This document shows positions 1 to 55,009 of a stretch of DNA of 55,009 nt, in pieces (position 1 is the stretch's first letter; every line of letters starts with the position of its first letter). This DNA is from an uncultured bacterium (GTDB lineage Bacteria > Cyanobacteriota > Vampirovibrionia > Gastranaerophilales > Gastranaerophilaceae). The stretch spans positions 1 to 55,009 of the forward strand of contig CASFCQ010000022.1 in NCBI GenBank assembly GCA_949293185.1. Direction: 5' to 3'. The notes under the pieces were generated by a model that did not search any database, had not been told where the DNA came from, and worked only from the letters and a program-made list of their open reading frames with translations. The position numbers were made by a program, and so were the translations under genes.

Positions 1-99
1 GTGACACTCCAAAAATTCGTTCACGTCGCTTACCTCTCACAAAACCAGCCACCGGCTGCTTTTGTTCGGCAGAGCCTTATAACGAATTTTTCTCGGACA
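1..99 (+). repeat. Terminal copy of a palindromic interspersed repeat
   Basis: The first 99 bases are an exact reverse complement of the last 99 bases of the window (54911-55009). A third copy at 25012-25131 matches apart from one base change and a 21-bp insertion. The unit has outer inverted arms AAAAATTCGT (11-20) and ACGAATTTTT (82-91) and an inner hairpin CAGCC-acc-GGCTG (46-58). It holds no credible coding sequence; reading frames through it are translated repeat. Contig ends falling exactly in a repeat suggest an assembly break rather than biological termini. Confidence 0.9.
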
Positions 100-108
100 A
101 ACTACGTC

Positions 109-130
109 ATACTGAGCGTAAGCGAAGTAT
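109..130. repeat. Small hairpin element, copy 1
   Basis: The hairpin is ATACT-ga-GC-gtaa-GC-ga-AGTAT, followed by CTAAA. A second copy at 27104-27127 has ATTCT/AGAAT in place of ATACT/AGTAT, so both strands of the stem changed together. It lies just after the terminal repeat in the space downstream of the heptosyltransferase gene. The shared flanks GTCAT before and CTAAA after define the unit. Confidence 0.75.
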
Positions 131-170
131 CTAAAATAAATAATAATAGCGCAACCTACTATATGAAAAT

Positions 171-1154
171 TTATATCAACCTGATTACATCATCCAAATT
201 TATATCAAGACATTTTAAATCGTCGCAGGTTGTCTGTCTTTTATCCCACAGGCATGGACGGCAGTCGCAGTTATTTTTTATTGCGATAAACTTTTCATCA
301 TCGGGGATAAGTTTTTTCTCGTCCGTAGGTCCGAACAACGCCAGTGTTTTTGTTCCGACGCCGACACCTATGTGCATCGGAGCGGAATCAGAACAGATAA
401 GCACTTCTGCTCTTTTTGTAAGGCGTGCTAAGTCCATAATGTTTTTTGTTGTGCCGTAAAGGTTTTCAAAGTTCGGCGTATCGCCAATAATAGCTGCAAT
501 TTTTTCGATACATTCTTTGTCATCCGGTCCGCCGATTAGATAAACTTTTTTTCCTGTTGCAAGGATTTTTTTCACGAGTTCCGCCCAGACTTCCGGTTTC
601 CAGGTTTTAATCATGTTTTTTGATACGCTCATTTTGCTTACACCCGGATGGATTAATACAGAGTTCGGTTCTTTTTCAACTTCTCCCGCATCGATTTCAG
701 GATAAGGGGTTTTTATATCCGTAACCGGCGTCACAAGCTCATGGTACATTTTTGAGGCGTACTGATTTTTTTTGAGTTTAACTGCTTTTGTAAGCAAAAT
801 TCTGCTGAGTGCTCCGCTTTCATAGCCGTAACGGTAGGTAATACCTGTTAAAAATAACAGTACCGGTATAAGCTGGTTTGCACCGGAAGAAAACACCATG
901 TCGAATCTGCCAAGGCGTGCTTTTATTAAGAATTTAAACAGTTCCCAATATTTGTGTTTGCCTTTCATATCCACGCATAAGACATCGTCAATCAAGTTTG
1001 ATAAATCTTTAACTGACTTGCTGCGCGGTTCAAGCGCAAGAGTGATTTTTGCCTGCGGATATTCTTTTTTAAGGCTCGATAATGCCGGTAAAAAGAGGAT
1101 TTCGTCTCCTATACCGCCGAAATTAAGCGCTAAAATTTTTTGGGGCTGTTTCAT
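171..1154 (-). CDS. Glycosyltransferase family 9 (ADP-heptose:LPS heptosyltransferase type)
   Basis: Glycosyltransferase of 327 residues, expected to move a heptose from ADP-heptose onto the lipopolysaccharide inner core at the cytoplasmic face of the membrane. The N-terminus (LNFGGIGDEILFLPAL) is the GT9 acceptor-domain loop. The C-terminal half has the nucleotide-sugar motif CSDSAPMHIGVGVGTKTLALFGPTD. Length fits the family. It has no signal peptide or membrane span. A Cys-rich stretch near the C-terminus (CDCRPC) is common in these enzymes. It follows the 115-aa gene by 9 nt, so they are probably co-transcribed. The rfaE1/rfaE2 genes at 41-43 kb would supply the donor sugar. Exact acceptor cannot be told from sequence. 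Confidence 0.85.
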   Translation of the reverse strand: MKQPQKILALNFGGIGDEILFLPALSSLKKEYPQAKITLALEPRSKSVKDLSNLIDDVLCVDMKGKHKYWELFKFLIKARLGRFDMVFSSGANQLIPVLLFLTGITYRYGYESGALSRILLTKAVKLKKNQYASKMYHELVTPVTDIKTPYPEIDAGEVEKEPNSVLIHPGVSKMSVSKNMIKTWKPEVWAELVKKILATGKKVYLIGGPDDKECIEKIAAIIGDTPNFENLYGTTKNIMDLARLTKRAEVLICSDSAPMHIGVGVGTKTLALFGPTDEKKLIPDDEKFIAIKNNCDCRPCLWDKRQTTCDDLKCLDINLDDVIRLI

Positions 1155-1163
1155 ATAATTACC

Positions 1164-1511
1164 CTAGAAAGGTTTTGTCTGGCTCAATTTGTTTCTTAAT
1201 TCTCTGAATCTTGCTATGTCTTCCTGAGCTTTTGATGATTCTTTAAACACCACTTGCGAAGACGGATGAACCATCAAAACATAATCCATGTGGATTTCGA
1301 GGAAGTTGTATCGTCTTGGCGGCTGGTTAGAGTTGCGGGGATATATCTCAACGTTAGTAACCGCAAGGAATCTTCTTTCTTTATCATTCAAAAGGTCTGT
1401 TAATTCACGGTTTGTGTTTGTATACTTTGAAACGTGTACAGTGCCTTTGATGTCGTGGTCAACTGTTAAAATACATACTTCTATTGGAATTGTATCGTTA
1501 TGTTTTGCCAT
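1164..1511 (-). CDS. Conserved small protein, function unknown
   Basis: A soluble 115-residue protein. The first two thirds look like a small beta-rich domain with the stretch RELTDLLNDKERRFLAVTNV, a pattern I associate with a conserved uncharacterised family in which a basic residue, (S/T)D.LN and FLAVT recur. The tail is charged and probably helical (SSKAQEDIARFRELRNKL). No signal peptide, membrane span or catalytic motif is visible. The ATG is preceded by AGGTG at suitable spacing. A strong promoter sits just upstream (1541-1569), and the heptosyltransferase gene follows by 9 nt, so this gene may lead a two-gene unit. I do not assign a function. Confidence 0.75.
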   Translation of the reverse strand: MAKHNDTIPIEVCILTVDHDIKGTVHVSKYTNTNRELTDLLNDKERRFLAVTNVEIYPRNSNQPPRRYNFLEIHMDYVLMVHPSSQVVFKESSKAQEDIARFRELRNKLSQTKPF

Positions 1512-1540
1512 TTGTTCACCTAAAATTCTGATATACCTGA

Positions 1541-1569
1541 ATTATATTATAATTTTTGTCACTTAGCAA
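1541..1569 (-). promoter_or_regulatory. Sigma-70-type promoter for the 115-aa gene
   Basis: On the minus strand TTGCTA (1564-1569) is followed after 17 nt by TATAAT (1541-1546), some 30 nt before the ATG at 1511. It starts a transcript for the 115-aa gene and the heptosyltransferase. Confidence 0.65.
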
Positions 1570-1572
1570 TGT

Positions 1573-2541
1573 TTAATTATATGCCTGTTTGTTGCCTTGG
1601 ATTATTGTATCAAGTAAAGAGATTAAATTGTTGATATCATTAACAGGTTGATAGTACACTTCTGCATTGCTTGCAGATTTAAAAAACGGAATCTCAAACC
1701 AGTTTTTGGCAGAAGATATTACAATATAAAGCTTTTGGTTATAAAATTCTCCGTTGATTTTGTAATCCGGATTATTTTTTGCAATTGATTTTAATTTTTC
1801 CATAAAAACAGGGTTAAAAATGTATCTTGCATCTATTTGGTCAGTTGAATAAACATTAAAAATTTTATTAAACTCAACATCTTCGCTATAAATGCGTTCT
1901 AATCCTGAATTGGCACTACGGACACACATCTCATTATCTGAATAAAAAACAATCTTGGAGCAGAAGTCTTTTTTAAAATCTACAGACATAACCAAACCAT
2001 GCCAGAAGGGCAAACTGTTTTTTATCATTAATTTTTTGCAGGATAATTCCTGAATTTCTACATCCAATCCGTTATATTTCCCTTTTATAAAATCATCAAA
2101 GCTAAAAGAACATCCCGAAGCTACAGATAAATTTTGAAGCTCTTCACAGTCCATATGATTTGTTACTAAAAAGTCATTCATTCCAAAAGAAGCCAGTATA
2201 TTAGTCCATATTGTAGGGTTGGCGTTGTAATACGCCAGTCCGTATAATTTTGTCAGCATGTTATTTAAAAATTTTTCTTTTATAACAGACCTGTATCTTG
2301 TTATTACCATACAGGCTGCAGGATGCAGAAACATAATAACCAGAGAACACAAAAAGATTTGTGCAAATAACAGTTCAAAATTTTTGGATTGCAGTCTGAA
2401 AATCAAAAACAAGCATGCAATAATCATTAATACATAAATAAAAAACCATAAAACGAGATACTCCCGTCTTATGGTTTCAAAATCTTTTATACAAGCTCTG
2501 ATGTTTTTGTTAAAAAAATCATTGTACTCTTTATTATCCAT
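1573..2541 (-). CDS. DUF3137-type membrane protein, paralogue A
   Basis: A 322-residue protein with two adjacent hydrophobic helices near the N-terminus (about residues 29-49 and 55-80) and a soluble C-terminal domain. The domain carries hallmarks seen in the neighbouring paralogue: KYNGLDVEIQELS, VYSTDQIDARYIFNPVFMEKL and a late NWFEIPFFKSA motif. These match the DUF3137 family, whose function is unknown; members are membrane-anchored by paired helices. It is 12 nt downstream of paralogue B and shares its whole layout, so the two probably arose by tandem duplication. Start chosen at ATG after AAAGGTA. This copy lacks the long middle insertion (Gln/Lys-rich) found in B. Confidence 0.75.
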   Translation of the reverse strand: MDNKEYNDFFNKNIRACIKDFETIRREYLVLWFFIYVLMIIACLFLIFRLQSKNFELLFAQIFLCSLVIMFLHPAACMVITRYRSVIKEKFLNNMLTKLYGLAYYNANPTIWTNILASFGMNDFLVTNHMDCEELQNLSVASGCSFSFDDFIKGKYNGLDVEIQELSCKKLMIKNSLPFWHGLVMSVDFKKDFCSKIVFYSDNEMCVRSANSGLERIYSEDVEFNKIFNVYSTDQIDARYIFNPVFMEKLKSIAKNNPDYKINGEFYNQKLYIVISSAKNWFEIPFFKSASNAEVYYQPVNDINNLISLLDTIIQGNKQAYN

Positions 2542-2553
2542 ATAATACCTTTT

Positions 2554-3843
2554 TTACATACCAATATTCTGATTGAGTTTTAAAGTATCGGAAATTGCAA
2601 GCAGTCTTGTGAAGTCATTCAAAAAGTCCTGATAGTTTTTTGAATCCTGACAGGATTTGAAAAACGGAATTTCAAACCAGTTTTTGTTTTTAAATACGCC
2701 GCGAGAATCTATGAGTATATAGACATTTTCTGCAATAAATACAGCTTTAAGCCTGTAATTATAACTTTCCGCTATTTTCATAAATCTGCTTAAAAAGGCT
2801 GTTGTAAAAATGTATCTTGCCTCTATCTGGTCAGTGGAGCACATTTTGAACTTTCTGTTAAACAGAGGGTCTTCAAGATGCACGTCATCAAGTTTCAACG
2901 GCAGCTGATTTTCCTCTTCAGGGGTATTTTTATTTTTGCCGTATTTTTGAGCCATTGCCTCTTGAATTTCTTCGGGAGATTTGCCCTGTTTTTGCATTTC
3001 TTGCGCTGTATTCACCATATTTTTAACAGCACCGGCGGCATCAGCCAGCTGTGAGCCAAAAGAGAGCACATCCGTAAGGCTCATGGAGCTTATCTCCTGC
3101 GCGCCTATTGTCGGGTGGAGAGCTCTTTTTTTATCTATGTTGTCATAGGAGATAAGGGTTATTCCTTTAAATGTTTTGTTTAATTTTGCACTGAACACAA
3201 CACCGTTAAATGTGGTATGTTTGGTTGAAGTGTTTTTACCTTCTCTGTTGCGGCTTGATGTTGTATAAGAAGTCTGCAGTTCTGCAAGTTCAATTTCCAC
3301 ATCATTGTGTCTGCCCACAATTTTGTCGTCGTATTCAATAGATGCAAATTTCAATAAACGTGCAAGGATAGTCGGGTTGACAGAGATATTGGTTTTTTTG
3401 TCTTTTCTTAATTCTTTCCAAAATCCGCCAAAACCGGTTTTGTTTTTAATTGCTTTATAAATTGCGGAAACAGGATTCATCGGCGGAACATAAGTATATG
3501 AGCCCCAAAATCCGAGCAGTACAGGAATGATTTTTTCTTTGGCAAACATTCCGTATATTTTTTTTACAAAAAATACTGGAGCAAAAACAGCCGCTGCAGC
3601 AGGCAATAAGAAAACGGCTAATGATGTAATTTTGTCAGTAAATGCCATTTTGGAAGCAAGTATAATAAATGTCAAAAGCAAAGGGATTGCCGCAACAATC
3701 ACCGCCCATATTATGACTCCTATAAAAATCTTGGAGCGGTATTTTTCGATATTAGCCGTTACCGGCAGAACTTTAGAATTAAAATAATTCATAAAGTTGT
3801 TTGCATTATTATTGGTTTTTTGCTGATTCTGGGGCTGTGTCAT
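2554..3843 (-). CDS. DUF3137-type membrane protein, paralogue B
   Basis: A 429-residue member of the DUF3137 family. After an Asn/Gln-rich head come two membrane segments (about residues 40-62 and 72-95), then the soluble domain: VGRHNDVEIELAELQTSYTT with KHTTFNGVVFSAKLNKTFKG, typical of the family, and later CSTDQIEARYIFTTAFLSRF and NWFEIPFF. Between them lies a flexible stretch of about 60 residues rich in Gln, Lys and Glu (roughly 275-335), absent from paralogue A. ATG follows GGAG at 8 nt. It stands in the middle of three related genes. The family has no established biochemical role, so I give none. Confidence 0.8.
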   Translation of the reverse strand: MTQPQNQQKTNNNANNFMNYFNSKVLPVTANIEKYRSKIFIGVIIWAVIVAAIPLLLTFIILASKMAFTDKITSLAVFLLPAAAAVFAPVFFVKKIYGMFAKEKIIPVLLGFWGSYTYVPPMNPVSAIYKAIKNKTGFGGFWKELRKDKKTNISVNPTILARLLKFASIEYDDKIVGRHNDVEIELAELQTSYTTSSRNREGKNTSTKHTTFNGVVFSAKLNKTFKGITLISYDNIDKKRALHPTIGAQEISSMSLTDVLSFGSQLADAAGAVKNMVNTAQEMQKQGKSPEEIQEAMAQKYGKNKNTPEEENQLPLKLDDVHLEDPLFNRKFKMCSTDQIEARYIFTTAFLSRFMKIAESYNYRLKAVFIAENVYILIDSRGVFKNKNWFEIPFFKSCQDSKNYQDFLNDFTRLLAISDTLKLNQNIGM

Positions 3844-3976
3844 ATAAAAATCTCCAAATTATAACATTATTAGTTAATTATAACTTTGGACAGCGAAAAC
3901 AGTATCAACTATAAAATGTAGATTTTAAATAAGATATGCCTGAGAGATATATCGGGGGCGGTCGAGCATATAAATT

Positions 3977-4798
3977 TTAAGAGTTCAAAAATTTTAAAGC
4001 CATAACAACCGTTTCAAACTGCTGAAAAATATCTTTTATAAAATCTTCGTCCGTAAAATCATTTTTAAAATCAAACCAGCCGTGTTGCGTATATGAAGAT
4101 TCCGTATCAGCAGCGCTTATTGCCATAAAAAGATTGTTGTTGATAACTGTAAATGAAATATTGCAGTTATACTTTTTAATAATAGTGCAGATTTTTTTGC
4201 ACAGTTTTTCATCGGAAAAATTGCACTGGTCCTGCGGATTTGTAAAAGTAATGTGGTAGTTTGCGTTTATTACATCACAATATGTTTCGCCATGGCGCAA
4301 GACTGATTTTTCTAAAATATCTTCATAATTTTTTTTGTTAAAAATAAATTTTATTGCATCGGGGTTATTGATATTCAAGCCTCTTTTTTTGAATAATACT
4401 CTTCCTGAAGTTTTGTTGTAATACGGGGTTGAAACCAGTACTCCGCTCCATACCGGAACATCTTTGCGTCCGTTATTTTTGTAAAGTACCATAGATTTTG
4501 CATCAAATGCTCTGCCTGCGGCATTACCGGAAAAGCAGCCGTTATATTTTACATATAAAAAATCGGGGAATAATCTTAAACTTTTTAAAAAATCGTTTGT
4601 ATTTTCATTTGATTTGCCTTCATACGGCGCAAAGCGCCCCAGAGTGTTACACGTTGTATTAAATGCTTCTTGTGCAGCGGATTTTTTATTCCATGGCAGA
4701 ATTTTTTTCTTTGCCAAAGTCTGCAGCAGCGGGGCAAGGCGTAAGTTATAAAACTTATCAAATTCTTCTATATTATAAGTATATTTAAAATTACCCAT
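3977..4798 (-). CDS. Diverged DUF3137-like protein without membrane segments, paralogue C
   Basis: A 273-residue protein resembling the soluble part of paralogues A and B: an N-terminal helical stretch that resembles the start of the others (EEFDKFYNLRLAPLLQ), a middle block with VWSGVLVSTPYYNKTSGRVLF in the place of their GVVFSAKLNKTF block, and a late HGWFDFKNDF in the place of their NWFEIPFF. No hydrophobic helices are visible, so unlike its neighbours it should be cytosolic. It lies 15 nt downstream of folD in the same direction and 133 nt before paralogue B. Similarity is by layout rather than strong identity; a family search is needed to confirm. Confidence 0.6.
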   Translation of the reverse strand: MGNFKYTYNIEEFDKFYNLRLAPLLQTLAKKKILPWNKKSAAQEAFNTTCNTLGRFAPYEGKSNENTNDFLKSLRLFPDFLYVKYNGCFSGNAAGRAFDAKSMVLYKNNGRKDVPVWSGVLVSTPYYNKTSGRVLFKKRGLNINNPDAIKFIFNKKNYEDILEKSVLRHGETYCDVINANYHITFTNPQDQCNFSDEKLCKKICTIIKKYNCNISFTVINNNLFMAISAADTESSYTQHGWFDFKNDFTDEDFIKDIFQQFETVVMALKFLNS

Positions 4799-4813
4799 TA
4801 ATTTTCCTTAACT

Positions 4814-5653
4814 TTATAATTGTATATTATACAAATCAAAAGTATTTTGCATCAAAGAGCAGATTGTCATCGGTCCTACACCGCCGGGTACGGGTGTAAT
4901 AAAAGAAACTTTAGGTTCTACATTATAAAAATCAACATCGCCGCATAATTTGCCTTCATCGGTTCTGTTCATTCCGACGTCAATAACCGCAGCACCCTCT
5001 TTAACCATGTCCTGCGTGATTAAGTTTTTTTGACCGACTGCTGATATTAAAATATCAGCTGTTTTTGTGATTTCTTTAAGATTTTTTGTCTTGCTGTGGC
5101 AGATTGTAACAGTGGCATTTTCATTCAAAAGCATTTGTGCCAGAGGTCTGCCCACGATATTGGAACGCCCTATTACAACGGCATTTTTGCCTTCTATCTC
5201 AATGTTGTAGTATTCCAAAAGTCTTATTATACCTTTAGGCGTGCAGGGATAAACATAGGGTTTGCAGCCTGTTGCAATATGTCCCATGTTGTATGGATGA
5301 AAACAGTCCACATCTTTTATTGGGTTAATTTTTTCTATCACAATTTTTGTATCAATGTGTTTTGGCAAAGGCAGCTGAACGAGAATGGCGTTCACCTTAG
5401 CGTCGTTATTCAGCTGTTCTATTTTGTCGAGAAGTTCCTGCTGGCTTGTCTCGGCGGGCATTTCCACAACAATGGATTCTATCCCCAGTTCGAGCGCTTT
5501 TTTCTTTTTTAAGTTGACATAAATTTTGCTTGCCGGATCATCGCCAACTATGATTACAGCGAGGCAGGGTTTTTTTGAAAGAAACAAAATCTCGTCGGAA
5601 AGATTTTCCAGTATTTTTTTTGAAACAAGTTTGCCGTCTATAATTTGTGCCAT
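4814..5653 (-). CDS. folD: Methylenetetrahydrofolate dehydrogenase / methenyltetrahydrofolate cyclohydrolase
   Basis: Bifunctional cytosolic FolD, 279 residues, the usual length. It interconverts 5,10-methylene-THF and 10-formyl-THF through methenyl-THF, using NAD(P). Visible active-site features are the Tyr-x3-Lys stretch YVNLKKKK, the VQLPLP loop with its Gln, KDVDCFH, the dinucleotide-binding VVIGRSNIVGRP and the C-terminal TPVPGGVGPMT signature. It follows the CooC-like ATPase gene by 14 nt and, with the MetE-like gene further upstream, forms a one-carbon cluster. No folate riboswitch is visible. Confidence 0.97.
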   Translation of the reverse strand: MAQIIDGKLVSKKILENLSDEILFLSKKPCLAVIIVGDDPASKIYVNLKKKKALELGIESIVVEMPAETSQQELLDKIEQLNNDAKVNAILVQLPLPKHIDTKIVIEKINPIKDVDCFHPYNMGHIATGCKPYVYPCTPKGIIRLLEYYNIEIEGKNAVVIGRSNIVGRPLAQMLLNENATVTICHSKTKNLKEITKTADILISAVGQKNLITQDMVKEGAAVIDVGMNRTDEGKLCGDVDFYNVEPKVSFITPVPGGVGPMTICSLMQNTFDLYNIQL

Positions 5654-5667
5654 AGTTATTATCCGTT

Positions 5668-6417
5668 TTATCTCATCTGAGGGAGATTCAGTCTGAAAAA
5701 GAATCCCCTGATAGCATCTTCCACTATTTGCGAATTTTTATCAATAGAATGTTGAATTAAATCTTTATCTTCAGGTATTATACCAAGAACCTCAAGGCTG
5801 TATTTATCCAGATAATCGTGGACTTTTGCGTTTTGTTCATTATTTACATTGTTTAATACAAGCGCCATTTGCCCGCCCGCCGCATATTTTGCGGAGAATT
5901 CTTCGATTCTCTGTGCAAGAAAAATGGATTCTTCCGTTGGTCGTGCAATAATCAAAGTGACATCCATAGGTATATCAACAAGCTGGTGCAGATATTTTAA
6001 ATCAAATTCACAGTCAAAAATAACTATATCATATCTGTCGATAAGTTTTTTTACGGCATAAGTAATTTGTCCTGTGATAGGGCAGCGGCAGTCTTTTGAC
6101 GCAACAAGCCACGAAACAATCAGGTCTACGTTTTCTTCAACTTCAACGATAATATCTTCCAATGCCCATTCAATATATTCCTGTTTTGTCATACGGGAAG
6201 GGATACCGGTTTTGTATTCATGTTTTCCGCTTCTGATACCGTAGATAGTGTTTCTGACATCCATGCCGTAACTGTGTGCGAGTTCTGTGGAAAGGTCATT
6301 ATCAAAAAGCAGAATGGATTTGTCGGGATATGTTTCTTTTAAAACTTTTACAAAATTTTTGGTTATAGTAGTTTTTCCGCTTCCGCTTTTACCTGTGATA
6401 GCAATTGATAATGTCAT
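5668..6417 (-). CDS. CooC-type nucleotide-binding metal-maturation ATPase
   Basis: A 249-residue MinD/CooC-type P-loop ATPase. The deviant Walker A is GKSGSGKTT (residues 9-17) with the signature lysine; Walker B lies around YDIVIFDCE. It has a Cys-x-Cys pair (C110, C112), which in CooC proteins lies at the dimer interface and binds nickel. CooC relatives load metal into, or help activate, metalloenzymes such as CO dehydrogenase. No CODH/ACS gene is in the window, so the client is unknown; the adjacent MetE-like methyltransferase is the best candidate by context. The start is ATG 6417, overlapping the upstream stop as TAATG, with ACGGGG as ribosome site. A longer frame reaching 6516 is overlap with the neighbour and was rejected. 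Confidence 0.8.
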   Translation of the reverse strand: MTLSIAITGKSGSGKTTITKNFVKVLKETYPDKSILLFDNDLSTELAHSYGMDVRNTIYGIRSGKHEYKTGIPSRMTKQEYIEWALEDIIVEVEENVDLIVSWLVASKDCRCPITGQITYAVKKLIDRYDIVIFDCEFDLKYLHQLVDIPMDVTLIIARPTEESIFLAQRIEEFSAKYAAGGQMALVLNNVNNEQNAKVHDYLDKYSLEVLGIIPEDKDLIQHSIDKNSQIVEDAIRGFFFRLNLPQMR

Positions 6418-7505
6418 TAATTTACCCCGTATTTTGTCTTTAAACTGTCTGACAGGTCGTTTACCAGTTTCATTGCCTTTTTGGCAAGATTCATCGGCAA
6501 AGAGCCTGCGCCGCATGAAGGTGTGAAAAAGCTCTGTTTAACAACAAGCGCCCTGTCAATTTTTCCCTTTGACCTTTTCACAAGGTCATCAACGGCGTCT
6601 TCGTATTTTTTTTGTAATTCTTCAAGATTAGTTTGTTCAAGCGCCTCTTTATCGAGGGTAGGCACAATACCCCAGGCGATATATCCGCCTTTTTTAAGAA
6701 AATTCGATATGTCGCTTGCGTAAGCTCCGAGGCTCTTTGAATATGCAAATGCATCAAAATTTATAATATTAACGCCTGCATCCACTAAAACAGACCAGTC
6801 GGACTTTCCGCAGCAATGAACGGCACAAAGAGCGCCAAAATCTTTTATTATATTAGCGATTTCCCCCAGCGCTTCCACAACCTCTTCTTTTTTTACCGTA
6901 ATAAACGCAGATGTGCCGAACTGTGACATTACAGGCTCGTCCATAAACATTATAGTAAGCGCATCGGGATTAGCCTTTTTAATTTGCTCAATCTGCCATA
7001 TTGCTTTTAGTGTCAGACCTTTTATGAGAACTTCTCTGTATGTTTCATCATAAAAAGCACAAAGATTGTTTTCGTCGCAAAGGCTCGTGCCCCAGGTAAA
7101 AGGTCCTATTATATGACATTTTGCAAAATCATATTTTCCCTGTTTAAATCTTTCAAGATACAGAGGGATTGCAGAGGTAAACGGGCTTGTTATAGCGTAT
7201 TTATCAAGGTTTGTAAAATCCTTTTCGTTGACTATTGCCTCATAGTCCATAAAAAATTCTTCCAGAGCTTCAAAAAATTCATCCGACTGGGAATCATAAT
7301 AGTACTTGCAATTCTCTTCATCATAAACAATCCCGGGAATGCCCTGAATGTATTGAACTGTCATTTCCTCGTGTTTGTCCACGCCTGACAATTGAGGCCA
7401 GAAAGGAATTTCGCTAAATTCGTTAAAAATTAAATCTATTGCATCTTTGGGATTTTTATGAGGGAGGCTGCCTACGGCAGTGGCTTTTAGTGTTAATTCT
7501 TTCAA
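6417..7505 (-). CDS. MetE/UroD-superfamily zinc methyltransferase (core methionine synthase-like)
   Basis: A 362-residue TIM-barrel protein of the UroD/MetE superfamily. It opens with ATAVGSLPHKNPKDAI, typical of short MetE-like proteins. It has MDEP (188-191), H230-C231-C232-G and C331 in TPSCGAGSL, matching the His-x-Cys and late Cys that hold zinc in MetE. It lacks the N-terminal half of full MetE, so it resembles the folate-independent core methionine synthases that take methyl from a corrinoid protein; that role is inference. Start is TTG at 7505 with GGGG 7 nt upstream inside the repeated leader at 7512-7579. It overlaps the CooC-like gene by one base, so the two are translationally coupled. 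Confidence 0.8.
   Translation of the reverse strand: MKELTLKATAVGSLPHKNPKDAIDLIFNEFSEIPFWPQLSGVDKHEEMTVQYIQGIPGIVYDEENCKYYYDSQSDEFFEALEEFFMDYEAIVNEKDFTNLDKYAITSPFTSAIPLYLERFKQGKYDFAKCHIIGPFTWGTSLCDENNLCAFYDETYREVLIKGLTLKAIWQIEQIKKANPDALTIMFMDEPVMSQFGTSAFITVKKEEVVEALGEIANIIKDFGALCAVHCCGKSDWSVLVDAGVNIINFDAFAYSKSLGAYASDISNFLKKGGYIAWGIVPTLDKEALEQTNLEELQKKYEDAVDDLVKRSKGKIDRALVVKQSFFTPSCGAGSLPMNLAKKAMKLVNDLSDSLKTKYGVN
6423..6434 (-). promoter_or_regulatory. Shared ACGGGGTAA ribosome-binding segment
   Basis: The minus strand AATACGGGGTAA lies just before the CooC-like ATG and inside the last codons of the MetE-like gene. The same segment forms the right arm of the leader repeats at 7512-7579 and 9744-9807, so three consecutive genes have the same ribosome-site context. 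Here no left arm or promoter is seen. Confidence 0.5.
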
Positions 7506-7511
7506 GAAGTT

Positions 7512-7579
7512 ACCCCGTATTATGTTTTTTTAGTCGTAAACAATTCTACTAAAAATATTAATACGGGGCAATTTGTTAA
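7512..7579 (-). repeat. Promoter/leader repeat, copy A (before the MetE-like gene)
   Basis: Bases 7529-7579 are identical to 9757-9807 (51 bp), and the flanking arm is shared too. The 10-bp inverted arms are CCCCGTATTA (7513-7522) and TAATACGGGG (7559-7568). On the minus strand the copy carries TTGCCC (7566-7571), 17 nt, TAGAAT (7543-7548), a plausible promoter. The GGGG of the proximal arm serves as ribosome binding site for the TTG start at 7505. Read-through RNA could pair the arms and hide that site. Confidence 0.8.
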
Positions 7580-9735
7580 TCTGCTTTAGGTTTTATTTTT
7601 GAATAGAAATAAGAAACTATCATTAAAATTATACCCAGTGCTATAAAAGCAATAAATTTATAATGAATTTCAATATTTGCAATATCAAAAAGCATAACTT
7701 TCAATATTGCCAGTACTAAAACTCCTATACCGAAATTCTTTAAGACTGTTTTCTCTTTAAATATACCGATAAGGGTCGATGTTCCTGCATACAATATCCA
7801 GGCAAGCGAAATAGCAAGAGCATTATTATCTGTTAAAGCAAAAATTTCAAAATGCAGGCATAAAAATCCGAATATTAAAGCAAGATAGGCGAATAAGCCC
7901 ATAGAGGTTTTTTTAAAGTAATACAAAGATGACGCAATAGCAAAAACAAAAGCTAATAATCTAATGTTTAATACCGGCAGCATATTGTCATTTGTGTATG
8001 CTGCAGCAGCAAAAATCAACGATATCGAAGCAAGAGAATAAATTGTGTATGAAGCTGTTGAAAATAATGCTGATTGCAGCGAATCCGCGAGTCTTTTTGT
8101 ATTTATTGAATAAATAAAGCCTATTATAGAATACGTAAGGATTTTTAAACTCCATAAACTTTCTTCATTCGTTCTCAAATATTTTCCGTAAATAGCATTT
8201 ATTTCAAACACACCGAACAGATAAACAAATGAAAGTGCAAGGAATTTTAATACCTTTGATATATTTTCGTTCTCCTTATGCCAGATTGAGGCAATAAAAG
8301 CACCTAATGCGGGTATTCCGTATAAAAGAAGTCTGAAATTAAAAACGGGTATGTAATTGTTTAAGTTATTATAAATGATTGAATTCGGTACAAAAAATAT
8401 TCCGGTGAATGCTGTTATAAAAAATACAATAGACCAGTTAGCAATATATTTGCGTTCTTTTGCGATATATGCGAGTACAAGACCTTCTATTGCCCATACG
8501 TCAACTCTGGCAGTACCGCTGAGCGTGAAATATGTTGATATTAATAATGACAATAAAATTCCGTATGCAAAATGTTTTATATTCTCATTAGTTTTTGTCT
8601 TATAAAAGTAGAGGAAAATAGAGTATAACACTGCAGCGCATATTGCAAACAAACCTGCTTCCGGAAATTCTTTGAATGCAAAACATTTTATAAAATAAAG
8701 CAAAATACCAAAATTCAATATGTTAAAACCGAGATTGCCTTTATAGTTATCATTATATCTGTTTTTAACAATCTCAATGATATCATTCACTACATACAAT
8801 GCCCATAAAGCTATAGCATAAAGATAATTGATATCATAGCTTTTTACTGCTGCAAAAACAGAGACGGTAAATGTCGTTAAAATAAGATTTATTGTATTTA
8901 GTATTTTTTTAGACTCATTTTTGGAAACATATACAATTGAAATAATGTTAAGGAAAATAAGATAACCGAACAAAAAGTCTATTGTTATATTTGAATTTAC
9001 AAAAAACGGATTTAAATAACCGCCTATGAAACCGATTATAAATGTCGAAAATGTTTTCAGCTTTTCAGCTATAAAGTATGTTAATAAGACCAGAGCTATA
9101 CCTATAGCGGTTGAAGCTGCAACAGGTAAAATATGATAAAGACCGGAGGCGCAATAAATAGTAATGAACAATACTGCAAATCCTGTCCCCATAAGAACTT
9201 CAGCATAATTTTTCATATTTGAACAGTGCAGTTTCAGGGAATATCCAATCATACCCGCACCGGCCAAAAATGATATCATACATTTCATTACCGGAGTGAA
9301 AACAATATATTGGGAAACAACTTTTATAAAGAAGATTACTCCTATTATTATTGCCAGTGCTCCGATTTTGTTAAAAATATTACCGAGAAAGATATTTTCA
9401 AGTTGGTTTTTCCCTTTTTCAGGTTTTGTGTCAGGAATTGAAGCAGCTGCTTCCGGCTTGGGGGCTGGAGTTGTGCTTTCCATTTGTACTGCGGATTCCT
9501 GTTTTACACAAACATCGTCTGCTTTTATTGTTGCTTCCGGAGTTATTATTGTGTTATCCGGCTTGGATTCTGCTGCAGAGGCTTCAAGCTGTTGTTCGAT
9601 ATCCTTATTATCTTTTTTCAGAGATGCAACATATCCTTCGTTAATAATTTTTTGCAGCTTTCTTTTTACCTTATTAAGTTCATCTTGAAGAATAGCTACC
9701 CATAAAAAAAGAATAATAAAGCATATTACAGTCAC
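7576..9735 (-). CDS. DUF2339-family polytopic membrane protein
   Basis: A protein of about 719 residues. An N-terminal hydrophobic segment is followed by a charged, coiled-coil-like linker and a Pro/Ala/Glu-rich stretch, then some twenty hydrophobic segments to the C-terminus. The first membrane block (LGNIFNKIGALAIIIGVIFF) and the GFIGGYLNPF stretch are typical of DUF2339, a family of unknown function. I chose GTG 9735, which has GGGG 9 nt upstream; the further upstream TTG at 9771 lies in the predicted -10 element of the leader promoter and is unlikely. The gene leads a run toward the MetE-like, CooC-like and folD genes, with the second leader repeat between it and the MetE-like gene. Confidence 0.8.
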   Translation of the reverse strand: MTVICFIILFLWVAILQDELNKVKRKLQKIINEGYVASLKKDNKDIEQQLEASAAESKPDNTIITPEATIKADDVCVKQESAVQMESTTPAPKPEAAASIPDTKPEKGKNQLENIFLGNIFNKIGALAIIIGVIFFIKVVSQYIVFTPVMKCMISFLAGAGMIGYSLKLHCSNMKNYAEVLMGTGFAVLFITIYCASGLYHILPVAASTAIGIALVLLTYFIAEKLKTFSTFIIGFIGGYLNPFFVNSNITIDFLFGYLIFLNIISIVYVSKNESKKILNTINLILTTFTVSVFAAVKSYDINYLYAIALWALYVVNDIIEIVKNRYNDNYKGNLGFNILNFGILLYFIKCFAFKEFPEAGLFAICAAVLYSIFLYFYKTKTNENIKHFAYGILLSLLISTYFTLSGTARVDVWAIEGLVLAYIAKERKYIANWSIVFFITAFTGIFFVPNSIIYNNLNNYIPVFNFRLLLYGIPALGAFIASIWHKENENISKVLKFLALSFVYLFGVFEINAIYGKYLRTNEESLWSLKILTYSIIGFIYSINTKRLADSLQSALFSTASYTIYSLASISLIFAAAAYTNDNMLPVLNIRLLAFVFAIASSLYYFKKTSMGLFAYLALIFGFLCLHFEIFALTDNNALAISLAWILYAGTSTLIGIFKEKTVLKNFGIGVLVLAILKVMLFDIANIEIHYKFIAFIALGIILMIVSYFYSKIKPKAD

Positions 9736-9743
9736 AACAAAAT

Positions 9744-9807
9744 ACCCCGTATTACATTTAGTCGTAAACAATTCTACTAAAAATATTAATACGGGGCAAT
9801 TTGTTAA
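9744..9807 (-). repeat. Promoter/leader repeat, copy B (before the DUF2339 gene)
   Basis: Second copy of the module at 7512-7579. Arms are CCCCGTATTA (9745-9754) and TAATACGGGG (9787-9796). The promoter would be TTGCCC (9794-9799), 17 nt, TAGAAT (9771-9776) on the minus strand. The spacer beside the proximal arm is shorter here (CATTT against a T-rich 9-mer in copy A), while the 51-bp core is unchanged. It supplies GGGG for the GTG start at 9735. Confidence 0.8.
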
Positions 9808-9811
9808 ATTA

Positions 9812-9880
9812 TGCCGATAGGCTAAAGTCCACCCTGCAGCTTCGGTTTTTTGCAGTCGGATTATGTAAATCCAACCTGCA
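9812..9880. repeat. Two tandem REP-like palindromes
   Basis: Units at 9812-9838 and 9851-9880 each begin TGC and end CCTGCA, sharing TCCA[C/A]CCTGCA. Unit 2 is a near-perfect hairpin (TGCAG..GGATT..AATCC..CTGCA). Unit 1 keeps weaker pairing (GGCT/AGTCC). They sit between the DUF2339 promoter and the secreted-protein gene and may act as a terminator or as REP-type repeats. No long T-run follows. Confidence 0.5.
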
Positions 9881-9897
9881 TTAGTTAATTATTTATC

Positions 9898-10317
9898 CTA
9901 ACGTGTTATGCCGAGGCTTGTTCCTTTTGCATTTTTGACCCAGTTATTATTTATAAGACTGTAGCTTTCGCAGGGAACATAAATCATGTCGCCGCCGGGG
10001 TTTTTATTTTTGTTGATTTTTGCTCTGTACAGGCTCATGCGCTGGTTGTCATCCAAATCGCAAATCATACCTTCGGCATTGCCGTTTTTATAGTGTGATT
10101 CTGTGATATATCTGCATTTTCCGTTAACATAGCCCTGTATTTTTTCAACGTATTTTACGGATTCGCCGTTTCTGTCTATATAAGATGATGTTTTAAAATA
10201 TCTGCAATCTTTTATGTTTTCTTCAAGTCTGGTTTTGTCCATATTAGCAGCGCAAAAAGCCGGTACAGCCGCTGCAGCAGCAAGCAGGGGGATTAAAAGT
10301 AATGATATTTTTTTCAT
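9898..10317 (-). CDS. Small secreted protein, function unknown
   Basis: A 139-residue exported protein with a clear Sec signal peptide: KK, an Ala/Leu-rich core, and likely cleavage after AFCA. The mature part is hydrophilic with the repeated themes YFKTSSYIDRNG and YVEKIQGYVNGKCRYI, which suggest beta strands, and four Cys that could form disulfides. ATG 10317 follows AAGGAG at 8 nt; the GTG at 10326 directly abuts the ribosome site and was rejected. It lies 12 nt after the peptidase T-like gene and probably shares its transcript. No family recognised. Confidence 0.65.
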   Translation of the reverse strand: MKKISLLLIPLLAAAAAVPAFCAANMDKTRLEENIKDCRYFKTSSYIDRNGESVKYVEKIQGYVNGKCRYITESHYKNGNAEGMICDLDDNQRMSLYRAKINKNKNPGGDMIYVPCESYSLINNNWVKNAKGTSLGITR

Positions 10318-10329
10318 ATTATGCACTCC

Positions 10330-11589
10330 TTATTTATTATAAATTATAAAGGATTCTTTCAAAAACTCATACCCTTTTAAAAACGATTCTATGTTAACCA
10401 TCTCATCGCTTGAATGCATGTTGTAAATATCAGCTAACCCGAGCAGGTAAGGCTTTAAGATTTGTCCGTGTTTGTTTTTTTCATGTGCGTAAATATGCGT
10501 TTCCGCTCCGGCATGGAATGAAGAAACATCGCCCTTTATGCCTATATTTTCGCAAGCCTGCACGCAAATTTTTTGTATGGTTTCGTCGCCTGATTTTTCA
10601 AACGCCTTCATCTTGGATTTCGCTTCAAATTCTGCAACAGCAAGCCCTTTATACTTTTCGTTGAATCTTTCGACAATCTGTTTTATATCGTCTATAAGCT
10701 GGTTTTCGTTTGCTTCTTCTGAACTTCTGATAGAATATTTTGCCATGGCTTTTGTGTTGATTATGTTAGTCAGGCAATTGTCGGCAACGTATTCTATGTA
10801 GCTTTCGGCTTTGATTCCTTTTTGGGCAATTTTTTGTATAACCGGTTCAACCCCGCCGCCTACTATGCAGCCGATGTTGATTGAAGTAACAGTGCCGTAT
10901 TCATCGCGTTTGTATTCTCCCTGAGGGATTTCGTTTACAAGTTCCGCAATGAGTTTTACGGCGTTTAATCTGGTTTTATCGCCTATATCAATACCTGAGT
11001 GTCCGCCTTTTAAGCTTGTTACACGCAGTGTTCCGTTGGTATAGCTTGCGCCTGAAATCTGAATTTGTCCGAGTTTGTCCGCATCAAGCACAAGAACATA
11101 CTCGGAATCTATTTCGTCAAATTTTACGTTATGGATACCGGTCATGTTTTGTTCTTCGTCTTTTGTGAACACTAACTCAAGCCCGCCGTGACCTCCTTGC
11201 ACCATATCGGGATTTTTAACAAGGTTCAAAGCCAGATACATTGCAGCAGCCACGCCGACCTTGTCATCAGAGCCGAGAGGTCTTGATTTGTCGGTTTCTA
11301 TAAACTGACCGTCTTGAGAAATCCTTATATTTACGGGCGACGCGTCGCCTACAACATCCATGTGAGCCGAGAGAAGAATCGGTTTTTTATCGGGATTTGT
11401 TGCAGGAATTTTTGCCCTTACGTTTTTAAAATGGTCTTCTTTAGCTTCTATGCCGGCGTTAGTTAAAATTTCAACAATCTTAGCAGACACGTTGTCTTCT
11501 TCGCCAGAAGGGGAAGGAATTTGTGCTAAAGTACAAAATAAATCTATTAGTTCATTTTCATTTCTTAAAGTGTTGATATCTTGTGTCAT
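10330..11589 (-). CDS. pepT: Peptidase T-like M20 metallopeptidase
   Basis: Cytosolic di-zinc aminopeptidase of the M20 family, 419 residues, closest in pattern to tripeptidase PepT, which frees N-terminal residues from tripeptides. Metal and catalytic positions are visible: SAHMDVV (His-x-Asp), GSDDKVGVA (bridging Asp), TKDEEQN (Glu-Glu), DADK, and a late NMHSSDE His. The SFHAGAETH loop is typical of PepT-like enzymes. Its start overlaps the DUF4127 stop by four bases (ATGA), so translation is coupled. The secreted protein follows. Physiological substrate unknown. Confidence 0.87.
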   Translation of the reverse strand: MTQDINTLRNENELIDLFCTLAQIPSPSGEEDNVSAKIVEILTNAGIEAKEDHFKNVRAKIPATNPDKKPILLSAHMDVVGDASPVNIRISQDGQFIETDKSRPLGSDDKVGVAAAMYLALNLVKNPDMVQGGHGGLELVFTKDEEQNMTGIHNVKFDEIDSEYVLVLDADKLGQIQISGASYTNGTLRVTSLKGGHSGIDIGDKTRLNAVKLIAELVNEIPQGEYKRDEYGTVTSINIGCIVGGGVEPVIQKIAQKGIKAESYIEYVADNCLTNIINTKAMAKYSIRSSEEANENQLIDDIKQIVERFNEKYKGLAVAEFEAKSKMKAFEKSGDETIQKICVQACENIGIKGDVSSFHAGAETHIYAHEKNKHGQILKPYLLGLADIYNMHSSDEMVNIESFLKGYEFLKESFIIYNK

Positions 11590-12965
11590 GATACATCTGC
11601 CTCTATTTCAAAAAATCTGTTCCACGGATAAGAATATTTTACCCTTGAAAATTCTACATCAAATTTTTCTTTTAAAAATCCTTCATACGGTTTCATTTCT
11701 TTTTCCAGTTCTTTAACGCTGATTTTTTCCAGCCGTGATTTAAGAAGCTTTCTTACATTTGCCTGATAAGCCCAGTCATCAAGAAAACGAATCATCTGAA
11801 CCTTTTTAAAAGCTTCAATATCAGGCTCTTTTGCGCAATGCTTAACAAGAGCGCAGCACAATGCACTGCCTAAAGAGTTTCCTGTTGTATTCCAGCCTGC
11901 ATAACCGAGAAAATTGTCCCAATCGATTTTGTTATCCAAAAACTGTTTTACAAAAGCATTGTCCGCGCCGTTTGCATTCAAAATATCGACTATCAGATAG
12001 GGCTTTTGAGGTATTTCGATTTTTCCGCGGAAACCTTCGACATCAACCCCCATAACAAGTTCGCCCTGTTCGTCTTTAAAGTTGTTTACAATCATCACAA
12101 TATCGGCGTCATCAGGGTTATCGCAAACCTCGCAGCCTGCAAGTTCAATCTGCCCCTTAACCGACTCGTACACGGAAACATCCTCGTACTTTGAAATTTT
12201 GTCCGTATAATCCTTTTGAGTAAAAACAGGTGCGATTTTTATATGCCTGCCCTCTGTTATTGCACGTGCAAGCAGCGTTAAAGGTATTTCATCAGCTCCG
12301 GTTTTTATCAGGGCGTTGAGTTTGTGCGCCAGTATATTGACATTCAGCACCTTGGCTTCCGTAACATTTAGCCCGTATTGAGCGCAGTCGTCTTTTGAAA
12401 AAACAAGTGTGTTAAAAAAATGTTCCTCTGACCATTTTATATAAAGTTTATTAATATCAAAATTTCTGTTTCTTGTTTTTAGGTAGTCGTCAAGGATTTC
12501 TGACGGGACATCTGTCTGTGCAAATCCGTTTTTATGGTAGTCATAAGAGTATTGGAATATCTTTTTGCCGTACAGACTCCAGTATTCTTTTTCTTCTTCG
12601 TTGCAGTTGTTGTTAGAAATACGCATTATGCTGGAAAATGCGTAAACTTCGGAATTTTTTTTATTCAAAATTTTTTTAAAACGTTCAATACGCTCAACAA
12701 TTTTTGCATAATCATCATTACATCTGCGAGAAGGTATCAGACCGCCGTAGGCTATTGTATCGAGAGATACCACCACTTTATCCACCTCATGCAGGTTTTC
12801 AAGCCAGTTTAAAATCCCTTCTATATCAGCCTGTTTTGTTAAATCACCGAGCAGGCTTCTATCCGGCAGATGCAAATGTATACGGCTGTCCATATCTGCA
12901 ATCTGCTGTGCAAGCGTATAGCATACCGGTCTGTTGTCAATAGGTACGAATGCAATTTCAATCAT
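11586..12965 (-). CDS. DUF4127 family protein
   Basis: A soluble 459-residue protein. It opens MIEIAFVPIDNRPVCYTLAQQ and continues VVVSLDTIAYGGLIPSRR, both characteristic of DUF4127. The NTTGNSLGSALCCALVKH stretch in the C-terminal half is likewise typical. No signal peptide or membrane span is visible. The family has no proven activity; an enzyme acting on a small substrate is plausible from the conserved Asp/Asn/Arg clusters, but this is a guess. It sits between ilvN (5 nt upstream) and the peptidase (4-nt overlap), so it lies in the ilvB-ilvN transcription unit. Confidence 0.82.
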   Translation of the reverse strand: MIEIAFVPIDNRPVCYTLAQQIADMDSRIHLHLPDRSLLGDLTKQADIEGILNWLENLHEVDKVVVSLDTIAYGGLIPSRRCNDDYAKIVERIERFKKILNKKNSEVYAFSSIMRISNNNCNEEEKEYWSLYGKKIFQYSYDYHKNGFAQTDVPSEILDDYLKTRNRNFDINKLYIKWSEEHFFNTLVFSKDDCAQYGLNVTEAKVLNVNILAHKLNALIKTGADEIPLTLLARAITEGRHIKIAPVFTQKDYTDKISKYEDVSVYESVKGQIELAGCEVCDNPDDADIVMIVNNFKDEQGELVMGVDVEGFRGKIEIPQKPYLIVDILNANGADNAFVKQFLDNKIDWDNFLGYAGWNTTGNSLGSALCCALVKHCAKEPDIEAFKKVQMIRFLDDWAYQANVRKLLKSRLEKISVKELEKEMKPYEGFLKEKFDVEFSRVKYSYPWNRFFEIEADVS

Positions 12966-12970
12966 CGTTT

Positions 12971-13495
12971 TTACTCTACTTTTACACCGGTAAACTGATT
13001 TGAACGTGTGATGCCTACCTTGCCGGAGCGTACAAGCTCTTTAATACCGATAGGTTTTAAAAGCTCAATTAAAGAACGTATCTGTCTTTCATCTCCTATT
13101 GCTTCAAGCGTATAGGTTCTTTGTGTAACGTCAATAATTTTGGCGTTAAAAATCTCTGCGATTCTTAAAATCTCGGAGCGGTCTTCATCTTTAGCTATAA
13201 CTTTACACAAAATCAACTCGCGCTCAATAGATTCGACATCCCCGAGGTCAACAACTTTTAAGACCGGAATCAATCTGTTAAGCTGTTTTGTAATTTGCTC
13301 AATGACGTTTTCATCCCCGCCCGAGGTTTCTATAGTGATGCGTGCATAGCCTTTTTCGCTGGTTTGTGCGGCGGTAATGCTCTCTATACTGTAGCCTCTG
13401 CCTGAAAACAGTCCGCTTACACGCGAAACTATACCTGCTTCATCTTTTACAAGTACTGATATTACATGATTTTTATTGTTATTGTTGTTATTCAT
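12971..13495 (-). CDS. ilvN: Acetolactate synthase small (regulatory) subunit
   Basis: Regulatory subunit of acetohydroxyacid synthase, 174 residues. It binds IlvB and gives feedback inhibition by branched-chain amino acids, valine above all. An ACT domain covers about residues 10-85 (ISVLVKDEAGIVSRVSGLFSGRGYSIESI), and the IlvN C-terminal domain follows. The start is ATG 13495 with AAAGG upstream; a longer frame to 13528 would run into the ilvB stop region and has no ribosome site. A run of six Asn precedes the ACT domain. It is 17 nt after ilvB. Confidence 0.95.
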   Translation of the reverse strand: MNNNNNNKNHVISVLVKDEAGIVSRVSGLFSGRGYSIESITAAQTSEKGYARITIETSGGDENVIEQITKQLNRLIPVLKVVDLGDVESIERELILCKVIAKDEDRSEILRIAEIFNAKIIDVTQRTYTLEAIGDERQIRSLIELLKPIGIKELVRSGKVGITRSNQFTGVKVE

Positions 13496-13512
13496 CTTTA
13501 AACCTTTAGTCG

Positions 13513-15255
13513 CTAATTTATCGGACAATTATTTGACATCAACATTTTATTGATAGGGTTGCCTGCAAGAACCCAAGGATAAACCATTTCGTACTCATCA
13601 ACAACAACATCGATAAATACCGGTTGTTTGCAGTCAATAGCCTGCTGCAAGACAGGAATAATCTCTTCTTCTTTAGTAATACGGAATCCCCTTGCACCGT
13701 AGGCTTCTGCAACCTTAACAAAATCAGGGCCGGTGATCCTTGTTTCCGAATAATGCTGATGGTAGAGTTTTTCCTGCCACTGGCGCACCATTCCGAGATA
13801 CCCGTTGTTAATGATTATGTTAATAACAGGCAAGTTATACTGTACGCAGGTTGCAAGCTCCTGAATATTCATCTGGATACTGCCGTCACCTGCTATATTT
13901 ATAACGAGTCTGTCTTTATCCGCGACAGCTATACCCATTGCAGCAGGGAATCCAAAACCCATTGTACCGAGTCCGCCCGAGGTGACAAATCTTCTCGGTT
14001 TGTCGCATTTCCATTTTTGGGCAGCCCACATCTGGTGCTGTCCGACTTCCGTTGTAACAACAGGGTCAAAGTCCTTTGTGTATTCGTAAATTTTTTGTAT
14101 AACGGTAATCGAACTAAGTTTGTCAGTATGTTGTTCAATTTTTGGACGTTTGTTCTTCCATTCGTTAATCTGTTCAAGCCATGATTGTTTAACCTCGTAG
14201 TGGATTTCGGGATTGTTGTTGTTAAACTCTTCAAGCATTGCTTTTAAAACATTCTTGGCATCCCCGATTATCGGAATATCAACTTTTACGTTTTTGTTTA
14301 TGGAACACGGGTCTATATCAACGTGGATAATCTGAGCATCTCTGGCAAAACGTTTTAAACAGCCCGTTATTCTGTCATTAAAGCGTGTACCGATAGCAAA
14401 GAGTACATCGCAGTTTGTAACGGCATGGTTAGCCCAGAAATTACCGTGCATACCGAGCATGCCGAGCGATTTTTCGTCAGTTTCGGGGTAAACGCCTTTT
14501 GCCATCAGGGTGTTTGCAACGGGAACGTGGAGTTTGTCAGCCAGTTGTTTTAATTCTTCCATAGCCTCTGATGCAACAATTCCGCCGCCTGCAATAATAA
14601 CAGGTCTTTCGGCTTCGCAGAGAAGTTCCAGCGCTTTTGATGTTTGTTTCGGGTGACCGTTGTAGTTAGGGTTGTAACCAGGCAGTTTTATGTTTTCGGG
14701 CCAAACAAATTCCGTTGACGCCGTTAAAATATCTTTTGGCATGTCGACAACAACAGGTCCGGGTTTGCCTGTGGTGGCAATATGGAACGCCTCTTTTATA
14801 ATCCTTGGCATATCTTTAACATCTTTTACAAGATAGTTATGCTTGCAGCAGGAACGTGTAATGCCTATGATATCAGCTTCCTGAAAAGCATCGTTGCCTA
14901 TCTGGTTTATGCCGACCTGACCGGTAAATACAACGACAGGATATCCGTCATAGTAGGCATTTGCAATACCTGTTATACAGTTCGTTGCGCCCGGTCCTGA
15001 TGTAACAAGAACAACACCCGGTTTGCCCGTAACACGTGCATAGCCTTCTGCAGCATGTACAGCAGCCTGTTCGTGTCTTACAAGATAATGTTTTATATCG
15101 TGGTCGTTATACAAAGCTTCGTATATAGAAAGGATTACACCGCCGGGGTAGCCGAAAATATCTTTTACACCTTCTTTTTTCAAACATTCCAGAAAAATCT
15201 GCGCCCCTGTTAATATATTAGTTTTTGTTTGCTGTTGAGTTTCAGTACCGCTCAT
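13513..15255 (-). CDS. ilvB: Acetolactate synthase large (catalytic) subunit
   Basis: Thiamine diphosphate enzyme, 580 residues. It condenses two pyruvates to acetolactate, or pyruvate with 2-oxobutyrate, the first committed step of valine, leucine and isoleucine synthesis. The catalytic Glu lies in VRHEQAAVHAAEGYAR. The ThDP/Mg site is GDGSIQMN with NNGYLGMVRQWQE. The FAD-binding middle domain is intact (FGxGTRFNDRITG region). It is operonic with ilvN. The 83-nt AT-rich gap upstream shows no leader peptide or attenuator that I can support. Confidence 0.97.
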   Translation of the reverse strand: MSGTETQQQTKTNILTGAQIFLECLKKEGVKDIFGYPGGVILSIYEALYNDHDIKHYLVRHEQAAVHAAEGYARVTGKPGVVLVTSGPGATNCITGIANAYYDGYPVVVFTGQVGINQIGNDAFQEADIIGITRSCCKHNYLVKDVKDMPRIIKEAFHIATTGKPGPVVVDMPKDILTASTEFVWPENIKLPGYNPNYNGHPKQTSKALELLCEAERPVIIAGGGIVASEAMEELKQLADKLHVPVANTLMAKGVYPETDEKSLGMLGMHGNFWANHAVTNCDVLFAIGTRFNDRITGCLKRFARDAQIIHVDIDPCSINKNVKVDIPIIGDAKNVLKAMLEEFNNNNPEIHYEVKQSWLEQINEWKNKRPKIEQHTDKLSSITVIQKIYEYTKDFDPVVTTEVGQHQMWAAQKWKCDKPRRFVTSGGLGTMGFGFPAAMGIAVADKDRLVINIAGDGSIQMNIQELATCVQYNLPVINIIINNGYLGMVRQWQEKLYHQHYSETRITGPDFVKVAEAYGARGFRITKEEEIIPVLQQAIDCKQPVFIDVVVDEYEMVYPWVLAGNPINKMLMSNNCPIN

Positions 15256-15338
15256 GTTTTAGTTTTTACTCCAAAATAATAATGTTTTTTAAATATAGTA
15301 CCATTTATTAGCCAAAAATACCAAAAAAACACAAAAAA

Positions 15339-16499
15339 TTATGATTTATTTTTAATATTTTTTTTATTTTGGCAAATATTTATCAAATTTTGTGATGTCA
15401 ATGCCGATAAAAATATAAAAGCAAATATTTTTATCAACGCAGTATTTATACAAAGGTCGTGTATTACTATTTGCAGCGGATTAAAAATTACAATAAAACA
15501 GATTAAATACAAATAATCAATTTTTTTGTAATCGGTCTTATTCATAAATAGTATAAAACATGGAAATAGCAACAAAAGCACGTATAAAGCATTGTTCAAA
15601 AATAAAAAATACAATGATAATACAAGCCCTGTAACAGTTTCAAATCTGTTTTTAAATTTATGATTAAACACAATTGAAACACCGGCTGTTAAAGCAGCTA
15701 TAAAACCAAATATAATGGAATATTTTAACGGCAACTGTGTCTGAATCAAATTTATATAAGTATAAGAAATTTTTGTTTCCGCCAAATTCTGCAACAGTAA
15801 AAACACATTGCTGAACTGTCCTTTTATAAATAAAAAAGGAACAAAAAACAATAAAGCAAAGAACAATAAAAATTTGAAAAAGTTTTTGTAATCTTTTTTA
15901 TACAAATACAATAAAGAAAACATTACCGGAGTGAGTTTAAAAACAGAAGCCAATGCAAGTGAAAAAGCGGCAATATTGTCACTTATACGCAATTTATCTT
16001 TAAACAAAAATATCGTAAAGAATATCACACAAAGCGTTATGACATTGCCTCTTTCAAATGTAAAAAGATACAAACCCGAAAAAATAAGCGACAGCATTAT
16101 CCAAAATTTATGCCTGAAATCAGATACCTTTGACAATAAATAAAACAAACAAAAAGTACTCAATGCAGAAAAAAATGTTCCCAAAACCAACCCGAATTGA
16201 GGATATGTCTTTATTGTATAAAAAACACCGCCGCAGGGAGAGATTTTTCCAAAATAGAAAAAAAACAAATAAATAATCGGCGCATATACAATATCTCCGC
16301 ATGCATTGTTATCGATGCCGTATCTGTATGGATTCAAGGTTTGAGAATAAAATACAGGGTTAAAAAAATCTCCCATAAAATCCCCGCCCTTACCTAAAAA
16401 TACATTAGCCTGAAAATCAGGAAAACAGAAAAAGCATACAATAAAAGCAACAATTAAAGTATATGCACAAACTAAATATATTTTTCTAATCTTTTCCAT
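15339..16499 (-). CDS. GT87-like (DUF2029) polytopic membrane glycosyltransferase
   Basis: A 386-residue integral membrane protein with about ten hydrophobic segments. After the first helix comes an extracytoplasmic loop with GGDFMGDFFN, where GT-C enzymes carry an acidic catalytic motif. SGLYLFTFERGNVITL and SLALASVFKLTPV match the DUF2029/GT87 pattern. Such enzymes use polyprenyl-phosphate sugars to build envelope glycans. The gene is very AT-rich and Phe/Leu-rich compared with neighbours. It begins 60 nt after metK's terminator region with GGCGGGG as ribosome site. Donor and acceptor are unknown. Confidence 0.65.
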   Translation of the reverse strand: MEKIRKIYLVCAYTLIVAFIVCFFCFPDFQANVFLGKGGDFMGDFFNPVFYSQTLNPYRYGIDNNACGDIVYAPIIYLFFFYFGKISPCGGVFYTIKTYPQFGLVLGTFFSALSTFCLFYLLSKVSDFRHKFWIMLSLIFSGLYLFTFERGNVITLCVIFFTIFLFKDKLRISDNIAAFSLALASVFKLTPVMFSLLYLYKKDYKNFFKFLLFFALLFFVPFLFIKGQFSNVFLLLQNLAETKISYTYINLIQTQLPLKYSIIFGFIAALTAGVSIVFNHKFKNRFETVTGLVLSLYFLFLNNALYVLLLLFPCFILFMNKTDYKKIDYLYLICFIVIFNPLQIVIHDLCINTALIKIFAFIFLSALTSQNLINICQNKKNIKNKS

Positions 16500-16521
16500 C
16501 TAACCCCGCCCGAATCCGAAT

Positions 16522-16559
16522 AAAAGAATGAGCTGTTTTTAAACAGCCCATTCTTTTTT
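16522..16559 (-). terminator. Intrinsic terminator after metK
   Basis: On the minus strand, the stem AAAGAATG-g-GCTGTTT pairs with AACAGC-t-CATTCTTT and is followed by a T-run. It begins 9 nt beyond the metK stop. Confidence 0.8.
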
Positions 16560-16567
16560 AGTTAATC

Positions 16568-17842
16568 TTACTTGCAGCTGCAGCAGTTTAAACCTGCCTG
16601 CTCTTTTAATTTAGCAGCCTTGTCTGTATGTTCCCACGGAACATCTATATCTGTTCTGCCCATATGACCGTATGCAGCAAGCAGCTGATAGAATTTGCCG
16701 CCGTTTTTAGCAGGCAAACCTCTCAGGTCAAACTGTTTGATGATTGCAGCAGGTCTGAGGTCAAAGTTTTCCTGAACAAGGTTAGAAATTTCATCGTCTG
16801 TGATAACACCTGTACCGAAAGTATCAACCATAACGGAAACAGGCTGTGCAACACCGATAGCGTAACCGAGTTCAACCTCGCATTTTTGGGCAAGACCTGC
16901 AGCTACGATGTTTTTAGCAACATAACGTGCGGCATAAGCAGCAGAACGGTCTACTTTTGTAGGATCTTTGCCGGAGAATGCGCCGCCGCCGTGACGAGAA
17001 TAACCGCCGTATGTATCTACGATGATTTTTCTTCCTGTCAAACCAGCATCGCCCTGAGGACCGCCGATTACGAATCTGCCTGACGGGTTGATTAAGTATT
17101 TTGTATTTGCATCAGGTTTGATAGCATCGTTTTCAAATACAGGATTGATAACTTTTTCGATTAAATCCTGTCTGATGATTTCCTGAACTTCTTTGTTGTC
17201 GGAAACGCCTTTGATTTCAGGGTCGTGTTGTGTTGAAAGAACGATAGTATCGATTCTTGACGGTCTGCCGTCAACGTATTCAACAGTAACCTGAGATTTT
17301 CCGTCCGGTCTTAAATATCCTAAAGAACCGTTTTTTCTGACTTGAGCAAGTCTGTAAGCCAGTCTGTGTGCAAGGCTGATAGGCAGAGGCATAAGTTCCG
17401 GAGTTTCGTCACATGCAAAACCGAACATAATACCCTGGTCGCCTGCGCCAACGTTTTCTGTTTCTGAAGCAGATGTATCAGAATGGTCGTTTCGTGATTC
17501 GAGGGCTTTGTTTACGCCGCCTGCGATATCTGTAGACTGTTCGTCAATAGATGTCAAGACAGCACAGTTTTTGTAATCAAAACCGCCGCCTTCAGCACCT
17601 GCATAACCGATATTTTTAATAGTATTTCTTACTACTGCGGGGATATCCACGTAGCAGTCGGATGTAATTTCTCCGCAAACAAGAGCCATACCTGTTGTTA
17701 CAGTAGTTTCTGCAGCTACTCTGGAGCTTTTGTCTTTTGTAAGAAATTCATCCAAAATTGCGTCAGAAATCTGGTCGCACACTTTATCCGGGTGACCTTC
17801 TGTTACAGATTCTGACGTAAAAAGAAATCTTTTTGATGTCAT
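16568..17842 (-). CDS. metK: S-adenosylmethionine synthetase
   Basis: Cytosolic MetK, 424 residues, making SAM from methionine and ATP. Key motifs are [55 protein letters not shown] and [20 protein letters not shown]. It is some 30 residues longer than the E. coli type because of an insertion before GAGDQG ([20 protein letters not shown]) and a short Cys tail (NCCSCK). Cyanobacterial MetKs have a similar length. ATG 17842 follows AAGGAAAGGG, which is part of the structured leader at 17843-17934. The gene appears monocistronic, with its own terminator. Confidence 0.97.
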
Positions 17843-17934
17843 TTTGTTATGTTCCCTTTCCTTACGGTGGTGGCACCGCTTATTATACCCGGGTGACTCT
17901 CCGGGATTAGGAACATGTTAAATCAAAGGAAAAT
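17843..17934 (-). promoter_or_regulatory. Structured metK leader, candidate SAM-responsive RNA
   Basis: Read on the minus strand, the leader can fold as a three-way junction. P1 is GUUCC (17914-17910) with GGAAC (17855-17851). P2 is CCCGG (17905-17901) with CCGGG (17892-17888) around an 8-nt loop. P3 is CGGUG (17878-17874) with CACCG (17869-17865) around a CCAC loop. The P1 3' strand overlaps the AAGGG ribosome site. An upstream UUUCCUU (17933-17927) is complementary to AAGGAAA (17862-17856), which would create a pseudoknot. The position before metK suggests SAM control. It matches no SAM class I recall; not tested. Confidence 0.5.
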
Positions 17935-18122
17935 CAGGGTCAAACAATGGAATAAACACATTTACATAGCTTAATCAATTGAAGCTTTTTAAACTTTTTT
18001 ATTCTGCCGGTTCAGAAATGAAATTGTTAATTTTTGGTTAAAAAACAAAGAACGATTAAAAAACAGAGCAATAATATAGGTGTTGAGAGAAAAGATAAAT
18101 AAGTAACCGAAAGGAGAACATT

Positions 18123-18578
18123 ATGAGATTTTTAATAAAGAAAACACCTGATACATTTTTAAAATCAGTTAATGATGAAATCAGTTCAATACTTAACAGA
18201 AACTTTGGCAATTTGTATCCTGAATACGGTTTTTCCGAAGATGCGGACAAATTGATGATGCCTGTCGAAATTAAAGAAAAAGAAGACCGTTTTGAAATCA
18301 AAGCCGAGCTTCCGGGCGTTAAAAAAGAAGATTTAGACATAGATATGGATAAATCACACATCACTATTAACGCTAAAAAAGAAGAAGAAAGAGAAGAAAA
18401 CTCCAAGACTTATAAAAAATCAGAATTTCAATATGGTGAATTTTCAAGAACAGTTTACTTCTCTGAAGAGATTGATACTGAAAATACAAAAGCAAAACTT
18501 GAACATGGTGTTTTAAGAATCGAAGCACCTAAAATGAAAAAAGAAAACAATAACAACAAAAAACTTGTTGTAGAGTAA
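18123..18578 (+). CDS. Small heat shock protein (Hsp20/alpha-crystallin)
   Basis: A 151-residue cytosolic holdase chaperone that keeps unfolding proteins soluble under stress. The alpha-crystallin domain covers about residues 40-140: VEIKEKEDRFEIKAELPGVKKEDLDIDMD, then ITINAKKEEE and the GVLRIEAPK strand. The N-terminal arm is short (about 40 residues). ATG follows AAAGGAG. The upstream 280 nt, shared with divergent metK, show no CIRCE element. The gene is monocistronic with a clear terminator. Confidence 0.93.
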   Translation: MRFLIKKTPDTFLKSVNDEISSILNRNFGNLYPEYGFSEDADKLMMPVEIKEKEDRFEIKAELPGVKKEDLDIDMDKSHITINAKKEEEREENSKTYKKSEFQYGEFSRTVYFSEEIDTENTKAKLEHGVLRIEAPKMKKENNNNKKLVVE

Positions 18579-18606
18579 TTTATTAATCTATCCATAAGAG
18601 TAAACC

Positions 18607-18638
18607 AAAACCCTGCCTTATTTAAGGCGGGGTTTTTT
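18607..18638 (+). terminator. Intrinsic terminator after hsp20
   Basis: The stem AAAACCC-t-GCCTTA pairs with TAAGGC-GGGGTTTT and ends in six T. It lies 30 nt after the hsp20 stop. Confidence 0.9.
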
Positions 18639-18730
18639 ATTGGTGAATTGATAATCTTATGGGGAAATGGCAAAAAGTCTGCCATTGCAGCCAAGCAAGG
18701 TATGAGCATTTCAACAACAAATAACCAGAT

Positions 18731-20098
18731 TTAATTATTCAAACTATGTATAGGTGCAGGGATTCTGCCGCCGCGTTGTACAAATTTGCTCGAAGAAAGT
18801 GTGTTAACGTTCATAACAGGCGCTTCTCCAAGCAGCCCGCCGAACACAACTTTGTCGCCGGCTTTTTTATTCGGCGCGGGAATAATCCTCACCGCGGTAG
18901 TCTTTTTGTTTATCATACCTATTGCCATTTCGTCCGCTATTATCCCGGAAATCGTATCAGCCGGCGTGTCACCCGGAATGGCTATCATATCCAACCCTAC
19001 AGAACAAACAGAGGTCATTGCCTCGAGTTTGTCAAAAGTTAAACAACCTTTTGAAGCTGCCTCTATCATGCCTGCATCCTCGGAAACCGGTATAAAAGCA
19101 CCCGACAGTCCGCCGACGTGGGAGCTTGCCATAATTCCGCCTTTTTTAACGGCATCGTTTAACATAGCAAGCGCTGCTGTTGTTCCGTGAGCGCCGGCAT
19201 GTTCAAGTCCCATTGCCTGAAAAATTCCGGCAACGCTGTCGCCTATTTCCGGTGTCGGAGCTAAAGAAAGGTCGATTATACCGAAAGGCAGGTTCATCCT
19301 CTGCGCCATTTCTCTGCCTACGAGTTCTCCTGTTGACGTAATTTTGAAAGCGATTTGTTTTATTTTGTTTGCCATATCGCTAAAGTTAGTACCTTCCGGC
19401 AGAGCTTCTATTGCGGCTCTTACAACCCCAGGGCCGGATACTCCGACGTTAAGCGCGCATTCAGGTTCTCCGTAGCCATGGAATGCCCCAGCCATAAAAG
19501 GATTATCCCCAGGCACATTGCAGAAGCAGACCAGCTTGGCTGCGCCTATACCGTCTTTGTCCGCTGTCAATTGAGCGGCTTTTTTAATAGTCTGACCCAT
19601 TTTTAAAACGCCGTCCATGTTTATGCCGGCTTTTGAGCTGGCAACGTTTACCGATGAACATATGCGTTCTGTTTGTTTAAGAGCTTCCGGAATACTTTCA
19701 ATAAGCGCAATATCACCGCGGGTGCAGCCTTTTTCCACTAATGCGCCGAAACCGCCTATAAAATTTACGCCGACATCTTTTGCAGCTTTATCAAGCATTT
19801 TTGCCAGATATACATAATCGTATTCTTTGCAGGATTCTCCTACAAGGGATATGGGGGTTACGGAGATTCTTTTATTTATTATAGGTATTGAATATTCTTC
19901 TTCTATCTCATTTGCCATTGCAACAAGATTTTTGGCGTATCGAATGATTTTTTCATAAATTTTTTCTCCGACAACTTTTACATCATTGTCACAGCAGTCA
20001 CGCAGGCTCAATGCCAGTGTAACAGTCCTTATATCAAGGTGATGCACACGAATCATGTCGATGGTTTCCAGTATAGAATCAGCGTTTATATAACTCAT
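18731..20098 (-). CDS. UPF0210 / PFL-family (DUF711) protein
   Basis: A 455-residue soluble protein of the UPF0210 family, related to the pyruvate formate-lyase fold by classification but of unproven function. Recognisable stretches are [27 protein letters not shown] at the N-terminus, [17 protein letters not shown] and [25 protein letters not shown]. The start at ATG 20098 has AGAGG upstream; the earlier start at 20110 lies in front of that site. It is 43 nt after the ACT-domain gene; this pairing recurs in many bacteria and implies a shared role, probably ligand control by the ACT protein. Confidence 0.9.
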
Positions 20099-20141
20099 TT
20101 TTCCTCTCAATTTTTAAAATTTTGTACAAAAGACATCACGT

Positions 20142-20432
20142 TTAGATATTATGCATTTTGTCAAAGATTTGTTTTTTTTGAACCCAGATTTCCATCTGGA
20201 GTTCTTCTCCTGCTTTTTGGAGCGCCTCTTTTATTTCTTTAAAAGATTTTTCCGCATTAGAAATATCGCCAAGCAAAAACATTACAAAATAATCCTGCAT
20301 GATTGTTTGTTTTATATCTTCGATATTAACTTTGTAATCTGCTAAAACATTGGCAACTTTGGCTACAATACCGATTCTGTCCACGCCTGAAACAGTTATT
20401 ATTATTTTATTTTCGGATCTGTTTTCTTGCAT
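20142..20432 (-). CDS. ACT domain protein (UPF0237 type)
   Basis: A 96-residue single ACT domain: KIIITVSGVDRIGIVAKVANVLADYKVNIEDIKQTIMQDYF is the beta-alpha-beta core with the DRxGIVAKV ligand turn. ACT domains bind small molecules, often amino acids, as dimers. The partner is very likely the UPF0210 protein encoded immediately downstream. An extra charged C-terminal helix (KKQIFDKMHNI) is present. No other domain is attached. The ligand is unknown. Confidence 0.92.
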   Translation of the reverse strand: MQENRSENKIIITVSGVDRIGIVAKVANVLADYKVNIEDIKQTIMQDYFVMFLLGDISNAEKSFKEIKEALQKAGEELQMEIWVQKKQIFDKMHNI

Positions 20433-20476
20433 TGTTTTTCCTCAATTTAATTATGTGCAATATAATAATATCTTAT

Positions 20477-21199
20477 TTAATAAATTAAGTCACCGCTGTA
20501 GATGATTTTTTCTTTATTTTGAGCGTCAGTGACTATTAAATTTCCCTGATTATCAATGGTTTTTGCTGTATATTTTTCCCTTTTATCGTTATCTCTTGGT
20601 TGTATATAAACAGTTTTGCCCAAAAAGTCCGTATATCTTAAATAGTCATCTTTAAAATATTCAAACCCGTTTTGTACAACGTTTTCATAATTTTCAAAAA
20701 AAGTTTTTAAAAGTTTTTGTAAAAATTCTTCTTTATTTATGTCATTGCCTGTTTCAATATTCAGTGAGGTAGCGGGTTTGTCGATATTTTCAATTGTTTT
20801 AGCGTCGCAGTTGAGATTGATGCCTATGCCGAGCACTGCTCCTGTCAATTTGTTGTTTTTGACTATTCCTTCGCTGAGTATGCCGCAAATTTTTTTGTTA
20901 TTTATTAAAACATCGTTGGGCCATTTAATCTGCGGTTGTACGTTGTAATCACCCAAAACTTTTGCCGCCGCAACACTCATATACTGGGTAAAATTAGGGA
21001 TATAGGTAATATTTTGCGGTTTTAAAATTAAGGACAAATAAATATTTTCGCAGTTTTTCGAAACCCACACACGATTGAACCTGCCTTTGCCGTGAGTCTG
21101 TTCATCAGCAATAATTGCTGTTTTGTCCTCTAAGGTGTCAAAATTGGTTTTGCCGTAGGTGTTTGTGGAGTCAATGCAAGCGAATTTTAAAAGTTTCAT
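20477..21199 (-). CDS. birA: Biotin--[acetyl-CoA-carboxylase] ligase, catalytic type
   Basis: A 240-residue biotin protein ligase that activates biotin as biotinyl-AMP and attaches it to the carboxyl carrier protein of acetyl-CoA carboxylase. The adenylate loop is HGKGRFNRVW. The biotin site includes IKWPNDVLINNKKICGILSE, followed by LGIGINLN. A C-terminal SH3-like domain completes it. It lacks the N-terminal DNA-binding domain of E. coli BirA, so it should not repress biotin genes. Its ATG overlaps the previous stop (TAATG). Confidence 0.92.
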   Translation of the reverse strand: MKLLKFACIDSTNTYGKTNFDTLEDKTAIIADEQTHGKGRFNRVWVSKNCENIYLSLILKPQNITYIPNFTQYMSVAAAKVLGDYNVQPQIKWPNDVLINNKKICGILSEGIVKNNKLTGAVLGIGINLNCDAKTIENIDKPATSLNIETGNDINKEEFLQKLLKTFFENYENVVQNGFEYFKDDYLRYTDFLGKTVYIQPRDNDKREKYTAKTIDNQGNLIVTDAQNKEKIIYSGDLIY

Positions 21200-21735
21200 T
21201 ATTTATCAACTCTTTTGCGCAGCATCAAAACAGAGCCCTGTTCATCATAGCAGGCGTTATCTACCCAGCGGCCGATGAGGTTTTGTTTTGCATCATACAT
21301 ATACTGTTCTTTTTCGGAAACAACATAAGTGGCATTTTTAAAAGCGCCGTATTTGTTGTACGCAACTGAGCGGTGGGGGTATTCGTTGTAAGGTTTGTTC
21401 AGTACGTCTACCTTAAAAAGAGAGCCTGTTTCACTGTAATAATAGTTATGATACGGGTCATTTGTATATCTCACGCCGTAAGTTCCGTCAGAAAACAATG
21501 CCAGATATCGATTCCCCACTTTGTGCACGCCGTTTTTCATCGACGTATAGTTTTCCATATAATTAGGGTCGGACCAGTAATCTCTAAATTCGTTTGGACC
21601 GAGAGCATAGTCTATATTATTAAAAGTTTCTTCTCTGGCGAGTTCTGCATTAATCTCTGCATTGCCCTGCAAAACCAGTGCCGATGCCGGTAACATTATA
21701 AAGAATGCAAGAATTGTTAATAAAAATTTTTTCAT
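21199..21735 (-). CDS. Secreted protein with MORN-like tyrosine-rich body, function unknown
   Basis: A 178-residue protein with a Sec signal peptide (KKFLLTILAFFIMLPASA, cleavage likely after SALA-like site). The mature part is rich in Tyr, Asn and Gly in short beta-type segments such as VGNRYLALFSDGTYGVRY and MYDAKQNLIGRWVD. These resemble loosely repeated strand-turn units, but I cannot call a named repeat. It overlaps birA by one base and so is translated from the same message. The start follows the rplT terminator hairpin by about 20 nt. Confidence 0.6.
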   Translation of the reverse strand: MKKFLLTILAFFIMLPASALVLQGNAEINAELAREETFNNIDYALGPNEFRDYWSDPNYMENYTSMKNGVHKVGNRYLALFSDGTYGVRYTNDPYHNYYYSETGSLFKVDVLNKPYNEYPHRSVAYNKYGAFKNATYVVSEKEQYMYDAKQNLIGRWVDNACYDEQGSVLMLRKRVDK

Positions 21736-21751
21736 AATTTAATAATATAAT

Positions 21752-21791
21752 AAAAATACTCCGAAAGTCACACACTAACGGAGTATTTTTT
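21752..21791. terminator. Bidirectional terminator after rplT
   Basis: The stem AAAAATACTCCG pairs with CGGAGTATTTTT around a 15-nt loop, with T-runs on both strands. It ends the rpmI-rplT transcript on the minus strand. Confidence 0.75.
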
Positions 21792-21819
21792 GTTAATCTT
21801 TTAAGATTTTTTTAATCTA

Positions 21820-21871
21820 ATGTCGGAGTGCCGCAGGCTTGTCGCAGCAGGCACAATTTTTTCTGACATTT
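21820..21871. repeat. Palindromic repeat-like hairpin downstream of rplT
   Basis: Outer arms TGTCGGA / TCTGACA and inner arms GTGCC / GGCAC enclose a GC-rich loop. On the minus strand it begins TGTCAGAAAAAATT, similar to the TGTCCGAGAAAAATT end of the 99-bp repeat, and GGAGTG recurs at the other end. It may be a remote or shortened member of that family. Confidence 0.4.
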
Positions 21872-21873
21872 TA

Positions 21874-22224
21874 TTAAGCTTTAGCCTTAGCAGTTTCAAC
21901 TATAACAGAGAAAGCTTCCGGTTCTCTTACTGCCATATCGGCAAGCATTTTTCTGTTAACCTGAATATCAGCTTTTTTAAGAGCGTTCATGAATTTAGAA
22001 TAGCTCAAACCGTGTTGTCTTACGGCTGCGTTGATTCTTACAATCCATAAACGGCGCATATTTCTTTTTCTGTTGCGTCTGTCTCTGTATTGATATTTAA
22101 GTTTTTTCATTACAGCAGTATTAGCAACTTTGAAGATTCTGCTTCTTGCGCCGATAAAGCCTTTAGCTAACTTTAATATTTTTTTGTGTCTTTTTCTTAA
22201 GACATTTCCGCGTTTTACTCTCAT
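21874..22224 (-). CDS. rplT: 50S ribosomal protein L20
   Basis: L20, 116 residues, the usual length. It is an early 23S rRNA-binding assembly protein, and in many bacteria it represses its own operon by binding the leader. The basic N-terminal arm ([29 protein letters not shown]) and the [22 protein letters not shown] signature are complete. It is 13 nt after rpmI. infC, normally first in this operon, is not in the window. Confidence 0.98.
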
Positions 22225-22237
22225 TTTTTAACCTTCC

Positions 22238-22447
22238 TTATCTTGAATATTTTTTGTACGGTAATTCTCTTGAAACCAATTTTAAATTAGTTTCTGATAC
22301 TTCAGTCATGCCGGTCATTCTTCTTTTTCTGTCGGCAGACTTGTGTTGAAGCAGGTGTTTTTTACCTGAGGAAAGTCTCATGATTTTACCTGAAGCTGTC
22401 ACTTTGTAGCGTTTTGCAGCTGCGCGGTGTGTTTTCATTTTTGGCAT
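22238..22447 (-). CDS. rpmI: 50S ribosomal protein L35
   Basis: L35, 69 residues, with the standard MPKMKTHRAAAKRYKVTASGK start and LLQHKSADRKRRM signature. It is a small basic protein of the large subunit. The start is ATG 22447 with AAAGGAG upstream; a frame extending to 22465 would include the ribosome site itself. It is first in an rpmI-rplT pair behind a 120-nt leader that may carry autoregulation. Confidence 0.98.
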   Translation of the reverse strand: MPKMKTHRAAAKRYKVTASGKIMRLSSGKKHLLQHKSADRKRRMTGMTEVSETNLKLVSRELPYKKYSR

Positions 22448-22564
22448 AGTTTTTTCTCCTTTCAAAAGCCGGATTTACGGGTGATAAATCACTTTGAACC
22501 GCAATCCTGTTTAGTTTTACCGGATTACTATGACATGCCGTCCACAATAACCCTTTGTATCATT
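22448..22564 (-). promoter_or_regulatory. rpmI-rplT leader, possible ribosomal-protein control region
   Basis: The region between the promoter and rpmI has several self-complementary parts on the minus strand: GTGA-TTTA-TCAC, and AATCCGG occurring twice with GGATT between. L20-type autoregulation is known for this operon in other bacteria. The specific L20-binding fold is not demonstrated here. Confidence 0.35.
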
Positions 22565-22592
22565 ATTGTATGCGCAAAACAAAACCATGCAA
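22565..22592 (-). promoter_or_regulatory. Sigma-70-type promoter for rpmI-rplT
   Basis: On the minus strand TTGCAT (22587-22592) and TACAAT (22565-22570) are 16 nt apart, about 120 nt before rpmI. Confidence 0.65.
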
Positions 22593-22669
22593 GTATAGAA
22601 ATTGTTTTGCTGTTTAATTTTAATGTTTTTTAACATTGCGCTTTGTCCGGCTGAAAGCCGGCAAAAAAA

Positions 22670-23191
22670 TTAATCTTCGCTGATTGTACCGACAACATTA
22701 TAAGCATAACCGACAAGCGCACCTAACGCTGCACCCGGCAGGATAAAATGAGAATACGGTCTTGCTTGTTTTGCAGCATTTTTTATGTTGGCTATAGTGA
22801 TATTTTTAGACGCTTTCATCTGTGCTGCAAGGTCGTCAACCATAGCTTTTACACCGGTTTGAACCTCCTGAGGAGCTTTTTTAATGGCAGCTTTTGCATT
22901 TTTGAGCTGCTGGGAGGTGTTAGCTTTTGCTCTTTTTATAAATAATTTTAAAGTTTCGTTTTCTTTGTCTTTTTTCAACAAATCCTGAGCTTTTTCTATA
23001 ACATTTTTTTTGACAGCATTAACGTTATCTTCTTTCATAACGTCGGACTTGTTGAATACAAAATAGTCCATTTCCGGCTTGTAAACTGGAATAGCGTAAC
23101 GCAAGCCCAAGCCGACAGCGCCCCCGACTGCCATTGACGCGGGTATGCTTACGTTTTTAGGTTCTGTTGTTTTAATTACAGAAACTTGCAT
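22670..23191 (-). CDS. Small protein with two glycine-rich hydrophobic segments, function unknown
   Basis: A 173-residue protein. Hydrophobic Gly/Ala segments lie at about 17-33 (IPASMAVGGAVGLGLRYAIP) and 145-165 (FILPGAALGALVGYAYNVVG). They flank a charged, Lys/Ala-rich helical middle that looks amphipathic or coiled. It resembles small lineage-specific hypotheticals I associate with Melainabacteria, but I cannot name a family. It has a near-consensus promoter and a structured leader of its own, which suggests strong, controlled expression. No enzyme motif is present. Confidence 0.65.
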   Translation of the reverse strand: MQVSVIKTTEPKNVSIPASMAVGGAVGLGLRYAIPVYKPEMDYFVFNKSDVMKEDNVNAVKKNVIEKAQDLLKKDKENETLKLFIKRAKANTSQQLKNAKAAIKKAPQEVQTGVKAMVDDLAAQMKASKNITIANIKNAAKQARPYSHFILPGAALGALVGYAYNVVGTISED

Positions 23192-23242
23192 TAGTCTTTC
23201 CTATAATATCTCTTCTTAAAATTTTAATTAAATAGATAGAAT

Positions 23243-23280
23243 GTGAAACCCTTATGTATAAAGGTTTTTAAACCTTTCAC
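23243..23280 (-). promoter_or_regulatory. Leader with mutually exclusive hairpins
   Basis: The minus strand carries GTGAAA and TTTCAC at its ends. Inside, AAAGGTT can pair with AACCTTT, or ACCTTTAT can pair with ATAAGGGT; both use the same ACCTTT. It lies between the promoter at 23305-23333 and the ATG at 23191, so it will be in the mRNA leader. Confidence 0.4.
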
Positions 23281-23304
23281 CAAGCGTTATCTTAAATTTT
23301 TTAT

Positions 23305-23333
23305 ATTGTATCACTGCAATCAGGTTCTGTCAA
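23305..23333 (-). promoter_or_regulatory. Strong sigma-70 promoter for the 173-aa gene
   Basis: TTGACA (23328-23333) and TACAAT (23305-23310) are 17 nt apart on the minus strand, the closest consensus match in the window. It begins just after the amidase stop and gives a leader of about 105 nt. Confidence 0.8.
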
Positions 23334-23341
23334 CACTATAA

Positions 23342-24832
23342 TTAGTTAATCCCGTTAGTTTTAACAGAATTTAATAAATATTCTTTAATGCTGTCTCTGA
23401 TAGATTCTGCAGCTTTTTGACGGAAGTTTTCATCAAGCAGTAATTTATATTCTTCCGGATGAATCATATATGCAACTTCTATTAAAACAGATAATGGCAT
23501 GGTCGGACGCGTCATCACAAGACTGCGCATGCAGACACCGTCATCTTTTGTGCCGAGTTTTTTTGTAATAACATCTCTGAGTGTTTTAGCGAGTTCAACG
23601 GACTCTCTGTTGTAATAAAAAACCGAAGTTCCATGTTTTACATACGGGTCTGCTCCGTCCGCGAGTGCATTGGCATGTATACTTAAAGAAATCAATGCAT
23701 CAGACTCTTTAATCATTTTTATTCTGTCATATAAATGAACATCTGTGTCATCTTCTCTTGTTAAAAGAACCTTTGCTCCTTCATCTTCCAGAACTTTTTG
23801 CAATTTTTTTACAATATCAAGATTAATGTCTTTTTCTTTTTCGCCTGTAGGTCCTATTGCTCCTGCGTCATCAGCACCGTGCCCTGCATCAAGAAATACT
23901 GTTATGTTATTCAAGGGTTTTTCGATATCTATATCCGGAGCTTTTCTTATTTTTAAAACGAGAGTATTGCCTTCGTAGTAAGCTCTATAGCCCCATAGTT
24001 TGTTTTTTAATTCTATATAATATGTGGATGTCTTATCAGGGGCAACAGAATTAACCGTGAGGCTTTTTACATCTCCGCTTGTTTGAAAAAGCATTGTGTC
24101 TGCGGCATTTTTTTCCAGATTGTAAAGTTCCATTGTCAGACCGTTGTCTGTTTCAATAATTTTAAACGGAATTTGAAACGATAAATCAGTTTTGATATAG
24201 TTATACAGCTTGTCTTCTGACAATGATACCCGTGAAGCTGTTGCCAGCATTTTTTGATTTATTGTTGAATAGTTGACAACATTATCACTTTTTACCCAGG
24301 CATTTTCGCCGGGAGTCAGCGAAACTCTGTAATAATCGCCCTTTTTGCCGTTAATCATAAGCACTGTATCTTTAGCCAGATGTGTTATACGTTTTGCGTA
24401 TTCATCAGGTTGTGCTCTTAATGGTGTGTTATCTTTAAGAACTGTTGCATAAATAAATTTATCAGGAGCAAATTCTTCCAGTGCAGCCTGCATTGAAGCA
24501 GGAATTTCTTGAGGAACACGGTTTATTATATAAGTTACGGTATCGTGTGTTTTTTCGTTTTGCGAATCTATTTTGATTTCATTTTTACCGTCGTTTAGCG
24601 GCACAACCTGAACAAAAGAGCCGTTGTCGTGCACTTTTACATCTATATCGTTAATTTTTAATTTTGAGTCAGGAGAGGTGCTGCCGATTATAAACGTAGA
24701 AGCCGCACTAATATTAGTATTTTCTGTTTTAGGGTAAACTATCTGCAAAGCGTTTGAGTTTAGTGCATTTGTTACAAATACAAACGGCAATATAAGACTT
24801 GCATTTTTTAAAGCTTTATATAAATTTTTCAT
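23342..24832 (-). CDS. N-acetylmuramoyl-L-alanine amidase (Amidase_3) with SH3-like region
   Basis: A 496-residue exported cell-wall hydrolase that cuts the amide bond between muramic acid and the stem peptide, usually during daughter-cell separation. It has an N-terminal signal segment (LILPFVFVTNALNSNA), a beta-rich region, an SH3-like segment at about 140-195 (KDNTPLRAQPDEYAKRITHLAKDTVL), an AMIN-like stretch, and the zinc amidase domain at about 310-490. Zinc and catalytic residues are visible in DAGHGADDAG, KEKDINLD, SIHANA and LIEVAYMIHPEE. ATG 24832 follows GAGGAG; the longer frame to 24883 overlaps the promoter. Confidence 0.9.
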   Translation of the reverse strand: MKNLYKALKNASLILPFVFVTNALNSNALQIVYPKTENTNISAASTFIIGSTSPDSKLKINDIDVKVHDNGSFVQVVPLNDGKNEIKIDSQNEKTHDTVTYIINRVPQEIPASMQAALEEFAPDKFIYATVLKDNTPLRAQPDEYAKRITHLAKDTVLMINGKKGDYYRVSLTPGENAWVKSDNVVNYSTINQKMLATASRVSLSEDKLYNYIKTDLSFQIPFKIIETDNGLTMELYNLEKNAADTMLFQTSGDVKSLTVNSVAPDKTSTYYIELKNKLWGYRAYYEGNTLVLKIRKAPDIDIEKPLNNITVFLDAGHGADDAGAIGPTGEKEKDINLDIVKKLQKVLEDEGAKVLLTREDDTDVHLYDRIKMIKESDALISLSIHANALADGADPYVKHGTSVFYYNRESVELAKTLRDVITKKLGTKDDGVCMRSLVMTRPTMPLSVLIEVAYMIHPEEYKLLLDENFRQKAAESIRDSIKEYLLNSVKTNGIN

Positions 24833-24854
24833 AACACTCCTCGTATACTTTAAA

Positions 24855-24883
24855 ATTATTTCAAAAAACGCAATGTAGTGCAA
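24855..24883 (-). promoter_or_regulatory. Putative promoter for the amidase gene
   Basis: TTGCAC (24878-24883), 17 nt, AATAAT (24855-24860) on the minus strand, shortly before ATG 24832. Confidence 0.5.
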
Positions 24884-24902
24884 AAAGTTTAAAAAGCGAC
24901 AT

Positions 24903-24938
24903 AAAAAAATCAGGTTTGTTTTTAAACCTGATTTTTTT
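24903..24938. terminator. Terminator between lysS and the amidase gene
   Basis: The perfect stem AAATCAGGTTT/AAACCTGATTT has A/T runs on both sides and can end lysS transcription on the minus strand. Confidence 0.75.
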
Positions 24939-25011
24939 ATTAAAAATAATCTAATCTAGTGTCGCAGTTGCCGCCTCGAGCCTTCGAGCCGTCACTGCTC
25001 ACCTTTTCAAT

Positions 25012-25131
25012 GTGACACTCCAAAAATTCGTTCACGTCGCTTACCTCTCACAAAACCAGCCACCGGCTGCTTTTGTTCGGCAGAGCCTTATCACGAATTT
25101 TTCTCGCCTTATCACGAATTTTTCTCGGACA
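25012..25131 (+). repeat. Internal copy of the 99-bp palindromic repeat with a 21-bp tandem duplication
   Basis: It matches positions 1-99 with one change (CCTTATC in place of CCTTATA) and an extra copy of a 21-bp segment: units at 25085-25105 and 25106-25126. A further GC-rich palindromic stretch lies just before it (24959-25000, with CTCGA-gcct-TCGAG), so the whole may be a composite element. It fills the gap between the amidase/lysS terminator and the lysS stop. Confidence 0.9.
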
Positions 25132-25134
25132 TTT

Positions 25135-26637
25135 TTATTTGTTGTCTAACGGACGCATAGTCGGGAAGGCAATGACGTCTCTTATTGTTTGAGAATCGGT
25201 CAACAGCATAACCAACCTGTCGATACCCATACCCATACCGCCTGTCGGAGGCATACCGTATTCAAGAGAGGTGATAAAATCTTCATCAAGCTCCATAGCT
25301 TCTTCATCGCCGTTAGCTTTAGCCAGTGCCTGAGCCTCGAATCTGCTTCTCTGGTCAATCGGGTCTGTTAATTCCGAAAATGCGTTAGCCAGTTCCCAGC
25401 CGTTGATACGGGTTTCAAAACGTTCTGTCAATCTCGGGTTATCTCTGTGAACTTTTGCAAGAGGCGAAATTTCACGGGGATAATCTATAATGTGGCAAGG
25501 CTGGATTAAAGAAGGCTCTATTTTTTCTTCAAAAACAGCTTCTACAACTTGACCCCAGTTCATATCGTCATCAACGGGTACATTAAGTTTTTTGGCAGCT
25601 TCAACAGCCTGTTTGGAATCGTAAATTTCCATAAAATCTACGCCGGTTGCTTCTTTGATTGCGCCGAGCATGGTTTTTCTGTCCCACGGCGGAGTCAGGT
25701 CGATTTCATTTTCGCCGTATTTAATTTTCATTGTACCGAGAACTTCCTGTGCAACATAAGCAACCATGTTCTCTGTCAGGGTCATCATATCGTTGTAATC
25801 AGCATAAGCCTGATACAGCTCAATCATTGTGAATTCCGGATTGTGGCGTGTATCTATGCCTTCGTTTCTGAAACATCTGCCGATTTCATAAACTCTTTCA
25901 GACACACCGCCTACGATAAGTCTTTTTAAGTAAAGTTCAAGCGCAATTCTCAATGTTAAATCCATATCGAGTGCATTGTGATGTGTTGTAAAAGGTCTTG
26001 CGTTAGCACCGGAGGCTGTTGTTTGCAAAATAGGTGTTTCAACCTCTAAGAATCCGTGTTTTGCAAGATATTCTCTGATTTTTTGTATAATCAAACTTCT
26101 TTTTCTGAATGTGTCTCTGACTTCTTCATTCATAATCAGGTCAACATAACGTTGTCTGTATCTGGTTTCAACGTCTGTTAAGCCGTGGAATTTTTCCGGC
26201 AGCGGAAGCAAGGATTTTGAAAGGATTTTAAAATCTGTTGCTTTAATACTCAACTCTCCGCGCGGGGTTCTTCTTATAGTACCTTTAAAACCTACAATAT
26301 CACCGATATCTACGAGTTTTAAAGTTTTGATTTTTTCAGAGTCCATGTTTTCTTTGTGAGAAAAAATTTGAATTTTTCCTGATGCATCCATCAGGTCAAT
26401 AAACATTCCTGTGTTTCTTATTGCCATAACACGACCGGCAACATGGTACTCATCGTTAGTTTCTTCACCTGCCGGCAAATCTTTATATTTTTCCTGCAGA
26501 TTTTTTGCCGAAGCGTCTTTATCATAAGAATAGGGATAAGGGTTTATTCCTTTATCAGCCAATTCTGTTAATTTTTGAATTCTTGTATTTCTTATCGCAT
26601 TAAGCGTAGGTGCATTAAGGGTGTTGTTTTCTGACAT
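25135..26637 (-). CDS. lysS: Lysyl-tRNA synthetase (class II)
   Basis: Class II LysRS, 500 residues. It charges tRNA-Lys. An N-terminal OB-fold anticodon-binding domain (about 55-165, VAGRVMAIRNTGMFIDLMD) precedes the catalytic core: VETPILQ, motif 2 FRNEGIDTRHNPEFTMIELYQAY and motif 3 GGMGMGIDRLVML. ATG 26637 sits 7 nt after AAGGA; a TTG two codons earlier is less likely. The gene ends only a few bases before the palindromic repeat. Confidence 0.97.
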   Translation of the reverse strand: MSENNTLNAPTLNAIRNTRIQKLTELADKGINPYPYSYDKDASAKNLQEKYKDLPAGEETNDEYHVAGRVMAIRNTGMFIDLMDASGKIQIFSHKENMDSEKIKTLKLVDIGDIVGFKGTIRRTPRGELSIKATDFKILSKSLLPLPEKFHGLTDVETRYRQRYVDLIMNEEVRDTFRKRSLIIQKIREYLAKHGFLEVETPILQTTASGANARPFTTHHNALDMDLTLRIALELYLKRLIVGGVSERVYEIGRCFRNEGIDTRHNPEFTMIELYQAYADYNDMMTLTENMVAYVAQEVLGTMKIKYGENEIDLTPPWDRKTMLGAIKEATGVDFMEIYDSKQAVEAAKKLNVPVDDDMNWGQVVEAVFEEKIEPSLIQPCHIIDYPREISPLAKVHRDNPRLTERFETRINGWELANAFSELTDPIDQRSRFEAQALAKANGDEEAMELDEDFITSLEYGMPPTGGMGMGIDRLVMLLTDSQTIRDVIAFPTMRPLDNK

Positions 26638-26816
26638 TCTCAATTCCTTTTTGTTTAATCACTTAACTATAATCTTATCATCAACAAATTTAATATGAAA
26701 CATATTGCGCTAAATTAAACTTTAGAGTAACTGTCTGCTGTATGAAAATCATGCGGATTATTTTGAAAAAATTGTGCTACAATAATTTTTGATAATTAAA
26801 AAGAGGAGTTAACATT

Positions 26817-27062
26817 ATGGCTGTAGAACCTAAATTAATAGCAACAATACCGAGAAGCGCAACAGAACAGCTTCAAATTTCTATTAACGAATACAAAGGC
26901 AAAAGCTACCTTGATTTGAGAATTTTTTATACAACAGATGACGGTCAAAACTGGCTTCCGACAAAAAAAGGTGTAACAGTTTCTCCTGACAATTTAGAAT
27001 TGTTAAAAGATGCCGTTGATGAAGCCATGAAAGAATTAATGAGCCTCGAAGGGGCAGAATAG
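26817..27062 (+). CDS. PC4/p15-like transcriptional coactivator-type ssDNA-binding protein
   Basis: An 81-residue protein with the bacterial PC4/YdbC-like fold: QISINEYKGKSYLDLRIFYTTDDGQNWLPTKKGVTVSPDNL followed by a single C-terminal helix (LELLKDAVDEAMKEL). Relatives bind single-stranded DNA or RNA as dimers and may act in transcription or repair. ATG follows GAGGAG. Upstream is TGCTACAAT, an extended -10 type. It precedes priA by 86 nt, which is interrupted by a hairpin repeat, so a link with replication restart is only suggestive. Confidence 0.85.
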   Translation: MAVEPKLIATIPRSATEQLQISINEYKGKSYLDLRIFYTTDDGQNWLPTKKGVTVSPDNLELLKDAVDEAMKELMSLEGAE

Positions 27063-27103
27063 GGTTTTAATAGCCGCCGGCTCTAAATATGCAAAGAGCC
27101 GTC

Positions 27104-27127
27104 ATTCTGAGGCGTCAGCCGAAGAAT
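27104..27127. repeat. Small hairpin element, copy 2
   Basis: The hairpin is ATTCT-ga-GGC-gtca-GCC-ga-AGAAT with GTC before and CTAAA after. Compared with copy 1 at 109-130, the arms carry compensatory changes. It sits between the PC4-like gene and the priA start. Translation of the region gives a spurious N-terminal extension to PriA. Confidence 0.75.
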
Positions 27128-27148
27128 CTAAAGAACAAAAGGATTTTT

Positions 27149-29401
27149 ATGTCAAAAAACATTGACAATAAAACAGAACTACAAGAGGGCATGTTGAACA
27201 AATATGCCCTTGTTCTTACTTCAATAAAGGGTATAGGGGTAAAAACATTCAGCTATCTTATACCCGATGATATGAAACCCGTTATAAAAACAGGTATGCC
27301 AGTACTTGTGCCTTTCGGGCGCATGGGGCTGATTAATGCTTTTGTCTGCGGTTTTACAAACTATCTGCCTGACGGAATAAAAGCTAAGTCAATAGCAAAA
27401 ATCCTTGATTATACGCCGATTTTTGATTTGAATTACTTAAAGTTTCTGGAGTGGGTTGCTTCTTATTATGCGTGCAGCATACAAAACGTTATAGAATGCG
27501 CTGTGCCTATGAAATTTTTAAACGGCGTGCAAAAGGAACAAAATGAAAAGTATATTTCTTTTAAAACTTATGAAAACGCGTCTAAAAGACAGCAGGAAAT
27601 TTTAAAAATACTTGAACAAACCGGCAAAACCAGGCTCGTCGACTTTGAAAAATCCGCAAAAACCACACGTGCAACAGTGAACAAACTTGAGGCTTTGGGG
27701 TGTGTTGAAATAACGGAAGAACAGGTTTTCAGAAATCCGCTTTCCATCTTTAAATCTCAGGAACTCGAAGAGTTTCCCCGATTAATGGAAGAGCAGGAGC
27801 ACGCTTATAAAGAAATTGAAAAAAGGCTGGGTTCTCACAGTACAATACTTTTGCACGGTGTAACGTCTTCCGGAAAAACAGAGGTGTATTTTAAAGCAAT
27901 AAAAAAAGTGCTTGAACAGGGCAAAAACGTCTTGTTTTTAGCGCCGGAAATTGCTCTTGCGTCTGTTCTTACACAGCGTGTGGCAAGGCGTTTCGGTATA
28001 GACAAAACAGCGATATGGCACTCCAGTATTTCAGATGGCGAGAAATTTGATGTCTGGCAAAAGATTAAAAACAATCAGATAAGAATCCTTGCCGGTGCAC
28101 GCTCTGCAGTGTTTGCCCCGCTTAAAAATATCGGGTTGATTATAATTGATGAGGAGCACGACAGCTCTTACAAGCAAACCATGCCTGCTCCGAGATATGA
28201 CGCAAAAAAAGTTGCACAAAAACTGGCAGAACTTAACGAATGTCCTCTTCTTTTAGGCAGTGCAACTCCTGATATAAATACCTACTATTACGCTAAAAAT
28301 TCCGGCAACCTTCTGACTTTAAAAAGACGTTACAACGATTATCCAATGGCTAAAGTGCGTGTTATAGATATGAGAGAAGAACACTTTAGAGCCAATCACG
28401 GCGTTTTTTCAAGAGCACTGGTCAGCGCAATTGAGCAAAACCTTCGTGATAAGAAACAGACCATTATTTTGATAAACCGGCGCGGCTTTTCTACCTATAC
28501 CCAGTGTCTGGCATGCGGTGAGGTTATTCAGTGCCCGAAATGTGCTATTCCGCTTGTCTTTCACTCACAAACACAGACTTTAAAATGCCATTACTGTGAA
28601 CACGAACAGCCGATGGTTGAAAAATGTCCGAAATGCGGAAGCGAAGCTCTGCGAAACAGTGGCACAGGTGTTCAAAAGGTAGAAATTATAGCAAAAAAAC
28701 TTTTTCCGGATTGCAATATTGTGCGCTTGGACAGCGATGTTATGTCCAGAAAAAATCAGCATATTGAAATCCTCGATGACTTTAGAAACGGAAAAATTGA
28801 TATCTTAATCGGCACGCAGATGCTGGCAAAAGGGCTTGATAATCCAAATGTTACGCTTGTGGGTGTAATAAATGCAGATAACGGTTTTAACCTGCCGGAT
28901 TTTCGTTCCTGCGAAAGAGGTTTTCAGCTTTTAACTCAGGTAGCGGGGCGTGCGGGACGCGGCGACAACCCCGGGGAAGTTTATTTTCAAACATACAATC
29001 CTGATTTTTACGGATTGGAAACGGCTAAAGAACAGGATTACGAAACTTTTTATAAAACGGAAATAGAATCGCGCGAGGATTTTGATTATCCGCCATTCAG
29101 CCAGATTATACGTATAATACTTGCTTCAAAAAATCAATTCAGAGCGGAAAGAAGTGCTCAGGAGATTGCAATGCGCCTTAACGATGTTATTGACAAAATA
29201 CAGCTGACAGAACCTGTTGCTATACTCGGTCCGACATCGTGTGTGATTGAAAAATTGCAGGATTATTACAGATTCCAGATTCTTGTTAAAAACAAAATCG
29301 CTGAAAAGGGGCACAGGTTTGTGATTTCATTTTTGAATCAGGTTAAGCTGCCTGATGATATAAGGTTGACGGTAGACGTCGACCCGATTGATATTTTGTG
29401 A
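27149..29401 (+). CDS. priA: Primosomal protein N' (replication restart helicase)
   Basis: PriA, 750 residues. It recognises stalled forks and D-loops and reloads the replicative helicase. The N-terminal 3'-DNA-binding domain is followed by Walker A in GVTSSGKTEVY (about residue 235), the DEEH box (about 334), and a Cys-rich zinc insertion at about 452-505 (CLACGEVIQCPKC, CHYCEHEQ, CPKCGSEA). The C-terminal helicase motifs include QMLAKGLDNPNVTLVGV and QVAGRAGRG. I chose ATG 27149 with AAAGGA 6 nt upstream, because the frame before it runs through the hairpin repeat. Confidence 0.95.
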   Translation: MSKNIDNKTELQEGMLNKYALVLTSIKGIGVKTFSYLIPDDMKPVIKTGMPVLVPFGRMGLINAFVCGFTNYLPDGIKAKSIAKILDYTPIFDLNYLKFLEWVASYYACSIQNVIECAVPMKFLNGVQKEQNEKYISFKTYENASKRQQEILKILEQTGKTRLVDFEKSAKTTRATVNKLEALGCVEITEEQVFRNPLSIFKSQELEEFPRLMEEQEHAYKEIEKRLGSHSTILLHGVTSSGKTEVYFKAIKKVLEQGKNVLFLAPEIALASVLTQRVARRFGIDKTAIWHSSISDGEKFDVWQKIKNNQIRILAGARSAVFAPLKNIGLIIIDEEHDSSYKQTMPAPRYDAKKVAQKLAELNECPLLLGSATPDINTYYYAKNSGNLLTLKRRYNDYPMAKVRVIDMREEHFRANHGVFSRALVSAIEQNLRDKKQTIILINRRGFSTYTQCLACGEVIQCPKCAIPLVFHSQTQTLKCHYCEHEQPMVEKCPKCGSEALRNSGTGVQKVEIIAKKLFPDCNIVRLDSDVMSRKNQHIEILDDFRNGKIDILIGTQMLAKGLDNPNVTLVGVINADNGFNLPDFRSCERGFQLLTQVAGRAGRGDNPGEVYFQTYNPDFYGLETAKEQDYETFYKTEIESREDFDYPPFSQIIRIILASKNQFRAERSAQEIAMRLNDVIDKIQLTEPVAILGPTSCVIEKLQDYYRFQILVKNKIAEKGHRFVISFLNQVKLPDDIRLTVDVDPIDIL

Positions 29402-29496
29402 TTGGATGTTTAAATGTCCTTTTAAATACAGAATTGCTCTCAATTGGATTATTTATAATATAATATATTTATCAACTAATATTTGTGAGGGTGAAA

Positions 29497-30531
29497 ATGA
29501 AAGAAACTTTAGAAAAAATTCATAAAAATGCACTGGATGCTATTGAAAAAGTTCAATCCACTGCCGATATAGAAGAAGTTAAAAATACATATTTAAGCAG
29601 AAAAAGCGAACTTAATAATATCAAAAAAAATCTGAAAGACCTCTCTAATGAAGATAAAAGAATAGTAGGCTCTCTTTCTAACCAGATTACTAAAGATATT
29701 GAAGAAAAATTAAACGAAAAGTTTCAAACTTTTTACCGCAAAGAGCTTGACGAAAAACTTGAAAAAGAAAGTATCGATATTACCCTGCCGGGTTCTTACA
29801 CTCCGTTTGGTAAAGTTCACCCTCTGACTCAAACCGTGGATGAGATTGTGGAAATATTTCAGGGCATGGGTTTTTCTCTCGTGCATAACGAAAATTCGCC
29901 GGAAGTTGAAACAGAATACTTTAACTTTGATATGTTGAATACTCCAAAAGACCATCCGGCAAGAGACATGCAGGATACTTTCTATACGGAAGTTGCTAAA
30001 AATGTTGTTTTAAGAAGCCAGACTTCAGGCGCTCAAATCCATGAAATGCTTACAAGCAAACCGCCTATCAGAGTTATTTCTCCGGGGCGTGTATACAGAA
30101 AAGAATCCGTAAGCGCAAGAAAAAATAATTTATTCCATCAGATAGAAGGTCTGCTTGTCGATAAAGACATAACTTTTGCCGATTTAAAAGGGGTTATGAA
30201 CGAATTTTTAAGATTGTATTTCGGCTCGGCAAGACCTACCAGATTTAGAAGCAGCTTCTTCCCGTTTACAGAACCTTCTGCAGAGGTTGATGTTCAATGC
30301 ATTATGTGTCAGGGTAAAGGCTGCCGTGTATGTTCCGGTACAGGCTGGCTGGAGATACTTGGCAGCGGCATGGTTGACCCTAATGTTTTGAAAAATGTCG
30401 GTGTTGATCCTGAAATTTATTCCGGTTTTGCCTTTGGTATGGGGGTTGAAAGACTCGCAATGCTTAAATGGGGCATAGATGATATCAGGCTGTTTTTCAA
30501 CAACGATGTAAGATTTTTAAAACAGTTTTAA
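29497..30531 (+). CDS. pheS: Phenylalanyl-tRNA synthetase alpha subunit
   Basis: Alpha subunit of the heterotetrameric PheRS, 344 residues. An N-terminal coiled coil binds tRNA-Phe. The class II core follows: HPLTQTVDEIVEIFQGMGF, FDMLNTPKDHPARDMQDTFY, VLRSQTSGAQI, RVYRKESVSA and GFAFGMGVERLAMLKWGIDDIR. A Cys cluster (CIMCQGKGCRVC) is typical of bacterial forms. The start is ATG 29497 after GAGGGTG. The partner pheT is 20 kb away on the opposite strand; the two are separate in cyanobacteria as well, whereas most bacteria keep pheST together. Confidence 0.97.
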   Translation: MKETLEKIHKNALDAIEKVQSTADIEEVKNTYLSRKSELNNIKKNLKDLSNEDKRIVGSLSNQITKDIEEKLNEKFQTFYRKELDEKLEKESIDITLPGSYTPFGKVHPLTQTVDEIVEIFQGMGFSLVHNENSPEVETEYFNFDMLNTPKDHPARDMQDTFYTEVAKNVVLRSQTSGAQIHEMLTSKPPIRVISPGRVYRKESVSARKNNLFHQIEGLLVDKDITFADLKGVMNEFLRLYFGSARPTRFRSSFFPFTEPSAEVDVQCIMCQGKGCRVCSGTGWLEILGSGMVDPNVLKNVGVDPEIYSGFAFGMGVERLAMLKWGIDDIRLFFNNDVRFLKQF

Positions 30532-30637
30532 TATAATTTAATATTTTGCGACAAAAGTAACAAAAAAATTTTTTACAGTTTTTTTTATATCATATCAGGT
30601 GTTGCCTGTTGTGCTTCAGGTTTTTGAAGTTTAAATA

Positions 30638-30709
30638 CTCACTTTTTCAATACGTCGTTTGAAAATTTCGTTTACGTTACATTGTTTCTTATAACGAATT
30701 TTTCGGACA
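30638..30709 (+). repeat. Diverged, shortened copy of the palindromic repeat
   Basis: It starts CTCACTTTTTCAA, like CTCACCTTTTCAA just before the copy at 25012. It then has GAAAATTTCGTTTACG and ends TTATAACGAATTTTTCGGACA like the others. The central CAGCC/GGCTG part is missing. It fills the pheS-GNAT gap and stops just before the GNAT ribosome site. Nothing else is seen in 30532-30637. Confidence 0.65.
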
Positions 30710-30725
30710 AACAGGAGAGAAAGCT

Positions 30726-31463
30726 ATGGTTGTATCAGGAATATCGTCTAAAAACAGTGCTGTGACTTTCGGCTCGCAAAATAATCCCGTATCTAAATTT
30801 CAGATAAAAACCGATAATGGAACTCTTTATGTAAAAGAGTTTACGATAAAAGATGCCATGTATGATTCTAAAATGTACGAAATGGCAAAATTTTTTACGG
30901 ACAATTTTATTTACAACACAAATGACCCGTCGCTTACACAGTATAAAAACCCTGAAAATTTTGAAAAATATTTGAATATGCTGGATAAAATAACCCGATA
31001 TTATAAAGATATGTTTATAGAAGACGACGGAAATCTTACCGCACTGCAAGCCAGAAATGCCATAGGAGAACTTTGCGGGGCAGTTATTACCCAGACATTT
31101 AATGACAGCCATTCAGGTTTAAGCGATGACAAAACATGCTATGTTGACTCTCTGGCTGTTAAAAAGAAATACAGACACAATCATGTGGGCAGAATATTGA
31201 TGGATAAAGCCATAAACTGTTCCAAGGATGTTTATACGGATGTTTTTCTGGCTTCGGACAACCTTGCTGTGCCGTTTCAGGTTAAAAACGGTTACAGGGT
31301 AATGGATTATAACAATCCTGATGAAAAAGAAGTTATTGACCAAATCAATAAATTTCGCGGCGACTATCCGGATTACATAACATTTATGGATAAAAAAATA
31401 ACAAAAGACAAAGAACACAAACCCTGGTATCAAAGAATTGTTGAAAAAATGCATAAATCTTAA
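30726..31463 (+). CDS. GNAT-family N-acetyltransferase-like protein
   Basis: A 245-residue protein. The middle has the GNAT acetyl-CoA motif: CYVDSLAVKKKYRHNHVGRILMDKAI (about 140-165), with R/H-x-x-x-x-G-R as pyrophosphate loop, then VFLASDNLAVPFQVKNGYRVMDY, the usual C-terminal block. It should acetylate a small molecule or protein. The N-terminus has the short AVTFGSQ stretch, a kind of motif I associate with Melainabacteria proteins of otherwise different type. ATG follows GGAGAG. A bidirectional terminator separates it from fusA. Confidence 0.75.
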   Translation: MVVSGISSKNSAVTFGSQNNPVSKFQIKTDNGTLYVKEFTIKDAMYDSKMYEMAKFFTDNFIYNTNDPSLTQYKNPENFEKYLNMLDKITRYYKDMFIEDDGNLTALQARNAIGELCGAVITQTFNDSHSGLSDDKTCYVDSLAVKKKYRHNHVGRILMDKAINCSKDVYTDVFLASDNLAVPFQVKNGYRVMDYNNPDEKEVIDQINKFRGDYPDYITFMDKKITKDKEHKPWYQRIVEKMHKS

Positions 31464-31496
31464 TGTGCGTGTTTTATAAATTGTTAATTGCAATAT

Positions 31497-31531
31497 AAAA
31501 AACCGGCTATGTAGTTACATAACCGGTTTTT
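31497..31531. terminator. Bidirectional terminator between GNAT gene and fusA
   Basis: AAAAACCGG-ctATGTA / TACAT-AACCGGTTTTT forms a stem with runs of A and T at either side, suiting both convergent genes. Confidence 0.85.
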
Positions 31532-31554
31532 ATATTTATGAAATTTATCAGAAA

Positions 31555-33639
31555 CTAGGCAGAAACACCTGATTTTTCGATAATTTCTTTTTCAACGTTA
31601 GCAGGAACTTGTTCGTATTTAGCAAATTCCATAGAGAATGTACCGCGGCCCTGAGTTTTTGAACGGATATCAGTTGCATAACCGAACATTTCAGCGAGCG
31701 GAACCATTGCTCTGATTTTTTGGATTCCTGTACCTTCGATAATTTCCATACCCTCGATACGACCTCTCCTGGAAGCGATATCACCAACGATATCACCTGT
31801 ATTTTCTTCAGGTACTTCAATTTCTACTTTCATCATAGGTTCTAAGATGCAAGGTTTAGCTTTCTTACAACCTTCTTTGATAGCCATAGAACCGGCAATT
31901 TTGAATGCCATTTCAGAAGAGTCAACTTCGTGGTAAGAACCGTCGTAAAGTGTAACTTTAACGTCAATCATCGGGAATCCGGCTAAGATACCGCCTTCGA
32001 GGGCTTCTTCCATACCTTTTCTGGCAGGTTCGATGTATTCCTTAGGAATAGCACCGCCGACGATTTTGTTTTCGAATACAAAACCGGCATTTTCTTCTGC
32101 AGGTTCAATCTGGATTTTAACGTGACCGTATTGACCTTTACCGCCTGATTGTCTGATGAATTTAGAATCCTGATCAGCGTTGCCTCTGATAGTTTCACGG
32201 TATGCTACCTGCGGTTTACCAACGTTAGCGTCAACTTTGAATTCTCTTAACAATCTGTCTACGATGATGTCTAAGTGTAACTCACCCATACCGGAGATGA
32301 TTGTCTGACCTGTTTCAGTATCTGATTTAACACGGAAAGACGGATCTTCTTCAGCAAGTTTTTGAAGAGCAATACCCATTTTATCCTGGTCAGCTTTTGT
32401 TTTAGGTTCAATAGCTACAGAGATTACAGGTTCAGGGAATGACATTTTTTCTAAGATGATAGGTGCTTTTTCGTCGCACAGTGTATCACCTGTTGTAGTA
32501 TCTTTCAAACCAACGGCTGCGCAAATGTCGCCTGCGTAAACTTCCTGAATTTCGTTTCTCTGGTCAGCGTACATTTGTACAAGTCTTGAAATACGTTCTT
32601 TCTTGCCGTTTGTAGCATTAAGAACATAAGACCCTGCTGTCATTTTACCTGAATATATACGTAAGAATGTCAAACGGCCTACGTATGGGTCAGTCATAAC
32701 TTTGAAAGCAAGAGCAGAGAAAGGTTCTGCTTCTGATGAGTGTCTTTCAACTTTTGTACCGTCTTCGAGTTCGCCTTCGATAGCTTTAACGTCTACAGGA
32801 GAAGGAAGATAGTTAACAACGTTGTCTAACAACAGCTGAACACCTTTGTTTTTGAATGCTGTACCGCAGCAAACCGGAACGATTTTGTTTTCGCAGGTCG
32901 CTTTTCTCAAAACTTTTTTGAGTTCGTCAACAGTAGGTTCTTCACCTTCCAGGAACTTCATCATTAAGTCATCATCGAACTCGGAAATAGCTTCAACCAA
33001 AGCTGCATGGTATTCTTTAGCTTTGTCTAACATATCAGCAGGAATTTCTTCTTCTCTGATATCTGTACCGAGGTCGTTTGTATAAATTTCAGCTTTCATT
33101 GTCAAAAGGTCAATCAAACCTGTAAATTTATCTTCCGCACCGATAGGCAGCTGGATTGGATGAGCGTTAGCGTTCAATCTGTTTCTCAACTGGTCTACTA
33201 CACGGTAGAAGTTTGCACCTGTTCTGTCCATTTTGTTAACAAATACCATTCTCGGAACTTCGTATCTGTTAGCCTGTCTCCAAACAGTTTCTGACTGTGA
33301 TTGAACACCGCCTACTGCGCAAAATACTGCTACAACACCGTCTAATACACGTAATGAACGTTCTACCTCGATAGTGAAGTCAACGTGACCGGGGGTGTCG
33401 ATAATATTTAACTGGTGACCTTTCCACATAGCTGTTACAGCAGCTGATTGGATAGTGATACCACGTTCTCTTTCCTGATCCATAAAGTCGGTAACAGCAG
33501 CACCATCGTGAACCTCACCGATTTTGTGAGTTTTACCTGTGTAAAACAAGATACGTTCTGTTGTAGTTGTTTTACCTGCGTCGATGTGTGCAGCAATCCC
33601 GAAGTTTCTAACTTTTTCTAATGGGACTTGTCTAGGCAT
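31555..33639 (-). CDS. fusA: Elongation factor G
   Basis: EF-G, 694 residues, the GTPase that drives translocation of tRNA and mRNA on the ribosome. G1 is [14 protein letters not shown]3 DTPGHVDF, G4 [13 protein letters not shown]; domains II-V are complete, with the [12 protein letters not shown] and [12 protein letters not shown] stretches. ATG follows AAGGA. It is not in a str operon here (no rpsL, rpsG or tuf nearby) and has its own 400-nt intergenic space upstream, shared with the divergent SNF2 gene. Confidence 0.98.
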
Positions 33640-34037
33640 TTTGTTTTTCCTTTTTCTTCTTTTATTTATATTTCTACTACAATTTACAAACTGTCTTCCG
33701 TCTGTTGAACGGATTTTTTTAAACTTTATTATCAGGTGACAATGAGTTTAAAATTGTGTGACAATTGATATCAGACAGCAAACTGCCATCTTATAAAAAT
33801 CTTTACATAAAAATAAAAATTTTCAAAGAAATTGTTAAGAAAACTTTGTGTGTGAAAGAATTTTCTCAAACAATGTATTGTTATTTTCTAAATTTTGTGT
33901 ATAATTTTTATTAGCAGCATATAAAAGGTTTTTTGCTGCTGTTGTTTATTTGAGCAAAAGAGTGGTTGGCTGATTTGTTGGTCGAATGTTTTTCTTTTGT
34001 TTAAACAATTTTTTGTTTACTTATATATATAGAATCA
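33640..34037. other. 398-nt divergent intergenic region, fusA / SNF2 helicase
   Basis: It is AT-rich with no coding frame. It holds two direct GTGACAAT copies (33737-33744 and 33762-33769), the SNF2 promoter at 33878-33905, and a hairpin AGCAGCA/TGCTGCT (33914-33941) in the SNF2 leader. The fusA promoter was not placed with confidence. Confidence 0.6.
33878..33905 (+). promoter_or_regulatory. Sigma-70-type promoter for the SNF2 gene
   Basis: TTGTTA (33878-33883) and TATAAT (33900-33905), 16 nt apart. The leader to ATG 34038 would be about 125 nt. Confidence 0.65.
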
Positions 34038-37000
34038 ATGAGCGTTTGCAAATTTAATTACAAATACATCAAAGATAAAGCTACCCCGGGAAGTTGGAGA
34101 AGGGGCTATGAAGGTTTTCAAAAAGACATAGTCCTGTCTTATGATACAAAAATAGCCGGTGTTGATGCTGTTGTAAAAGGCAACTTTAAAGATGCCTACG
34201 AAACAAGCCTTACCTTTACCAAAAACGGTGTAAAAGCTGACTGCAGCTGTCCGTTAAAGGAAGAATGGTGCAAACACGCTATAGCTGTAGGGTTAAAAGT
34301 CATTGAAGATAAAGTCTATGACGAATATCTTGAACGCGTACACAAAATTAAACCCGAATATCCCGATGAAGATGTACCTCCTGTTGAACACCCTACAGGC
34401 AGATACGTTTTCCATTTCAACCCTAAAAGAAGGCAAAATTTCTTTTCCATACTTGTCATGGATAGAGAAACAGGCAAAGTTATCAGGGATTTGGAAGCCA
34501 TTTTAAGAGCAATTATCGAGCTTCAAAGAACTGATAAATCTTTTATATTAAATGAAGAAGAAAAGGTTGATATTGCTATATTCCAGCTTCTTTTGCAGCG
34601 TTCGCGTCTGGATAAAAAAGCAGGCTGGTATGATGTACCTATCAACAAATTTGACGGATTTTTCCAGCTTTTGTCCAAAGCCGAAGAAGTTATAGACGGA
34701 AAAACAAAAGAACGTTTAAGATTTGATGATAAGGAATGGGAGCTTGCATTATCCGTTAATTTCTCAATGGTAGGTAATGTTTTGCTTTCTCTGTCATGGG
34801 AAAGACCTGACGGAAGCGACTCTTATCCGTTTGAAGAAATAAGATATTTTTCACGCCAGTTAAAATGGGGAAGATACAAAAATGTTATATTCCCTACCAC
34901 AACACCTGTATCAGCGTTGCCGCAGAGCTTGATTAAAGCCAGCTTTACGGATGTAAAAGACGCAGACGGTGCAAAGTTCCTTTATGAGGAACTTCCTAAG
35001 CTTCAAAAGGTTATGAAAGTAACCGTGTCGGAAACTATTGAAAAACTGGTGCTGGAGCAAAAACCTCCTATTAACATTGTTACACTCGGGCTGGATTACG
35101 ACGGTTCTTTGAAAGCTGAGTTGGAGTTTGAATATGACGGCACACGTGTTCCTTATTCAAAACATACTGAAAAAACGCCTTACGTAACAATTAAAAAGCC
35201 TAAAGAAGACTTGCTCTACTGGGTAAAACGCAACCCTCAGCATGAAGAAGCCGCTTACAATATGCTTCTTGCCTGTAAATTTGCTCCGATGCAGACAAAT
35301 AACCTTGCACTGGAAAAAGAAAACGCAATTGACTTTTATAACTATTATATACAACAGGCTGGCGACGGATGGAAGTTTGAGGAAAAAGACGATATGTCTT
35401 TCTTTAAGCTCACAAAAGACCCGTTTGAACTCTGTGCTGACATTGATTTTGCAATTGATTCCACTGACAGCTTTGAACTTGAATTATACGGTCGTGTCGG
35501 GGAAGAAATCATTCCGTTTGACGATGTTTATGCGCTTACAATCGATAACAGCAAATACGTCAGAATCAGGAATCTCGGTTTTGCGGAAGTTCCGACAATG
35601 GATATTTATTCGTTAATGAGGGCGTTCAACACCTTTGATGTTTACAAAAACGATGACAACAAATACATTGTAAAAACTTACCGTGCAGGTTTAATTTCCG
35701 AAATGGAAAACCTCGGGGTCAAGCTGAAAATGAGCAGAAGGTTTAATAAATTCTGGAAGCAGATATCCACCTTCTCAACAATGGATGTACCGAGTCTTCC
35801 CAAGGGGATTAAGGCTGAATTTCGTGAATACCAGACAAGAGGCTTTGGGTGGCTGTGGTTTTTATATCAGTACGGCTTAAACGGTATTCTTGCCGATGAT
35901 ATGGGTCTTGGTAAAACCCTGCAGGCACTGGCGCTGCTTCAAAAAGCAAAAGAAAAGAATAAAAAAGCGCCTAACCTCGTTATCTGTCCGACTTCGGTTG
36001 TGTTTAACTGGGAAAACGAAATCGAAAAATTTGCTCCAGGGTTAACATGTTTAAAACTCAGCGGTACGGAAAGAAGCGATTTCTTTAAAGACATTCCGAA
36101 ATATGATGTCGTAATCACAAGCTATGCTTTGATTAGACGGGATATTGCAAAACTTAAAAAATATGAGTTCAGGTATGTAATACTTGATGAATCCCAAAAC
36201 ATCAAAAATGCTGAATCTATGACAGCCCAAAGCGTTAAACAGCTGAATTGCAAACACAAACTCGCATTGTCCGGTACTCCGATAGAAAACAGGCTGGAAG
36301 AGTTGTGGTCAATATTTGACTTTTTGATGCCGGGATTTTTGTTTGACAAGAGCGAGTTTAACTACCGTTATGTAACTCCGATTATGGAACGCGAGGACAA
36401 AACTGTCGAAAAACGTTTGAAATCACAGATTTATCCGTTCATCTTGCGCCGTATGAAACGCGACGTTGCAAAAGATTTGCCGGATAAGATTGAAAACGTT
36501 GCATACTGCGAGCTTACACCGGAACAAAAAGACTTTTATCTTGAAGTTATGGATTCCACAAGAGAGGAACTCTTTAAATCCATTGAAGAAAAAGGTATTG
36601 AAAAGAGCAGAATGTCTATTTTCTCTGCATTGCTGCGCTTAAGACAAATTTGCTGCCACCCCAGACTTTATGACAAAGAAAACATCAAAGGCATAAAACA
36701 GTCCGGCAAATTTGAACAGCTTAAAGTAATGCTGGAAGAAATTATTGCGGAAAAACACAGGGTGCTGTTATTCAGCCAGTTTGTGGATATGCTCGATATT
36801 ATTAAAGAATGGCTGACTAAAGAAGGTATTAAGCACGAATATCTGACAGGAAGCACAAAAGACAGACAGGAAGTTGTTGAGCGTTTCAACTCCGACCCGA
36901 CAATACCTATTTTCTTAATCAGCTTAAAAGCCGGCGGTACGGGGTTGAACTTAACGGGTGCGGATTACGTAATCCATTACGACCCTTGGTGGAATCCTGC

Positions 37001-37214
37001 TGTTGAAGATCAGGCAACAGACAGAGCTTATCGTATCGGTCAGACTAAAAAGGTATTTGTATACAGGATGATTACCAAAGGTACGGTTGAAGAAAAAATC
37101 CAAAAACTTAAATCACGAAAAAGAGATTTGGTCGACAGCGTAATCTCTGTTGACAGAAATATCGGCAAATCATTGACTTATGAAGATTTGAAAGATATTT
37201 TCTCACTGGATTAA
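34038..37214 (+). CDS. SWIM zinc-finger SNF2-family DNA translocase
   Basis: A 1058-residue ATP-dependent DNA translocase of the bacterial SNF2 type. A SWIM zinc finger (CSCPLKEEWCKHA, residues about 68-80) is followed by a long N-terminal region. The SNF2 motor has Walker A in LADDMGLGKTLQAL (about 617), the DESQ box (about 716), ALSGTPIENRLEELWS and the helicase C block with GGTGLNLTGADYVIHYDPWWNP and ATDRAYRIGQ. Substrate role is unknown; relatives act in transcription recycling or DNA repair. No good ribosome site precedes the ATG, unlike neighbouring genes, so translation may be weak or leader-dependent. Confidence 0.93.
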   Translation: MSVCKFNYKYIKDKATPGSWRRGYEGFQKDIVLSYDTKIAGVDAVVKGNFKDAYETSLTFTKNGVKADCSCPLKEEWCKHAIAVGLKVIEDKVYDEYLERVHKIKPEYPDEDVPPVEHPTGRYVFHFNPKRRQNFFSILVMDRETGKVIRDLEAILRAIIELQRTDKSFILNEEEKVDIAIFQLLLQRSRLDKKAGWYDVPINKFDGFFQLLSKAEEVIDGKTKERLRFDDKEWELALSVNFSMVGNVLLSLSWERPDGSDSYPFEEIRYFSRQLKWGRYKNVIFPTTTPVSALPQSLIKASFTDVKDADGAKFLYEELPKLQKVMKVTVSETIEKLVLEQKPPINIVTLGLDYDGSLKAELEFEYDGTRVPYSKHTEKTPYVTIKKPKEDLLYWVKRNPQHEEAAYNMLLACKFAPMQTNNLALEKENAIDFYNYYIQQAGDGWKFEEKDDMSFFKLTKDPFELCADIDFAIDSTDSFELELYGRVGEEIIPFDDVYALTIDNSKYVRIRNLGFAEVPTMDIYSLMRAFNTFDVYKNDDNKYIVKTYRAGLISEMENLGVKLKMSRRFNKFWKQISTFSTMDVPSLPKGIKAEFREYQTRGFGWLWFLYQYGLNGILADDMGLGKTLQALALLQKAKEKNKKAPNLVICPTSVVFNWENEIEKFAPGLTCLKLSGTERSDFFKDIPKYDVVITSYALIRRDIAKLKKYEFRYVILDESQNIKNAESMTAQSVKQLNCKHKLALSGTPIENRLEELWSIFDFLMPGFLFDKSEFNYRYVTPIMEREDKTVEKRLKSQIYPFILRRMKRDVAKDLPDKIENVAYCELTPEQKDFYLEVMDSTREELFKSIEEKGIEKSRMSIFSALLRLRQICCHPRLYDKENIKGIKQSGKFEQLKVMLEEIIAEKHRVLLFSQFVDMLDIIKEWLTKEGIKHEYLTGSTKDRQEVVERFNSDPTIPIFLISLKAGGTGLNLTGADYVIHYDPWWNPAVEDQATDRAYRIGQTKKVFVYRMITKGTVEEKIQKLKSRKRDLVDSVISVDRNIGKSLTYEDLKDIFSLD

Positions 37215-37221
37215 AATTGTG

Positions 37222-37251
37222 AAAAAAACCGGAGAAAGTATTTTTCTCCGG
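37222..37251 (-). terminator. Intrinsic terminator after flagellin 1
   Basis: CCGGAGAAA/TTTCTCCGG with a run of seven T on the minus strand, 43 nt beyond the flagellin stop. Confidence 0.85.
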
Positions 37252-37293
37252 AAAGTAATTATCGTTAACTACTTTTTGTTTATGCCTTTTGCG

Positions 37294-38151
37294 CTATAGC
37301 CCTGATACAAGAGAGAGCGCCATAGATGGCATGGAATTAGCTTGTAAAAGCAAAGCTGATGAGGTTTGTAAAAGAATCTGCTGTTTTGTATATTCCGCAG
37401 AAAGTTCCGCAATATCCGCATCCATAATTGTGGACTGGGCGGCAGTTGCGTTTTCTATAGTTGTTGTAAGAGAGTCAGACGCCGCTTCGAGCCTGTTTTG
37501 GATAGCACCGATGGTTGCTTTGCTTGTATTTATATTTTTAATTGCCTCATCAACTGTATCAAGATATTTTGCTGCTGCAGTTGCTGTTGCAAATGTTGTT
37601 GTTATGTTTGTCGGGTCTAAGCCCAGTTCTTCCGCATTTTTTGAGTTGAACACATCTTTGCTTATGCTAATGCTGTTTGCTGCAGAATCGGAATCTGCAC
37701 CAACCTGCAATCTTAAATCTTCTGTAATAGAGCCGTCCAATAGTTTCAAACCGTTAAAGTTTGATGCATTGGCAACCCTTGTAATTTCATCCATACGGGC
37801 AGAAACTTCATTAGCCAGAGCTTCTTTTGATTCTGTATCATAAATACCGTTCGATGCCTGCAGGGTTAAATCCCTGATGCGGTTCAGGTTGTCCAGTATA
37901 ACGTCAAGGTCGCCCTCTACCGTATCTAAAACATTTATACCCATTGATACGTTATTTTTTGCAATTTTTGATCCGCTTATTTGTTTTTCAAGATTTGTTG
38001 CAACAAACATATTTGCCGCCCCGTCTTTTGCACTGTTAATTTTGTAGCCTGTAGACATACGCTCCAATGCTGTGTTCAGGCTGTTTGATGCTTTGTTAAG
38101 ATTGTTTTGTGTCCTTAGAGCGGACAAGTTTGTGTTAACGATAATTGCCAT
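37294..38151 (-). CDS. fliC: Flagellin, short D0/D1 type (1)
   Basis: Flagellin of 285 residues, secreted by the flagellar type III apparatus to build the filament. The N-terminal D0/D1 (AIIVNTNLSALRTQNNLNKASNSL, STGYKINSAKDGAANM) and C-terminal D1/D0 (STIMDADIAELSAEYTKQQILLQTS) are conserved, but there is almost no variable D2/D3 part. No signal peptide is seen, as expected. The start is ATG 38151 with AAAGGAG 8 nt upstream; the frame extending to 38229 is leader. It has a long leader of about 300 nt with hairpins. Confidence 0.96.
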   Translation of the reverse strand: MAIIVNTNLSALRTQNNLNKASNSLNTALERMSTGYKINSAKDGAANMFVATNLEKQISGSKIAKNNVSMGINVLDTVEGDLDVILDNLNRIRDLTLQASNGIYDTESKEALANEVSARMDEITRVANASNFNGLKLLDGSITEDLRLQVGADSDSAANSISISKDVFNSKNAEELGLDPTNITTTFATATAAAKYLDTVDEAIKNINTSKATIGAIQNRLEAASDSLTTTIENATAAQSTIMDADIAELSAEYTKQQILLQTSSALLLQANSMPSMALSLVSGL

Positions 38152-38504
38152 TGTTTGATCTCCTTTCGCATATCCGTTACTGATACATCCGTGTCTAATT
38201 TTTGGCATTCCTGCGTAATCTTGCGGCATTGCAGCACAAGATTACTAATACACAAAAGTGTTCAGCCCATGTAAAACCGGATTAAAGCCGATTGAACAGA
38301 TTTAACTTATGTACGGGGAAATTACCTGTTTTAGACATCCGATAAGATTTTTTTCAATTGCGGGCAATCGATTTTTTAAATCTTACCTGATATTCTCATA
38401 TTAAAGTATGGTTTTGGTTATTTAAACTGTCATAAAGTTGTAAATATCTACAACTTTAGTATAAAAAGTTTGAGATATTTACAATGAAACCATACTTTTG
38501 TATG
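38152..38504 (-). promoter_or_regulatory. Flagellin 1 upstream region with nested palindromes
   Basis: An outer perfect 12-bp inverted repeat AAAGTATGGTTT (38403-38414) / AAACCATACTTT (38487-38498) encloses a 10-bp hairpin TAAAGTTGTA/TACAACTTTA (38433-38442, 38449-38458). The hairpin overlaps the 16-bp motif shared with flagellin 2 (38448-38463). Nearer the gene is a 9-bp stem GTAATCTTG/CAAGATTAC (about 38216-38246). No coding frame is supported. Confidence 0.65.
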
Positions 38505-39374
38505 CTATAGAGAATTTATAAGCGACAGCACCATAGAAGACTGCAGTTTGTTAACCTGTGAAAACAATGCAAGAGAAGTCTGAGCCAGAATCTCTTGTTT
38601 TGTCACATTTGCCGATTCTTCCGCTATATCAGCATCCATTATGGTTGAATAAGCACTCGTTAAATTTTCTTTCTGTACGGTTATTGAATCAACAACGGAA
38701 TCCAATCTGCTGCCGTATGCACCGGCATGAGAAATGCGGGAAGTTACATCGTTAATCGCTGCATCAATATCACCTAAAAATGCCGCTGCTGAAGTTGCAG
38801 ATGCAAAAGCCTCTTCTACGGAGCTGTATTGTCCAGAACCTCCTATAAGGTTTATGCTCTGTGCATCTGCCGCATTAAATACATCATTTACGGTAATAGA
38901 ATTTGCAGCTTCATCCGAGCCTGTACCGACCTGTATTCTCAAATCCTGAGCACTGCCGTCCAGCAAATTCACCCCGTTAAAATTTGAAGCGGACGCAATC
39001 CTGTTAATCTCATCCACGCGCTGTTGTACCTCTGCCCTAATGGCTTCGCGTTCATCTTTTCCATAAATGGTCGATGAGTACTGAACAGTTAAATCCCTGA
39101 TTTCTTTTAACTGTTTGTTAATAGTGTTTAAGTCCCCTGACGCTGTATCCAGCATATTCCCTGCTATCTGGACGCTCTGACTAACCATGTTTAAACTTCG
39201 AATTTGTGTATCAGTTTTAGATGCAATAAAATATCCGGCTGCATCATCTTTTGCACTGTTAATTTTAAAACCTGTTGACAATCTTTTTACGGATTCATTT
39301 AGGCTGTTTATTGCTTTGTTAAGTGAGTTTTGGGTATACAATGCACCCATATTGGTATTTATAACTATAGACAT
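38505..39374 (-). CDS. fliC: Flagellin, short D0/D1 type (2)
   Basis: A second flagellin of 289 residues, paralogous to the first: SIVINTNMGALYTQNSLNKAINSLNESVKRLSTGFKINSAKDDAAGYFI at the start, and SAYSTIMDADIAEESANVTKQEILAQTSLALFSQ at the end. The central part is again reduced to short linkers (GGSGQYSSVEEAFASATS). The two genes are tandem and separated by 353 nt, each with its own upstream motif, so they can be expressed separately. No other flagellar gene occurs in the window. Confidence 0.96.
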   Translation of the reverse strand: MSIVINTNMGALYTQNSLNKAINSLNESVKRLSTGFKINSAKDDAAGYFIASKTDTQIRSLNMVSQSVQIAGNMLDTASGDLNTINKQLKEIRDLTVQYSSTIYGKDEREAIRAEVQQRVDEINRIASASNFNGVNLLDGSAQDLRIQVGTGSDEAANSITVNDVFNAADAQSINLIGGSGQYSSVEEAFASATSAAAFLGDIDAAINDVTSRISHAGAYGSRLDSVVDSITVQKENLTSAYSTIMDADIAEESANVTKQEILAQTSLALFSQVNKLQSSMVLSLINSL

Positions 39375-39487
39375 ATTTTAAATCCTTAAGGCAGAGAACA
39401 AAATTTAATAGTTCTTGTGACGACATTCAAATATTTCACACTAAGGTGTTATGGCAAAAACGGTTGTTGCAGAGAAAACCTTTTACC

Positions 39488-39503
39488 CTACAACTTTAGT
39501 ATA
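39488..39503 (-). promoter_or_regulatory. Flagellin 2 upstream motif
   Basis: Minus-strand TATACTAAAGTTGTAG is identical to 38448-38463 upstream of flagellin 1. It may contain a -10 (TATACT) or a sigma-28-type -35 (TAAAGTT). A matching sigma-28 -10 is not evident. It is about 115 nt before the ATG of flagellin 2. Confidence 0.55.
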
Positions 39504-39601
39504 GTTACCTTTTTATTATTCTTAAACCCTTTAGCAGCAGAATTTTTACAAAAATACATATATTTTTTATGTTATTTGTATATCTCTTGTCTGCTGTTTA
39601 C

Positions 39602-39630
39602 TTGTATAAGTTGTAACGGCGTGATAAAAT
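39602..39630 (+). promoter_or_regulatory. Sigma-70-type promoter for adk-map
   Basis: TTGTAT (39602-39607), 17 nt, TAAAAT (39625-39630), 36 nt before the adk ATG. Confidence 0.6.
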
Positions 39631-39666
39631 CGAGGTACGTTGTAGAGGAAATAAAGGAATATATAA

Positions 39667-40323
39667 ATGAAAAAAGAATTAATTTTTATGGGTCCTCCCG
39701 CCAGCGGAAAAGGTACTCAGACAAAAAAACTTTCTGCAGAAACAGGCTTTGTTCACGTAGATACAGGCTCATTGCTTCGTGAAGCTATGGCAAAAGGTAC
39801 AGAAGCAGGTAAAATTGCCAAAGATTATGTAGAAAAAGGCGCTCTTGTTCCTGTTGAAGTTGTAGCTCAAATTATCAAAGACAGACTCTCTCAAGATGAT
39901 GTACAAAAGGGTTTTATCCTTGACGGATTCCCCCGCAGTCTGGAACAGGCTGATATGCTTGACGCTATGCTTAAAGAAATCGATGCCGGCAAAGAAGTCA
40001 GCACAAAGGTTATTTACTTTGATGTACCTATTGAAAACCTTATGGAAAGAATCATCTACAGACGTTCCTGCCCGAAATGCGGCGCTATTTACAACTTAAA
40101 AACAATGCCTATTAAAAAAGAAGGTATCTGTGATGTATGCGGCAGCGAGCTTGTTCAAAGAAAAGATGATACAGAAGAGATTGCTAAAAACAGATTCGAT
40201 ACTTACTTTAAACAAACTGCACCGTTAATTGATTTTTACGAAAAAAGAGGCAATCTTGTAAAAATCAATGCTACAGGAACAGTGGACGAAATATACGCTA
40301 AATTAAAAGAAGTAATAGAATAA
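39667..40323 (+). CDS. adk: Adenylate kinase
   Basis: Adenylate kinase of 218 residues, interconverting ATP + AMP and 2 ADP. P-loop GPPASGKGTQTKK, the NMP-binding arm, DGFPRSLEQAD, and a long LID with a four-Cys zinc site (CPKCGAIYNLKTMPIKKEG..CDVCG). ATG follows AAAGGAA. It is followed after 18 nt by map, the same order as in many bacterial secY-adk-map-infA clusters, but here secY and infA are absent. Confidence 0.97.
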   Translation: MKKELIFMGPPASGKGTQTKKLSAETGFVHVDTGSLLREAMAKGTEAGKIAKDYVEKGALVPVEVVAQIIKDRLSQDDVQKGFILDGFPRSLEQADMLDAMLKEIDAGKEVSTKVIYFDVPIENLMERIIYRRSCPKCGAIYNLKTMPIKKEGICDVCGSELVQRKDDTEEIAKNRFDTYFKQTAPLIDFYEKRGNLVKINATGTVDEIYAKLKEVIE

Positions 40324-40341
40324 CTTCTTTGGGAAGAAAAT

Positions 40342-41094
40342 ATGTCAGTACATAAAAAATCAAGAGAAGAATTAAAACTGATGAGAGAAGCCGGCAATAT
40401 CGTCGCTCTTGTTCATCAGGAAATGAAACGGATAATTGAACCGGGAATAAGCACAAAAGACCTCGATGAGGCGGCTTTTAAAATAATAAAAGCAAATAAG
40501 GCTGTTCCGACATTTTTAGGTTATCACGGGTTTCCGGCTTCTATATGCGCTTCGCTTAACCACGAGGTTGTACACGGAATCCCTAATGAAAAATGTATCC
40601 TAAAAGAGGGCGATATTATCTCTATAGACGTGGGTGCGACATACCGAGGGCTTGTTGGTGACGGTGCGTGGACATATCCTGTAGGCAATATTTCCGACGA
40701 ATGCAAAATGCTTCTGGAAACGACAGAAAAAGCTCTTATGGCTGCTATCGCCGTTATGAAGGATAATGTGCTTCTTGACGATGTGTCAGGTGCAGTAGAA
40801 GATGTTGCAAACTCAAAAGGTCTGGGTATTGTACGCCAGTACGGCGGACACGGCGTCGGTCGAGAAATGCACGAAGAGCCTTTTGTCTTCAATTACAGAG
40901 TCGGCAACAAGTTCGTTATTAAAAACGGTATGACGATTGCCATTGAACCAATGTTGAATCTTGGCGGCGACGATGTTCATACGCTAGAGGATGATTGGAC
41001 TGTTGTAACTAACGACGGCAGACCGTCAGCGCATTTTGAGCACACAATTCACGTAACGGACGGCGATGCTGAAATTTTGACAAAATTGCTGTAA
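40342..41094 (+). CDS. map: Methionine aminopeptidase, type I
   Basis: A 250-residue metalloprotease that removes the initiator Met from nascent proteins. The pita-bread fold metal ligands are visible: Asp in SIDVGATY, Asp in VGDGAWTY, His in YGGHGVGREMHE, Glu in AIEPMLN and Glu in AHFEHTIHV. There is no N-terminal extension. It is co-transcribed with adk; the message ends at the terminator at 41121-41159. Confidence 0.96.
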   Translation: MSVHKKSREELKLMREAGNIVALVHQEMKRIIEPGISTKDLDEAAFKIIKANKAVPTFLGYHGFPASICASLNHEVVHGIPNEKCILKEGDIISIDVGATYRGLVGDGAWTYPVGNISDECKMLLETTEKALMAAIAVMKDNVLLDDVSGAVEDVANSKGLGIVRQYGGHGVGREMHEEPFVFNYRVGNKFVIKNGMTIAIEPMLNLGGDDVHTLEDDWTVVTNDGRPSAHFEHTIHVTDGDAEILTKLL

Positions 41095-41120
41095 CATATA
41101 CAATTTTGAAAAACAGAAAT

Positions 41121-41159
41121 AAAAAAGACCTTTAAAATTTTATTTTTAAAGGTCTTTTT
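41121..41159. terminator. Bidirectional terminator between map and rfaE2
   Basis: AAAAAGACCTTTAAAA / TTTTAAAGGTCTTTTT, a near-perfect stem with T-runs on both strands for the convergent genes. Confidence 0.9.
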
Positions 41160-41173
41160 ATTTGAATTTAAAA

Positions 41174-41653
41174 TTAAGCGTGTGAGTGTTCTTCTATTTT
41201 TTTTATAACATTTGTTGTGGATTTTCCTTCAACAAAACTGATGAACTCAACTCTTCCGCCGTTTTGCATAACCGGTTTTGCCTCGGGAAGCGTTTCTATT
41301 GTATAATCAGCGCCTTTTGTGTAAACATCGGGTTTTATTTCGCACAACAGGTCGACCGGAGAGGATTCTTCAAACAATACAACATAGTCAACACACTCGA
41401 GTGCGCACAAAATTTCTGCACGGTCGTTTTCGTTGTTAATAGGTCTGTCCGGACCTTTGATTTTTTTTACGGAAACATCGGAGTTTAAACAAACAATCAT
41501 CACGTCGGCAAAAGCCTTTGTTGCCTGCAAATAACGGACATGCCCGACATGCAGTATATCAAAACAGCCGTTAGTTGTGACAATTGTTTTGCCCTGTGAT
41601 TTTAAATCCTCAACTAATTTTTTTATATTTTCTCTTTTAACAACCTGTCCCAT
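41174..41653 (-). CDS. rfaE2: D-glycero-beta-D-manno-heptose 1-phosphate adenylyltransferase
   Basis: A 159-residue nucleotidyltransferase that makes ADP-heptose for LPS core. TTNGCFDILHVGHVRYL carries the HxGH motif; the VYTKGADYTIETLPEA stretch and the STTNVI end are typical. It is a stand-alone version of the C-terminal half of HldE. Its ATG overlaps the rfaE1 stop as TAATG, so the pair is translated together. All key residues seem intact, unlike the adjoining kinase. Confidence 0.93.
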   Translation of the reverse strand: MGQVVKRENIKKLVEDLKSQGKTIVTTNGCFDILHVGHVRYLQATKAFADVMIVCLNSDVSVKKIKGPDRPINNENDRAEILCALECVDYVVLFEESSPVDLLCEIKPDVYTKGADYTIETLPEAKPVMQNGGRVEFISFVEGKSTTNVIKKIEEHSHA

Positions 41654-42678
41654 TATTTTGCCGCCTTTTTGTTTTTTGCGCCTTTAACGGAGTTGTTGTA
41701 GGCAACCTCTATAATCTCTTTCAGCTGAACCGGTTTTACCGCGTATGTTCCTACTTTACGAACTGCGGCGGCTGCGGCATAATTTGCCATTTCTACGGAT
41801 TCTGCATAATCAAAGCCCGAAGCGGCAAGCGTTAAACCGAGCATTGCCACAAAAGACCCGCCTGCGCCTGTTGCGTCTATAACTTCCACGCTGAAAGAAT
41901 CAAGGTTAATTTCATCAGCGCCGTCATAGTAATAAACTCCGTTGGCACTGCGTGTAATGATTACTTTGTCTGCAATTTTTCTCAGTGCTGCTGCAATTTT
42001 TTTAACAGGTTTGTCAGGGGAAGATTTTGTCGCAATCAAAGCTTCTTCCATATTGGGAACGAGCACGTCAACACCCGAATATTTTGCAAAATCCTGACCT
42101 TTAGGGTCCATGAGTATGGTTTTGTCGTGTCTGTTTGCAAGTTTAACAATATCTTTTATCAATTTTGCACTTAAAACGCTGATGATGTAATCGGATAAGA
42201 TAATCAAATCCACATCGTCAATAACTTTTTCGATGTTTTCATAAATAGTTTTTGAAAGTTCATCGCTTATCGGGTCTAAAGACTCGCTGTCCACACGCGC
42301 AAGGTGTTTGTTATTTTGTGCAATAAGTCTTGTTTTAACTGTTGTGGGGCGTGTTTTGTCCTTTAGTACAAATTGGGCGTCAACATGGCTTTTTTTGAGC
42401 ATATCGAGAACTACGCTGCTATAGGGGTCTTCGCCTATTACACCGGCAAGTATTGCTTTTGCGCCCATAGCTGCAATATTATTGGCAACGTTAGCCGCAC
42501 CGCCTAAGAGGTAGGTTTTGCGTTTTACCTGCAAAACAGGAACGGGAGCTTCGGGTGAGCGGCGGTTTGCCATACCCCACAGATATTCGTCGAGAATTAT
42601 ATCCCCGACAACAAGTATTTTTGATTCTTTAAATTTGTCGATGTGTGCAATCAGTTTGTTTTTTAAGGTTTTGTTCAT
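41653..42678 (-). CDS. rfaE1: RfaE1-like heptose 7-phosphate kinase with altered active site
   Basis: A 341-residue PfkB/ribokinase-fold protein of the RfaE1 type, which should phosphorylate D-glycero-D-manno-heptose 7-phosphate at C1. VVGDIILDEYLWG, RRSPEAPVPVL, GGAANVANN and DPKGQDFAKYSG match the family. Two conserved sites are changed: the usual GAGD with its catalytic Asp is GAGG (Gly274, codon GGG at 41857-41859), and the usual DYGKGVL is DYIISVL (163-169). The kinase may be inactive or use another base. ATG 42678 follows GGGAG 7 nt upstream; the longer frame to 42711 enters the previous terminator. Confidence 0.85.
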   Translation of the reverse strand: MNKTLKNKLIAHIDKFKESKILVVGDIILDEYLWGMANRRSPEAPVPVLQVKRKTYLLGGAANVANNIAAMGAKAILAGVIGEDPYSSVVLDMLKKSHVDAQFVLKDKTRPTTVKTRLIAQNNKHLARVDSESLDPISDELSKTIYENIEKVIDDVDLIILSDYIISVLSAKLIKDIVKLANRHDKTILMDPKGQDFAKYSGVDVLVPNMEEALIATKSSPDKPVKKIAAALRKIADKVIITRSANGVYYYDGADEINLDSFSVEVIDATGAGGSFVAMLGLTLAASGFDYAESVEMANYAAAAAVRKVGTYAVKPVQLKEIIEVAYNNSVKGAKNKKAAK

Positions 42679-42711
42679 AAAAAAACTCCCGTTAAGTTTG
42701 TACAAAAGCAA

Positions 42712-42746
42712 AATAAGGGGTGCACTTTTAAAGTGAACCCCTTATT
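42712..42746 (-). terminator. Terminator after the PpiC lipoprotein gene
   Basis: AATAAGGGGT-g-CACTTT / AAAGTG-a-ACCCCTTATT, followed on the minus strand by a short T-rich stretch. Confidence 0.8.
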
Positions 42747-42750
42747 GCTA

Positions 42751-43890
42751 TTAGTCTTTAGCTGATTTTTGTGATTCAGGAACAAGTGCAGCAGGATTTG
42801 TTTTTGACTGTTCCTTCAGTTGTTTTTGTATTGTTTTGGGATCGAAGCTCGGATCTGTGTATTCAATTTTTGCGTTGTTTTTCAAAGTATCAACGTATTT
42901 TTGCAGAGCTTCAATTTTACCTTGATTTGTCAAATACTCTTTGATTTGGTCTTTAACATTTTTAAATGGTTCTACGCCCGCTTTTTTGCGGTCAGTAACG
43001 TAGATAATGTGATAACCGTACGGAGTTTGGACGATTCCGCTCAGAGTATTCGGTTTCATAGAGAAAGCAGCTTTAGAGAACGGTTCTACCATTTCTTCTT
43101 TGCCAAAGAACCCTAAATCACCGCCCTGTCTTGCGCTTTGTGTATCGTCAGACTCGTCTTTTGCGATTTTAGCAAAAGATTTCGGGTCTTTTTTTACTTC
43201 CGCAAGGATTTTTTCTGCTTTGGCTTTGTTTTCTGCCATTTGTTTTTCAACTGCTGCTTTTAAGTCAGCTTCGGACATTTTTTCGTTTCCGTCTTTAGCC
43301 TGAATATTGGCTTTAATTTCTTCAGGGTTTGAGCTTACAAGGATGTGGGAAGCTCTTACCTGGTCAGGAGTTTTGAATTTATCCTGATTTTCTTTGTAGA
43401 ATTTTTCAGCCTGTTTGTCTGTTACGGAAACTGTAGCTATAGTGTCAACAAGTTTTTGGATTTTAACTTCGTCAGTCAAATCTTTTTTGAATTGTACCGG
43501 AGAAATTCCGTTTTCTTTAAGCAGCTGGTTGAATTTTTCTTTTGAGCCTACTTTGTCGATGATGATTTTTATTTGTTTATCCAAATCTTCTTTGGAAACT
43601 TTTATGTGTTTCTTTTCTATATCCTGATCAAGAAGTTCTTTGATGATAAGTTCGTTTATGACTCTGTCTTTAATCATCAAATGCATAAAACTGTTAGGAT
43701 CTTTTTTTACGTCTATACCCATTTGTGTGAACATAGAGTTGTTTGCGATAGCATCAAAAGCTTTTTCGTATTGAGCTTTTGTAATAGCTTCTCCGTTAAC
43801 CGTAACAACGGCGTTATGATTTACACAACCGCACAACAGCAGTGTTGCAGACGCAGCGAGTGTGGTCGCAAATAATTTCAGCTTACTCAT
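42751..43890 (-). CDS. PpiC/SurA-type peptidyl-prolyl isomerase lipoprotein
   Basis: A 379-residue exported foldase. The signal peptide ends in a lipobox (LLLCGC), so the protein is lipid-anchored. A SurA-N-like helical region (about 30-165) is followed by a parvulin PPIase domain (about 175-320): PDQVRASHILVSS, AKDESDDTQSARQGGDLGFFGKEEMVEPF, GIVQTPYGYHIIYVTDRK. A helical tail closes it. The role is likely folding of envelope proteins. It follows mfd by 17 nt. The parvulin domain contains an inserted charged stretch (about 195-230). Confidence 0.93.
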   Translation of the reverse strand: MSKLKLFATTLAASATLLLCGCVNHNAVVTVNGEAITKAQYEKAFDAIANNSMFTQMGIDVKKDPNSFMHLMIKDRVINELIIKELLDQDIEKKHIKVSKEDLDKQIKIIIDKVGSKEKFNQLLKENGISPVQFKKDLTDEVKIQKLVDTIATVSVTDKQAEKFYKENQDKFKTPDQVRASHILVSSNPEEIKANIQAKDGNEKMSEADLKAAVEKQMAENKAKAEKILAEVKKDPKSFAKIAKDESDDTQSARQGGDLGFFGKEEMVEPFSKAAFSMKPNTLSGIVQTPYGYHIIYVTDRKKAGVEPFKNVKDQIKEYLTNQGKIEALQKYVDTLKNNAKIEYTDPSFDPKTIQKQLKEQSKTNPAALVPESQKSAKD

Positions 43891-43907
43891 CTTTATACTC
43901 CTTATTT

Positions 43908-46900
43908 CTATTTGTTTATGTATTCAAAACTGATTTTATTAATATAATAAAATAAATCGGATAATATGTTAAATACTTCTTTAAAGCTAAGTACGGAGTT
44001 GTTGAAAAGCAGTATGGAATTGCCGTCCTGGCACGACTTGGGGGCAATGGTATACTTTATATATTTTGTAATATTTCTGTCCAAACGCGAGGCTATGATT
44101 GACCATTCGGCTTTATTATATGGCATATAAATTCTTATGTTATCGCTTGTTTCGCGAATAAGAGAGATTTTTGCACTGGTTGCAAGCAGACGTAAATGTA
44201 TAAGTTTTATTAAGTTTTCTACAGGTTCGGGTATTTTTGAGAACCTGTCTATCCATTCGTGATGGATTGCGTCGAGTTCTTCAAGCGTCTTAACATCCGC
44301 AAGACGTTTGTACTCTATCATTTTTTGTTCTTTAGAACCTACCCAATCATCAGGGATAAACGCTGTCACATTTATATCAACAATAGCGGGCGGCTGCGGT
44401 TTTTCGCCTTTTTCTTGCAGCTCGTTTATTGTTTCTTCAAGAAGCTGGCAATACGTATCAAATCCCACGCTTGTCATATGTCCGTGCTGTTTTGTTCCGA
44501 GGATATTTCCCACCCCTCTGATTTCAATATCCCGGAGCGCAATCTGATATCCGCCGCCGAGTGTTGAAAATTCTTTTATTGCGTTCAGTCTTTGCAGAGC
44601 ATCTGCGGTTAATTTTTTTCTGTCACGGTAGAAACAATAGCAGTAAGCCTGCCTGTCCGAACGTCCCACACGTCCTCTTAACTGATAAAGCTGTGCTAGC
44701 CCGAATCTGTCGGCATCATAAACAATCATTGTATTGGCGTTAGGTATATCCAGACCTGATTCAATAATAGTTGTACAAAGCAGGATATCATACTTATGCT
44801 CGGCATATTCAAGCATAATATTTTCCAAAACTTTAGCGTCCATTTGCCCGTGGGCAACGGCAATCCTTGCGTTGGGTACAATTTTTTGCACCTCGGCTGC
44901 AAATTCATAAATTGTTTCCACCCTGTTGTAAAGGAAGAACACCTGTCCGTCCCGGTCAAGTTCATGGTTAATTGCGTTTTTAACAAAAGTTTCGTTATAC
45001 TGACCGACATAGGTTTTTACGGGGAGTCTGTTCATCGGTGCTGTATTAATAACGGACATGTTTTTAATACCCGACAAGGACATATAAAGCGTTCTTGGTA
45101 TCGGTGTGGCGGACATACTCAAAATATCAATGTTTTTGCGCATCATTTTGAGTTTTTCTTTATGTTTAACGCCGAACCTGTGTTCCTCGTCGATAACGAG
45201 TAATCCTAAATCTTTAAAAATAATATCATCCTGCAAAAGCCTGTGTGTGCCTATTACAACATCAACCTCGCCGGTTAAAAGTTTTTTTACGATTTCTTTT
45301 TGTTCTTTTGCACTTCTGAATCTTGAGAGCAATTCCACTTTTACGGGGAATGGTTTAAACCTTTCAGAAATCGTCTGGTAATGCTGCATTGCAAGGATTG
45401 TTGTAGGAACAACAACAGCCGCCTGCTTGCCGGACATTACAGCCTTAAACACTGCACGTATGGCAATTTCTGTTTTACCAAACCCGACATCGGCACATAT
45501 AAGCCTGTCCATTGGTTTTGAATCTTCCATATCAGCTTTTGTTTCCTGAATGGCTTTCATCTGGTCGGGGGTTTCAGTGTATTCAAAAGCTTCTTCCATT
45601 TCGCACTGCCATACGGTATCGGGTTCAAATGCAATACCCTGTGCGGCTGCACGTTTTGCATAAAGATGCAGCAGGTCTTTTGCAATATCTTCGATAGCTT
45701 TTTTAGCGCGGGTTTTGGTTATGTTCCAATCATTGCCGCCCATTCTCGAAAGCTTCGGCGCTGTTGCGCCGGCGCCGCGGTATCTGACAAGAAGGTTAAT
45801 CTGTTCGGCAGGCATGTGCAGTTTATCGCCGTGTGCGTATTCAATAGTCAGGTAATCTTTAAGCTGCCCGTCTATCTCCTGTTTTGACAACCCCTTATAC
45901 AGCCCCACACCGTGAATCTGGTGTACTACATATTCGCCTTCTTTTATGTCGTTAACGGATTCGATATATTCAGCGCTTTCTTTATGGTATGCCTGTTTTT
46001 TGGCGGTAATATCTTTGGATTTTTTGTTAAAAAGTTCTCTGTCTGTCAGGACAACGAGTTTTAAATCTTCTATCAAAGACCCGCCCAGAGCAAGGTTTTC
46101 CGTGATATAGACCTCATTTGGGTTTTCAAAATTGTCTGATATAGCAAGTTCAAAATCTTCGAAAACTTCTTCTATACGGTTTTTATAATCCGTTGCAATA
46201 ACAACCTTGTAGCCTTCTTTTATTTTTTGTTCGCAAAAAGTCAGGATATCTTCCATTTTGGAAGAAAAGCTCGGAATTAGAGAGCTGTTAAACTCTATTG
46301 TGTAATCCGAAACCGTATCAAGAAAGTTATCAAGAAAGACCTTTTGCAGTTGTGCAACGCTGGTTCTAAAGTCTTCGAATTCAAGATGAGCCGTGCTTTT
46401 TAACGGCAGAGCCAGAGCTTTTTGGGTATTTTCTTCTATTTGTTTTTTATAGTTATCATCAATTTGACCGAATTTTGAAAAAATCTCTGAGGATTCATCA
46501 AACACTATAACGGGCGGTTCTTCTGTGTCAGCCAGCAATTGAGTCAGATTTTTCATCTTTTTATTTAGATAGGACTGAAAATAATCTATACCGTCAAAGT
46601 ATTTTTCTTCGTCGATTTTTTCTAATGTTTCACCGAGCATTTCTCTTATTACGTCAGCATTTTCCCCGACTTCGGTTTGCACGGTTGCCTGAGTTAACTC
46701 GTTTTTAAAAGTTTCCGTATTATTTTTATCAAGAATAAATTTATAAACCGGAGATATTGTGGTTTCTTTTGCTTTTTTGACACTTCTCTGGTTTTTGTTG
46801 TCAAAATATCTTATGTCCGTTACCGTATCGCCCCACAGCTCTATACGGGAAGCGTATTTGTTAAGCGAAAACACGTCTATTATATCCCCGCGTATGGAAA

Positions 46901-47408
46901 ATTCGCCTATATCCGACACCATTGTTACACGTTTGTAGCCCATATCAACAAGGGTTTGGGCAATTTTTGAGGTATCGATTTCATCGTCAATTTTTATATT
47001 AATGCTGTGTTTTTTATAAAAATCTCTGTCCGGAAATTTTTCAAGCAGAGCTTTAACAGGCACAAGCAGAAGTTTAATATTTTCGAGGTTTGATAAAATT
47101 TCTGTTTGTCTTGCATATTTATAAAGGTTAGGTTCAACGCCGTCATATATGGAGATATCCTGATAGGGAAAGATTGTTGATTCTATATCAAAAAACTTTT
47201 CAAGGTCGTGTTTGTATTTTAGCGCATTTTGTTCCGTATTGGTAATAAAAACAGTGCGTTTTTCACTGCTTATTTGAGCAAGCAAAAGCAGACGAAGAAA
47301 CGATGTCAGCCCGCTTACGGAAAAGGAGCAGTTCTTTTTAAGGAATGCATATAGTTTTTCGTCATTTAAGATTCTTTTATTCTTAATTTTGTGCAGAATT
47401 TCATTCAT
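43908..47408 (-). CDS. mfd: Transcription-repair coupling factor
   Basis: Mfd, 1166 residues. It removes RNA polymerase stalled at lesions and recruits the UvrABC excision system. UvrB-like N-terminal domains are followed by the RNA polymerase-interacting CarD-like domain (about 485-550, GEYVVHQIHGVGLYKGL), the translocase motor with ADVGFGKTEIAIRA (about 637) and DEEHRFGV (about 740), and RGRVGRSDRQAYCY. The C-terminal TRCF domain is present. It is between tatD (60 nt) and the PpiC gene (17 nt), all on the minus strand. ATG start is supported by length. Confidence 0.97.
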   Translation of the reverse strand: MNEILHKIKNKRILNDEKLYAFLKKNCSFSVSGLTSFLRLLLLAQISSEKRTVFITNTEQNALKYKHDLEKFFDIESTIFPYQDISIYDGVEPNLYKYARQTEILSNLENIKLLLVPVKALLEKFPDRDFYKKHSINIKIDDEIDTSKIAQTLVDMGYKRVTMVSDIGEFSIRGDIIDVFSLNKYASRIELWGDTVTDIRYFDNKNQRSVKKAKETTISPVYKFILDKNNTETFKNELTQATVQTEVGENADVIREMLGETLEKIDEEKYFDGIDYFQSYLNKKMKNLTQLLADTEEPPVIVFDESSEIFSKFGQIDDNYKKQIEENTQKALALPLKSTAHLEFEDFRTSVAQLQKVFLDNFLDTVSDYTIEFNSSLIPSFSSKMEDILTFCEQKIKEGYKVVIATDYKNRIEEVFEDFELAISDNFENPNEVYITENLALGGSLIEDLKLVVLTDRELFNKKSKDITAKKQAYHKESAEYIESVNDIKEGEYVVHQIHGVGLYKGLSKQEIDGQLKDYLTIEYAHGDKLHMPAEQINLLVRYRGAGATAPKLSRMGGNDWNITKTRAKKAIEDIAKDLLHLYAKRAAAQGIAFEPDTVWQCEMEEAFEYTETPDQMKAIQETKADMEDSKPMDRLICADVGFGKTEIAIRAVFKAVMSGKQAAVVVPTTILAMQHYQTISERFKPFPVKVELLSRFRSAKEQKEIVKKLLTGEVDVVIGTHRLLQDDIIFKDLGLLVIDEEHRFGVKHKEKLKMMRKNIDILSMSATPIPRTLYMSLSGIKNMSVINTAPMNRLPVKTYVGQYNETFVKNAINHELDRDGQVFFLYNRVETIYEFAAEVQKIVPNARIAVAHGQMDAKVLENIMLEYAEHKYDILLCTTIIESGLDIPNANTMIVYDADRFGLAQLYQLRGRVGRSDRQAYCYCFYRDRKKLTADALQRLNAIKEFSTLGGGYQIALRDIEIRGVGNILGTKQHGHMTSVGFDTYCQLLEETINELQEKGEKPQPPAIVDINVTAFIPDDWVGSKEQKMIEYKRLADVKTLEELDAIHHEWIDRFSKIPEPVENLIKLIHLRLLATSAKISLIRETSDNIRIYMPYNKAEWSIIASRLDRNITKYIKYTIAPKSCQDGNSILLFNNSVLSFKEVFNILSDLFYYINKISFEYINK

Positions 47409-47468
47409 AAAAAAATGATATCATGCATAATGTATTTCATATAGTCGGATGTTTTGCCTTTGATATTA

Positions 47469-48233
47469 TTAAAGCTTTAGCAGTTTTTCCGCATTAGCGG
47501 TAGTAGTCCCGGCTACTTCCTCAAAGCTTATGCCTCTGAGGTCTGCTATCTCCTGAGCAACAAATTTTACATACGCCGGCTGATTTTCTTTTCCCCTGAA
47601 AGGCACGGGTGTCATATAAGGGGCATCGGTTTCCAAAAGTAACTTTTCAAGGGGAACAACCTTTGCAACCTCTTTTACCTTTTTGGCGTTTTTAAAAGTA
47701 ACAACGCCGCCAAGCGCTATATAAAATCCTTCTTTTACACACTCCATCGCAAATTCCGGGCTTCCTGAAAAACAGTGCATCACAACCCCGACATCCGCAG
47801 CGCCTGTTTTTTTTAAGATTTCAAAGCTATCCTGATGAGCTTCTCTGTCGTGAACAAGGATAGGCTTGCCAGCCTCTTTAGCAATTAAAATCTGCCGTTC
47901 AAAAATTTCTTTCTGTCGTTCTATCTGTGATTTGTCCCAGTAGTAATCCAGCCCGACTTCACCGAGAGCAACAATTTTAGGGTGTTTAAGGTATTGTTTT
48001 ATCTGTTCTTCCGCTTCATCGTTATATGAATTTAGTTCTTCAGGATGAACACCGACAGCTCCGAACACGTTTTTGTAATTTTCGCAGAGTTCGGCAATGC
48101 GGACAAAACCGGCAGGCTCAACACCGGGGATAACAACCTTTTCCACCCCGTACTCTTTAGCCGTTTTAATCACATCGTCAAAACGGTCTTTAAAATTTTC
48201 CATATCAATATGAGTGTGGGTGTCTATCAGCAT
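47469..48233 (-). CDS. tatD: TatD-family metal-dependent hydrolase (DNase)
   Basis: A 254-residue TIM-barrel hydrolase with the TatD metal ligands DTHTHID, LGEVGLDYYWD, VHDREAH, MHCFSGS and TDAPYMTP. Family members are 3'-5' exonucleases and act in DNA repair or degradation. The start overlaps the HEAT-like gene stop by 7 nt. Its place next to mfd is compatible with a DNA-repair transcript. Length is normal. Confidence 0.95.
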   Translation of the reverse strand: MLIDTHTHIDMENFKDRFDDVIKTAKEYGVEKVVIPGVEPAGFVRIAELCENYKNVFGAVGVHPEELNSYNDEAEEQIKQYLKHPKIVALGEVGLDYYWDKSQIERQKEIFERQILIAKEAGKPILVHDREAHQDSFEILKKTGAADVGVVMHCFSGSPEFAMECVKEGFYIALGGVVTFKNAKKVKEVAKVVPLEKLLLETDAPYMTPVPFRGKENQPAYVKFVAQEIADLRGISFEEVAGTTTANAEKLLKL

Positions 48234-49459
48234 ATAAAACTCTGAATCAGCGCTTTTTTATTTTCGTCGTGTACTTTGTTTAAAACAGCATCTTTATCAA
48301 TACCGTCAAGCAGGTTGAGATGTTTCAGCGCAATAACTGCCTCGCAAAGAATAATTTCATTGCTGCAGTTAAGGAGTTCTTTTATTTCCTGCTGTGCCTG
48401 TGTAAGTTTGTACTCGGAAATAATCCTTAACGCACTGCTTATACGGTGAATATCAGATTCCGGCAAGTTCAGTTCGTTTTTAACAAGGTTTTTCTGGGCA
48501 TTCCAAAAATATTCCTGCTGATGTTTTAAAAGGTTGTAAATCTCGCTGATTTCCTGTTTTGTATTCTTATCTTCGTCAAAAGTGTATTCTTCGTTTTCAG
48601 AAAGCATTTCGAACTTTGACAGAGCCTTTAATAAAACAACTGCAGCCTGAGAGTCTTTGTTTTTTATATTGTAATCAATTAAAAACGAAAGTACTTCGAA
48701 CAGCTCAAAGCAGAAAATCTGGTTCAACGGAAGTATTTCGCCAAGTCCGGAAAGAATATTGTCAACGCATAACAGAACCTGACTTTTGTTGTCATAGGTT
48801 GTCAAAAGTTCCATAAGGCTTTGTATGTATGGTATTTCACCCGCAATATTTTCGCTCATGGAAGAACGTTCCATGGCGTTTAATATGTGTTCTACCGCAT
48901 TTTTATCTTCATATGCAACCAAAAATTTTACAGCCTTAAGAACAGTAAACTCATCGTCGGAGTTTAGAAGTTCAATTGCTTTTTGATAAGCGCAATCACT
49001 ATTCATAGCTCCCAGAGCCTTTGCTGCGTTAAAAGCAAGCGCCTCATTATCACCGAATGCATATTCCGTCAAATCATCGGCTGCAATAGTATCCGGAATG
49101 TATGAAAAATACTTTGCCGCATAAGCTTTTTCGTCATCAGTGCCGTGTTCCAGCAGCTCCAGCATTTCGTCAGTCATATCTTCATTTGCATACTTTGCAA
49201 GTGAGGCTACTATTACATCCTCAAAATCAGGGCTGTAGATTTTTAAAAAATCAAAAAGATTTCTGTAATTGTTATCGTTTATTGCTTTATTCAAACGCTT
49301 GCAGACATTGTTTTTTATAAAGTCAAAGAGAAATTCGCTTTTGTCCGTGAGTATTTTAAAAGCTTCTGTATTTGTGTTATCGATAATTTCACGTGCGGCA
49401 GCCAGAGCTTTTTGCTCATCTTTTGCAGTGATATCTTTTACGAGTTGTTCGTTATTCAT
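48227..49459 (-). CDS. HEAT-like helical repeat protein, function unknown
   Basis: A 410-residue protein, almost all helical. Tandem helix pairs such as GTDDEKAYAAKYFSYIP, FGDNEALAFNAAKALGAM and NSDDEFTVLKAVKFLVAYEDKNAVEHIL have HEAT-repeat spacing and make a scaffold that usually binds other proteins. No signal peptide or membrane span. The start at ATG 49459 (MNNEQL) is chosen because the upstream ATG at 49495 lies inside pheT. It is 10 nt after the pheT stop and overlaps tatD by 7 nt, so it belongs to that transcript. Partner unknown. Confidence 0.75.
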   Translation of the reverse strand: MNNEQLVKDITAKDEQKALAAAREIIDNTNTEAFKILTDKSEFLFDFIKNNVCKRLNKAINDNNYRNLFDFLKIYSPDFEDVIVASLAKYANEDMTDEMLELLEHGTDDEKAYAAKYFSYIPDTIAADDLTEYAFGDNEALAFNAAKALGAMNSDCAYQKAIELLNSDDEFTVLKAVKFLVAYEDKNAVEHILNAMERSSMSENIAGEIPYIQSLMELLTTYDNKSQVLLCVDNILSGLGEILPLNQIFCFELFEVLSFLIDYNIKNKDSQAAVVLLKALSKFEMLSENEEYTFDEDKNTKQEISEIYNLLKHQQEYFWNAQKNLVKNELNLPESDIHRISSALRIISEYKLTQAQQEIKELLNCSNEIILCEAVIALKHLNLLDGIDKDAVLNKVHDENKKALIQSFIC

Positions 49460-49469
49460 AAATATCTTT

Positions 49470-51926
49470 CTATTCTCTGAAGCTAAGGTTTGCAACAGAT
49501 TTTTTAAGGTTGTTTCTTATTGAATTCATTTGTTCTTCTACAGCTTCATCGGTTAAGGTTGCTTCTTTATCCTGCAGTTTGATTCTGAAAGCCATACTCT
49601 TGAAGCCGTTTTCGATATGTTCTCCCTGATATACGTCAAAGAGCTCTTCGCCGTTAAAGAGGGTGTTTTTTACGGATTTTTTGATAATTCTTGAAATTTC
49701 GTCACAGCTTACATTTTCAGGAACTATAAATGCCAAATCTCTTTGCACCTCAGGGAATTGAGGAAGTTTTTTGTATTTAACGGTAGAAATATGAACTGCT
49801 TTTAAAAGTTCTTCCAAATCTATTTCAAACAGATACACATTTTGCTGGAATTTTTCTTTGTCTTTTAAAAGCGGATGAACTTCGCCGAAAAATCCGACTT
49901 CTAAAGGCTGTTTGCCCAGCATAACGAGCTTTGCGCATTTGCCGGGATGCAGAAACTCTTTGTCTTTGCATTCTCTAAGCTGAACTCTGTTTTCCAGCCC
50001 GAGCATAATAAGAAGATTTTCTACTATACCTTTTACTGTGTAAAAATCTGTTTCCGGCTTTTTAATCCAGCTTCCGCAGCTTACATCACCAGTTAGTGCA
50101 CCGGCAAGCATTCTTTTTTCGGTTACACCTGTGTTCTTTTCATCGGCAGGACCTTCTACAAAATAGGTTCTTCCAGTTTCAAACAGGCGCAGATTTTTTT
50201 GCCCGTTTGCGATATTTGTTTTCACAACGTTTAAAATGCTGGGTATCATTGACTGACGCAGCATTGTATGTTCTTCGCTCTGCGGGTTGCAAACTTTTAC
50301 GGCTTTTGAATCGTCATATTTTACGGAGAACTCTTTATAGACAGGAGCTCCGACAAGGGAAGACGTTACAGTTTCGTAAAATCCCGCGCCGAGGAACATA
50401 TTGTGAATCTTTTTACAGATTTTTGATTCTTCCGTGATTTCAGGTGACTGTGTATTTTTAGGCAAGGTCGGGTCAATTTTGTCGTATCCGTAGATTCTTG
50501 AGATTTCTTCAATCAGGTCAATTTCTCTGTAAACATCTACCATTCTGAATGAAGGTACTTTGAATTTTGCTGCGATTTCATTTTTTCCGAGCAATTCAAA
50601 ACCGAGGTTGCCGAGGATTTCTATGCATTTTTCCGAAGGAATTTCAGACCCGAGCATACGCTTAATTTGAGCGAATCTTAAGGTGATATCTTTTTCCGGC
50701 AATTTGTTGTCGCCTGTTTCTACAATGCCGTCTACTTTAGCGCCGGCAAGTTCTACCATAAGCTGCATTGCTCGCATTAAAGCAGGTTTTACCATTTCGA
50801 TATCAACGCCTCTTTCATATCTTGCGCTGGCTTCGCTTCTGTAGCCTATGCTTCTTGCAGAGCGTCTGTTTTGTGCCGGAGTGAAATATGCTGCTTCTAA
50901 GGCGAGATTTTTGGTATTTTCGTCTACTTCACTGTTTGCACCGCCGAATACACCGCCTACGCATACAGCTTTTTCTTTTGTTGCAATCAACACGGTATCG
51001 GAAGTTGTTTTACGTTCTATTTCGTCAAGAGTAACAATTGTTTCTCCTTCGTGCGCGCGTCTTACGCAGAGGTATCCGTTTAATTTATCTCTGTCAAAAG
51101 CGTGCAGCGGGCAGCCGTATTCTAAAAGCACGTAGTTTGTTATATCAACAACGTTGTTAATTGCTCTGACACCGCAGGCTGTAAGGCGTCTTTGCATCCA
51201 ATCAGGCGATGGTTTGATTGTTAAATCGTTCAAAAGTCCTACGCTATAGTATTTGCAGCCTTCTGTATCCAGAATTTCAACTTTAAATTTATCTGTTGAA
51301 TTATCACGTGTGCTTTGAAGCGGGGAGAAATTCAGTTTTTTATTAAAAATAGCTGATATTTCTCTGGCTACACCGATTATGGACATTTCGTCGCCTCTAT
51401 TTGCAGTCGGAGCGACGTCAAGGACAATATCTTCTTTTATTTGAAGGAGTTTTTCAAGAGGTTCTCCGAGTTTTATATCTTTATAGAGTCTGTTTAAGAT
51501 AAGGATTCCGTCTTCTTCCTGCATGTTTTCAAGACCGAGTTCATCCTGTGAGCAGAGCATGCCCTGAGATTCTATACCTCTTATTTTTGCAGGTGTAAGT
51601 TCAAACTGTTCGCCTGTTTTTCTGTCCAGAACTTTTGAACCGACAGAAGCGTAGGGGATGATTTGACCTTCTTCTATATTTTGAGCACCGCAGACAACTG
51701 TTTTTGTTTCGCTGCCGATATCAACCGTCACAAGGTGAAGTTTGTCAGCGTTGGGGTGCTGTTCGATTAATTTAATTTGTGCTGTTCTTATATTTGAAAA
51801 TTTCGGGCCTGTTTTTTCTATCTCTTCTACTTCTAATCCGCTCATAGTAAGTTCGTGAGCGATTTGTTCAGGTGTTAAATCCGACAGGTCAACGTATTCA
51901 TTAAGCCATTCCAGTGAAATTTTCAT
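49470..51926 (-). CDS. pheT: Phenylalanyl-tRNA synthetase beta subunit
   Basis: Beta subunit, 818 residues, the full size. It has an N-terminal EMAP-type tRNA-binding domain (about 40-150, IRTAQIKLIEQHPNADKLHLVTVDIG), the B3/B4 editing domain, B5 (about 400-475), the inactive class II core, and a C-terminal anticodon-binding FDX-ACB domain (PQFPEVQRDLAFIVPENVS). It pairs with the PheS made at 29.5 kb. ATG 51926 follows AAAGGAC; the frame reaching 51989 is upstream sequence. It leads a set with the HEAT-like gene, tatD and mfd. Confidence 0.97.
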   Translation of the reverse strand: MKISLEWLNEYVDLSDLTPEQIAHELTMSGLEVEEIEKTGPKFSNIRTAQIKLIEQHPNADKLHLVTVDIGSETKTVVCGAQNIEEGQIIPYASVGSKVLDRKTGEQFELTPAKIRGIESQGMLCSQDELGLENMQEEDGILILNRLYKDIKLGEPLEKLLQIKEDIVLDVAPTANRGDEMSIIGVAREISAIFNKKLNFSPLQSTRDNSTDKFKVEILDTEGCKYYSVGLLNDLTIKPSPDWMQRRLTACGVRAINNVVDITNYVLLEYGCPLHAFDRDKLNGYLCVRRAHEGETIVTLDEIERKTTSDTVLIATKEKAVCVGGVFGGANSEVDENTKNLALEAAYFTPAQNRRSARSIGYRSEASARYERGVDIEMVKPALMRAMQLMVELAGAKVDGIVETGDNKLPEKDITLRFAQIKRMLGSEIPSEKCIEILGNLGFELLGKNEIAAKFKVPSFRMVDVYREIDLIEEISRIYGYDKIDPTLPKNTQSPEITEESKICKKIHNMFLGAGFYETVTSSLVGAPVYKEFSVKYDDSKAVKVCNPQSEEHTMLRQSMIPSILNVVKTNIANGQKNLRLFETGRTYFVEGPADEKNTGVTEKRMLAGALTGDVSCGSWIKKPETDFYTVKGIVENLLIMLGLENRVQLRECKDKEFLHPGKCAKLVMLGKQPLEVGFFGEVHPLLKDKEKFQQNVYLFEIDLEELLKAVHISTVKYKKLPQFPEVQRDLAFIVPENVSCDEISRIIKKSVKNTLFNGEELFDVYQGEHIENGFKSMAFRIKLQDKEATLTDEAVEEQMNSIRNNLKKSVANLSFRE

Positions 51927-52001
51927 TTTTATGTCCTTTTTATTATTTTCCTCTAATGGAATTTTATAATAAATAGAACACAATGTCATGTTTGGTTATA
52001 T

Positions 52002-52038
52002 AAAAAGCCTGCTTAAAAATTCATTAAGCAGGCTTTTT
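52002..52038 (-). terminator. Terminator after the SPFH gene
   Basis: AAAAAGCCTGCTTAA / TTAAGCAGGCTTTTT, a near-perfect stem with A/T runs, 18 nt beyond the SPFH stop on the minus strand. Confidence 0.9.
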
Positions 52039-52055
52039 GAGTATTATTTTATTTT

Positions 52056-53069
52056 TTATTGAACTTTAGTTCCGTCAAGCATTTGTTTGATACCATCAAC
52101 AGAACTCAAGATGCCTGTTGCTTCGTAAGGCATATAAACAACTTTGTTGTTTTCGCCTTCAACCATTTGTTTAAGAGTATCAAGATATCTTACGGCAATA
52201 AGGTATTTGTCAGGTTGTCCGTGATCTTGAATAGCTTCGATAGTTTTGTTGATTGCGGTAGCTTCAGCTTCTGCCTGTTTTACGCGGGCTGCAGCCTGAC
52301 CTTCTGCGATAAGTCTTGCGGCTTCTTTTTCACCTTCCGCTTCAAGAATTGCGGATTGTTTTTGACCTTCGGCTTTGTTAATTGCGGCAGTTTTTTCACC
52401 TTCTGCTTTTAAAATGGCAGCCTGTTTTAAACCTTCTGCTTCATAGATAGCGGCACGTTTTTCTCTTTCAGCTTTAACCTGTTTTTCCATTGATGCTTGA
52501 ACATCAGCCGGCGGGGTGATTTCTTGAAGTTCGATTCTGTTAACTTTTACACCCCATTTGTTTGACGCTTCGTCAAGAGTTTCTCTCAATTTTGCGTTGA
52601 TTGTATCACGGGAAGAAAGTGTTTCATCAAGCACCATATCCCCGATTACGTTTCTCATTGTAGTGAGGGTAAGTTTTTCGATTGCTTCGGGAAGGTTCTG
52701 GATACGGTAAACAACACTTTTTGCATCCATAATCTGGAAGTAAATTAAAGCGTTGATTGAAATAGATACGTTATCTTTTGTGATTACGTTTTGTCTTGGG
52801 ATATCCATTACGGATTCACGCAGGTCAATAACTGTTTTTTCCGAATAGAAGGAGTATGCTCTTCCGTCCACTGTTTTTTGAGTATCTTTCCATTGAATTT
52901 TACGCGGATATTCAAAAAACGGTATGATTAAATGAAACCCTGCGTAAAGAACTTTTTCAAAAGCACCGAGCCTTTCAATAATCATAGCTTCTTCCTGTTG
53001 GATAATTTTGATACCTGCAAGAAAGTAGCAGACTATCAACACCAGTAATACAATTAGTAAAATTCCCAT
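52056..53069 (-). CDS. SPFH/band 7 (stomatin/QmcA-like) membrane protein
   Basis: A 337-residue membrane-anchored scaffold protein. A single N-terminal helix (LLIVLLVLIVCYFLAGI) is followed by the SPFH domain (about 20-190: EEAMIIERLGAFEKVLYAGFHLIIPF, DNVSISINALIYFQI, WGVKVNRIELQEITPP). A coiled stretch follows with about four 11-residue repeats of the form AI-x-x-AEG-x-K-x-A (about 210-260). Such proteins organise membrane microdomains. It is coupled to NfeD, its usual partner, and to a second short SPFH gene. ATG follows AAGGAGAG. Confidence 0.93.
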   Translation of the reverse strand: MGILLIVLLVLIVCYFLAGIKIIQQEEAMIIERLGAFEKVLYAGFHLIIPFFEYPRKIQWKDTQKTVDGRAYSFYSEKTVIDLRESVMDIPRQNVITKDNVSISINALIYFQIMDAKSVVYRIQNLPEAIEKLTLTTMRNVIGDMVLDETLSSRDTINAKLRETLDEASNKWGVKVNRIELQEITPPADVQASMEKQVKAEREKRAAIYEAEGLKQAAILKAEGEKTAAINKAEGQKQSAILEAEGEKEAARLIAEGQAAARVKQAEAEATAINKTIEAIQDHGQPDKYLIAVRYLDTLKQMVEGENNKVVYMPYEATGILSSVDGIKQMLDGTKVQ

Positions 53070-53102
53070 TTTCTCTCCTTTTCCTTTTTTAGTATTTTGT
53101 TA

Positions 53103-53621
53103 TCAAAAATTTTGTCTGATTCCGTTAGTATCCGTTATTTGTTTAAGTTCAAATTTTAAAATTTTTACCCCCCATTTTTGTGCATATTCATTTGCCGTAT
53201 CTGTTACGTTTTGAGTGAGTTGATGCAAGTATTCTATCTGGTCAACACCGTCTGGTGCATCTAAAAGCCTGCTTTGTATAATACCCGCACAAAGCTGATT
53301 TATCGCATCAAACAGATAATCCACTTCATATACTGCTTTATAAGAATCTTCAATCTTATATGTAATATCAGCTTTCATCTGCAGTTGTGATTTGTCTTTT
53401 GCAAAGAAGATTCTGTTGTCTTTCGGGAAGTGAAAAATTTCTTCGGTTGTTTTAATTTTGCCGTTGTTAATGTATTTTTTAGGATTTGCCGGATTTTGCA
53501 GACCTCTGGGTTTTTCCGCAAATGGCAGCAAAAAATGGACGCCTTCGGTGAGTTTTCTGTGAAATTTGCCGAACCTTTCCACGATTATTTCTTCATTTTT
53601 CCCGACAAAAATTACACACAT
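53103..53621 (-). CDS. Truncated SPFH-domain protein without anchor or coiled tail
   Basis: A 172-residue paralogue of the next gene that consists of the SPFH domain only: VGKNEEIIVERFGKFHRKLTEGVHFLLPF at the start and WGVKILKFELKQITDTNG at the end. It stops where the longer protein continues into its AEG-repeat tail. No proper transmembrane helix precedes the domain. The ATG overlaps the NfeD stop (TAATG), and the longer SPFH gene follows after 33 nt. It may modulate the long form as a subunit without a tail, or be a degenerating copy; intact frame and ribosome coupling favour function. Confidence 0.8.
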   Translation of the reverse strand: MCVIFVGKNEEIIVERFGKFHRKLTEGVHFLLPFAEKPRGLQNPANPKKYINNGKIKTTEEIFHFPKDNRIFFAKDKSQLQMKADITYKIEDSYKAVYEVDYLFDAINQLCAGIIQSRLLDAPDGVDQIEYLHQLTQNVTDTANEYAQKWGVKILKFELKQITDTNGIRQNF

Positions 53622-54061
53622 TAATTGGAATTCTTTCTTTCTACATACATAACCATATTTTCGGTTTTTGCAATTATGACGAGTTCACCTTCGTTAAATA
53701 CATCGTTTTCGTTAAGAGATACTGCAGGCCATTCTTCATCAAATATGTAAATACGTCCGCCGTCTTTTGTAACTGTTTTTATAACTTTTGCCGCTTTGCC
53801 TGTATACATATCAACGGTTTCGTTTTCCGGTTTATTTTTGTATCTCACAAGCACCGGTCTGAGCCAGATTAAAAATATTACCGAAAATACCGCAAAAATT
53901 ATCACCTGAACAATCGGCAGAATCCCGCAAGCAGCACAAATCGCAGCTATAAAACACGCCAGTGCAAGGTTAAAGAAAAACATTACAGGAGTAAACATTT
54001 CTATAATAAAAAACACAACCCCTGCTATACACCATAGCTGCCAGGCATTAAATATATCCAT
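53621..54061 (-). CDS. NfeD-like membrane protein
   Basis: A 146-residue short NfeD. Hydrophobic helices fill the first 70 residues (LWCIAGVVFFIIEMFTPVMFFFNLALACFIAAICAACG, VIIFAVFSVIFLIWLRPVL), then an OB-fold soluble domain (YTGKAAKVIKTVTKDGGRIYIFDEEWPAVS, FNEGELVIIAKTENMVMYVE). NfeD proteins are partners of SPFH proteins in the same operon, in agreement with the next two genes. It has its own promoter at 54094-54122. It lacks the N-terminal serine protease of long NfeD forms. Confidence 0.92.
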   Translation of the reverse strand: MDIFNAWQLWCIAGVVFFIIEMFTPVMFFFNLALACFIAAICAACGILPIVQVIIFAVFSVIFLIWLRPVLVRYKNKPENETVDMYTGKAAKVIKTVTKDGGRIYIFDEEWPAVSLNENDVFNEGELVIIAKTENMVMYVERKNSN

Positions 54062-54093
54062 TAAGACCTCATAAATTATGTAAATACATATTT

Positions 54094-54122
54094 ATTATAA
54101 AGTTTTTTGCCGGCAACCGCAA
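54094..54122 (-). promoter_or_regulatory. Sigma-70-type promoter for nfeD-SPFH genes
   Basis: TTGCGG (54117-54122) and TATAAT (54094-54099) are 17 nt apart on the minus strand, about 30 nt before the NfeD ATG. Confidence 0.7.
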
Positions 54123-54123
54123 T

Positions 54124-54160
54124 ATCAATCCCCCTTATGGTTTAGAGTCGGGGGACTGAT
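54124..54160 (-). terminator. Hairpin after the DUF2769-like gene
   Basis: An 11-bp stem ATCAGTCCCCC/GGGGGATTGAT (one G-T pair) with a 15-base loop lies 18 nt past the stop codon. No T-run follows, so it may be a weak terminator or an mRNA 3' stabiliser. Confidence 0.45.
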
Positions 54161-54177
54161 AAGATTTTATAAAAAGT

Positions 54178-54456
54178 TTAGTACCCGCCCTCTGTTATAC
54201 AGTAGTGTCCTTCTTCGAGGTTATATTTGTCGTGGACTCTGCAAACATTACAAAGGCAGCCTTTATCTTCGTCTATGCATCTGCTTTTTGTATAAGCACA
54301 AAACAGGTTTTCAAGCCCTTCAACATTTTCTATACCTTTAAGCATATCAACTAGGTTGTGCGGAACTTCTTTTATCTTGCAGGAAGTTGTATAAGAAGGG
54401 CATTTTAGGCAATTACACATTTCTAAATTTTCTTTTGTTTTTTCTACCTGACTCAT
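54178..54456 (-). CDS. Cys-rich small protein (DUF2769-like)
   Basis: A 92-residue protein with ten Cys, arranged as CNCLKCPSYTTSCK, FCAYTKSRC, GCLCNVCRVHDKY and a late HYC. The KCPSY opening and GCLC-x2-C pattern match the DUF2769 family as I know it, seen in anaerobes. Metal or Fe-S binding is likely but unproven. It is 13 nt after the ferritin-like gene, so the two may act in metal handling or oxidative defence. ATG follows AAGGAGAT-like sequence. Confidence 0.75.
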   Translation of the reverse strand: MSQVEKTKENLEMCNCLKCPSYTTSCKIKEVPHNLVDMLKGIENVEGLENLFCAYTKSRCIDEDKGCLCNVCRVHDKYNLEEGHYCITEGGY

Positions 54457-54469
54457 AAAAATCTCCTTT

Positions 54470-54787
54470 TTATCTCGGCTCTTTTTTGTCGTTTATCATA
54501 TCTTCTACTTCATGAGCACCTTCGGCATAGTGTTTTGCTTCCTGAGGGTCAAGAGTGATAAGCAGTTTGAAAAGCTCGCCGGCATGTTCTTTTTCTTCGT
54601 TTGCAATGTCTGTTAAAACTTTATGTACCAGCTCATTATCTGTTGATTCTTTAACCTGTTCATAAAGCTGGATTGCTTCGTATTCGGCAGCTATATTAAA
54701 GCGGATTCCTCTAATCAGTTCCTCTTTTGTCAATTTTTTATCGCAATGCTGAACATTGCAAGAATTGTTAAATTGAGGCATATTCAT
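54470..54787 (-). CDS. Small ferritin-like (rubrerythrin/encapsulated-ferritin type) protein
   Basis: A 105-residue two-helix ferritin-like protein. The first helix has FNIAAEYEAIQLYEQV with the Glu ligands; the second has IANEEKEHAGELFKLL with the E-x-x-H motif. A full four-helix diiron site would need dimerisation, as in encapsulin cargo ferritins. The acidic C-terminus (HEVEDMINDKKEPR) could hold a targeting signal, but no encapsulin gene is in the window. The N-terminal stretch has two Cys (NNSCNVQHCDKK). ATG follows AGGAGAT. First gene in its unit before the contig end. Confidence 0.85.
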   Translation of the reverse strand: MNMPQFNNSCNVQHCDKKLTKEELIRGIRFNIAAEYEAIQLYEQVKESTDNELVHKVLTDIANEEKEHAGELFKLLITLDPQEAKHYAEGAHEVEDMINDKKEPR

Positions 54788-54840
54788 ATCTCCTTAATCT
54801 GTAGCAATGTTATTTTAATAATAAATTTTGCAGATTAAAT

Positions 54841-54880
54841 TGCCCGGCAGATTATGAAACCTGTCGGGCAGTAATGTTTT
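54841..54880 (+). terminator. Hairpin near the right end
   Basis: The stem TGCCCGGCAG (54841-54850) / CTGTCGGGCA (54861-54870) is followed on the plus strand by GTAATGTTTTT. It lies between the ferritin-like gene's start and the terminal repeat. Which gene it serves is unclear, since none is seen beyond it. Nothing else is seen in 54788-54910. Confidence 0.45.
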
Positions 54881-54910
54881 TATAATTTGAAAACGGATTT
54901 TGTATTAAAG

Positions 54911-55009
54911 TGTCCGAGAAAAATTCGTTATAAGGCTCTGCCGAACAAAAGCAGCCGGTGGCTGGTTTTGTGAGAGGTAAGCGACGTGAACGAATTTTTG
55001 GAGTGTCAC
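54911..55009 (-). repeat. Terminal copy of the palindromic repeat, inverted
   Basis: Exact reverse complement of positions 1-99. With the opposite end it forms inverted terminal copies. The exact length and exact ends make an assembly-graph break in a multicopy repeat the simplest explanation. Confidence 0.9.

Follow-up and report, generated by a model that had tools for sequence, protein, structure and literature searches.

In the window, that is, the whole 55,009-nt stretch of DNA analyzed here from an uncultured bacterium of the family Gastranaerophilaceae, the metK mRNA probably starts with a small hairpin (P2) that has been kept by natural selection. On balance we tentatively read it, at a little under an even chance, as a genus-specific 5'-terminal hairpin that acts at this end of the message, most likely by slowing 5'-end-dependent decay, and that does not hide the ribosome site. 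The product of metK makes S-adenosylmethionine (SAM), and metK leaders have given several riboswitch classes. An initial annotation of the same DNA had drawn this leader as a SAM-responsive RNA with a three-way junction of helices P1, P2 and P3 and a pseudoknot; the letters and pairings it named were all found in the metK leader, on the minus strand upstream of the ATG at 17842 (Table 1). As detailed below, its view of a new metK leader RNA held insofar as the leader is structured and without an Rfam match, SAM classes included, but the architecture and mechanism it proposed did not.

Table 1. Features of the metK locus and its leader in the window.
Feature	Position	Strand	Basis or remark
metK, S-adenosylmethionine synthetase, 424 aa	16568..17842	-	ORF; Pfam S-AdoMet_synt_N, E 4e-43
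P1 3' arm, GGAAC	17851-17855	-	seen in sequence
Ribosome-binding site, GAAAGGG	17854..17860	-	11 nt 5' of ATG; invariant across genus
P3 inserted hairpin, GCGGUG-CCAC-CACCGU, 4-nt loop	17864..17879	-	in 3 of 23 leaders
Conserved hairpin P2, CCCGG-AGAGUCAC-CCGGG	17888..17905	-	covariation; single copy per genome, metK only
Predicted mRNA 5' end, AAU, +1 at about 17908	17906..17908	-	from a 6-nt discriminator
P1 5' arm, GTTCC	17910..17914	-	in promoter discriminator, directly after -10; helix not supported
-10 box, TAACAT	17915..17920	-	genus leader comparison; consensus scan
Proposed pseudoknot strand, TTTCCTT	17926..17932	-	promoter spacer; not supported
-35 box, TTGACC	17938..17943	-	genus leader comparison; consensus scan
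Conserved box TTGATTAAGCTATGTAA, possible transcription-factor site	17962..17978	-	core conservation

Leaders of metK were collected from the genus of the window, in which the gene was present in 22 of 23 sampled genomes and, with two copies in one genome, provided 23 leaders; 19 of these were distinct and were aligned. When the structure was left free, RNAalifold returned P2 and nothing else. All five pairs of P2 were formed in each of the 19 distinct leaders, as was a sixth pair, which spans a bulged A (alignment G22-Y28). Changes on both sides were detected in four of the five pairs, a level reached in none of 500 shuffles, with the reservation that such a tally counts sequences and not independent events and that the genus is one clade. 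As a control, partners slid out of register scored far worse than the true pairing. At one position the pair was found as GC, AU, CG and UG, and this variety of pair types speaks for repeated selection. Because of this covariation, the metK leader is considered to hold an RNA structure under selection, and the P2 of the initial annotation is thus a conserved, covarying helix. The loop was conserved as AGAGUMAY and was more conserved than the stem (mean entropy of 0.23 versus 0.53 bits). By eye, the loop GUCA of the window leader could pair with a UGAC that overlaps the start codon; this pairing was rejected since it is broken in leaders with a GUAA loop (L007, L011 and L018). Folding energy was examined as well: the isolated 95-nt stretch had a z score of -2.2 against shuffles, 6 of 200 of which folded equally well, and this advantage was lost when longer upstream sequence was included (z of -1.05). 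Beside the leader lies a divergent ORF, 18123-18578 (+), that by eye resembles a small heat-shock protein (Hsp20).

How widely P2 occurs was determined with a covariance model built on the leader. In the 22 genomes with metK, one match was found per metK copy, at the metK leader, and a second convincing site was not found. When the model was applied to a 146-genome sample of the family, matches were detected only in the seven genomes of the window's genus. No Rfam family, SAM classes included, matched the window at gathering scores, and the matches up to an E value of 10 around the metK leader included no riboswitch model, in agreement with the initial annotation, which recognized no SAM-I, II, III, IV or V consensus in it.

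We related P2 to the promoter. All 23 genus leaders carried TTGA(C/T)N and TA(A/C)NAT separated by exactly 17 nt. The distance from the -10 box to the P2 stem was 9 nt in all 19 distinct leaders, a constancy that could also be explained by shared ancestry within one genus, and the distance from the stem to GAAAGGG varied from 4 to 27 nt in the same set. The fixed distance on one side together with the variable distance on the other indicates that P2 is tied to the mRNA 5' end rather than the ribosome site. With a discriminator of the usual 6 nt, the metK mRNA of this genus would begin about 3 nt before P2 and thus leave about three unpaired nucleotides ahead of the stem. When the window RNA was folded from this predicted start, the ribosome site was mostly open (mean unpaired 0.92), and it was also open in most, though not all, relatives folded in the same manner; in L020, for example, it was mostly paired (0.10). 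P2 would thus leave the ribosome site unhidden.

Such an arrangement resembles the 5'-terminal stabilizing stem-loops of the Escherichia coli ompA and papA and Bacillus subtilis aprE leaders, in that the metK leader of the window likewise has a single hairpin, with a stem that covaries, which does not depend on the ribosome site and lies at or near the predicted mRNA 5' end; it differs from them in its conserved loop sequence and in that its start and its effect on decay are predictions. An mRNA with few unpaired 5' nucleotides is a poor substrate for 5'-end-dependent decay, and RppH of B. subtilis needs two such nucleotides and prefers three or more (PMC3997798). Three unpaired nucleotides would still be usable by an RppH-like enzyme, and protection may therefore be partial. 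A slowing of 5'-end-dependent decay by a hairpin near the 5' end would be the most likely route of action. Simple protection by a hairpin leaves unexplained why conservation is stronger in the loop than in the stem; the loop AGAGUMAY may help to stabilize the fold or be recognized by a factor. Judged from sequence, protection of the mRNA end best fits the placement of P2, and recognition of a ligand or protein fits its loop.

Most metK leaders of the family outside the window's genus were found to share a different element, CCGG-GUYGGAAUUAAAAA-MCUUA-CCGG, followed by a short linker and then AAUUAAGGAG. Its 5-bp stem, mostly GCCGG/CCGGC, covaries; among 118 distinct cores, stem pairs 2 to 5 were always standard and pair 1 was standard in 109. 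In 32 of 32 leaders, CUUA in the loop is the complement of the UAAG in the ribosome site, with bases so invariant that covariation is neutral on this pairing. Pairing of CUUA with UAAG would make the element an H-type pseudoknot, and the metK leader of these relatives is thus likely to be an H-type pseudoknot that holds the ribosome site. A model of the element matched 115 of 240 genomes of the window's class, all within the window's family; three of the 115 were weak and chance-like, which leaves about 112 genomes with the pseudoknot leader and none of these in the window's genus. The idea that the window hairpin is a worn-down form of this pseudoknot was discarded, as the model matches no leader of the window's genus. 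Wherever downstream sequence sufficed, the gene after the element was metK, except for one degenerate copy, and when a collection of named genomes was scanned with a pattern, the matches listed were mostly titled Gastranaerophilales, Melainabacteria or bacteria without a finer name. Among candidates for second genomic sites, L265 proved to be a metK copy at a contig end, and four more were inside coding sequence or chance-like. L264 in genome G271 is a degenerate second copy of the element, without ribosome site and without metK gene.

The linker of the pseudoknot leader reaches lengths of 85 nt and may hold an extra hairpin; inserts of several hairpin-like kinds were observed in L041, L043-L045, L066, L069, L071, L073, L076 and L077. 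Two pseudoknot leaders, L063 and L106, have a shorter loop from which the AAUUAA part is absent, and the stem of L106 is also altered (GCGG/CCGC). No Rfam model matched the pseudoknot leader, those of SAM/SAH, SAM-II and SAM-V included, and a search by title and abstract in an incomplete library found nothing that resembles it. The SAM/SAH riboswitch is an H-type pseudoknot that engages the metK ribosome site through a loop (PMC7367207), a plan that the leader of these relatives would share. This leader differs from SAM/SAH in its sequence, in that its pairing strand is preceded by a 14-nt loop (GUYGGAAUUAAAAA), and in that this strand lies directly beside the stem. As metK is the sole gene of the pseudoknot leader, SAM is the first ligand to consider. 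The expectation of a new-looking RNA able to pair with the ribosome site was thus borne out in the metK leaders of the wider family. We consider it about an even call that metK of the family is controlled by a riboswitch class not yet described, most likely switched by SAM and built as an H-type pseudoknot from the covarying 5-bp stem and the CUUA-UAAG pairing, and that the window's genus instead has its own 5'-terminal hairpin. The pseudoknot leader is the stronger riboswitch candidate of the two. SAM-I riboswitches (RF00162; L285-L289) were observed in 9 of 97 family genomes and in none of four sampled genomes of the window's genus.

As an alternative to protection of the mRNA end, P2 could regulate metK without the involvement of P1, either as a small sensor for SAM or some other metabolite or as a binding site for a protein, in the position that the pseudoknot element occupies in other genera. 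This would fit the stronger conservation of the loop relative to the stem and an element present once per genome, at metK only; the promoter, moreover, resembles that of relatives whose metK-leader RNA can pair with the ribosome site. An action of P2 in SAM sensing is possible. By contrast, P2 has just 18 nt and one conserved loop, which is little for an aptamer, and a second conserved partner was not found in the metK leaders of the genus. In a metK tree rooted at the midpoint, the hairpin-bearing genus formed a single clade (support 98/94) whose neighbors, g33, g19 and g16, have neither the hairpin nor the pseudoknot element, so that direct replacement of one by the other does not follow. 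We regard this alternative as somewhat unlikely.

Control of metK could also be mainly transcriptional, exerted through the box upstream of the -35 element, with the hairpin secondary. The box core, GATTAAGCTATGTAA, was present in most genus leaders and also in genus g33, which is without the hairpin, and TTGATTAAGCTATGTAA had 25 sites in the genome at up to three mismatches compared to seven for the reversed control. A regulator for the box was not identified, however, most of the 25 sites are without a placement relative to genes, and the covariation of the P2 stem would be left unexplained; we thus find this reading doubtful. One box site, L272 (two mismatches), is located 59 nt 5' of an isopropylmalate-synthase-like ORF.

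The architecture originally drawn for the window, a translational SAM riboswitch in which the P1-P2-P3 junction and the pseudoknot hide the metK ribosome site, was examined helix by helix. When the genus leaders were compared for covariation, P2 was retained but P1 and P3 were not. P1 showed no doubly changed pair among the 19 distinct leaders, of which 8 leave one end pair open and 4 leave an inner G-C pair open; the 5' arm of P1, moreover, is probably not transcribed, which argues against P1 as the helix that hides the ribosome site. P3 was found in the window, L004 and L010 only, such that 20 of 23 leaders are without it and the three-way junction is not conserved. A search for P3 as a repeat element revealed no further exact copy in the genome; on the plus strand, the P3 region (17865-17878) scores terminator-like. 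The 5' strand of the proposed pseudoknot, although complementary to AAGGAAA at 17857-17863, sits between the -35 and -10 boxes. SAM-III (SMK box) and SAM-VI share with the window a metK leader that needs no terminator, and the drawing resembles their three stems; both classes require a three-way junction (PMC6914780), whereas the window conserves one of the three stems, forms no conserved three-stem junction and matches neither Rfam model. Thus, although every drawn pairing exists in the window, metK is a usual target of SAM riboswitches and an RNA that starts upstream of the P1 arm would have a less open ribosome site (0.57 versus 0.92), the broken P1, the rarity of P3, the promoter positions of two of the strands and the lack of a Rfam SAM match even at E values up to 10 render this architecture highly improbable.

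Taken together, Rfam has no family for the metK leaders of these gut bacteria, uncultured relatives of cyanobacteria, and the window hairpin offers a compact and testable 5'-end element. If the pseudoknot leader found in other genera binds SAM, it would add one more independent way of sensing SAM, so far in one family only.
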